From: Gemmatimonadales bacterium
GTDB taxonomy: Bacteria; Gemmatimonadota; Gemmatimonadetes; Gemmatimonadales; GWC2-71-9
Direction of reading: 5' to 3'
Assembly: GCA_036279355.1 (NCBI GenBank)
Contig: DASUJH010000012.1
Coordinates: 1-38,628, forward strand
DNA length: 38,628 nucleotides
Made by a program: the position numbers and the translations under genes. Positions 1-38,628 of this stretch are shown here, one piece after another (position 1 is the first letter of the stretch; every line of letters begins with the position of its first letter). The notes under the pieces were generated by a model that made no database searches, was not told the DNA's origin, and saw only the letters and a program-made list of their open reading frames with translations.

Positions 1-1
1 C

Positions 2-1687
2 AAGCCGGCCAACCTGACGGACGCCGCAGCGCTGAGCGGCGCATCGCCGCTCGACTTCTATCGCCGCATCGCCATCGGCGTCGCGGGCACCGCGATGCCG
101 GCGTTCGAGACCCGACTCTCCGCTCAAGACCGGTGGGCCGCCGCCGCGTACGCGACCCTGCTCCGGCTGCCGCCACCCCACGGCGCGGTTCCTCCCGCGC
201 TCCGCGCCTTCGCCACGACCGCAAAGATGTCGGACGCCGAGCTGAGCATCGCGCTGGGCGATGTCGGCGTCGGCGCCGCTGCGCAGGGCGCCGCGCTCGA
301 CAGCGCCGCGCTTGCACACGTGGCCGCCGCGCGGGCCGCCCAGGCCCCGCGCGACGAGGCCGCCGCGCAGGTGTTCGCCACGGTGCGAACGCAGCTCGAC
401 AGCGCGTATGCCTTGGCGCACGGCGGCGACGGAGCCGCCGCCAGCACCGCGGCGCTCGACGCGTACATGACATTCGAGCAGGTGGAGCAGGGCGTGCGCA
501 CCAAGAATGCGGCGCTCGCGGGCGCGCTGGAGGAGAGCTTCGCCACGCTCAGGACCCGCGCGGCCGGCGGCGCCACTCCCGCCGAGCTCTCGGCCATCCG
601 CGGGCGCCTGGCAGGCGAGCTGGAGAACGCCGAGCGCACGCTGGGCGAGGCGCTGTCGCCGCTGAACCTCTTCTTCCAGTCGTTCGTCATCCTGGTGCGC
701 GAAGGGCTCGAGGCGATCCTCGTCGTCGGCGCGCTCATGACGTTCCTGGTGCGCACCGGCGCCGGCCACCGGAAGCGCGACATCCACATCGGCGTGGGCG
801 CCGCCATCGTGGCGAGCCTGCTCACGGCCTTCGCATTGGAGACGGTTTTCCTTCTCTCGCCCGCCAAGCGCGAGGCACTGGAAGGGCTCACGATGGTGGT
901 CGCCACCGGCGTGCTCTTCTACGTGAGCTATTGGCTGCTCTCGAAGATGGAAGTGGCCAAGTGGAATCATTTCGTGCGAGGCAAGGTGCAGGACGCGCTC
1001 ACCAGCGGATCCGCGCTGGCGCTCGCCTCGGCGGCATTTCTCGCCGTCTATCGCGAGGGGTTCGAGACGGTGCTGTTCTACAAGGCGCTGTTCCTGGCCG
1101 GCGGCTCGGGCTCGTCGAGCGCGGCGGTGGTCGCCGGCATCGCGGCCGGGTCGGTGGTGTTGGCGGTGGTGTACCTCGCCATCAACCGCTTCGGCGTGCG
1201 GCTTCCGCTCAAGCCCTTCTTCGCGGTGACGAGCGCATTCCTCTATTACATGGCGTTCGTGTTCGCCGGCCGCGGCATCGCCGAGCTGCAAGAGGGTGGG
1301 TACATCGCCACGACGGTCCTCTCATGGGCGCCGCGGGTGCCGGCGCTCGGCATCTATCCGACCGCCGAATCGCTCGCGGCGCAGGGAGTGCTGCTGGCGT
1401 TACTCGTGGTGGCACTCGTGTGGACCTTCGTGATCGAGCCGCGCCGGCTTCAGGTAAGCGCGGTGATGGTGCCGGAGCCGGAGCGCAAGGCGTCGGCGTC
1501 GCTCCCGATCTCGGGTCCGGCGCCCGCCCCATCGCCGGTGCCGGTTCCCGTGTCCGGCGCCATGCTTGAACTGCAGCGCTCGCTCGGCCGCATGGAGGCC
1601 GACCTTGCCGAAATGCGGGGCGAAGTCGAGCGGATGCGCGGTTACCTCGAGACCATCAGGGCCGACGCGCTCCCGCCCGATCGCTGA
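2..1687 (+). CDS. Cytochrome c-FTR1 family iron permease (5' partial)
   Basis: The reading frame is open from base 2, so the gene starts upstream of the window. The first visible residues are the end of a cytochrome c domain. The Met at base 95, inside TAMPAF, is the likely axial haem ligand and not a start codon. A helical, Ala-rich extracytoplasmic stretch follows, then a multi-span FTR1 permease domain. It carries two REGxE iron-translocation motifs, REGLE near base 700 and REGFE near base 1057. In the family, a ferroxidase or cytochrome partner oxidises Fe(II) and the permease moves Fe(III) across the inner membrane; here the haem domain is fused to the permease. The C-terminus has a Pro-rich linker and a short heptad-like coiled coil. 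The haem-binding CxxCH must lie outside the window. It is followed by a strong palindromic terminator. Confidence 0.9.
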   Translation, partial: KPANLTDAAALSGASPLDFYRRIAIGVAGTAMPAFETRLSAQDRWAAAAYATLLRLPPPHGAVPPALRAFATTAKMSDAELSIALGDVGVGAAAQGAALDSAALAHVAAARAAQAPRDEAAAQVFATVRTQLDSAYALAHGGDGAAASTAALDAYMTFEQVEQGVRTKNAALAGALEESFATLRTRAAGGATPAELSAIRGRLAGELENAERTLGEALSPLNLFFQSFVILVREGLEAILVVGALMTFLVRTGAGHRKRDIHIGVGAAIVASLLTAFALETVFLLSPAKREALEGLTMVVATGVLFYVSYWLLSKMEVAKWNHFVRGKVQDALTSGSALALASAAFLAVYREGFETVLFYKALFLAGGSGSSSAAVVAGIAAGSVVLAVVYLAINRFGVRLPLKPFFAVTSAFLYYMAFVFAGRGIAELQEGGYIATTVLSWAPRVPALGIYPTAESLAAQGVLLALLVVALVWTFVIEPRRLQVSAVMVPEPERKASASLPISGPAPAPSPVPVPVSGAMLELQRSLGRMEADLAEMRGEVERMRGYLETIRADALPPDR

Positions 1688-1727
1688 ACGGCGGTCGCCG
1701 GTCCGCGCGGCCGGAGAGGCAGGTCGA

Positions 1728-1910
1728 ATGGCGCACGAGATCGATCGAATCACCGACGAGTTGCGACGAGCCCAGGAGGGCCTCATCTGGGCCGGATCTC
1801 GCTGCTCAGACGGGCACAGGCGCGGTAGGTTGAGCCGAGCGGAAAAGGACGAACGGCCCACCGAATTCGGTGGGCCGTTCGTCGTTGGGGAGTGGCAGAT
1901 CGCCCCCTGA
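1728..1910 (+). pseudogene. Possible N-terminal remnant of a DinB-like gene
   Basis: A 60-codon frame starts at ATG 1728, after a purine-rich GGAGAGG about 10 nt upstream. Its first 18 residues (MAHEIDRITDELRRAQEG) look like the N-terminus of small DinB/DUF664-type helical-bundle proteins, judged from memory. After that the similarity fades. The frame then runs straight through the palindrome at 1848-1883, which a functional gene would hardly do. It is best read as a truncated remnant or chance ORF. The rest of the 417-bp gap between the permease and lgt (1688-2104) shows no other gene. Confidence 0.2.
1848..1883. terminator. 36-bp perfect palindrome, bidirectional terminator
   Basis: Bases 1848-1865 are the exact reverse complement of 1866-1883, centred on GAATTC. 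The RNA would form a GC-rich stem of about 15-18 bp in either direction. On the minus strand it is followed by a short T run (TTTT at 1846-1843), so it best terminates the long lgt operon; it would also stop the permease transcript on the plus strand. It lies between the convergent gene ends at 1687 and 2105. Confidence 0.7.
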
Positions 1911-2104
1911 GTTTTAGGAGACGGACCGATGTGTCCGCTCCACCCTTCTTCGACCTGCCACCTTCCGCGGGAGCCGAGCAGGCTCGCTTGACGAATTCTT
2001 ATGCAACAGAAGTGCCAAGAGGTGCACTGGCGTAAGCCGTTCTCGCGAGTAATGTTAGGTGCCTACCGCTGGGCCGCAACCGGCCGCAAAAGCGTCAACT
2101 TCTT

Positions 2105-3013
2105 CTACATTTTGGATTCCGGCGTCCTAACTCCCACCTCCGCAACAGGTTGTGCCGCTGCCAAAGTCTTGTTCGCTTCCCCGTCCTTGTCGCCCACCAG
2201 ATAGGAGCCCGGCGGCACCTCCGGCCCGCTCCACCACCGCGTAAGGAGCACCGCTCCGATCGCGATGAGCACCACGCTCGTGAGCTGCGCCAACGTGAAC
2301 GGTCCGAGCAGCCGGTCGTCCTTTGCCCGCACGATCTCGACCAGGAACCGCTCGGCCCCCGCGAACACGAGATAGAGCCCGAAGAGCCAGCCCGTCGCGT
2401 GTGCCCTCGTTCGCAAGCGCCAAAGAATGGCGAAGGCGATCAGCATGAGCGCGACTTCGTAGAGCTGGGTCGGGTGCACGGCGAGGACGGTGTCCGGCGC
2501 GATGCCGGCGGGTACCGGCACCCCGAAGAGCTGGTGCAGGTTGGCGGCGGTCGAAGGCGGCCGCCCATCCGGGAATCTCATCGCCCAGGGCAGGCTCGTG
2601 GGCCGGCCGTAGTCGTCGTTCACCAGGAAGCAGCCGACGCGCCCGAGGGCGTAAGACGCGGCGAGGGCAGGCGCGGCGAGCTGCATGGTCCAGCGCGTGG
2701 GCACGCGCAGGCGCCAGCCGTTGATCAGCACCGCGAGCGCGCCGCCGATGAAGCCGCCGTACCAGACGAGTCCGCCGCGCGAGAAGAGGCTGCTCGCGTC
2801 GTGGTAGAGGATTGCGTACCAGACCTTGGCGCCGATGATGCCGCCCACCAGGGCGGCCGCCACCATGTCCGCCGAGTACTCGTCGCGGAGCCCGCGCCGG
2901 CGCAGCTCGAGCGAGGTGATCCAGCCGGCCGCGAGAAAGGCGACCAGCATCATGAGCCCGTAGCCGGTGATCTCGAACCGGCCGATGTGGAAGACGAGCG
3001 GGTAGATGGTCAT
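2105..3013 (-). CDS. lgt: Prolipoprotein diacylglyceryl transferase
   Basis: Lgt moves diacylglycerol from phosphatidylglycerol to the lipobox Cys of prolipoproteins in the inner membrane, the first step of lipoprotein maturation. The 302-aa product is close to the usual 290 aa and has about seven membrane segments. It carries the family signature region GRVGCF...DDYGRPT, the GGLVWYGGFIGG loop and a downstream HPTQLYE motif. The ATG at 3013 shares four bases (ATGA) with the tsaD stop, so translation is probably coupled. The last 35 residues or so are a hydrophilic tail beyond the family core. It is the last gene of the long minus-strand operon. Confidence 0.96.
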   Translation of the reverse strand: MTIYPLVFHIGRFEITGYGLMMLVAFLAAGWITSLELRRRGLRDEYSADMVAAALVGGIIGAKVWYAILYHDASSLFSRGGLVWYGGFIGGALAVLINGWRLRVPTRWTMQLAAPALAASYALGRVGCFLVNDDYGRPTSLPWAMRFPDGRPPSTAANLHQLFGVPVPAGIAPDTVLAVHPTQLYEVALMLIAFAILWRLRTRAHATGWLFGLYLVFAGAERFLVEIVRAKDDRLLGPFTLAQLTSVVLIAIGAVLLTRWWSGPEVPPGSYLVGDKDGEANKTLAAAQPVAEVGVRTPESKM

Positions 3014-4125
3014 GCAGTGGTTCCGAGTGCGGGGGAAGCGAGCCTGAGCCCGGGGAGCGGCAGGTCGTCGCGCGGCTCCAGGTCGGGGCCGCTCCGCTCG
3101 CCGCGGGCGAGCCGCCAAGCGCCGGCGGCGGCGATCATGGCGGCGTTGTCGGTATTGAGCCGGGGCGACGCGACGCTCACCGCCGCGGTGTCCGCGAGCC
3201 GCGCCCGGAGCCGCTCCACCAGTACGCGGTTGCAGGCGACGCCGCCGCCCACCATCGCGCGCTCGTAGCCCAGCGCCTCGACCGCGTGCGCGGTCTTGGC
3301 CACGAGCACGTCGGCGGCGGCGTCCTGGAAGTCGCGCGCGATGTCCGCCCGGTCGCGCGCGAGGTCGTCGCTCGCGCGCACGGCCCGCAGCACCGCCGTC
3401 TTGAGCCCGCTGAACGAGAAGGCGTAGCGATGGGGGCCGTCGTGGGCCAGCTCGTGCAGCATCGGGCGCGGCAGCGCGAAGCGCCCCCGCTTGCCTTCGC
3501 GCGCGAGCCGCTCGAGCGGCGCGCCTCCCGGATAGCCCAGGCCGAGCAGCGTCGCCACCTTGTCGAAGGCTTCGCCGGCCGCATCGTCGAGCGTCTGGCC
3601 CAGGAGCCGGTAGTCGCCCCATGCCGGCACGTCGAGCAGCATGGTGTGGCCGCCGCTCACGAGCAGTCCGACGAACGGCGGCTCGAGCCACGGGCGCTCG
3701 GCCGTTGGCGCTTCGAGCGTCGGGGCAAAGAGGTGCCCCTCGAGATGGTTCACGCCGATGAAGGGCCGCTCGAGACTCAGCGCGAGCGCCTTGGCGTACA
3801 TGACGCCCACGAGCAGGGCACCGACCAGCCCGGGCCCCGCCGTCACCGCAATCCCGTCCACCTGCCCGAGTCCGATGCCCGCATCGCTGAGCGCGCGGTC
3901 GACCACCGACCCGATCGTCTTCACGTGGGCTCTGCTCGCGAGCTCGGGTACCACGCCGCCGAACACGCGGTGGATATCCTGCGAGAGAATGACGAGCCCG
4001 GCGAGCTCGCGCGCGGCCGGGCCTCCGCCCGGCTCGCGCTCGATCAGCACGGCGGCCGAGGTCTCGTCGCACGAGGTCTCGATGGCGAGGATGCGCTCAA
4101 CCATGCTCGGCTCGACCTTGCTCAC
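3010..4125 (-). CDS. tsaD: tRNA N6-adenosine threonylcarbamoyltransferase
   Basis: TsaD transfers the threonylcarbamoyl group from TC-AMP to A37 of ANN-decoding tRNAs, working with TsaB and TsaE. The N-terminus has the actin-like phosphate motif IETSCDETSAAV. The metal-binding HLEGH motif, SGGHTML and GEAFDK segments follow in the expected order. The 371-aa form starts at GTG 4125, which has a GGGAGGG Shine-Dalgarno 8 nt upstream. ATG 4104 (MVERILAIETSC) is the alternative and fits the family N-terminus equally well. Either start overlaps the end of ybbR, by 29 or 8 nt. No tsaB or tsaE is visible in the window. Confidence 0.96.
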   Translation of the reverse strand: MSKVEPSMVERILAIETSCDETSAAVLIEREPGGGPAARELAGLVILSQDIHRVFGGVVPELASRAHVKTIGSVVDRALSDAGIGLGQVDGIAVTAGPGLVGALLVGVMYAKALALSLERPFIGVNHLEGHLFAPTLEAPTAERPWLEPPFVGLLVSGGHTMLLDVPAWGDYRLLGQTLDDAAGEAFDKVATLLGLGYPGGAPLERLAREGKRGRFALPRPMLHELAHDGPHRYAFSFSGLKTAVLRAVRASDDLARDRADIARDFQDAAADVLVAKTAHAVEALGYERAMVGGGVACNRVLVERLRARLADTAAVSVASPRLNTDNAAMIAAAGAWRLARGERSGPDLEPRDDLPLPGLRLASPALGTTA

Positions 4126-5053
4126 CGCGAGGACCCTCCCGGCGCGGGGCGACGGTGACGCTCTCCGGCGCCGCCGTGCCGGTGAGGCCCGCGGGCGCCA
4201 CCACGCGGAGCGCGGCGCGTCCGGGCACGAGACCTGTGGCCGGCTGCTCCACGGTGACCACGACGCTGTCGGGCGTGAGCGCGCCGAGCCGCCCGCGGGG
4301 ACCGTGCACCCGCACCACGACGAGATCCCGGTCGAGCTGCCAGGCGTCGGCCGTGGCGCTCGCGAGCTGCACCGGCACCGGCCAGAGCGCGCGGGTGCCG
4401 GTCGCGTGTACGGTGAGGCTCACCGTGACGCGTGATGGGAAGACCCGGATGCCGCCGAGCGTTCCGGTATCGATCGCAACCCGCGTCTCGGTGAACCCGC
4501 CGGCGCGGGCCGGGGTGAGCGGAAGCGTCACGACCGAGTCGATGCGCGCGACCGCGTCCTGGGAGCCGGCGATCCGAACTTCGCCCGGCACGACGCTTAC
4601 GCCGCCTTCGAGCTCGTAGCCCGAGTCCGCCGCGAGCCGGACCACCGGGTGCACCGTCACCATGCGCTGCGCCACCGGATCCAGCTCCACCGTTTCCCGG
4701 TGCGGCTCGATGTCCTGCACCCGCGCGCTCACGCCGTGTGGCAGAATGAGATCGAGCGGCGCGAACTCGAGCTGCACGCTGTCGGCCGTCAGGGTGTCGG
4801 GCAGGATGCGGGTGAGCAGCAGCGGGCCGCCCGAAAGTTTGAGGAGGTCGCGCCGGGGGCCCACGACGGTGGCGCGGAGCGGGTCGGGCGGGTGCACGAT
4901 CGTCCGCCCCGGCGGCGGATGCACCCGCACCTCGACGGAGAGGAGTCCGCTGGCCGGCTCCTCGCCCGACGCGGCGAGCCAGAGCATGACCGACAGCACC
5001 AGCGACGTAAGCTTGAGCGGCCAGTCGGCGAGGAGCGCCGAGCGGAGCGACAC
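4097..5053 (-). CDS. YbbR-like domain protein
   Basis: The 318-aa product starts at GTG 5053, one base after the stop of the upstream thioredoxin gene. An N-terminal membrane anchor (around residues 13-28, with the typical W-P-LK-tSL start) precedes a series of extracytoplasmic YbbR-type beta repeats. In Firmicutes, YbbR (CdaR) binds and regulates the diadenylate cyclase CdaA encoded next to it. Here no cyclase gene is adjacent; the neighbours are tlpA-like, tsaD and lgt. The family assignment rests on overall pattern and topology, and a role in c-di-AMP control cannot be claimed from this sequence. Confidence 0.8.
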   Translation of the reverse strand: MSLRSALLADWPLKLTSLVLSVMLWLAASGEEPASGLLSVEVRVHPPPGRTIVHPPDPLRATVVGPRRDLLKLSGGPLLLTRILPDTLTADSVQLEFAPLDLILPHGVSARVQDIEPHRETVELDPVAQRMVTVHPVVRLAADSGYELEGGVSVVPGEVRIAGSQDAVARIDSVVTLPLTPARAGGFTETRVAIDTGTLGGIRVFPSRVTVSLTVHATGTRALWPVPVQLASATADAWQLDRDLVVVRVHGPRGRLGALTPDSVVVTVEQPATGLVPGRAALRVVAPAGLTGTAAPESVTVAPRREGPRGEQGRAEHG

Positions 5054-5054
5054 C

Positions 5055-5603
5055 TCAGCGCCCGCCTCGCTCGGCGAGCAGCCGCTCGACGAGGCCGCGG
5101 TTCACGTCGGAGTTCCAGTCGTGCGCGCCGATCACCCGCTTCACGATCACGCCGTCGCGATTGAGCAGAAAGCTTTCGGGAACGCCGGTGGTCTGATACG
5201 CCTGCTGGATCCCGGTCGTGCGGTCCTGCAGGATGTCGAAGCTGAGGCCGAGCTGCGCGGCGAAGTTGCGCACGTCGGTCGGGTCTCCCTCATCGATGCT
5301 CACGGCGGCGATCTTGAGCCCGCGGGGGCCGAGGTCGCGATACAGCTTTTCCATCGACGGCATCTCGACCTTGCAGGGCACGCACCAGGTGGCCCAGATG
5401 TTGACCAGCGTCACCGCGCCGTGGTAGCGGTCGTGAAGGGCCACCGTGTCGCCGGTCGCGATGTTGACCACCCGGAAGTCGGGCGCGTGGTCGCCGACCG
5501 CGGCCCCCACCTGCTCGGGGCTGAACTTGACCAGCGCCGCCGCGCCGAGCGCGAGCCCCGCCAGGATGATCGCCACCAGCGTCCATTGTCTTGCTACGGT
5601 CAT
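5055..5603 (-). CDS. TlpA/ResA-like membrane-anchored thioredoxin
   Basis: This 182-aa protein has a signal anchor at about residues 8-25 and then a thioredoxin fold on the periplasmic side. The active site is WCVPC (Cys74 and Cys77), preceded by the typical LVNIWATW strand. The cis-Pro loop is GVPES, which also fits TlpA/ResA/DsbE proteins. Members reduce or oxidise thiols, often for cytochrome c maturation; a haem-protein partner is plausible but not shown here. A SD-like AGGGGAAA lies upstream of ATG 5603. The 48-nt gap to rpe is one of the longer breaks in the operon. Confidence 0.9.
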   Translation of the reverse strand: MTVARQWTLVAIILAGLALGAAALVKFSPEQVGAAVGDHAPDFRVVNIATGDTVALHDRYHGAVTLVNIWATWCVPCKVEMPSMEKLYRDLGPRGLKIAAVSIDEGDPTDVRNFAAQLGLSFDILQDRTTGIQQAYQTTGVPESFLLNRDGVIVKRVIGAHDWNSDVNRGLVERLLAERGGR

Positions 5604-5651
5604 CGCTCGTTTCCCCTGCGTCCTGCTCGCACCCCGTGCACGGACCTGTTC

Positions 5652-6359
5652 TCAGACGCGTACCGCGCACCGGCTCCTCAGGAGCCGCACCGCCTGGGCC
5701 GGATCGACGTCGCGCCCCCCGCCCGGCTCGCCGAAGACCGCGGTGCCCGCGACGAACGTATCGGCGCCCGCGAGCCACGCCTCCCCGATCGTGTCGGGCG
5801 TGATCCCGCCGTCCACCTCGAGCGCGGCGCGGGCGCCGCGCGCGTCGAGCAGCGCCCGGCAGCGGCGGATCTTGTCGGTCGCGTGCGGAATATAAGACTG
5901 GCCGCCGTAGCCCGGGTTCACCGACATGAGGAGGACGAGATCGGCGTCGTCGAGGATCTCCTCGATGGCGACGAGCGGCGTCGAAGGGTTGAGCGCGACG
6001 CCGGCCAGCATGCCCCGCTCGCGGACCTCGGCCAGGTGGCGCTGCACGTGCACCGTCGCTTCGACGTGCAGGGTGAAGATGCTCGCGCCCGCGTCGGCGT
6101 ATTCCGCGATGTAGTGCTCGGGGCGGCGCACCATCAGATGCACGTCGAGCGGCCGGTCGGTGATGCGCCGGAGCGCGCGGATCATCGGCGCGCCAAAGGT
6201 GAGGTTGGGGACGAAGCTTCCGTCCATCACATCGACGTGGATCAGGTCGGCGCCGCCCGCGACGGCGGTCGACACCTCCTCGCGCAGCCGCTCCAGATCG
6301 GCGCTCAGCACGCTCGGCGAGATGCGGACGGGCGTCCGGTTTACCCGCGCGACGGTCAT
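5652..6359 (-). CDS. rpe: Ribulose-phosphate 3-epimerase
   Basis: Rpe interconverts ribulose 5-phosphate and xylulose 5-phosphate in the pentose phosphate pathway. The 235-aa TIM barrel shows all the signature segments: ISPSVLSAD at the N-terminus, HVDVMDG with the metal/catalytic Asp, DVHLMV, ALNPSTP, MSVNPGYGGQ, and EVDGGI with the second catalytic Asp. The ATG at 6359 overlaps the stop of the upstream PASTA gene as ATGA, which fixes the start and implies coupling. Its length matches the family (about 225 aa). Confidence 0.97.
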   Translation of the reverse strand: MTVARVNRTPVRISPSVLSADLERLREEVSTAVAGGADLIHVDVMDGSFVPNLTFGAPMIRALRRITDRPLDVHLMVRRPEHYIAEYADAGASIFTLHVEATVHVQRHLAEVRERGMLAGVALNPSTPLVAIEEILDDADLVLLMSVNPGYGGQSYIPHATDKIRRCRALLDARGARAALEVDGGITPDTIGEAWLAGADTFVAGTAVFGEPGGGRDVDPAQAVRLLRSRCAVRV

Positions 6360-7078
6360 GGCGGCGGCTGCCGTTGCGCCGGTTGCGGCCGGGCGGCGAG
6401 CGGAACGCTGCGTGGAGCAGGTGGCGGGGGACCGCTGCCCACGACCGGGCGCCCGCTCACCACGAGCTCGATGGGGCTTCCCGGATCGCGACCCTGGCCG
6501 GCGGAGGGCCGCGTCGCCACCACGACATTGGGCTCGGGGTCGGCGGCGATCGTATCCACGTCGCCGATCTTGAGCCCGGCCGCCACGATGATCTTTTCCG
6601 CCTGCGGTCGCGCAAGCCCGACCACGTCCGGCACCGGCACCTGCGGCACGCCTGCGCTCGGCGCGAGCCACACGACGCTGTTCTCCGGCAGCACGACGCC
6701 GGGCGGCGGGTCCTGCCACACGATCGAGCCGCGCGGAATCGAGAGATCCTCGCGGCTCTCGTCGAACTTCGCCCGGAACCCGAGCGCGGCGAGCCGCCGC
6801 TGGGCCTCGCCGCCGGTGAGCTCGAGCACCCGCGGGACGGCGTGATCGGCGCCGATGATCGATGCCGGCGACATCCACACCGAGGTGCCGAGATAGCCGA
6901 TGCCGAACACGGCGACGAGGATCGCGAAGTCGAGCAGCCAGCGGCGGCCGCCCGGAGAGAGGTCGGGGACGTGCGCGTACCTTCCGCCGCCGCCGGATGC
7001 TTTGTGCGGTGTATCTGGCGGTGTCCGGTCGGCATGGCCGCCACCGCTCGGGCGGCCGGAATGGCGCCGGACCCTCAT
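6356..7078 (-). CDS. PASTA-domain single-pass membrane protein
   Basis: The 240-aa product has a cytoplasmic basic, Gly/Pro-rich N-terminus (1-46), one membrane segment (about 47-68) and two extracytoplasmic PASTA-like repeats (about 82-142 and 146-208). Each repeat has the VP-x-V-x-G-x-A-x-x-L pattern and a conserved Pro-Pro or Pro-Ser-x-G turn. A Pro-rich tail follows. PASTA modules bind muropeptides or beta-lactams in PknB kinases and some PBPs, but no kinase or PBP domain is attached here. ATG 7078 overlaps the rsmB stop (ATGA). The function is unknown; a peptidoglycan-associated role is inference. Confidence 0.85.
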   Translation of the reverse strand: MRVRRHSGRPSGGGHADRTPPDTPHKASGGGGRYAHVPDLSPGGRRWLLDFAILVAVFGIGYLGTSVWMSPASIIGADHAVPRVLELTGGEAQRRLAALGFRAKFDESREDLSIPRGSIVWQDPPPGVVLPENSVVWLAPSAGVPQVPVPDVVGLARPQAEKIIVAAGLKIGDVDTIAADPEPNVVVATRPSAGQGRDPGSPIELVVSGRPVVGSGPPPPAPRSVPLAARPQPAQRQPPP

Positions 7079-8502
7079 GCCACGCGCCGCAGGCGGGCGG
7101 CGTAGGCGCCGTCCATGTGGTCCCGCTGAGGCAACGTCATCAGGTCTCCCTTCCGGGTGAGCAGGCTCGGGGGAAAATCGTCGGCCGGCTCCCGGCGGAA
7201 TTCGGGGTGCCGATCGAGAAAGCGATCGATCTGCTGCTCGTCCTCCTCGGGCTCGAGCGAGCAGGTGGCATAGACCAGAAGTCCGCCGGGCCGGATGACG
7301 CCGGACGCCGCCTCGAGCAGCTCGGCTTGCCGCCGGGCCAGCGCCGCGAGCGCCTCCGGCTCGACCCGCCCTCGCGCGTCGGGGTGCCGCGCAAAGGCGC
7401 CGGTGCCGAGGCAGGGCGCGTCCACCAGCACCGCATCGAGCGGGCGGACCGGCGGGTGCAGCGCGTCGGCGGCGATGACGTGCTCCCGCCCGCTCCCGGC
7501 GCGGGCGATGTTGTCGCACAGACGTCCGAGCCGCGCGCGCGTCGCGTCGCCGGCGACGACGCGGACGCCGGTTCGCGCGAGCCCGATTGTCTTGCCGCCA
7601 GGTGCGGCGCAGGCGTCGTAGGCGACGGTGCCCGGCGGCACGTCGGCGAACCAGACCACGAGCGACTGCGCGGGGTCCTGCACCACGAATTCGCCGCGTT
7701 CATATCCCGGTAGCCGCTCGGGTCGGCCGCGCGCCACCGCGAGGCCCGCGCCGTAGGGGGCGGGCTCCGCGGGCACTCGCGCGGCGGCGAACGCGGCGGT
7801 GAGCGCGGCGGCCGATTGTCGCGCCGGCTGCACCACGAGCCGGGGTCTCGTGTTGTTCCACTCGAGGAGTCGCTCGGCGTCCTCCGCGCCGTACCGGCCG
7901 AGCCATCGCCGCACCAGCCATTCCGGATGCGAGTAGCGCTCCGCCAGAGCGCGTGCGCCGGCACCGTCGATGTCACCGCGCGCCCCGTTCCGGGTGCGCC
8001 CATTCGCGCGAGCCGCGCTGGCGATTCCCGCGGGCCGCTCGATTGCAGAGCGTTCCCGCCCGAGCCGGCGGAGCACGGCGTTCACGAATCCGGCCGCGCG
8101 CTCGCCGCCGGTTTCGCGCGCAAGCGCCACGCTGGTGGACACGGCGGCGTGGGGCGGCACGCGGTCGAGCGCGGTGAGCTGGTACGCGCCGAGGCGCAGG
8201 ATGGCGCGGAGCGGCTCCGCGACATCGCGCCAGCCGCGGGTCACCAGCGGGCGGAGCCGCCGGTCGAGCACGCTATGGTTTCGGAGGACGCCTGCCGCCA
8301 GCTCATGGGCCAGGCGCCGGTCGGCTTCACCGAGCCGGCGCACCGCGTCGTCCAGCGCGGCATCGAACGGGCGACCCGCGTGGACCTCCTCCAGGATCCG
8401 CTGGGCCGCACGCCGCGGCGCAACGCCGGTGGGAAGCGCCGGGCCGCCGCCGGGCGCGCGGCCCCTCCGCGCGCCCGCAGGCACGCCCGGCTCAGCCGCC
8501 AT
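7075..8502 (-). CDS. rsmB: 16S rRNA (cytosine-5) methyltransferase RsmB
   Basis: RsmB methylates C967 of 16S rRNA with SAM. The 475-aa protein has an N-terminal NusB-like RNA-binding domain (about 30-150) and a C-terminal Rossmann methyltransferase domain. The SAM loop is DACAAPGGKT (297-306). The two catalytic cysteines sit in DAPCLGTG (Cys364) and YATCSLEPEE (Cys414). A low-complexity Ala/Arg/Gly linker (about 150-185) separates the domains and explains the length above the usual 430 aa. In many bacteria rsmB directly follows fmt; here thiE-thiS-thiG sits between them. The start ATG 8502 lacks a strong SD. Confidence 0.95.
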   Translation of the reverse strand: MAAEPGVPAGARRGRAPGGGPALPTGVAPRRAAQRILEEVHAGRPFDAALDDAVRRLGEADRRLAHELAAGVLRNHSVLDRRLRPLVTRGWRDVAEPLRAILRLGAYQLTALDRVPPHAAVSTSVALARETGGERAAGFVNAVLRRLGRERSAIERPAGIASAARANGRTRNGARGDIDGAGARALAERYSHPEWLVRRWLGRYGAEDAERLLEWNNTRPRLVVQPARQSAAALTAAFAAARVPAEPAPYGAGLAVARGRPERLPGYERGEFVVQDPAQSLVVWFADVPPGTVAYDACAAPGGKTIGLARTGVRVVAGDATRARLGRLCDNIARAGSGREHVIAADALHPPVRPLDAVLVDAPCLGTGAFARHPDARGRVEPEALAALARRQAELLEAASGVIRPGGLLVYATCSLEPEEDEQQIDRFLDRHPEFRREPADDFPPSLLTRKGDLMTLPQRDHMDGAYAARLRRVA

Positions 8503-8537
8503 CGCCCACGATCACCCGCGGCGAGGGCGGCACCCGC

Positions 8538-9368
8538 TCACTCGAGCATCCCGCGCTCTGGGCTTGACGGCACGGCGATCTCGCGCCGCGGCATGCGTCC
8601 CGCGAGGTAGGCGGCGCGCCCTGCCTCGACGGCCTGCCGCATCGCCCCGGCCATCATGACCGGATCTCGCGATTCTGCGATCGCCGTGTTCATCAGGATG
8701 CCGTCGACCCCTTGCTCCATCGTGAGGCAGGCGTCGGAGGCGGTGCCGACGCCGGCGTCCACGATCACCGGCACGGAGAGTCTGCGCTTGATGGCGCGGA
8801 TGCCGTACGGATTGAGGAGACCGAGCCCGCTCCCGATGGGCGAGGCGAGCGGCATGACGGCGGCGCAGCCGATCTCTTCCAGCCTGAGCGCGGTGATCAG
8901 ATCGTCGTTGCTGTAGGCGAGGACGGTGAAGCCGTCGCGCACCAGCTCGCGCGCGGCGGCGAGCAGCCCTTCGACGTCAGGCAGCAGCGTCTCGCGGTCG
9001 CCGATCACCTCGAGCTTGACGAAGTCGTTGAACCCGGCCTCGCGCGCGAGGCGCGCGTAGCGCACGGCGTCGTCGGCCGTGTAGCACCCCGCGGTGTTGG
9101 CGAGCAGGAAATAGCGGTCGGCGCCCAGGTGATGGAGGATGCCTTCTTCCTTGCGCCGGTCGAGGTCCACCCGCCGCACGGCGACGGTGACGACCTCGGC
9201 GCCCGACGCCTCGATGGCGCGCACCATCACATCGTTCGACCGGTACTTCCCGGTGCCGATGAGCAGGCGGGAGGCGAACGCGCGTCCGCCGATCACGAGA
9301 GGGGCGGCGAGCGCGGCGGAGAGCGTTCCGGGATCGCGCCCGGTCTCGGTGTGCACGGTGTCGGTCAC
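8538..9368 (-). CDS. thiG: Thiazole synthase
   Basis: ThiG makes the thiazole phosphate of thiamine from DXP, dehydroglycine and the ThiS thiocarboxylate. The 276-aa TIM barrel carries the Schiff-base Lys in DFVKLEVIGD, the GTGKY motif, PLASPIGSG with GLGLLNPY, and the DAGVGTASDA phosphate-binding loop near the end. An N-terminal extension of about 20 residues precedes the core. The start is GTG 9368, with a clean GGAGGG 6 nt upstream, just after the thiS stop. thiF, thiH/thiO and thiC are not in this window. Confidence 0.96.
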   Translation of the reverse strand: MTDTVHTETGRDPGTLSAALAAPLVIGGRAFASRLLIGTGKYRSNDVMVRAIEASGAEVVTVAVRRVDLDRRKEEGILHHLGADRYFLLANTAGCYTADDAVRYARLAREAGFNDFVKLEVIGDRETLLPDVEGLLAAARELVRDGFTVLAYSNDDLITALRLEEIGCAAVMPLASPIGSGLGLLNPYGIRAIKRRLSVPVIVDAGVGTASDACLTMEQGVDGILMNTAIAESRDPVMMAGAMRQAVEAGRAAYLAGRMPRREIAVPSSPERGMLE

Positions 9369-9371
9369 GGG

Positions 9372-9581
9372 TTACCCTCCTCCGACGAAGTGCACCAGCT
9401 CCACCGCATCTCCCGCGGCCACCGGCGTCTCGGCCAGAAGCGGGCGTCGCACGATGCGGCGGTTGTGCTCCACGACGACGGCCCGCGGGTCGAGATCGAG
9501 GTGACGCAAGAGATCGCCGAGCGTTGCGGGGCCGGGAATGCGCCGCGGCTCGCCGTTGATCACGATATCGAGATCGGGCAT
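9372..9581 (-). CDS. thiS: Sulfur carrier protein ThiS
   Basis: This 69-aa ubiquitin-like protein carries sulfur as a C-terminal thiocarboxylate to ThiG. It begins with the typical IVINGEPR strand, contains VVVEHNRRIV, and ends in FVGGG, so the required Gly-Gly is present with one extra Gly. The ATG at 9581 lies 22 nt inside the end of thiE, and the stop is 3 nt before thiG, so the three genes are one translational unit. Confidence 0.93.
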   Translation of the reverse strand: MPDLDIVINGEPRRIPGPATLGDLLRHLDLDPRAVVVEHNRRIVRRPLLAETPVAAGDAVELVHFVGGG

Positions 9582-10246
9582 GGGGGAAAAGATAACCACG
9601 GGTTCAGCAAGTCGAGCGTTGCCGCTGCCGGGTCGGGCGCGAGCCATAGTGCGCGGATCGCGGCCACCCCGAAGGCGCCCGCGTCGCGAGCCTCCGCGGC
9701 GCGCTCGGCGGTAATGCCACCGATCGCGATCACCGGGAGGCCGAGCGCCGCACATTCGCGGATGAGCGCGAGGCCGGCGGCGGGACGGCCCGGATGCGAC
9801 GCCGTCTCGTACACGGGGCCGGCCAGGAGGAAGTCAGCCCCCTCGTCGCGCGCGGCAATCGCCTCGGCGAGCGAATGGACGGAGCGGCCGATCCAGCCGC
9901 GTGGAAGAATGCGCCGCGCATCGGCGGGGGCGAGGTCAGCCGAGGCGAGTTGCACGCCTTGCGCGCCGACTGCGGCCGCGAGGTCGGCCCGGCCGCTCAC
10001 GAACACCGCGGCCTCGGCGGGCCGCGCGAGCGTGACGAATCGGGCTGCGGCGGCCGCGAGCGCTCGCACCGCCGGGTGGCCCGCGGCCGGTTCGCCCGCC
10101 CCCGCCCGGTCCGGCGCCGCGCGAGTGCGCGCGTGCAGCGCCACCGCCGGCCCGGCGGCGGCGATCGCGGCGGCGCGGACGCCGAGGTCGTCGAGCGCGA
10201 GCACGGCGGCATCGGTCACGGCATGGACCCGCGGGAGCGGGCGCAT
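9560..10246 (-). CDS. thiE: Thiamine phosphate synthase/TenI-like protein, divergent
   Basis: The 228-aa TIM barrel matches the ThiE/TenI family: RVHAVTD start, WIGRSVHSLAEA, GADFLLAGPVYET, and the phosphate loop VIAIGGIT (172-179). ThiE couples HMP-PP with thiazole phosphate to give thiamine phosphate; TenI is a thiazole tautomerase. Several usual ThiE ligand positions differ. The QxRxK strand is replaced by LHARTRA, the N-D-R segment is VSGR (83-86), and GVHLGQ is GVQLAS. It may therefore be a TenI-type enzyme or a relaxed ThiE. The start is uncertain: ATG 10246 fits the family, GTG 10294 is possible, and neither has a good SD. Confidence 0.8.
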   Translation of the reverse strand: MRPLPRVHAVTDAAVLALDDLGVRAAAIAAAGPAVALHARTRAAPDRAGAGEPAAGHPAVRALAAAAARFVTLARPAEAAVFVSGRADLAAAVGAQGVQLASADLAPADARRILPRGWIGRSVHSLAEAIAARDEGADFLLAGPVYETASHPGRPAAGLALIRECAALGLPVIAIGGITAERAAEARDAGAFGVAAIRALWLAPDPAAATLDLLNPWLSFPPCPISIS

Positions 10247-10317
10247 CGTCGGGGGCGCGGCTTCGGCTCGATCTGTTGGTGCGGTGAACGACACGGGGGT
10301 GACGCGGTCCCGTCGGC

Positions 10318-11244
10318 TCACGCGAACCGATCGCCCGCTGCAATCCCACGGCCGCGAACCCACGCCTCGACGGACATGCGCGCGCGACCGGCCGGCTGCA
10401 CCTCGTGCACCTCGAGCGCATCGCCGCCGCAGGCGATGAGAAGCGCCGGTCCGACGCCGAGCACCGTCCCCGGCTCGCCCTGGCCGGCGGCTGCGCGGCC
10501 GCCGAAGAACTTGACCGGCGCCTCGTTGAGCAGCGCCCAGGCGCCGGGCACCGGGTCGAAGGCCCGGATCCGGCGCGCCGCGGCGTTGGCGCCCGCGGCG
10601 AATTCGAGCCTGGCATCCTCCCGGCCGACCTTCGGCGCAAATGTGGCGAGGCGTTCGTCCTGCGGTGCGGCGTCGACGCGCGCCCCCCGGGCGAGATGCG
10701 AAGCCACGTCCGCGAGCGCCGTGGCACCCAATGCCGCGAGCCGGTCCGCGAGATCACCGGCGGTTTCGTCGGGCGCGATCGGCGTGGCGGCGCGCAGGAG
10801 CACCGGCCCGCTGTCGAGTCCAGCCTCCATCCGCATGATCGAGACGCCGGTCTCGCTATCGCCGGCGAGGATCGCGGCGGGAATCGGCGCAGCGCCGCGC
10901 CAGCGCGGCAGGAGCGACGCATGCACGTTGATCATGCCGTAGCTCGGAATGCTCAGAATCTCGGGGCGCAGAATGTGCCCGTACGCCACCACGACGCCGA
11001 GGTCGGGTCGGAGGTGGCGCAGGTTGGCGGCAAAGAGGTCGCCGACGGGGCGTTCCGGCTGCAGCACGGGCACACCGGCGCCCAAGGCCGCGAGCTTGAC
11101 GGGCGGTGGCGCGAGGGTCGAGCGGGAGCGACCCCGCGGCCGGTCCGGCTGGGTGACAGCGGCGGCAACGTCGACGGAATTGCGCAGCAGCGCGCGCAGG
11201 GAAGGCACCGCAAACGCCGGTGTGCCGAAGAAAACGACGCGCAT
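10318..11244 (-). CDS. fmt: Methionyl-tRNA formyltransferase
   Basis: Fmt formylates Met-tRNAi using 10-formyl-THF, allowing initiation. The 308-aa protein begins RVVFFGTPAFAVPSL. It has the catalytic Asn-His-Ser trio in INVHASLLPRWRGAAP, and the active-site Asp in MEAGLDSGPV. The C-terminal OB-fold domain is present (about 205-308). Its length is close to E. coli Fmt (315 aa). The ATG at 11244 shares its A with the stop of def (TGATG). def-fmt is a classic pair, since deformylase removes the formyl group added here. Confidence 0.97.
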   Translation of the reverse strand: MRVVFFGTPAFAVPSLRALLRNSVDVAAAVTQPDRPRGRSRSTLAPPPVKLAALGAGVPVLQPERPVGDLFAANLRHLRPDLGVVVAYGHILRPEILSIPSYGMINVHASLLPRWRGAAPIPAAILAGDSETGVSIMRMEAGLDSGPVLLRAATPIAPDETAGDLADRLAALGATALADVASHLARGARVDAAPQDERLATFAPKVGREDARLEFAAGANAAARRIRAFDPVPGAWALLNEAPVKFFGGRAAAGQGEPGTVLGVGPALLIACGGDALEVHEVQPAGRARMSVEAWVRGRGIAAGDRFA

Positions 11245-11780
11245 CACTCCGACCGGCTGGTGGCCGGCTGCACGTCCTTGGTAAAGCTGGTGTCGTCCTT
11301 GTGCTCCCGGCGCCAGCGGGCGAGCAGCGACTGCCGCCTGGCCAGGCTCAGGTGGTCGATGAAGAGAATGCCATCGAGGTGATCGATCTCGTGCTGGATG
11401 GCGCGGGCGGCGAGCCCTGCGGCCTCGAGCCGGAACGGCTCGCCCTCGCGGCCAAGCGCCTCCAGCACGATGCGCTCGGGCCGGGTCACATCGCCGAAGA
11501 TCTCGGGAATCGAGAGGCACCCTTCCTCGTCCGTGGCGCGGCCGGATGCTTCGACGATCACCGGATTGACCATCGCGAAGCGCTGCCCTTCGGCGTCGAT
11601 CACGGCCACCCGCTGCCCCGCGCCCACCTGGTTGGCGGCGAGGCCCACGCCGCGCGCGGCGTCCATGGTCTCGAACATGTCGTCCACCAGGCGGCGGACC
11701 GCGTCGTCCACGGCCGAAACCTCGGCGCTCCGCTGCCGAAGCACCGGAGAGCCGAGGAGGTGGAGCGGGAGCAGGCTCAC
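11244..11780 (-). CDS. def: Peptide deformylase
   Basis: This enzyme removes the N-formyl group from nascent proteins. The 178-aa product has the three deformylase motifs in order: GVGLAANQVG (44-53), EEGCLS with metal ligand Cys88, and QHEIDHLDG with ligands His130 and His134 and catalytic Glu131. The start is GTG 11780, which overlaps the yajC stop as GTGA and so is translationally coupled. A charged tail of about 15 residues extends past the family core. Confidence 0.97.
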   Translation of the reverse strand: MSLLPLHLLGSPVLRQRSAEVSAVDDAVRRLVDDMFETMDAARGVGLAANQVGAGQRVAVIDAEGQRFAMVNPVIVEASGRATDEEGCLSIPEIFGDVTRPERIVLEALGREGEPFRLEAAGLAARAIQHEIDHLDGILFIDHLSLARRQSLLARWRREHKDDTSFTKDVQPATSRSE

Positions 11781-12118
11781 TTGCGCGGCTCCTGCACGGC
11801 GCTCTGGCCGACGCGCACGATGCGGGCGCGCTCCACCACGATGGTGGCGGTCCCGGAGTCGATCGTCACGCGGTCGTCCTTGAGGTTGCGCACCGTGCCG
11901 ATGATGCCGCCGCTCGTGGTGACCTCGTCGCCCTTCTTGAGCTCGGCGAGCAGCGCCTCGTGGCGCTTCCGGGCCTGACCCTGCGGCCGGATGATGAGGA
12001 AGTAGAAGACGGCACCGATCGCCACGATCTGCAGGAGCAGAATCGAGAAGCCACCGGATGCGCCGTTCTGGGCGGGCGCCATGAGCGCGGGGAGCGGTGC
12101 GGCGAGCGATGGGATCAC
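11777..12118 (-). CDS. yajC: Preprotein translocase subunit YajC
   Basis: YajC associates with SecDF and SecYEG in the inner membrane. The 113-aa protein has one membrane segment (about 24-43) followed by the hallmark FYFLIIRPQ and a basic stretch with KGDEVTTSGGIIGTV. GTG 12118 is chosen because GAGGAG lies 5 nt upstream and it overlaps the tgt stop as GTGA. ATG 12082 would give a shorter 101-aa form. The tgt-yajC order matches the common queA-tgt-yajC-secD arrangement, but secD/secF do not follow here. Confidence 0.95.
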   Translation of the reverse strand: MIPSLAAPLPALMAPAQNGASGGFSILLLQIVAIGAVFYFLIIRPQGQARKRHEALLAELKKGDEVTTSGGIIGTVRNLKDDRVTIDSGTATIVVERARIVRVGQSAVQEPRK

Positions 12119-13254
12119 GGGTCTCCTCGCGAGTGGCGGTATCGGTCGAGCCAGGCACGGTGCCAGCGGTCGAAGCTCCCGTCCAGGATGTGCGCCCGCG
12201 CCTGCTCGCCCAGCCGGATCAGGAACCGGATATTGTGGATCGAGACCAGCCGGAGCGCCAGCATGTCCTCCACCATGAAGAGGTGGCGGAGGTAGCCGCG
12301 CGAAAAAGTCGTGCAGGTCTCGCAATCGCACTCGGCGTCGAGCGGCTCGCGCGAGCCCTTGAGCCGCGCGCCCTTCACGTTCACCCGTCCGGTCGGCAGC
12401 CAGGCGGTGCCGTGGCGTCCGTTCCGGGTGGCGGCCACGCAGTCGAACAGATCGACACCGCGGGCAATTCCTTCCAGCAGATCCGCCGGGAAGCCCACGC
12501 CCATAAGATAACGCGGGCAATCGCGCGGCAGCCCGGGCTCGAGTGCTTCGAGTACCGCGTGCATCACCGCTTTCGACTCCCCCACCGAGAGTCCGCCGAT
12601 CGCGATGCCGCTCCACGGTCCGCGCGCGAGCACGCCGTCGAGCGATTCACGGCGGAGGTCGAGGTGGCACCCGCCCTGGATAATGGGCCACAGCGCTTGG
12701 GCGGTAGCCCCATCCTCCTGCAGCTCCCGGTGCCGTGCCTTACACCTCTCCAACCAACGCTCCGTCCGCTCCATGCCTTCGCGCGCGAGGTCGTAGGGCG
12801 CCTCGCCCGCCACGACATGGTCGAAGGCCATGGCGATGTCGGCGCCCAGCGCCCATTGGATCTCCATCGCGCGCTCGGGCGTGAGCGTGCGGACGGAGCC
12901 GTCCACGTGGCTGGTGAATTCGACGCCCTCCTCGGAAATCCGGCGCAGTCCCTCGAGCGAAAACACCTGGAACCCGCCCGAGTCGGTGAGCATCGGACGG
13001 TCCCAGGTGGTGAAGGCATGGAGCCCCCCCATTGCACGGACCACGTCTTCGCCGGGGCGGAGGTGCAGGTGATAGGTGTTCGCGAGCACGATCTCGGCAC
13101 CGGCGCGCCGCACGTCGCGCGGGTCGAGCCCGCGCACCACGCCGTGGGTGCCGACCGGCATGAACGCCGGGGTGCGCACCTCGCCGTGCGGGAGCGTGAG
13201 CGTGCCGGCCCGGGCCGCGCCCGCGGTGGCGGCGACGCGAAACTCGAACGTCAC
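12115..13254 (-). CDS. tgt: tRNA-guanine transglycosylase
   Basis: Tgt exchanges G34 for preQ1 in queuosine-family tRNAs. The 379-aa protein shows TPAFMPVGTHG, the substrate loop LTDSGGFQVFSL, the GGLSVGE segment, and the nucleophile region FDCVAATRNGRHG. The structural zinc site is the C-D-C-x-x-C cluster plus the downstream His in SIHN. The start GTG 13254 (VTFEFRV) lies 7 nt after the queA stop, and its length matches E. coli Tgt (375 aa). It acts directly before QueA, encoded immediately upstream. Confidence 0.97.
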   Translation of the reverse strand: MTFEFRVAATAGAARAGTLTLPHGEVRTPAFMPVGTHGVVRGLDPRDVRRAGAEIVLANTYHLHLRPGEDVVRAMGGLHAFTTWDRPMLTDSGGFQVFSLEGLRRISEEGVEFTSHVDGSVRTLTPERAMEIQWALGADIAMAFDHVVAGEAPYDLAREGMERTERWLERCKARHRELQEDGATAQALWPIIQGGCHLDLRRESLDGVLARGPWSGIAIGGLSVGESKAVMHAVLEALEPGLPRDCPRYLMGVGFPADLLEGIARGVDLFDCVAATRNGRHGTAWLPTGRVNVKGARLKGSREPLDAECDCETCTTFSRGYLRHLFMVEDMLALRLVSIHNIRFLIRLGEQARAHILDGSFDRWHRAWLDRYRHSRGDP

Positions 13255-13261
13255 CCGCGGC

Positions 13262-14311
13262 TCAGATGATGACCATCGCGTCGCCGTAGGAGTAGAAGCG
13301 GTAGCGCTGCTCCACGGCATGCTGGTACGCGGCGCGCATCGTCTCCACGCCGGCGAACGCGCCCGCGAGCATGAGCAGCGTCGAGCGGGGCAGGTGAAAA
13401 TTCGTGATGAGCCGATCGACCGCGCGGAACTGGTAGCCCGGCAGAATGAGCAGCGAGGTCTCGGCCGCGCCCGCGCGAACCGCGCCGCGTTCGTCGGTGG
13501 CGCTCTCGAGGGCGCGCACCACGGTCGTCCCCACCGCCCAGACGCGACCGCCGAGTCGGCGAAGCTCGTTGGCGAGCGCGGCGAGGCGGTCGGGGATGAC
13601 GTAGCGCTCCGCGTGCATCGGGTGGCTCTCGATGTCCTCGCGCGCGACCGGCTTGAACGTGCCCGACCCGACCTCGAGCTCCAGTCCCGCGATCACGACC
13701 CCCTTGGCCGAGAGCGCGTCGAGCAGCTCGTTGGTGAAGTGAAGCCCGGCTGTCGGGGCCGCCACGCTCCCCTCGCGCTTGGCGTACACGGTCTGATAGC
13801 GCGCGGCGTCGTCCGGCGTGGGCTCGCGGTCGATGTACGGCGGGAGCGGCACCCGTCCGAATCGGCGCATCGCGTCCTCGGGCGTGGCACCAACCACGCG
13901 CACCCGGCGATGTCCATCGGCGAGCACCTCCACGGTCTCGAGCGACACGCCGTCGCCGAGCTCCACGCGCCGGCCCGGTGCAAGCGCGCTGCCCGGCCGG
14001 CCGAGCGCCACCCAGGTCTCGCCGTCGGCGGCGGGACGGATGAGCAGGATCTCGGCGGGGCGGCCGGACGCGCGCGTGCCGATGAGCCGCGCGGGACGCA
14101 CGCGTGTCGTATTGATGACCAGCAGATCGCCGGCGGGAATGAGGCTCAGTAGATCGGCAAAGACGAGGTCCGAGAGCGGCTGCTCGCCGCTCCGGCGCAC
14201 CACGAGGAGTCGGCTCGCGGTGCGCTCGGCGAGCGGGGTCTGCGCGATGAGGTCGGCCGGCAGCTCGTAGTCGAAGTCGGCCAGGCGGTATCCGCCCTGC
14301 TCAGCGGTCAA
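13262..14311 (-). CDS. queA: SAM:tRNA ribosyltransferase-isomerase
   Basis: QueA transfers and isomerises the ribosyl part of SAM to preQ1-tRNA, giving epoxyqueuosine. The 349-aa protein has the typical [15 protein letters not shown] start, [37 protein letters not shown] and [16 protein letters not shown]. The only start codon near the expected position is TTG 14311, which overlaps the last codons of ruvB by 11 nt. A rare start combined with overlap suggests expression depends on ruvB translation. Confidence 0.96.
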
Positions 14312-15338
14312 AGAGCCCCGCTTGCCCCCGCGGCGGGGTCATGCCGAATCGCTGGAACGCGAGTGCGGTGGCCGAGCGTCCGCGCGGCGTCCGCTCCAGG
14401 AAACCCTGCTGAATCAGATACGGCTCATACACTTCCTCGAGCGTGCCCGGATCCTCCCCCACGGCAACGGCGATCGTCCCGAGCCCCACCGGCCCGCCCC
14501 CGAATTTTTCGATGATGGTGAGCAGGATGCGCGCGTCCATGTCGTCGAGGCCGAACTCATCGACGTTGAGCCGGGCGAGCGCATCCGCGGCGACATCGCG
14601 CGTCACCACGCCGCCGGCGCGGACCTGGGCGTAGTCGCGCACCCGGCGCAGCAGCCGATTGGCGACCCTCGGCGTGCCGCGGCTCCGGCGCGCGATCTCG
14701 TGCGCGCCCTCCGCTTCGATCGGCACCCCGAGCACACCGGCCGAACGGTTGACGATGGCCTCCAGATCCGCGACCGGATAAAAGCCGAGCCGCTCGACGA
14801 TGCCGAAACGGGCGCGCATCGGGGGCGTCATGAGGCCAAAGCGCGTGGTCGCGCCGATCAGGGTGAAGCGCTCGAGCCGCATCGGGATCGTCTGCGCGTT
14901 CGGTCCCTCGGAAATCCGCACGTCCACCCGGTAGTCCTCCATCGCGGGATAGAGGAATTCCTCGAGCGCGGGCTTCATCCGGTGAATCTCGTCGATGAAG
15001 AGCATGTCGCCGGGCCCGAGCGAGGTGAGCAGGCCGACCAGGTCGCCCGGCTTTTCGAGCACCGGGCCGGAGCTGGTGCGGAGCTGCACGCCCATCTCGC
15101 GGGCCATGAGCATCGCGAGCGTGGTCTTGCCCAGGCCCGGCGGCCCGAAGAAGAGGATGTGGTCGAGCGTGTCGCCCCGCTGCCTCGCCGCATCGATGGC
15201 GATCTGGAGCGACTGCTTCACCTGCGCCTGGCCGACGAACTCGTCGAGTCGGGACGGGCGCAGTGCCGCGTCCGCCGACGGCTCGTCGGGCAAGATTTCG
15301 GGGGTCGTTACGGTCATGCGGGTCATGGCATCAGGCAT
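14301..15338 (-). CDS. ruvB: Holliday junction helicase subunit RuvB
   Basis: RuvB is the hexameric AAA+ motor that branch-migrates Holliday junctions with RuvA. The 345-aa protein has [12 protein letters not shown], Walker [10 protein letters not shown], Walker B LFIDEIHR, sensor 1 IGATTR, the arginine-finger region and a C-terminal winged-helix domain with GLGTIA and [15 protein letters not shown] 15338 is used; internal ATGs at 15326 and 15317 are possible because none has a clear SD. A microprotein gene separates it from ruvA. Confidence 0.97.
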
Positions 15339-15348
15339 TGGGGCCCGG

Positions 15349-15531
15349 TCAGGCCTTGTCGGGAGTGCGCGCCGTCCATCGGACCGGCCGGTCGCCGCGC
15401 ATGAGGACGTGCCGCGCGCCGCAGTGTTCGCAGCGGTCGGTCGTGCGGCTGGTACCGGCGGGCACCAGCTTCCGGTTGGTCGTGCCGCAGCGGGTACAGT
15501 TCCACTCGGCCGTCTCCGCGGGCACGGTCAT
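15349..15531 (-). CDS. Zinc-ribbon microprotein between ruvA and ruvB
   Basis: This 60-aa product has two CxxC knuckles: CTRC near residue 12 and CEHC near residue 33, about 20 residues apart, the spacing of a zinc ribbon. ATG 15531 and GTG 15534 share one strong SD (GGGGAGG) 6-9 nt upstream, so it is clearly translated. It sits 6-10 nt from ruvA and ruvB in the same operon. I do not recognise a family. Binding of nucleic acid or of a Ruv protein would be speculation from location. Confidence 0.8.
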
Positions 15532-15537
15532 CACCGG

Positions 15538-16191
15538 CTACCTCCCCGCTCGCGCGGCGGCAAGATATTGGAGTGCCCGCCGGACGACAGCGGCGGTTTC
15601 ATCGCCGCTCGGCCCATCGGCGCCCTCGGCTCCGGCGCCCGCGGCTCCGGCGCCCTCGGCTCCGGCGCCCTCGGCGAGCGCGCTGCGCACCGCCTCGTCG
15701 GCTGCGGCGGGTGCGTAGCCCAGGCCGGTGAGCGCGCGCACCGCCTGATCCGCGCCCGACGGGATGGGCGCCGATTCGACCGGGATGTCGGCAAAGCGGT
15801 CGTGCAGCTCGAGCACCAGCCGTTCGGCCTTCTTGCGCCCGATCCCCGGCACCGTGCCGAGCGCGGCGATGTCCCGCTCGCGGATGCTGCGCACCGTGCG
15901 TTCGGGGCCCAGCGCCGAAAGCAGCGCGAGCGCGAGCCGAGGTCCGAAACCGCTGGCGCCGAGCAGGCGCTGGAAGATGATGCGGTCGCCCGGCCGATCG
16001 AAGCCATAGAGCGCCCACGCATCCTCGCGCACGACGAGCTCGGTATGGAGGCTCACCCGCTCCCCGGCCGCGGGCAGCCGCTCGGCCACGCGAAGCGGCA
16101 CCGTGACGGCGTAGCCCACGCCGCCGTCGGTGATGACGACGAGCATTTCGCCCTCGCGCTGGGCGAGCACGCCGCTCAGGTACGCGATCAC
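15538..16191 (-). CDS. ruvA: Holliday junction DNA-binding protein RuvA
   Basis: RuvA binds four-way junctions and loads RuvB. The 217-aa protein starts IAYLSGVLA and has an OB-fold, tandem helix-hairpin-helix motifs (ASGFGPRLALALLSAL and VPGIGRKKAERLVLEL) and the C-terminal RuvB-binding domain (ALTGLGY...). A Gly/Ala/Glu-rich insertion, encoded by a 15-bp tandem repeat, splits the C-terminal domain. This makes the protein about 15 residues longer than E. coli RuvA. The start GTG 16191 overlaps the ruvC stop as GTGA. Confidence 0.96.
   Translation of the reverse strand: MIAYLSGVLAQREGEMLVVITDGGVGYAVTVPLRVAERLPAAGERVSLHTELVVREDAWALYGFDRPGDRIIFQRLLGASGFGPRLALALLSALGPERTVRSIRERDIAALGTVPGIGRKKAERLVLELHDRFADIPVESAPIPSGADQAVRALTGLGYAPAAADEAVRSALAEGAGAEGAGAAGAGAEGADGPSGDETAAVVRRALQYLAAARAGR
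15628..15672 (-). repeat. Three 15-bp tandem units inside ruvA
   Basis: Three near-identical 15-bp units (consensus GGCTCCGGCGCCCTC on the plus strand, one mismatch) are preceded and followed by partial copies, covering about 15619-15676. They encode an AEGAG-type repeat in the RuvA linker. The unit length is a multiple of three, so copy-number change would keep the frame. Confidence 0.85.
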
Positions 16192-16721
16192 GGCGTCGCG
16201 GGCGCCTTCGCGCCGGTGCGCTGCCCGCGCGTGGCGAGGAGCAGATGCGTGAGCGCGATCGCCACGCCGTCTGCAGCATCTGCCGGCGCGGGCGGGCGGG
16301 CGAGCCGAAGCAGTTGCGCCACCATGTACCCCACCTGCGGCTTGCGCGCGGCGCCGCGTCCCACCACCGTCTTTTTCACCACGGCCGGCGAATACTCGGC
16401 GACTGGCAGCCCCGCTTCCTCGACGGCGAGCAGAATGACGCCGCGCGCGTGGCTCATCACCATCGTGGTGCGCGCGTTCTTCGCGAAGAACGCGGTTTCG
16501 ACCGCCACGGTATCGGGCCGGTGCTGGTCGATGAGCTCCGCGATGCCGTCGTGGACCAGGCGCAAGCGGGCGGGGAGCGGGTCGCGCGCGCGGGTGCGGA
16601 GCACGCCGCACTCGACCAGGCGAGCCGCCACGTTCGGTCGGGATTCGACCACGCCGTACCCCAGGATCGCGGTGCCGGGGTCGATGCCGAGCACCCTCAC
16701 GGCCGCTTCAGCCGGCAGCAC
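16188..16721 (-). CDS. ruvC: Crossover junction endodeoxyribonuclease RuvC
   Basis: RuvC resolves Holliday junctions by paired nicks. The 177-aa RNase H-fold protein has the first catalytic Asp in GIDPGTAILGYGV, the Glu in VAVETAFF, and the C-terminal acidic pair in ADAADGVAIALTH. KNARTTMVMSHARG and EYSPAVVKKTVVGRG are the DNA-binding parts. GTG 16721 is used; GTG 16700 (VRVLGIDPG) is a tighter alternative. The gap to yebC is 15 nt, giving the widespread yebC-ruvC-ruvA-ruvB order. Confidence 0.96.
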   Translation of the reverse strand: MLPAEAAVRVLGIDPGTAILGYGVVESRPNVAARLVECGVLRTRARDPLPARLRLVHDGIAELIDQHRPDTVAVETAFFAKNARTTMVMSHARGVILLAVEEAGLPVAEYSPAVVKKTVVGRGAARKPQVGYMVAQLLRLARPPAPADAADGVAIALTHLLLATRGQRTGAKAPATP

Positions 16722-16736
16722 GTCACCCGCTGCCGC

Positions 16737-17486
16737 TCAGGCCTCGGCGCCCGCGAGCTGAGCCGCGTCGATGTCGAAGTTGGACGAGACCTTGGAGACG
16801 TCGTCCAGCTCCTCGAGCGCCTCCATCAGCCTGAGGATGCGCTCGGCGTCGGCGCCTTCCACCCGGACGGTGTTTTTCGGCACCATCGCGAGCTCGGCCG
16901 AATCGATTTCGATCCGGTGGGCCTTGAGCGCATCCTGCACCGCGTGCAGATCGTTGGGCGGCGTCGTGACGACGTACTGATCGCCGTCCCGGGCGAAATC
17001 TTCGGCGCCGGCGTCGAGGGCGGCCTCGAGCGTCGCGTCCTCGTCGTTTCGCGAAGCGTCGAGGTAGATCTGCCCTTTCCGGTCGAACATCCACGCCACC
17101 GAGTTGCTCGCGCCCAGGTTGCCCCCGTTGCGGCTGAACGCGTGGCGGATCTCGGCGACGGTGCGGTTCGGGTTATCGGTGAGCGTTTCGATGAAGATCG
17201 CGGCGCCACCGGGGCCGTAGCCCTCGTAGGTCAGCTCCTCGTAGCTCGACCCCTCCAGCTCGCCGGTGCCCTTCTTGATGGCCCGCTCGATGTTGTCCTT
17301 GGGCATGTTGACGGCCCGCGCGGAGTCCACCGCAAGGCGAAGCCGGGGATTGCCGCCGATGTCGCCGCCGCCCGCCTTGGCGGCAACGGTGATTTCCCGG
17401 ATGACCTTGGTCCATGCCGACGCACGGCGGGAATCGGTCACCGCCTTCTTGCGTTTGATCTGCTTCCATTTGCTGTGCCCGGCCAT
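16737..17486 (-). CDS. yebC: YebC/PmpR family protein
   Basis: The 249-aa protein begins MAGHSKWKQIKRKK and contains AGGGDIGGNPRLRLA, MPKDNIERAIKKG, YEGYGPGGAA and FSRNGGNLG, all diagnostic of the family. YebC proteins have been described as transcriptional regulators and, more recently, as factors that relieve ribosome stalling at proline-rich sequence. ATG 17486 has AAGGAG 8 nt upstream, one of the best SDs here, consistent with it being the first gene of the long operon. It lies immediately before ruvC, as in many bacteria. Confidence 0.97.
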   Translation of the reverse strand: MAGHSKWKQIKRKKAVTDSRRASAWTKVIREITVAAKAGGGDIGGNPRLRLAVDSARAVNMPKDNIERAIKKGTGELEGSSYEELTYEGYGPGGAAIFIETLTDNPNRTVAEIRHAFSRNGGNLGASNSVAWMFDRKGQIYLDASRNDEDATLEAALDAGAEDFARDGDQYVVTTPPNDLHAVQDALKAHRIEIDSAELAMVPKNTVRVEGADAERILRLMEALEELDDVSKVSSNFDIDAAQLAGAEA

Positions 17487-17529
17487 AGCCGAACTCCTTG
17501 CGACGACCGAAGTTGGAGCTAAACGCCGG

Positions 17530-17535
17530 AATCTA
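17530..17535 (-). promoter_or_regulatory. Weak -10-like hexamer before yebC
   Basis: TAGATT on the minus strand lies at the stop codon of the upstream hypothetical gene. It would start a transcript near 17523 with a leader of about 37 nt that includes the yebC SD. No convincing -35 is seen. If real, it is the main promoter of the twenty-gene operon; otherwise transcription comes from the GT9 promoter further upstream. Confidence 0.3.
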
Positions 17536-17961
17536 GTCCTGCGCCGGGCGGCGGGCTAGTCGCGCGCCGGAAAGCTCACGCGCCCGCGCGGCCCGCGCCG
17601 CTTGGGCCAGCGCCTCGCCGGCCTCCGGCCCCGCGCCTTCGCGCGCCGGGGCGACCAGTTGACTCAGCACCTGCACGGCCACCGCCGGATCGCCGGCGCT
17701 GAGCTCGGCGATCCCGGCAGTAAGCGCGCGCCGGAGCGGGGGCGGCAAGGTGAGGCTCGAGAGCCGATGCTCCAGCGCCGCCACCCGCCGCCGGTGCGCC
17801 CGCTCGGCGGGCGGCGGGTCGGCAAAGAGGTCCTGCGCCACGCGCAGCGTGAGCCAGAGCGCAAAGATGCCGTCGCGCCGCGGGCCGCGCCCCGTGCGCG
17901 GAAGCTGCGCGAGCAATGCGCTCGCCGCCGGATCCCATCCGTTCAGGCCAGCGTCCGGCAT
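17533..17961 (-). CDS. Hypothetical helical protein
   Basis: The 142-aa product is rich in Ala, Arg and Leu and appears all-helical, with no signal peptide, membrane segment or metal motif. Its start ATG 17961 lies 19 nt inside the end of the GT9 glycosyltransferase gene, so the two are probably coupled. Codon use and GC match the neighbours. I do not recognise a family. It has short leucine-rich helices that could pack as a bundle, but no function can be assigned. Confidence 0.65.
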   Translation of the reverse strand: MPDAGLNGWDPAASALLAQLPRTGRGPRRDGIFALWLTLRVAQDLFADPPPAERAHRRRVAALEHRLSSLTLPPPLRRALTAGIAELSAGDPAVAVQVLSQLVAPAREGAGPEAGEALAQAARAARARELSGARLARRPAQD

Positions 17962-18971
17962 AGCGCGCTGAAGACGGCCTCTGGTTGAATTTCCCGCATG
18001 CAGAAGTGGTGGCCCAGCGGGCAGCCGTCGCTGCCGTCCCGGCTGCACGGGCGGCAGGAGAGACTCCGCTCGAGCACGGTCGCGCGGTGGGCGTTGTACG
18101 GGTAGCCGCCGAAGGCGCGCACGGTGGGTCCGACGAGCGCCACGAGCGGCGTGCCGACCGCGGCCGCCATGTGCATCGCGCCGGTTTGTCCGGTAATGAC
18201 GGCGGCCGACCGCTTGAGCACGGCCCCCGTCATCTGCACGCTCAGGGCTCCGGCCGCGTTCACCGTACGGGTGCTGCTCCGGACGGCGAGGTCGGCGGCA
18301 AGCGCGGTGTCGTCGGCTCCGCCCACCACAATCGCATCGGCTCCGGTGCCCGTCACCCGCCGAACCAGCTTTACCCAGTGCTCCAGTGGCCAACGCTTGG
18401 TGGCCCGCGAGGCGCCCGGCGCAAAGGCGACGAACGGCCGCGCTTGCCCGAGCCCCGCCTGGGCCAACCACGCCTCGGCCTGCGCCACCGAATCGTCGCT
18501 CAGAAAGAATTCGGCGGGTCCGCCGTCCGGCACCACGTCGAGCGCCTTTGCCGCGTCGAAGTAGCGCTCGGCCAGCGGGATGTCCTCGGGGTAGATATTC
18601 CTTTTGGTACGGATCAGGACCTCGCGTGCCACCGTGTAGCGTGGCGCCGTCTGCCAGCCGCCCGGCGCGAGCACGCGCAGCAGCCGGCTCCGCGGGCCGC
18701 CATCCAGGTCGAGGCGGTAGCTGAAGCGCGACGCCCGGACCCGTGCCGCGATGCTCAGGAGCGAGGCCCCCGGGGTGAGGCCGATGACCTCATCCACGTG
18801 CGGGTTGTCGAGCAGGAGCGGCGCGTGGCGGCGGTAGGTCAGCACCGTGAGCCGCGCGCCCGGATGGCGCGCGCGGATGGCGCGGAGGAGCGGCGTGGCG
18901 AGCAGCACGTCGCCGATGGAGCCGAACCGCACCGCGAGGATCTGCTGTGAGAGCATGACGGCGGGGATCAC
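17943..18971 (-). CDS. Glycosyltransferase family 9 (heptosyltransferase-like)
   Basis: GT9 enzymes transfer heptose from ADP-heptose to the LPS core on the cytoplasmic face. The 342-aa product has ILAVRFGSIGDVLLATPLLR at the N-terminus, the mid-protein FAPGAS and KRWPLEHW motifs, and a donor-binding GQTGAMHMAAAVGTPLVALVGPT region near the C-terminus. A Cys-rich end, C-R-P-C...C-P...C-M, is typical of the family. Start: GTG 18971 lies 7 nt after a good -10 and would suit a leaderless mRNA; ATG 18956 (MLSQQ) is the alternative. There is no SD for either. Confidence 0.9.
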   Translation of the reverse strand: MIPAVMLSQQILAVRFGSIGDVLLATPLLRAIRARHPGARLTVLTYRRHAPLLLDNPHVDEVIGLTPGASLLSIAARVRASRFSYRLDLDGGPRSRLLRVLAPGGWQTAPRYTVAREVLIRTKRNIYPEDIPLAERYFDAAKALDVVPDGGPAEFFLSDDSVAQAEAWLAQAGLGQARPFVAFAPGASRATKRWPLEHWVKLVRRVTGTGADAIVVGGADDTALAADLAVRSSTRTVNAAGALSVQMTGAVLKRSAAVITGQTGAMHMAAAVGTPLVALVGPTVRAFGGYPYNAHRATVLERSLSCRPCSRDGSDGCPLGHHFCMREIQPEAVFSALCRTLA

Positions 18972-18978
18972 GCCGGAA

Positions 18979-19008
18979 AATGTACGGGCGGCGCCGGGAG
19001 CGTGCCAG
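18979..19008 (-). promoter_or_regulatory. Promoter of the GT9 gene (leaderless type)
   Basis: On the minus strand CTGGCA (19008-19003) and TACATT (18984-18979) are separated by 18 nt. The -10 ends 7 nt before GTG 18971, so the transcript would begin at or next to the start codon. It faces away from the porX promoter across a spacer of about 36 bp. Confidence 0.5.
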
Positions 19009-19044
19009 CGTGCCGGCCGCGCGTCGAGGGCGCCCCCCGGCGCG

Positions 19045-19073
19045 TTGAAAGCGCCCGTCACGACCGGTACCTT
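19045..19073 (+). promoter_or_regulatory. Promoter of porX (leaderless type)
   Basis: TTGAAA (19045-19050) and TACCTT (19068-19073) have the ideal 17-nt spacer. Six bases separate the -10 from ATG 19080, so the expected transcription start coincides with the A of the start codon. No SD precedes the ATG. Confidence 0.65.
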
Positions 19074-19079
19074 TCGCCT

Positions 19080-20648
19080 ATGACCCGGCCCAAGAGCATT
19101 CTCTGGGTGGACGATGAGGTGGAGAGCCTCACGTCGCACATCCTGTTCCTGCAGGAGCACGGCTTCACGGTCGAGACTGCCACCCACGGCGACGACGCGA
19201 TCGTTCTGCTCCAGCGGCAGAACTACGGCGTCGTGCTGCTCGACGAGCAGATGCCCGGCCGCCGCGGGCTCGAGCTGTTTCAGTCGATCCGCGCGACCGA
19301 TCACGCGCTTCCCGTCGTCATGGTGACGAAGAGCGAGGAGCCTGAGACCCTCAAGGACGCGATCGGGTCCGAGGTCTCCGACTATCTCGTCAAGCCGGTC
19401 AACCCGCGCCAGATCCTCTCGGTCGTGACCCGCCTGCTCGACGGCGATCGCATTCGCCAGCAGCGGCTCTCCCGCGACTTCGCCACCCGCTTCCGCGAGC
19501 TCGAGTCCCGGCGCGCCGCACCGATGGGCTGGCGCGAGTGGGTCGAGTTGGTGGTCGAGCTGGCCGAATGGGAAGTGCGGCTCGGCCAGGCGGACGAGCC
19601 GGGCTTGCAGGACGCGCTGCGCACGCTGCAGGACAGTCTTCGCGCCGATTTCGCCCGGTACGTGGCGAGGCATTACTCCGGCTGGCTGCACGAGGCCCAC
19701 CGCGACCGGCCGCCGCTTTCGGTCGACATCGGCACCGAGTTTCTCCGCCCGCTCCTCGAGAGCCATCGGCGCGCCATGCTCGTCGTGGTCGACTGCCTCC
19801 GCCTGGATCAATGGGCGATGCTCCGGCCGCTCATCGCCCGCCGGTTCGACATCGAGACGGCGCACTACTTCTCGATCCTGCCGACCGCGACGCCGTTCGC
19901 GCGGAACGCCATCTTCAGCGGGCTCTTTCCGGCGGAGATCGCCGCGCGCTATCCGCAGTGGTGGAGCGACGGCGGCGACGAGGCGAGCCTCAACGGCTAC
20001 GAGGCCGAGCTGCTCGGCGAGCAGCTCCGCGAGCTCACCGGCCGCGCCACGCCGGTGCGCTACGAGAAAGTCTTCACCTCAGCCGACGGCGACGGGCTGC
20101 TCAAGCGGCTGCCCGCGCACCTGGCGCAGGAGGGCGTCACCGCGCTGGTCTTCAACTTTATCGACCAGCTCACCCATGGCCGCACCGAGAACTCCACGCT
20201 GTACGAGGTGGCGCGCGATACGCCTTCGCTCCGCAACCTCACCCGCACCTGGTTCGAGCGCTCGCCGCTCTGGGACGCGCTGCGCGAGGCGGAGCGGCGC
20301 GGGGTGCCGGTGTTGCTCACGACGGATCACGGCTCGATCCACTGCCACACGCCGGCCACGGTCTTCGCCAAGCGCGACACGACCTCGAACCTGCGCTACA
20401 AGTTCGGCGACGATCTCCGGGCCGAGGATCCCGAGGCCGCGCTCGTGGTCGAGGACCTGCCGAGTTTCGGCCTCCCGGCGCAGCTTCCGACCACGCGGCT
20501 CCTGCTCGCCACCGGCGACCGCTTCTTCGTCTACCCGACCAAGCTCAGAGAGTACCAGGCCCGCTACCGGGGATCGTTCCTCCACGGCGGCATCTCACCC
20601 GAAGAAGTAGTGCTGCCGATCGCGCTGCTGCATCCGAGGCGCGGGTAG
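19080..20648 (+). CDS. porX: PorX-like response regulator/PglZ phosphatase
   Basis: The 522-aa protein joins a receiver domain (about 6-120) to a PglZ-type alkaline-phosphatase-superfamily domain (about 200-520). The receiver has the acidic pocket D11-D12, phospho-acceptor Asp55 (VVLLDEQMPG), Thr83 and Lys105. The phosphatase domain shows likely metal ligands Asp238 (VVVDCLRLDQW), Thr271 in TATPFARNAIFSG, Asp362/His366, Asp416-His417 (TTDHGS) and His502 (SFLHGG). In Bacteroidota, PorX works with the kinase PorY to control type IX secretion genes and its phosphatase domain hydrolyses oligonucleotide-type signals. No PorY or secretion genes are in the window. ATG 19080 is set by its promoter; an upstream in-frame ATG at 19002 precedes that promoter. 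Confidence 0.92.
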   Translation: MTRPKSILWVDDEVESLTSHILFLQEHGFTVETATHGDDAIVLLQRQNYGVVLLDEQMPGRRGLELFQSIRATDHALPVVMVTKSEEPETLKDAIGSEVSDYLVKPVNPRQILSVVTRLLDGDRIRQQRLSRDFATRFRELESRRAAPMGWREWVELVVELAEWEVRLGQADEPGLQDALRTLQDSLRADFARYVARHYSGWLHEAHRDRPPLSVDIGTEFLRPLLESHRRAMLVVVDCLRLDQWAMLRPLIARRFDIETAHYFSILPTATPFARNAIFSGLFPAEIAARYPQWWSDGGDEASLNGYEAELLGEQLRELTGRATPVRYEKVFTSADGDGLLKRLPAHLAQEGVTALVFNFIDQLTHGRTENSTLYEVARDTPSLRNLTRTWFERSPLWDALREAERRGVPVLLTTDHGSIHCHTPATVFAKRDTTSNLRYKFGDDLRAEDPEAALVVEDLPSFGLPAQLPTTRLLLATGDRFFVYPTKLREYQARYRGSFLHGGISPEEVVLPIALLHPRRG

Positions 20649-21640
20649 TGGCGGCGTCCCGATGCAACGCGACCGTCCTCCTGGTGGCGGCCTTTGCCGC
20701 GGATACGCTGGCCCATCCGCAGCTCCATCGGCGCGCGCTCGCGCGGCTGGGCTGCAGGGTGGTGGCGCTCGACCTGGACCGCGGGCCCGGTTGGGTGGGC
20801 CGGCTCATCGGGCGCACCACGCTCCAGCACCGGCTCGGTTGCGCGCTCGCCCGCCACGCACCCGATCTCGTGCTCGTGCTCGACGCGCCGGCAGTGCCGG
20901 CCGAGACGGTCGCGAGCCTCCGGCGCGCGTCGCATGCGAAGTGGATCTGCTGGGTCTCGGACGAATTGGACGGCGCCCGGCTCGCCGCGCTCGTGGCGGC
21001 AGCGCCGGCCTTCGACGCCGTCTTCGTCGCCGGGATGGACGCGGCCGAAATGCTGGACGAGGTTGGCCTGCCGCGCGCCGGCTATCTCCCCGCCGGCTGC
21101 GATCCCTCGGTCCATCGGCCGCTCACCGCGCGCGACCGCTTCCGCGCCAACGTCGTCTTTGCCGGCCATGCGACGGCGCGGCGCGAGCGGCTGCTCGGTC
21201 AGCTCACCGAATTCGGCCTCGCCGTGTGGGGGCCGGGCTGGCGCCGCACGCCGCTCCGCGACTACTGCCGCGGCGAGCGGCTGAGCCTTCCGGACTACGT
21301 CCGGGCGTACGCCGGCGCGTCGGTCGGCGTCAACATCCACCGCGACGAGGATCGGCCGGGCGCCGGCTGCAACCGCCGCCTGTTCGAGCTGGCCGCCATC
21401 GGCGTGCCCCAGGTGTGCGATGCCAGGTCCGATCTCTGCCGTCACTTCGAGCCGGGCGCCGAGGTGCTGGTCTATCACGACGAGGGTGAGCTCAAGGCGC
21501 TCGTGCGCGAGACGCTGCACGATCCGGCCGCCGCCGGGCAGCTCGCCGCCGCCGCGCGGCGCCGCGCCCTCGAGCAGCATACGCTGATGCATCGCATGGC
21601 GGCGCTCCTCGATACGGCGCTCCTGAGCCATGCCGTCTGA
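20648..21640 (+). CDS. CgeB-like glycosyltransferase
   Basis: The 330-aa product resembles the CgeB/DUF3880 group of GT-B glycosyltransferases. The C-terminal half has the hallmark NRRLFELAAIGVPQVCD, then a FEPGAEVLVYHDEGEL segment, where the family binds the sugar nucleotide. The N-terminal half is a Rossmann-like acceptor domain (LVLVLDAP, WICWVSDE). The start GTG 20648 overlaps the porX stop (TAGTG), and the end overlaps the next gene by 11 nt, so all three genes form one operon. The substrate is unknown; glycosylation of a protein or surface glycan is inference. Confidence 0.8.
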   Translation: MAASRCNATVLLVAAFAADTLAHPQLHRRALARLGCRVVALDLDRGPGWVGRLIGRTTLQHRLGCALARHAPDLVLVLDAPAVPAETVASLRRASHAKWICWVSDELDGARLAALVAAAPAFDAVFVAGMDAAEMLDEVGLPRAGYLPAGCDPSVHRPLTARDRFRANVVFAGHATARRERLLGQLTEFGLAVWGPGWRRTPLRDYCRGERLSLPDYVRAYAGASVGVNIHRDEDRPGAGCNRRLFELAAIGVPQVCDARSDLCRHFEPGAEVLVYHDEGELKALVRETLHDPAAAGQLAAAARRRALEQHTLMHRMAALLDTALLSHAV

Positions 21641-22847
21641 TCTGCTCCTCACCCACGCGTTCCCGCCGATGGGCGGCGGCCTCGCGCGCTGGATGGCGGA
21701 GGTGGCTCGGCGCTATCCCGCACCGGGCATCGTGGTCTCGACCGGTGCCGATCCCGAGAGCCAGGACGTGGACGCCACGTTTCCCGGCGACATCGATCGC
21801 CTGCCGCTGCCGCCCAAGCAGATGCGGACGCTACAGGGCCTGCTGCTCTGGTCTCGCCGCGCCGCGGTGCTCGCGCGGAGCCACCACACGCGGTTCATCT
21901 GGTGCGGCGACATTCACCACGCCGGCTACCCCGCCAAATGGACGCTCGAGCGCGTGGGAACGCCCTACGGCATCCTGGTCCACGGCACCGACCTCCTGCT
22001 CTTACAACATGAGATCCACCGCTCGGCCCTCACGCGCCGCACCGCGGCGGCGCTGCTTGGTGCGGCGAGCGTGCTCGTCGCCGTAAGCGAGTGGATCCGC
22101 GGCCACTGCCTCACGGTGCTGCGCGAGCTCGAGCTCGACGCGTCCGCCGACCGGGTGCGCTTCGTGCCGCTGGGCAGCGATCCCGACTTCTTCCGGCCCG
22201 GTGTTCCGACCGACGCCGTGCGCGAGCGCTACGGACTCGGCGACGGGCGCTGGATCCTCTCGCTCACGCAACTGGCGCCCGATCGGGGCCTCGACATCGT
22301 GCTGCGCGCGCTCACCGAGCTGAACGACACCGAAGCCGACGTGCGCTACGCCATCGTCGGCACGGGCGAGGGCCGGCGCGAGCTCGAGGCGCTCATCGCC
22401 GAGCTCGGCCTCGGCGGCCGCGTGCGCCTCCTGGGCGGCGTGCCCGACGCCGACCTTCCGGCGCTCTACAACCTGGCGCGGGTATACGTCGGCGTCTCCG
22501 GCAAGTCGGCGCTCAGCGTGGAAGGGTTCGGCATCGCGCTCGCCGAGGCGGCGAGCTCGGGGCGCCCCGTCGTGGCGGCGCGGAGTGGCGGGCTGCCGGA
22601 GGCGGTGCAGGACGGGCACACGGGACTGCTGGTGGATGCCGAGCATCCGGAAGAAGTGGCGGAGGCAATCCGGCGCCTGCTGCGCGATCCGGGTCTGGCC
22701 GACCGGTTCGGCGCCGCCGGGCGGCGGGAGATCGAGCGCTACTACAACTGGGACAGGGTGGCGGTGGATCTGGCCGGCATCGCGGCGAGCGTCACTTCGG
22801 AGGCGGGCGGGGAGCAGCCGGCGCCACGCGACCTCGAGCGGATCTGA
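21630..22847 (+). CDS. Glycosyltransferase family 4
   Basis: The 405-aa protein has a GT-B fold. The N-terminal domain carries the Gly-rich HAFPPMGGGLARW loop and ends near LVAVSEWIR. The C-terminal domain shows ILSLTQLAPDRGLD, a GTGEGR loop, a VRLLGGVPDADLPALYNLA segment and the nucleotide-sugar motif EGFGIALAEAASSGRPVVA with GGLPE. It transfers a sugar from an NDP donor, probably for a surface glycan. ATG 21630 lies within the end of the CgeB-like gene (ATGCCGTCTGA). Confidence 0.92.
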   Translation: MPSDLLLTHAFPPMGGGLARWMAEVARRYPAPGIVVSTGADPESQDVDATFPGDIDRLPLPPKQMRTLQGLLLWSRRAAVLARSHHTRFIWCGDIHHAGYPAKWTLERVGTPYGILVHGTDLLLLQHEIHRSALTRRTAAALLGAASVLVAVSEWIRGHCLTVLRELELDASADRVRFVPLGSDPDFFRPGVPTDAVRERYGLGDGRWILSLTQLAPDRGLDIVLRALTELNDTEADVRYAIVGTGEGRRELEALIAELGLGGRVRLLGGVPDADLPALYNLARVYVGVSGKSALSVEGFGIALAEAASSGRPVVAARSGGLPEAVQDGHTGLLVDAEHPEEVAEAIRRLLRDPGLADRFGAAGRREIERYYNWDRVAVDLAGIAASVTSEAGGEQPAPRDLERI

Positions 22848-22850
22848 ATC

Positions 22851-22885
22851 GGCGGCGCGGCGCGCGATGTCGCCGCTACGCCGCC
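22851..22885. terminator. GC-rich stem-loop between convergent genes
   Basis: GGCGGCG (22851-22857) pairs with CGCCGCC (22879-22885), and inner GCGGCG/CGCCGC can extend it. It sits where the GT4 and patatin-ferredoxin genes converge. There is no T run, so it is only a weak terminator candidate. Confidence 0.35.
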
Positions 22886-23994
22886 GTGGCCGGCTCCGCG
22901 GGATCGAGCGTGATGGCGCCGCTTGGACACCCCTGCACGCACGCCTCGTCGAGCGGCGACCACTGCTGCACCGGCGCCAGCACGTGTGCCTTGCCCCGGC
23001 GGCCCAGGCGAAAAACGGTCGGCGCCTGAGCGGCGCAGACGCCGCATCCCACGCACCGCGTCTCGTCCACCTGCACGCGCACCCAGCGGGTCGGGTGCAG
23101 GCCGGGCCCGAGCTGGTCGAGCCGGCAGCCGAGGCGGTCGAGCGCATCGAGCGTAGCGGCGTAACCCGCGTCGAGCAGCTCGGCCGTGCGGTCGAAGGCG
23201 AACATGGAGATGTCTTCCACCGGCGGTTGCACCAGCACCAGCGGGGGGCCCTTCCAGTGGCGCAGCGTCGCCTCGATCTGGGTTTGCATCACGATCTCGA
23301 GCCCGCGGATGTAGGTCGCGGCGAAACCCTGCTTCTCGATGTCGGCCCGGCGCACGCTCGTCGCCGCCACGTTCACCGCAAGGATGGGCCACGAGGCCGC
23401 GGCTGCTGCGACGCGCACCGGAAGGTTCTCGAGCACCGCGCCGTCCACGTACCAGCGTCCGCGGATCTCGCGGGGCGGAAAGATGCCGGGAAGCGCGCAG
23501 GAGGCGAACACCACGTCGGCGAGCGGTGCATCGTCGAATCCGGGCACCCCCCACGCGACCTGGGCGCCCGAGTTGATGTCGACGGTGTTGATGAGAAGAC
23601 GGCGGCGGACATCGCGGAGATTGCACTCGCCCACCAGCTCGGCGATCAGCATCTCGAGCGGCTCGCGGCGGTACACGGCGGGCGAGAGCATGCGGCGGAG
23701 CGCCATGTCGGCGTGCGCTACCTTGAACACGTGGCGCCGCTGCACCGCGAGCGCCCGCGCGCGCATCTCGTCGGTGGGGATCCCGCAGGCCCATGCCGCG
23801 CCCACCAGCGACCCCATGCTCGAGCCGACCACGAGCGCCGGCGTGAGCCCCCGCTCGTCGAGCGCCTGAAACACGCCGACGTGAGCGAGGCCCTTCATAC
23901 CCCCGCCACTCAACACAAGTGTGAACGGCGTGATCTGCCCCACCTGCTTGCCTCGGGAGATATTGGCCACGTAACCTTGCGCTCGCATGGGCAT
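22876..23994 (-). CDS. Patatin-like phospholipase fused to a ferredoxin
   Basis: The 372-aa product has a full patatin domain (about 24-285): oxyanion loop SGGGMKG (29-35), nucleophile Ser59 in GSSMG, and the dyad Asp184 in DGAVLENLP. The C-terminus (about 303-366) is a ferredoxin: C314-x2-C317-x2-C320 (CVGCGVC), then a CP motif at Cys356 that completes one 4Fe-4S site, plus an extra Cys352. Patatins hydrolyse acyl esters of lipids. The attached cluster suggests redox control or electron transfer coupled to lipid turnover, which is inference. ATG 23994 has AGGA 6 nt upstream; GTG 24012 and ATG 23988 are alternatives. One uninterrupted frame rules out simple adjacency. Confidence 0.92.
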   Translation of the reverse strand: MPMRAQGYVANISRGKQVGQITPFTLVLSGGGMKGLAHVGVFQALDERGLTPALVVGSSMGSLVGAAWACGIPTDEMRARALAVQRRHVFKVAHADMALRRMLSPAVYRREPLEMLIAELVGECNLRDVRRRLLINTVDINSGAQVAWGVPGFDDAPLADVVFASCALPGIFPPREIRGRWYVDGAVLENLPVRVAAAAASWPILAVNVAATSVRRADIEKQGFAATYIRGLEIVMQTQIEATLRHWKGPPLVLVQPPVEDISMFAFDRTAELLDAGYAATLDALDRLGCRLDQLGPGLHPTRWVRVQVDETRCVGCGVCAAQAPTVFRLGRRGKAHVLAPVQQWSPLDEACVQGCPSGAITLDPAEPATAA

Positions 23995-24033
23995 GTGCAA
24001 TCCTGGTGCCACCGGTAGCCAATCTCGAGCCCG

Positions 24034-24954
24034 ATGCCGACACTTGCAGTGATCCCGGTCAAGAACGAAGCTCCCGAGGCGCCGGCTCCGGAGGCCACGC
24101 CCCGCGCCGGACTACCCATCGGCCCGGCCGCGGTGCTGCTCGATCGCTGGCGGCGCGACCGGTTTTTCCGCCTTGGCGCCGTGCTCGTGGCCGTGGTGGT
24201 GATGGCCGCCGCCTTCGCACCGTGGCTCGCGCCACACGATCCGATCCACGGCGACCTGCGCGACGCGTACCTCCTGCATCCGAGCCTCCACTACCTCCTC
24301 GGCACCGACTCGGAGGGGCGCGACGTGCTGAGCCGCGTCCTCTATGGAGCGCGGCTGTCGCTCGCCGTGGGCGTCATTTCGCAGGCGGTGGCGGTGACGC
24401 TGGGCGTGTTGCTCGGACTCGTCGCCGGCTTCTACGGCCGGTGGGTCGATGCGCTCATCATGCGGCTCGCCGACATCACGCTCGCCTTTCCCACGCTGCT
24501 CCTGCTCATCGCGGTGGCGGCCGCGGTGCGGCCGTCGCTGCCGCTCGTGTTCGTCGTCATCGGCGTCGTGGGCTGGGCCGGGATGGCGCGCATCGTCCGC
24601 GGCCAGGTGCTCGTGCTCCGGGGCGCCGAGTACGTCACGGCGGCGCGGGCGCTCGGCGCGCGCGACCGGCGGGTCCTCTGGCGCCATCTCTTGCCCAACG
24701 TGCAGGCGCAGGTCATCATCGCCGCCACCCTCGGCGCGGCCGGCGCCATCATGGCCGAGGCGGCGCTCTCGTTCGTCGGGCTCGGCGCGCAGCCGCCGAC
24801 GCCGAGCTGGGGCGCCATGGTGGCTGACGGGCGCGACCTGCTGCGGGTGGCGCCGTGGGTCTCGTTCGCGCCCGGCATCGCGATCGGCATGGCGGTGCTC
24901 GGGTTCAATCTCGTGGGCGATGCGCTCCGGGAGGCGTTCGATCCCCGGCTTTGA
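24034..24954 (+). CDS. Oligopeptide-type ABC transporter permease (OppC/DppC family)
   Basis: The 306-aa protein has the OppC N-terminal segment followed by about six membrane spans. LGTDSEGRDVLSRVLYGARLSL and the EAA loop EYVTAARALGARDRR...HLLPN, which docks the ATPase, are both diagnostic. The C-terminus has LSFVGLGAQPPTPSWGAM. It would import peptides or related solutes with an OppB partner, two ATPases and a binding protein. None of these is nearby, so it is an orphan. Its start lies only about 40 bp from the divergent patatin gene, and no clear SD is seen. Confidence 0.93.
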   Translation: MPTLAVIPVKNEAPEAPAPEATPRAGLPIGPAAVLLDRWRRDRFFRLGAVLVAVVVMAAAFAPWLAPHDPIHGDLRDAYLLHPSLHYLLGTDSEGRDVLSRVLYGARLSLAVGVISQAVAVTLGVLLGLVAGFYGRWVDALIMRLADITLAFPTLLLLIAVAAAVRPSLPLVFVVIGVVGWAGMARIVRGQVLVLRGAEYVTAARALGARDRRVLWRHLLPNVQAQVIIAATLGAAGAIMAEAALSFVGLGAQPPTPSWGAMVADGRDLLRVAPWVSFAPGIAIGMAVLGFNLVGDALREAFDPRL

Positions 24955-24955
24955 C

Positions 24956-26098
24956 GTGGGCCGCCTTCGGGCGGAAGAATTTCCCTGGACCGCCGAGGCG
25001 ATCTACCTGAACGCCGCCGGCATCGGCCCGCTGCCGGAGCGCACCCGCCGCGTGGGCGAAGAGTGGGCGCGGATGAAGGCGGCGCCGCACCAGCTCCCGG
25101 ACCGATTGCTCTACGCCACGCTGACCGACGCGCGCCGGCTGGCCGCGCGGCTCATCAACGCGGAGCCCGATGAGATCGCGCTCGCCACCAACACGAGCTA
25201 CGGGCTCAACCTCGCCGCCCGCGCGCTCCCGCTCGGCCCCGGCGACATCGTGCTCGCGAGCGACCGCGAATTTCCCGCCAACGTGTATCCCTGGATGGCG
25301 CTCCGGGACCGCGGCGTCGCGTTCGAGCTGGCGCCGACGACGGCCGAGGGATGGCCGGACGAGGACGCGCTCGTCGCGCGCATCGCGGACCCGCGTGTGC
25401 GGGTGCTCGCGGTGTCGCTCACCCAGTTCGCCAACGGCTACACGGTGGACCTGGCGCGGCTTTCCGCGGCAGCGCGGGAGACGGAGACCTTTCTCGTGGT
25501 CGACGCGATCCAGGGCGTGGGCCAGCTTCCGGTCGACGTGCGCGCCATGCCCGTGGATGTGCTCTCCTGCGGGGCGCAGAAGTGGCTGCTCTCCCCCTGG
25601 GGCTCGGGCTTCGTGTACGTGCGGCGCGAGCTCATCGCGGCGCTCCCGCCCGCCGATGTGGGTTGGCTCGCCTTCGAGGGCACCGACGATTTCACGCGGC
25701 TCACCGGATACGACACCCGCCTGCGCGCCAACGCGCGGCGGTACGAGCTGGTGACGCTTCCGTTCCAGGACTTTGCCGGAATGAATGCGTCGCTCGGCCT
25801 GCTGCTCGAGCTTGGGATCGACGAAATCCGCCGCCACCTGGCCCGCGTGTGTGACCCGATTCTCGAGTGGGCGGCGCGGCGCGGTATGCGGCTCACCTCG
25901 CCCTGCGGTCCACGCGATCCGCACGGGTCCGCCATTCTCTGCATCGAGCTGCCGGACATCGCCGCCGCGCACCAGGCGCTTCGCGCGGCGGGTGTGACCG
26001 CCACGGTACGCGAGGGCGCCATCCGCCTGAGCCCCCACGTCTACAACACTCCCGAGGAGCTGGCCCGCGTCGCGGACGTGCTGGACCGCGCGCGCTGA
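24956..26098 (+). CDS. Class V aminotransferase-fold PLP enzyme
   Basis: The 380-aa protein is a fold-type I PLP enzyme of the cysteine desulfurase/isopenicillin N epimerase group. It starts IYLNAAGIGPLP, has ATNTSYGLN for phosphate binding, Asp183 in VVDAIQGVGQ for the pyridine N, and the Schiff-base Lys209 in SCGAQKWLL. The C-terminal IRLSPHVYNTPEEL lacks the catalytic Cys of true cysteine desulfurases, so a lyase, epimerase or transaminase is more likely. GTG 24956 starts one base after the permease stop (TGACGTG), implying translational coupling. Confidence 0.88.
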   Translation: MGRLRAEEFPWTAEAIYLNAAGIGPLPERTRRVGEEWARMKAAPHQLPDRLLYATLTDARRLAARLINAEPDEIALATNTSYGLNLAARALPLGPGDIVLASDREFPANVYPWMALRDRGVAFELAPTTAEGWPDEDALVARIADPRVRVLAVSLTQFANGYTVDLARLSAAARETETFLVVDAIQGVGQLPVDVRAMPVDVLSCGAQKWLLSPWGSGFVYVRRELIAALPPADVGWLAFEGTDDFTRLTGYDTRLRANARRYELVTLPFQDFAGMNASLGLLLELGIDEIRRHLARVCDPILEWAARRGMRLTSPCGPRDPHGSAILCIELPDIAAAHQALRAAGVTATVREGAIRLSPHVYNTPEELARVADVLDRAR

Positions 26099-26125
26099 CT
26101 CCTCTCACCTCAACCGGCTACCCCC

Positions 26126-27685
26126 ATGGCGCAATCCTTCACCGATATGCTGCGCGACGGCTACGGCTTCACCGACCCTTCGGTGATCCTCGGCGCGGCC
26201 GTCGACGGCCAGCACACCTATCCCGAGCCCAAGATCAAGATCCCGCTCGGTATGATGAACCGGCACGGGCTAATCGCCGGCGCCACCGGCACCGGCAAGA
26301 CCAAGACGCTCCAATTTCTCGCCGAGCAGCTCTCGGCGGCTGGCGTGCCGGTGTTCGCCGCCGACATCAAGGGCGATCTCTCCGGCATCGCGGTGCCGGG
26401 CGAGGCGAACGACAAGATCGCCGCCCGCGCAAAGGACGTGGGTTATGACTGGAAACCCAAGGGCATCCCGACCGAATTCGTGAGCCTGAGCGGCAAGCTC
26501 GGCGTGCAGCTCCGCGCCACGGTCAGCTCGTTCGGTCCGATTCTCCTGGCCAAGGTGCTCTCGCTCAACGAGACCCAGTCGAGCGTGCTGGCGATGGTTT
26601 TCAAGTACGCAGACGACAAGGGACTGCCGCTGCTCGATCTGCCGGACCTGCGCGCCCTGCTCCAGTTCCTCACCTCGGACGAAGGCAAACCGGAGCTCGC
26701 CCAGTACGGCGGGATGTCGACCGCGTCCGTCGGTGTGCTGCTCCGTAGCATGGTGGAGCTCGAAACCCAGGGAGCCGATCAGTTCTTCGGCGAGCCGGAG
26801 TTCGACGTGAAGGAGTGCCTGCAGACGACGTCGGACGGGCGCGGCGTCGTCACCTGCCTCGAGCTGGCCGACGTGCAGGATAAGCCGAAGCTCTACTCGA
26901 CATTTCTCATGTGGCTCCTGGCCGAGCTGTACCATAACCTGCCCGAGGCGGGGGACCTGCCCAGGCCGAAGCTGGTGTTCTTCTTCGACGAGGCGCACCT
27001 GCTCTTCGACGACGCCTCGAAGGCGTTCCTGGAGCAGGTGGAGCAGGTGGTGCGGCTCATTCGCTCGAAGGGTGTGGGCGTCTATTTCGTCACCCAGACG
27101 CCCAAGGACGTGCCGGACTCGGTGCTGGCGCAACTGGGCAACCGGGTGCAGCACGCGCTCCGGGCGCACACGCCGAACGACGAGGCCGCGCTCCGCGCCA
27201 CGGTGCGCACGTTTCCCAAGACCGGCTTCTACGATCTCGAGGAAACGCTTACATCGCTCGGCATCGGCGAGGCGGTGGTGACCGCGCTCGATCCGCGCGG
27301 CGTTCCGACGCCGGTCGTGGCCGCCCGATTCATTCCGCCCGAGTCGCGCATGGGGCCGCTCACGCCGGACGAGCTGCAGGCCGACGTGCGGCAGTCGCCG
27401 CTGCTCGCGACGTACGGGAAGGCGGTGGACCGGGAGAGCGCGCGCGAGATGCTGGCGAAGCGGATGCAGCAGACCGAGCCGGCGGGCGACGGGGCGGGTG
27501 GCGGCACCGCGCAACCCGCCAAGAGCGGACGAGCTGCCAAGACGATTGCGCAGGTGGCGGGCGGCGCGCTGGTCGGCGCGCTTACGTCGTCCTTCGGGCG
27601 GACCGTCGGGCGCGAAGTGGTGCGCGGAATCTTCGGGATGCTCGGCGCCAAGCCAAGCTCGGGGAGTCGGCGCAGCCGCTGGTAG
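26126..27685 (+). CDS. HerA-like DUF853 (YjgR-type) ATPase
   Basis: The 519-aa protein is a RecA/FtsK-HerA superfamily P-loop ATPase. Walker A is GATGTGKT (Lys59) and Walker B is KLVFFFDEAHLLF (around 290-300), with TQTPKDVP as a sensor-like segment. Overall order and length match E. coli YjgR/DUF853, whose role is not known. The C-terminal 60 residues include a Gly/Ala-rich, weakly hydrophobic stretch and a basic end. No nuclease such as NurA is adjacent. The 27 nt before ATG 26126 contain no SD. Confidence 0.9.
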   Translation: MAQSFTDMLRDGYGFTDPSVILGAAVDGQHTYPEPKIKIPLGMMNRHGLIAGATGTGKTKTLQFLAEQLSAAGVPVFAADIKGDLSGIAVPGEANDKIAARAKDVGYDWKPKGIPTEFVSLSGKLGVQLRATVSSFGPILLAKVLSLNETQSSVLAMVFKYADDKGLPLLDLPDLRALLQFLTSDEGKPELAQYGGMSTASVGVLLRSMVELETQGADQFFGEPEFDVKECLQTTSDGRGVVTCLELADVQDKPKLYSTFLMWLLAELYHNLPEAGDLPRPKLVFFFDEAHLLFDDASKAFLEQVEQVVRLIRSKGVGVYFVTQTPKDVPDSVLAQLGNRVQHALRAHTPNDEAALRATVRTFPKTGFYDLEETLTSLGIGEAVVTALDPRGVPTPVVAARFIPPESRMGPLTPDELQADVRQSPLLATYGKAVDRESAREMLAKRMQQTEPAGDGAGGGTAQPAKSGRAAKTIAQVAGGALVGALTSSFGRTVGREVVRGIFGMLGAKPSSGSRRSRW

Positions 27686-27694
27686 CGCGCGGTT

Positions 27695-27714
27695 CGGCGC
27701 GCCGCCGCGCGCCG
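27695..27714. terminator. 8-bp GC hairpin between convergent herA-like and tyrS genes
   Basis: CGGCGCGC (27695-27702) and GCGCGCCG (27707-27714) form a perfect stem with a CGCC loop in the 33-bp gap between the two stops. It could end both transcripts, but no T tract follows on either side. Confidence 0.5.
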
Positions 27715-27718
27715 CCGG

Positions 27719-29008
27719 TCAACTCAGGACGAGCTTTACGTAATTCTTCTTGCCCTTCCGCAGCAGCACGAACCCGCGGCCGCCGAAGTCGTCGGCCGTG
27801 AGGCGAAGGTTGGCGTCGGCGATCGGCTCGCCGTTGAGATAGTAGCCGCGGCCCTGGACGCCGCGCCGGGCCTCGCCCTTCGATGCGGCAAGGCCCGCGA
27901 GCACCAGCGCGTCGACCAGCGCCATCCCTTCCCCCAATCGCGCGCGCGCGATCGTCACCGCCGGCATGTCGCTGTTCTCGGCGATCGCGGCGAGCGCACC
28001 GTCGCTCCCGCCGCCGAAAAGCGCCGTGCTCGCGTCGCGGGCCCGCGCCGCCTCGTCGGCGCCGTGCACCAGCTCGGTCACCGCAAACGCGAGCCGCCGC
28101 TGACCCGGCCTGCGGGCCGGATCGGCAGCCTGATCGTTCATGACCGCGGCGATCTCGTCGACCGGCAGAAACGTGAACAGCTTGAGATAGCGCTCGACGT
28201 CACGGTCGTCGGTGTTGAGCCAGAACTGGTAGAACTTGTACGGGCTCGTCTTGGCCGGGTCGAGCCAGACGTTGCCCTCCTCGCTCTTGCCGAACTTGGT
28301 CCCTGCCGCCGTCGTGATGAGCGGGAACACGAGCCCGTGCGCGGCGCGCTGCTCCCGCCGCGCGATCAGCTCGATCCCGGCCGTGATGTTGCCCCACTGG
28401 TCGCTCCCGCCCATCTGCAGCTCGCAGCCTTCCGCGCGGAACAGGTGCCAGAAGTCGAACGCCTGGATCAGCATGTAGCTGAACTCGGTGTACGAAATAC
28501 CGGTCTCGAGCCGGCTCCGCACCGACTCCTTCTGCAGCATGTAGCTCAGGGTGAAGTGCTTGCCCACGTCGCGGAGGAACTGCATGAGGCCGAGGGGCCG
28601 GAGCCAGTCCGCGTTGTTGCGCATGATCGCCGCATTTGCCGCCGCTTCGGCACCGCGGGCGCCGGTCGCGGGCGCGCGGAACTCGAGGAAGCGGCCGAGC
28701 TGCGCGCGGATGGCCGCGGCGTTGGCGTCGATCGCATCGAGCGGCAGCACGGGCCGCTCGCTCCGCTTGCCGCTCGGATCGCCCACCATGCCGGTGCCGC
28801 CGCCCACGAGCGCGATGGGAGTGCCGCCGGCGCGCTGAAGCCAGGCGAGCCCCATCACGGGCACGAGGCTCCCGACGTGAAGTGAATCCGCCGTCGGGTC
28901 GAAGCCCACGTAGGCCGTGATCGGCCCCTGCCGGAGCCGCTCGGCAAGGCCGGGCGTCGCGTCATGCACGAAGCCGCGGGTCTGATAGATCTGGAAGAGA
29001 TCGGGCAC
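27719..29008 (-). CDS. tyrS: Tyrosyl-tRNA synthetase
   Basis: TyrRS charges tRNA-Tyr. The 429-aa protein has [16 protein letters not shown] with the HIGH-type signature, GGSDQWGNI, and KFGKSEEGN as the KMSKS-type loop. A C-terminal S4 RNA-binding domain ends with [16 protein letters not shown] 29008 is chosen because it lies exactly 6 nt after a good -10 (leaderless); TTG 29014 in the same frame is less likely. Confidence 0.97.
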
Positions 29009-29014
29009 GCGCAA

Positions 29015-29044
29015 AGCGTAAGCGGTACACGCTTTTCCTGTCCA
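29015..29044 (-). promoter_or_regulatory. Promoter of tyrS (leaderless type)
   Basis: On the minus strand TGGACA (29044-29039) and TACGCT (29020-29015) have an 18-nt spacer. The -10 ends 6 nt before GTG 29008, so transcription should start at the start codon. It overlaps the divergent PBP1A promoter. Confidence 0.55.
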
Positions 29045-29061
29045 GTTCCCCCGGCTAGCTT
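29033..29061 (+). promoter_or_regulatory. Promoter of the PBP1A gene (leaderless type)
   Basis: TAGCTT (29056-29061) lies 6 nt before ATG 29068. A weak -35 (TTTTCC, 29033-29038) is 17 nt upstream of it. It shares the 59-bp intergenic region with the tyrS promoter, so the two may compete. Confidence 0.5.
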
Positions 29062-29067
29062 TGGCGG

Positions 29068-31452
29068 ATGCCCCACCGGCTCATCGCGTCGGCCGCCAGG
29101 ATCTGGCACACGCCTCGGCACCGTCGCACCCTGCTCGTCGCCTCGCTCGCCGCCGTCGTGTTCGGGTTCGCCGTGTTGCTCGCGGCGTGGACCCGCGCGT
29201 GCGCCGGCAACACCTGCCCCTCGATCGAAGGGCTCGACCGTTACGATCCGAACCAGGCCTCCAAGGTTTACGCCGCCGACGGCCGCCTTATCACCGATCT
29301 CGGGCTGGAGCGGCGCACGGTGGTCCCGGTGGGCGAGATGTCGCCCTACGTGAAGGCCGCCTTCATCGAGACCGAGGACAAGCGCTTCTACAGTCATCAC
29401 GGCATCGATTGGCTCAGGTTCTTCGGCGCCGTCCGGACCAACATCTTCCGGCTGCGCTTTGCCGAGGGGTTTTCGACCATCACGATGCAGCTCGCGCGCA
29501 ATCTCTGGCCGGAGGACATCAGCGGGCGGGACAAATCGCTGCGCCGGAAGCTGCGCGAGGCAAAGGTGGCGCTCGAGATCGAGCGGAAGTATCCCAAGGA
29601 CAAGATCCTCGAGCTCTACCTCAATCAGATCCCGCTCGGCAACGGCGCCTACGGCGTGGAGGCCGCCTCCCAACGCTACTTCGGCAAGTCGGTGCGCGAG
29701 CTGAATCTCGCCGAGGCGGCCACACTCGCGGCGATCCCCAAGGCGCCGGCCTACTACAATCCGCGCCGCCACCCCAACTCGAATGTCCAGCGCCGCAACA
29801 CCATCATCAACCTGCTGCGCGACGACGGCCTGTTGAGCGAGCGCGAGGCCGAGCGCTGGAAGGCGTACCCGCTGCTGCTCTCGTCTCGCTCGGACTATAG
29901 CGGCGTCGCCGAATATTTCGTCGAGTACGTGCGGCAGCAGCTCGATGCCCGCTTCGGCCCCGATCTCTATCGCTCGGGGCTCCGGATCTACACCACGCTC
30001 GACCTCGACATGCAGCAGGCCGCCGAGCGCGCGCTCGAGGCGCGGCTCGAGGCCATCGAGAACGGCGCCGACGGCAAGTTCCCCCACACCACTTACCAGC
30101 AGTACCTCGACGCGCGCGCCGACGCGCCCGAGGACACGCTCAACGCCACCACGCCCTACCTGCAGGGGCTGCTGGTGACGCTCGAGGCCAAGACCGGCGC
30201 GATCCGCGCCATGGTGGGCGGGCGCGACTTCGACGACAGCAAGTTCAACCGCGCGACGCAGTCGCGCCGGCAGCCGGGCTCGACCTTCAAGCCGATCGTC
30301 TATTCGGCGGCGGTGGAGGCCGGCTACCCGCTCTCGTACGTGATCGCCGACGACCCGCTCGTCGTCGAGATGACGCCGCCGCAGGGCATCTGGACGCCGC
30401 AGAACTACGACAACGAGTTCGAGGGCCCGATGACTCTGCGCCGGGCGCTCATGGTCTCGCGCAACATCGTCGCCGTGAAGCTCGGCATGCAGCTCGGCGA
30501 GCAGGCGGTGATCGCCGAGGCGGCCAAGTTCGGGCTCACCACGCGAATCCCGCCGGTGCCCTCCATCAGCATCGGCTCGGCCGACGTGATTCCGATCGAG
30601 ATGATCGCGGCCTACACGACGTTCGCCAACCTCGGCGTGCGCACCGTGCCGAACGCGATCCTCCGGGTCGAAGACCGGAGCGGCAAGATCGTCTGGCAAC
30701 CGATGGTGCGGTCCGAGGTGGTGATGGATACGCTCCACGCCTGGCTCATGAACGACGTGCTGCGGGACGTGGTGCGCCACGGCACCGCGTACTCGGCAGT
30801 CACGGCGCGCGGATTCAAGGTTCCGGCCGGCGGCAAGACCGGAACCACCAACGACGGCAACGACGTCTGGTTCATCGGCTTCACGCCCGACCTCGTCACC
30901 GGCCTCTGGATCGGCTTCGACCAGCCGCAGAAGATCAAGTCCAACGCGCAGGGCGGCATTCTCGCGGCGCCCGCGTGGACCGCGATGATGACCGAGGTGT
31001 ACGACCGGCGCCCGACGCCGGCCGCGTGGCCCCGTCCCGCTGGGCTCACGGTGCAGGACGTCGACCGTACCACCGGCTATAAGGCGACGCCGTTCTGTCC
31101 CAAGGACGACCACTACATCGAGTCGTTCATCCCCGGCACCGAGCCGACCCAGTTCTGCCCGGTGCATTCGCCGTTCAACGTTGGCGGTGCCGGCGGAGTG
31201 ATGGGCGGGAACGGACCGCCGGGTGCAGCGCCGGGCTCGCCGGCACCGGCCGTTGGCGCGCGGGTGTTCGTGCCGGGCGCGGATCCGCCCGAGGGGCCGA
31301 CCGCGCCCGCGGCGCCACCGTCCGCCGCTCCGGTACCTGCGGGCGTCATGGGCGGTCAGGGGCCTCCCGGCAATGCCGCGCCCGCTCCAGCGCCCGCTCC
31401 AGCGCCCGTCCCCCCGGCCAAACCTGCGGCCGGTCCGCGACCTCCCCGCTGA
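29068..31452 (+). CDS. Penicillin-binding protein 1A (class A)
   Basis: This bifunctional enzyme polymerises and cross-links peptidoglycan in the periplasm. The 794-aa protein has an N-terminal membrane anchor (about 21-42). The GT51 glycosyltransferase domain carries catalytic Glu103 in [12 protein letters not shown], then [12 protein letters not shown]. The transpeptidase domain has Ser405-x-x-Lys408 (GSTFKP), Ser464-Arg-Asn and Lys590-Thr-Gly. A Pro/Ala/Gly-rich tail of about 110 residues includes two copies of GVMGG-x-GPPG and a 12-bp DNA repeat coding PAPA. The tail follows a Cys-containing segment (FCP, about 685-705). The ATG is fixed by the leaderless promoter. Confidence 0.96.
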
Positions 31453-31453
31453 C

Positions 31454-32698
31454 GTGCCGGCCTGCCGGCTGAGCGCCGGGTGGGCGCTGCCCGTCGAGGG
31501 GTCGCCCATCGCTCAGGCCGCCGTGCTCATCGATCCCGACGGGCGCATCGCCCGCGTCGGCCCCGAGGCCGAGGTGCCGGCGCCGCCCGACGTGCCTGCG
31601 TCGCGCCATCCGGACGCTGTGCTCGTCCCCGGTCTCGTCAACGTGCACACCCATCTCGAGCTCACTGGCCTCGGAGGCGAGGTCGACGATGCGGAATTCG
31701 CCGAATGGATCCGGCATCTGCGCGAGCGCAAGGCCGCCCGCGCGCCCGACGCTTGGGCGGAGGCCGCGCGGCGCGGCGTGGCCGACTGCTGGGCGGGCGG
31801 CGTCACGACCGTCGCCGATACGGGCGACAGCGGCGCCGTCATCCGCGCGCTCGCCGAGCTGGGCGGCACGGGCATCGCCTACCAAGAAGTGTTCGGGCCC
31901 CATCCGGAGCAGTGCGCCACCAGTCTCGCCGCGCTCGTCGAGTCGGTCACCAGGTCGAGCCGCTTCGCGTCGGAGCGGGTGCGGATCGGCGTCTCGCCGC
32001 ACGCACCGTACACGGTGAGTGGCCCGCTCTACAGCGGAACGGCCGCGTGGGCCCGCGGCGCCGGGCTTCCGATCGCGGTGCATCTAGCCGAATCGCCCGC
32101 GGAGACGCAGCTTCTTCGCGGCGCCGCGGGGCCGTTCGCCGAGGCATGGCGCCGCCGGGGCATTCCGGCGCCGGCACAGCCCGGGTGCTCGCCGGTGGCG
32201 TGGCTCGAGCGCCATGGCGTGCTCGGCCCCGACACGCTGGCCATCCATGTGGTACAGGTGGACGCCGACGACATCGCGCGCCTCGCCCGGGCCGGCTCCG
32301 CCGTGGCGCACTGCCCGCGCTCGAACCGCCGCCATGGGCACGGCGCCGCGCCGCTCGGCCGCTTGCTCGCCGCGGGGCTCAGGGTCGGCCTCGGCACCGA
32401 CTCGGAGGTGAGCGTGGGTGCGCTCGACCTGCTGGCGGAAGCGCGCGCGGCGCGTGAGCTGGCCGGGCTCAGCGCGGATGGGGCGCTCGAGCTTGCGACG
32501 CTGGGCGGCGCGCGCGCGCTCGGGCTCGAAGGCGAGATCGGAAGCCTGCTACCGGGCAAATGGGGGGACATCGCGGCCGTGCGGGTCGAGCCCGGCACGG
32601 CGGATTCGCTCGCGGAACGCGTGCTCGAAAGCCGGAGGGACCACGTTGTGGCCACGTACGTCGGGGGCCGGCAGGTTTACCGGAGACCGGAAGCATGA
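31454..32698 (+). CDS. Amidohydrolase/deaminase family protein
   Basis: The 414-aa TIM-barrel metallohydrolase belongs to the cytosine deaminase/SAH deaminase/chlorohydrolase branch. Metal ligands are His65 and His67 in VNVHTHLE, His210 in VHLAES and Asp316 in GTDSE; Glu213 and His265 are likely catalytic. HCPRSN is another branch marker. Related enzymes deaminate S-adenosylhomocysteine, guanine or aminodeoxyfutalosine (menaquinone pathway); the substrate cannot be decided and no men/mqn gene is nearby. GTG 31454 begins one base after the PBP1A stop (TGACGTG). Confidence 0.9.
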   Translation: MPACRLSAGWALPVEGSPIAQAAVLIDPDGRIARVGPEAEVPAPPDVPASRHPDAVLVPGLVNVHTHLELTGLGGEVDDAEFAEWIRHLRERKAARAPDAWAEAARRGVADCWAGGVTTVADTGDSGAVIRALAELGGTGIAYQEVFGPHPEQCATSLAALVESVTRSSRFASERVRIGVSPHAPYTVSGPLYSGTAAWARGAGLPIAVHLAESPAETQLLRGAAGPFAEAWRRRGIPAPAQPGCSPVAWLERHGVLGPDTLAIHVVQVDADDIARLARAGSAVAHCPRSNRRHGHGAAPLGRLLAAGLRVGLGTDSEVSVGALDLLAEARAARELAGLSADGALELATLGGARALGLEGEIGSLLPGKWGDIAAVRVEPGTADSLAERVLESRRDHVVATYVGGRQVYRRPEA

Positions 32699-33138
32699 AG
32701 ATCCAGCGGCAGGCCGCGATTCTCAGGATCGTCCGCGAGCAGCGCATCCAGAACCAGGAGCACCTGCGACAGGCGCTCTCGGGGGAAGGGTTCGCCGTGA
32801 CGCAGGCGACGCTCTCGCGCGACATCCGGGAGCTGGGGCTCGCCAAGCTCACCGACCCGCAGCAGGGTGCGTACTACGCGCACCCGCCCGACAGCGGCAT
32901 CCGCCCCGATCTCTCCCACGTGCTGCCGACGCTGCTGGTGAGCGCCGACGGCGTCGGCCCGATTCTCGTGCTCAAGACGGCAACGGGCGCGGCCGGCGCC
33001 GTCACCGCCGCGCTCGATCAGGCTGGCTGGAGCGAGATCATCGGTACGCTCGCGGGCGATGACACGGTGCTCATCATCACGCGGAGCGAGCGGCTGCGGC
33101 GCGTGGTGGCGAAGCGGATCGAGGAGCTGATACGATGA
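32695..33138 (+). CDS. argR: Arginine repressor-like regulator
   Basis: The 147-aa protein has the ArgR winged helix-turn-helix at the N-terminus, with recognition helix TQATLSRDIRELG. The C-terminal hexamerisation/arginine-binding domain includes IIGTLAGDDTVLI. ArgR represses arginine synthesis genes when arginine is bound. ATG 32695 overlaps the amidohydrolase stop as ATGA. No arginine gene is in the window, and I see no clear ARG box near it. Confidence 0.93.
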   Translation: MKIQRQAAILRIVREQRIQNQEHLRQALSGEGFAVTQATLSRDIRELGLAKLTDPQQGAYYAHPPDSGIRPDLSHVLPTLLVSADGVGPILVLKTATGAAGAVTAALDQAGWSEIIGTLAGDDTVLIITRSERLRRVVAKRIEELIR

Positions 33139-33154
33139 CGGCGGATAACCGCCG
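33139..33154 (+). terminator. Hairpin just after argR
   Basis: CGGCGG and CCGCCG form a 6-bp stem with an ATAA loop directly after the argR stop codon. Only a weak pyrimidine run (CTCCCTT) follows, so termination is uncertain. Confidence 0.35.
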
Positions 33155-33161
33155 CGCTCCC

Positions 33162-33191
33162 TTGCCGGGCTCCCGCGCTGCCGGTTACGAT
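33162..33191 (+). promoter_or_regulatory. Candidate promoter of the HNH gene
   Basis: TTGCCG (33162-33167) and TACGAT (33186-33191) have an 18-nt spacer. Transcription would start near 33198, giving a leader of about 60 nt with an SD. This contrasts with the leaderless genes in the window. An imperfect inverted repeat (GATTCCAG at 33189-33196, CTGGGAATC at 33221-33229) overlaps the -10 and could be an operator or a leader hairpin. Confidence 0.4.
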
Positions 33192-33256
33192 TCCAGCGTC
33201 ATCTTTGTTCCCGCAGTCCACTGGGAATCCGTTCGTTCTGGGTCGAGAGGCGGCTC

Positions 33257-33814
33257 GTGCGTTGTCTGGCGCTGAATGCTTCGTTCGAGCCGCTCACCAT
33301 GGTGCCGGTGCGGCGGGCGCTGCGGCTCGTCATCGAGGGTAAAGCGGAAATCGTCGAGGCGGACGGCGGCGACGTCGTCCGCAGCGAACGCCTGACGCTG
33401 CCCAAGCCCGCCATCATCCGCCTCGTCAAGTTCGTCCACGTCCCCCGCCGCTTCCGTCGCCAGGTCACCAACACATTCCTCTTTGCCCGCGACGGCTACC
33501 GGTGCCAGTTCTGCCACCGCGGTCAGACCGAGCTGCGCCACCGCGAGTGCCTCACCCGCGATCACCTGGTGCCGCTCTCGCGCGGCGGGGACAACGAGTG
33601 GACCAACGTGGTCACGGCGTGCAGCACCTGCAATACGCGCAAGGGGAATCACCTGCCGGGGGAGTGCGGCATGCACCCGATCACGCCCCCCCACGAGCCG
33701 CACTTCGTCCACCTCTCGTGGGCGGTGCGCCGGCTCACTGCGCCGCAGGCCAAGTACATCCGCCTCTTCTACGGCGAGGCGGCGCTCCGCGCGCTCGGCG
33801 GATCGATCGCGTAG
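33257..33814 (+). CDS. HNH endonuclease-like protein
   Basis: The 185-aa protein starts with a conserved LALNASFEPL segment (VPVRRALRLV follows), seen in a widespread family of small HNH proteins. The HNH core has two zinc knuckles, CQFC and CSTC, around the catalytic TRDHLVPLSRGG and the second-half NVVTACSTCNTRKGN. It probably cuts or nicks nucleic acid, but family members stand alone with unknown roles. GTG 33257 has GAGAGG 6 nt upstream. Its 3' end overlaps the convergent VanZ gene by 46 nt. Confidence 0.92.
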   Translation: MRCLALNASFEPLTMVPVRRALRLVIEGKAEIVEADGGDVVRSERLTLPKPAIIRLVKFVHVPRRFRRQVTNTFLFARDGYRCQFCHRGQTELRHRECLTRDHLVPLSRGGDNEWTNVVTACSTCNTRKGNHLPGECGMHPITPPHEPHFVHLSWAVRRLTAPQAKYIRLFYGEAALRALGGSIA

Positions 33815-35076
33815 TCCGCGCGATCGATCGCGCGGAGCAGGCGCCGTCCCGAGCGCGCCATCCATGCGCCCGCCCCCCACCCGATCGCGGCCCCGCATAC
33901 GGCCCCGAGCCACTGCGTGAACGGCGCCGGCTCGAACCCGAAGACCCACGGCACCACCACCAGTCCCGCCACGGCTGTTGCGAGGAGCACGAGCGCCGCG
34001 CTCGCGGGTGCCGTCCACCCCTGTCGCGTCCAGTAGCCGAGCACGGCGAGCCACGCCGCGATCCAGAGAGCCGTGACCCAGGCGGTGTCGGCACCGAAGG
34101 CGTGGTGAAACGGCAGCAGCAGGCTCCACCCCCACTGCGGGCTAAGCGCGCGGGCCGCTTCCCGGGTGGCGCTCCCCGCGCTCACCCGCGCCACGAGCCG
34201 ATTGCCCACGAGCACGCCGGACATGCGTACCGTGTCCGCCGGGCCTGCCGCAAAGGCCGACGCCACGCGCAGGGCCGGCGGGCGCAACCGGAGGTCGACG
34301 GCGTGCGTGCGGAGGCGAAACACGAGGTCGACGCCATCCTGCCCGAGCAGCGCGATTTCATTCTTGTCCCCGTCGAAGATGCTCGCGACCGGCGCCAGGC
34401 CCGGCGTCGGGCCCGCGGGCACGGCGATGGCCTGGAACGTGGCGGAGTCGAGGAGCAGTGCGCGGACCCGCGCTGAGTTCCGGAGGCGGCCTTCCGGAAT
34501 CTCTGCTGGACCGATGTCGGCCGAGACCACCTGCCCACGGAATCGCTCGAACTGCTCGAGGTCGGGCGCGTGCTGGCCCCAGTACACGCTGCGCGGCAGC
34601 GACGGCGTCAAGGCGTACGCCGTCACGACCGCCTGCGCAATCCAGACGAGCGCCGCCGCCGCGGCAAGGCGCCGCGCCGGCGCGGACCTCGGCGTGAGCC
34701 ACGTACGCGCAGTGTTCGCAATGAGCGCGCCGAGGGCGCCGCCCAGCGTGTTGGTCAGAAAGTCGCTGAGCGACGCATCCCGGCCGACGATGGCGGAGTA
34801 CTGCAAGAGCTCGATGCATCCGCTCGTGACGGCGGCAATGAGGATGACCCGCCGCCAGCGGACGCCGGCCAGCGTCAACCCGATGCCGAACGGAATGAAG
34901 AGGAGGACGTTGAGCGTGACGTCCACGCCGCCGAGGTCACCGCAGACCAGGCACCAGGTGGGAAGCTTGGCGACGAGGCGGGCCTGGTCGGGCGCGGGCG
35001 TCAACGTCGCGAGGAAGATCGCGACCAGGCCCATCGCGGTGATACTCGCGCCGAGTCGGAGCCGGGTGCGCACCAT
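33769..35076 (-). CDS. VanZ-like membrane protein with LamG-like domain
   Basis: The 435-aa protein has an N-terminal VanZ domain (about 10-125) with LNVLLFIPFGIGL and the family end motif GRDASLSDFLTNTLGG. An extracytoplasmic beta-rich segment (about 150-310) resembles a concanavalin/LamG-like fold, then further membrane spans follow. VanZ proteins of this size occur in exopolysaccharide and exosortase loci. The C-terminal coding region overlaps the HNH gene, and stem-loop 33801-33829 lies inside this overlap. ATG 35076 is directly preceded by an 18-bp palindrome and has no SD. Confidence 0.8.
   Translation of the reverse strand: MVRTRLRLGASITAMGLVAIFLATLTPAPDQARLVAKLPTWCLVCGDLGGVDVTLNVLLFIPFGIGLTLAGVRWRRVILIAAVTSGCIELLQYSAIVGRDASLSDFLTNTLGGALGALIANTARTWLTPRSAPARRLAAAAALVWIAQAVVTAYALTPSLPRSVYWGQHAPDLEQFERFRGQVVSADIGPAEIPEGRLRNSARVRALLLDSATFQAIAVPAGPTPGLAPVASIFDGDKNEIALLGQDGVDLVFRLRTHAVDLRLRPPALRVASAFAAGPADTVRMSGVLVGNRLVARVSAGSATREAARALSPQWGWSLLLPFHHAFGADTAWVTALWIAAWLAVLGYWTRQGWTAPASAALVLLATAVAGLVVVPWVFGFEPAPFTQWLGAVCGAAIGWGAGAWMARSGRRLLRAIDRADYAIDPPSARSAASP
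33785..33837. terminator. Two-part hairpin at the HNH/VanZ convergence
   Basis: GATCGATCGCG (33801-33811) pairs perfectly with CGCGATCGATC (33819-33829) around a 7-nt loop. An outer 8-bp stem (33785-33792 with 33830-33837) encloses it. It lies in the coding overlap of two convergent genes and could terminate both, although it has no T run. Confidence 0.45.
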
Positions 35077-35094
35077 GCCCGAAGATCTTCGGGC
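35077..35094. promoter_or_regulatory. 18-bp perfect palindrome at the VanZ start codon
   Basis: GCCCGAAGATCTTCGGGC is its own reverse complement and abuts the VanZ ATG (35076). In RNA it would form a hairpin immediately before the start codon, and as DNA it is a possible operator in the divergent promoter region. It occurs nowhere else that I noticed. Confidence 0.4.
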
Positions 35095-35140
35095 GGCTGC
35101 GGCGCGACAAGGCGCGGTCCGCGCATCGGTGCTCCGTTCG

Positions 35141-35146
35141 TATATT
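35141..35146 (+). promoter_or_regulatory. -10 element of the deacetylase operon (leaderless type)
   Basis: TATATT ends 6 nt before ATG 35153, so the mRNA should start at the start codon. No clear -35 is found. The same AT-rich patch reads AATATA/TATACG on the other strand and may serve the VanZ gene. Confidence 0.55.
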
Positions 35147-35152
35147 CCGCGC

Positions 35153-35998
35153 ATGAATCCCGACGCCGCCGCAGCCCACGTCTTCTCGGTCGACGTGGAG
35201 GAATACTTCCAGGTGCTCGCCTTCGAGCGCGCTGTGCCGCGCCGGGCGTGGGAGTCGTTGCCGAGCCGGGTGGAGGCGAGCGTGGACACGCTGCTCGAGC
35301 TGCTCGCGCGGCACGGCGCGAGTGCCACGTTCTTCACCGTCGGCTGGGTGGCGGAGCGAAAGCCCGCGCTGATACGGCGCATCGCGGCCGCGGGGCATGG
35401 CATCGCGGCGCATAGCTGGTGGCACCGGCGGGTGACGAGTCTCGCGCCGGGCGAGTTCCTGGAGGATGTGCGCCGCTGCCGCACGGTGCTGGAGGACATC
35501 GCGGGGGTGCCGGTCGTCGGATTCCGCGCGCCGAGCTTTTCGATCGTGCCAGGTGCCGAGTGGGCGTTCGATGCGCTGATCGAGGCCGGCTATCGGTACG
35601 ACTCGAGCATCTTCCCGATCCGGCGTCCCGGTTACGGCTATCCTGGCGCGCCCACCGAAGCGTACCGGGTGCAGCGCCCCGCGGGCTCGCTGCTCGAGCT
35701 GCCGATGGCCACGACGCTCTTTGGCCCGGTGCGGGTGCCAGCCGCCGGCGGGGGCTACTTCCGCCAGCTCCCCTATGCCCTCACCGCGCGCGCGCTCGAG
35801 GAGCACAGCTCGGCCGGCAAGTCGGCGATGTTCTACATCCATCCCTGGGAAATCGATCCCGGGCAACCGCGCCTCGCGGTCTCCCCGCTCACCCGCCTCC
35901 GCCACTACAACGGTCTCGGCCGGACGCTCGGCAGACTCGAGCGGCTGCTCGGGCAGTTCCGCTTCACCTCCGCCGAGCGGCGGTACGCCCTCGGATGA
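35153..35998 (+). CDS. XrtA-type polysaccharide deacetylase
   Basis: The 281-aa NodB-fold enzyme matches deacetylases of exosortase-associated exopolysaccharide loci. It begins FSVDVEEYFQV (catalytic Asp14), has TFFTVGWVAER, metal ligands His87 and His91, and the long GFRAPSFSIVPG segment, then YDSSIFPI. The C-terminal part includes FYIHPWEIDPGQPR, another marker of this group. It probably removes acetyl groups from an exported glycan. It heads an operon with the FemAB-like and DegT-like genes, linked by 4-nt overlaps. Confidence 0.92.
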   Translation: MNPDAAAAHVFSVDVEEYFQVLAFERAVPRRAWESLPSRVEASVDTLLELLARHGASATFFTVGWVAERKPALIRRIAAAGHGIAAHSWWHRRVTSLAPGEFLEDVRRCRTVLEDIAGVPVVGFRAPSFSIVPGAEWAFDALIEAGYRYDSSIFPIRRPGYGYPGAPTEAYRVQRPAGSLLELPMATTLFGPVRVPAAGGGYFRQLPYALTARALEEHSSAGKSAMFYIHPWEIDPGQPRLAVSPLTRLRHYNGLGRTLGRLERLLGQFRFTSAERRYALG

Positions 35999-37020
35999 CG
36001 GTCGCAATCGAGCGCTACAAGGGCGAAGGCGGAGAATGGAACGCGCGGGTCCGGGCTCAGGCCGGGTGGACCCACTTTCATCTTTACGAGTGGCGTGGCG
36101 TGATCGAGCGCGTCTTCGGCCACGAATGTGTGTACCTCGGAGCGCGCGACGGGCAGGGCGCGCTCACCGGCGTGTTGCCGCTCGTGCGGGTGCGGAGCCG
36201 CCTCTTCGGGCACTATCTCGTCTCGATGCCGTTCGTGAACTACGGCGGCCCGCTGGGCGACGAGGAGTCGGTGCGCGCACTCGCGGACCATGCGCTGGCA
36301 CTCGCGCGCGACGGCGCGGTCAAGTTGCTCGAGCTCCGAAGTCGCGTGCAGCTCCCGATTGCGCTGCCGGTGTCACATCGCAAGGTGACCACGCTGCTCG
36401 ACCTCCCCGCCGACCCCGACGCGCTCTGGAAGGCGCTCGGCGCCAAGCTCCGGAGCCAGATCAAGCGGCCCCAGAAGGACGGCGTAGAAGTGCGCTTCGG
36501 CCTCGACCAGGTCGAGCCGTTCTTCGCCGTCTTCGCCGAGCACATGCGCGATCTCGGCACGCCCACGCAACCGAAGGCGCTGTTCCAGGCGGCGGCCGAT
36601 GCGTTCGGCGAAGATGCGTGGTTCGGCTGCGCGTATCTCGGCGGGCGTGCGATTGCGTGCGGGGCCGGCTTCCGCTGGGGCGGCGAATTCGAGATGACCT
36701 GGGCATCCGCGCTCTCGGCATACAATCGCGTCGCGCCCAACATGCTGCTCTACTGGGAGTTCATGCGGCGGGCGGTGGCGGAACGCGTCGGGGTATTCAA
36801 TTTCGGCCGGAGCACGCCGGGCGCCGGCACGCATCGGTTCAAGCGCCAGTGGGGCTCGCGCGACGAGCCGCTCTGGTGGTATCAGCACGCGCGCGGCGGG
36901 ACGACCGGCACGCCTTCACCGGACGACGCGGCGTACGCGTGGGGCCCGCGCCTCTGGCGGCGGCTGCCGCTCCCGGTGGCGACGGCGCTCGGTCCGCGCA
37001 TCGTGCGCTGCATCCCGTGA
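35995..37020 (+). CDS. FemAB-like (GNAT-fold) protein
   Basis: The 341-aa protein has the double-GNAT organisation of FemAB/peptidoglycan-bridge-type aminoacyltransferases. It carries FHLYEWRGVIERVFGHE near the start, LPLVRVRSRLFG, and a C-terminal FNFGRSTPGAGTHRFKRQWG segment. This is typical of FemAB proteins associated with exosortase/PEP-CTERM polysaccharide loci. Its ATG overlaps the deacetylase stop (ATGA). The donor and acceptor are unknown; modification of the same glycan or of its amino sugar is a reasonable inference. Confidence 0.88.
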   Translation: MTVAIERYKGEGGEWNARVRAQAGWTHFHLYEWRGVIERVFGHECVYLGARDGQGALTGVLPLVRVRSRLFGHYLVSMPFVNYGGPLGDEESVRALADHALALARDGAVKLLELRSRVQLPIALPVSHRKVTTLLDLPADPDALWKALGAKLRSQIKRPQKDGVEVRFGLDQVEPFFAVFAEHMRDLGTPTQPKALFQAAADAFGEDAWFGCAYLGGRAIACGAGFRWGGEFEMTWASALSAYNRVAPNMLLYWEFMRRAVAERVGVFNFGRSTPGAGTHRFKRQWGSRDEPLWWYQHARGGTTGTPSPDDAAYAWGPRLWRRLPLPVATALGPRIVRCIP

Positions 37021-38243
37021 GGCTCAGAGCCCAGCTTCCGGTCTACTCGCCGCTGCCGCTCGGCGCGCTGGCTTCAGGGTTCGGCGCGCTCCTGGTGCGC
37101 GGCGCCCGCGATCGCGTGGTGGAGCGCGTGCGTGCGGCGCTCACGGCTGCGTATCACCCGGCAGGCCTCCTGCTCACCGACAGCGGCACGAGCGCGCTCG
37201 CGCTTGCACTCAAGCTCGCGGCGCGCGAGCGCCCCGGCCCCGCGGCGCTGCCGGCTTATTGCTGCTACGACATCGCGACGGCGGCGGACGCGGCGGGTGT
37301 GGAGTTCCTGCTGTACGATCTCGACCCGGCCACGCTCGGCCCGGACGAGGCGTCGCTCCGGCGCGCGCTGGATGCGGGCGCGGGCACCGTCGTGGTCGCG
37401 CATCTCTACGGCATCCCGGTGGATGTTCCGGCGGTGACCGCGCTCGCACACGCGGCGGGAGCGGTGGTAATCGAAGATGCGGCACAGGGCGCCGGCGTCT
37501 TGTTCGGCGATGCCCCGGCCGGCACCCTCGGGCGCTGGGGCGTGCTGAGCTTCGGACGCGGCAAAGGCGTGACGGGCGGGCGGGGCGGGGCGCTGCTCGC
37601 GAACGCACCGGCCACCGTGGGCGCCGCGTCCAGCACCGTTGGCGATGCCTTTGCGTCGCAGCGCGATTCACTGGCCGCGGCGCGCACATCCCTCCGCGAG
37701 CCGGTGGCGCTCTTTGCCCAGTGGCTCCTCGCGCGGCCGGCCGTGTACGGCGTCCCGCTGTCGCTGCCCTTCCTTCGGCTGGGCGAGACGGTCTATCGCG
37801 CGCCCGCGCCGGCCGCGCATCTCTCACCGTTCGCTGCCAGCGTGCTGGCTCGAACGATTCGCCTCGGGGCCGCCGAGGCCGAGCGGCGGCGCGCCAATGC
37901 CAAGCGCCTGCTCGCGGCGGCCCGCTTGGCCCCGGGGCTGGAGTTGATTGATGAGCAACCGGACGCTGTCGCGGGCTACCTCCGCTTGCCGCTTCGTGCC
38001 GGTGCGAACGCGCGAGCGGCGGCGGATCAGCGTTCCGCGCACCGACTCGGCATCTGGCCCGGCTATCCGCGGTCGCTCGCCGATCTCCACGGGTTTGGGG
38101 AGCGGCGGGTGCCATCGGCCGACGGGTACCCCGGCGCGCGCGAGCTTGCGCGCCGGCTCATCACGTTGCCGACCCACGGCCGCCTTGGCGAGGCGGATCT
38201 GGTGCGGCTCGGACGGTGGATGGCGCGCGGCCGGCCGAGCTAG
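37017..38243 (+). CDS. DegT/DnrJ/EryC1-type aminotransferase
   Basis: The 408-aa PLP enzyme has the family order: TDSGTSALALAL near residue 54, PAYCCYD, VVAHLYGIPVD, IEDAAQG with Asp154 and Gln157, and LSFGRGKGVTGGRGG with the Schiff-base Lys183. Such enzymes usually aminate keto-sugar nucleotides for surface glycans. GTG 37017 overlaps the FemAB stop (GTGA). The middle (about 200-290) is less conserved, so a divergent substrate is likely. Confidence 0.85.
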   Translation: MRLRAQLPVYSPLPLGALASGFGALLVRGARDRVVERVRAALTAAYHPAGLLLTDSGTSALALALKLAARERPGPAALPAYCCYDIATAADAAGVEFLLYDLDPATLGPDEASLRRALDAGAGTVVVAHLYGIPVDVPAVTALAHAAGAVVIEDAAQGAGVLFGDAPAGTLGRWGVLSFGRGKGVTGGRGGALLANAPATVGAASSTVGDAFASQRDSLAAARTSLREPVALFAQWLLARPAVYGVPLSLPFLRLGETVYRAPAPAAHLSPFAASVLARTIRLGAAEAERRRANAKRLLAAARLAPGLELIDEQPDAVAGYLRLPLRAGANARAAADQRSAHRLGIWPGYPRSLADLHGFGERRVPSADGYPGARELARRLITLPTHGRLGEADLVRLGRWMARGRPS

Positions 38244-38346
38244 CTGGCGCCGGCGGCGCGAATCGTGCAAACGGACAACGCGCTCAGCTCAATTCCTCGC
38301 ACGCCTGACCGATCCCGGCGAAATGCTGGGGACGTTTTGGCGCGTG

Positions 38347-38352
38347 TATAAT
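38347..38352 (+). promoter_or_regulatory. Perfect TATAAT in the last intergenic region
   Basis: TATAAT stands out in a GC-rich region, about 100 nt after the DegT stop and 170 nt before the riboswitch aptamer. No good -35 is seen. A second, weaker pair (TTGCCG 38465-38470, TACTGG 38487-38492) lies closer to the aptamer. Apart from these and the riboswitch, I see no gene in 38244-38628. Confidence 0.35.
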
Positions 38353-38521
38353 CATGAGCCATCAAGAATCAGTCGATTGGAACGCAATCGGATCCGATAA
38401 GCGGTTTGCGCACAGTCGCTTGTCGGGCTGCTACGGCTCGCGTTCGGGTCGGCTGGACCGTTCTTTGCCGAAAGTCAGCGTCCAAGTACTGGCGCCCCGA
38501 CGGCGCGCCCAGTTTCTCAAA

Positions 38522-38622
38522 CGCTGCTAATGGCAAAGCCTGCGAAAGCGGTGACGCAGAGCCACGGAGCTAACTCGATTACCGCATAGGTGGTGGTCGA
38601 CACGCCAGCCGGGCCGCCAGCG
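38522..38622 (+). ncRNA. Cyclic-di-GMP-I (GEMM) riboswitch
   Basis: The core matches the GEMM consensus in order. GGCAAAGCC is followed by a hairpin with a GAAA tetraloop, then GACGCAGAGCC, CACGG and GCTAA, and finally the variable second stem with ATAGGTGG. The GAAA tetraloop and the GCTAA region are the docking partners of the class. CGCTG (38522-38526) can pair with CAGCG (38618-38622) to close the aptamer. It would sense c-di-GMP and control a plus-strand gene just beyond the window. Its expression platform is not visible. Confidence 0.85.
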
Positions 38623-38628
38623 ATCGGA

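Follow-up and report, generated by a model that had tools for sequence, protein, structure and literature searches.

The window, by which we mean the whole 38,628-nucleotide stretch of DNA that was analysed, carries a gene in which a patatin hydrolase and a C-terminal single-cluster ferredoxin are joined in one protein, and this fusion is kept across the order Gemmatimonadales. The most economical reading, to which we give a probability of about 0.4, is that the protein is a cytosolic patatin-type acyl hydrolase whose fused cluster regulates it according to redox state, oxygen or iron. Both domains are well known; what appears to be new is their combination, its single origin and its retention across the order, none of which is described in the open-access literature that we found, where titles and abstracts gave no description of a patatin-ferredoxin fusion. 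To our knowledge, control of patatins by a fused ferredoxin has not been described either.

The earlier note on this DNA had reported one continuous frame holding a patatin and a C-terminal ferredoxin, and this was borne out, as both domains score above their Pfam gathering cut-offs. The start of the gene, which it had placed at 23994, is on the other hand disfavoured. Judged from the sequence alignment, the true start is probably the GTG at 23943 (residue 24), because the relatives have ATG, GTG or TTG at the aligned residue, some of them have in-frame stops just 5' of it, and the window's GTG is preceded by a GAGG 7 nt ahead. An AlphaFold2 (AF2) model made from a 26-row alignment predicted both domains well (mean pLDDT 87.4, pTM 0.87), and pLDDT values below 50 were confined to residues 1-26, which lie mostly 5' of the proposed start. 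The features are listed in Table 1.

Table 1. Positions in the window of the patatin-ferredoxin gene, its parts and the genes divergent from it.
Feature	Position	Strand	Remarks
Longest ORF of the patatin-ferredoxin gene	22876-24012	-	378 codons, uninterrupted
Fused patatin-ferredoxin gene, likeliest coding region	22876..23943	-	GTG start, ~355 aa
Patatin hydrolase domain, residues ~28-301	23110..23931	-	PF01734 and PlpD fold match
Ser65 codon	23818-23820	-	Nucleophile, GSSMG
Asp190 codon	23443-23445	-	DGA motif
Conserved linker GxxPxR, residues ~302-309	23086..23109	-	Alignment of 48 fused proteins
Single-cluster ferredoxin domain, residues ~310-372	22897..23085	-	PF13459/PF13370 and T. maritima ferredoxin fold match
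Divergent OppC/DppC-type ABC permease gene	24034..24954	+	PF00528, PF12911
Class-V PLP enzyme gene (Aminotran_5)	24953..26098	+	PF00266, E 3.4e-36

The patatin half matches PF01734 over residues 32-202 (E 2.4e-34, 119.7 bits against a cut-off of 27.7). The profile score, a glycine-rich oxyanion loop, a GxSxG serine and a DG[AG] aspartate together mark it as a patatin-like hydrolase; the loop, GGGMKG with G36-G38, was read directly from the sequence. Across the aligned fused proteins G37, G38, S65, G67, D190, G191 and A192 are invariant. The closest solved fold to residues 28-298 is that of PlpD from Pseudomonas aeruginosa (5fya/5fqu; Z 31.6, 2.5 Å, 31% identity over 249 residues), with which the window protein shares the patatin fold and the Ser-Asp dyad. 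PlpD belongs to the type Vd proteins, is secreted and has a barrel, whereas the window protein has no barrel domain and carries the C-terminal ferredoxin instead. The best NCBIfam match was RssA (NF007623), with 84.8 bits over residues 31-215, thus ending before the ferredoxin and staying below the cut-off of 272. The CapV/CapE phospholipases of CBASS, which are activated by cyclic nucleotides, also have the patatin fold (Z 23-27), but their chains align to the patatin half only, and the CBASS_lipase/CapV profile (NF041079) gave 70.7 bits against a cut-off of 200. The patatin half is predicted to act in the cytosol as a serine acyl hydrolase like other bacterial patatins, PlpD-like in fold and RssA-like in sequence.

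The ferredoxin half matches PF13459 (Fer4_15; E 4.1e-8, 34.2 bits against a cut-off of 22.4), PF13370 (Fer4_13; E 4.9e-7, 30.8 against 24.5) and PF00037 (25 against 21.1). The Fer4_15 and Fer4_13 scores and a CxxCxxC...CP pattern with four cysteines place it among the single-cluster ferredoxins, and the predicted [4Fe-4S] ligands are Cys320, Cys323 and Cys326 in CVGCGVC and Cys362 in the CP motif. Residues 311-369 superpose on the Thermotoga maritima ferredoxin (1vjw/1rof) at 1.1 Å over 57 residues, with 44% identity. The T. maritima ferredoxin and the Fer4_15/Fer4_13 ferredoxins share this fold and cysteine pattern, but they are free-standing electron carriers, and in the alignment the former has no counterpart of W351 of the window protein. 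All four cluster cysteines are identical in the 48 fused proteins compared, as are P307 and the C362-P363 pair; the GxxPxR linker is near-invariant, and W351 is a tryptophan in 46 of the 48 and a phenylalanine in two.

The motifs, read directly from the sequence and conserved in the relatives, confirm that all catalytic residues and all four cluster cysteines are present. They are complete in both halves, and purifying selection acts on each of the two, which shows that neither is decaying, in agreement with the earlier claim that neither is degenerate. In ten close pairs the patatin half had a dN/dS of about 0.07-0.30 and the ferredoxin half one of about 0.03-0.23, with dN lower in the latter in every pair. 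The importance given to a fifth cysteine did not survive the comparison. This residue, C358, is a cysteine in one of 39 proteins, the window protein alone, and since most relatives have Y or F there it is incidental; for lack of conservation it was rejected as an additional cluster ligand.

The match extends through the ferredoxin in 43 of 61 near relatives. The phylum sample comprised 298 genomes, 172 from Gemmatimonadales and 126 others, and a tally of match spans placed the fused gene in about 128 of the 172, spread over three families (46/65 in the window's own family, 79/103 in the second and 3/4 in the third); this tally includes two genes truncated at a contig end, one in G212 and one in G227, whose sequence L113 stops inside the ferredoxin. 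In the 126 other genomes all matches among those listed (down to ~1e-65) stop close to where the patatin domain ends. Other phyla were covered by one pattern-based genome scan with a sensitivity for close relatives, which leaves room for fusions elsewhere. The best matches on plasmids were plain patatins, and no relatives were found in the viral contigs searched. One Sinorhizobium plasmid match appeared to extend into the ferredoxin region, but it lacks the CxxCxxC motif and was rejected.

This distribution also bears on whether a patatin gene and a separate ferredoxin gene were joined by a sequencing or assembly error, or by chance read-through. Dozens of independent assemblies, spread over three families and some of them single-contig genomes such as G043 (4,636,964 bases), share the junction and the conserved linker. 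The homologues were also inspected for two separate genes, and the split state was not found: at 18 non-fused loci from the phylum no convincing ferredoxin gene adjoins the patatin. An error-made fusion is thus refuted by the junction conserved across the order, and the chance that the two genes were joined in such a way is negligible.

In a tree of patatin domains all fused proteins form one clade (support 100/99) set against 19 non-fused patatins of the phylum, which shows a single gain of the ferredoxin, in the ancestor of those Gemmatimonadales lineages that have the fusion. Embedded within this clade are two lineages that lost it again. In the first (L013, L014, L036/L092) LADRPAA is where the gene stops, the neighbours are the same, with a glycosyltransferase downstream and the permease and class-V enzyme upstream, and one conserved patatin column is altered (V168I) while the rest are kept. 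These loci make up a natural ferredoxin-deletion control. The second, L112, has a long branch and an altered C terminus, and no ferredoxin could be recognised in any frame near the end of the gene. The losses with the patatin kept imply that the hydrolase can persist without the ferredoxin, and yet, despite this tolerated loss, the ferredoxin is nearly always retained. The genome of the window has a second patatin without a ferredoxin (L002, 1177-2082, minus strand), beside an NAD synthetase-like gene, which falls in a separate clade; its row in the tree was mis-trimmed, with 37% of the columns filled, and the fused clade is untouched by this.

Hydrolysis by patatins proceeds through the Ser-Asp dyad and does not use electrons. 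The ferredoxin must therefore have a regulatory or a stabilising role or perform some second function, and redox gating or electron linkage of the hydrolase appears to be the best explanation. If the ferredoxin domain binds its [4Fe-4S] cluster, the state of the cluster, reduced or oxidised, or intact or lost, may modulate the hydrolase, and the turnover of phospholipids or acyl esters would in this way be coupled to redox status, oxygen or iron. In that case the ferredoxin would be a regulatory module outside the catalytic chemistry, since the latter needs no electrons, and the persistence of the hydrolase in the lineages that lost the ferredoxin is what can be expected of a regulatory add-on. 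It is a tentative proposal that the fused proteins constitute an order-wide family of phospholipases whose activity is switched by the [4Fe-4S] ferredoxin, with redox, oxygen or iron as the gate. What counts against regulation is that the nearest relatives of the ferredoxin, the T. maritima ferredoxin and the partners of P450s, are electron-transfer proteins and not known sensors.

A structural cluster, one that keeps the C terminus or the interface of an oligomer stable and has no role in redox or sensing, would account for the strict conservation of the ligands, the linker and W351, which fits a packed domain, and Fe-S clusters of non-redox enzymes are often structural. The tolerated loss of the ferredoxin, in a lineage of the same family that keeps the patatin half, argues against an essential structural role, and many patatins lack such a domain, so that we regard this explanation as rather doubtful.

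The ferredoxin could also be an electron shuttle, with the patatin half binding lipid or membrane, or delivering a fatty acid, and the electrons passing to an oxidoreductase that acts on the released acyl chain. The resemblance of the ferredoxin fold to electron-transfer ferredoxins and P450 partners speaks for this, and so does the existence of a natural oxidase-ferredoxin fusion of the CYP51 type (6mcw), which has a single-cluster ferredoxin at the C terminus of the enzyme (match 472-540); CYP51 is however an oxidase that uses electrons, whereas the patatin partner here uses none. The natural CYP51-ferredoxin fusion of Methylococcus is discussed in PMC9519919. Our search for clients covered P450 and FA_desaturase only. 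P450 was undetected in 35 and FA_desaturase in 18 of the 43 fused genomes, that of the window included in both cases, and 15 of the 43 were without both. A P450 or a desaturase was therefore rejected as a general dedicated acceptor, and electron donation to such enzymes is unlikely to be the general function. Furthermore, no redox enzyme consistently accompanies the gene, and the invariant catalytic serine and aspartate imply that the patatin half is not merely a lipid binder. Taken together, we consider the shuttle improbable.

Returning to regulation by the cluster, a strictly conserved ferredoxin on a hydrolase that does not depend on electrons points to a lipid turnover coupled to the Fe-S or redox state. 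That a fusion of soil bacteria has been kept across the Gemmatimonadales suggests that the breakdown of lipids or membranes is tied to redox or iron state in a phylum whose physiology is little known. Given the order-wide conservation, the lineage without a ferredoxin and carriers whose genomes are complete, the question can be tested directly.

The gene is not without possible partners, contrary to what the earlier note had concluded from the orphan permease, because beyond the permease stands a class-V PLP gene that keeps its divergent placement in all three families. In the first and third families it lies upstream on the opposite strand at seven of nine loci; in the second, which we take to be Gemmatimonadaceae (L082-L091, L093 and L115-L134), it is no more than 4 kb away at 21 of 31. 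There the patatin-ferredoxin gene and the class-V gene are often separated by a gene for an amino-acid permease. Although similar to cysteine desulfurases, the class-V enzyme scores far under every curated cut-off (SufS 94.3 bits against 475), and a cysteine desulfurase of Fe-S assembly was rejected as its identity. An aconitase, named from its sequence and not by a profile search, is usual downstream in the second family (26/31 loci, same strand, less than 350 bp away in 14). The frequent linkage to this [4Fe-4S] enzyme counts for regulation by the cluster, and its confinement to one family, with many intergenic gaps above 1 kb, counts against; as aconitase is not redox-active in catalysis, it does not help the shuttle. 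Elsewhere in the window, a gene of PorX-like architecture, with a PglZ domain joined to a response-regulator receiver (19002-20648, plus strand), lies beside two glycosyltransferase genes, and an ATPase of the HerA_C family (PF05872, 650 bits; 26126-27685, plus strand), which close relatives have too, is encoded near the class-V gene.
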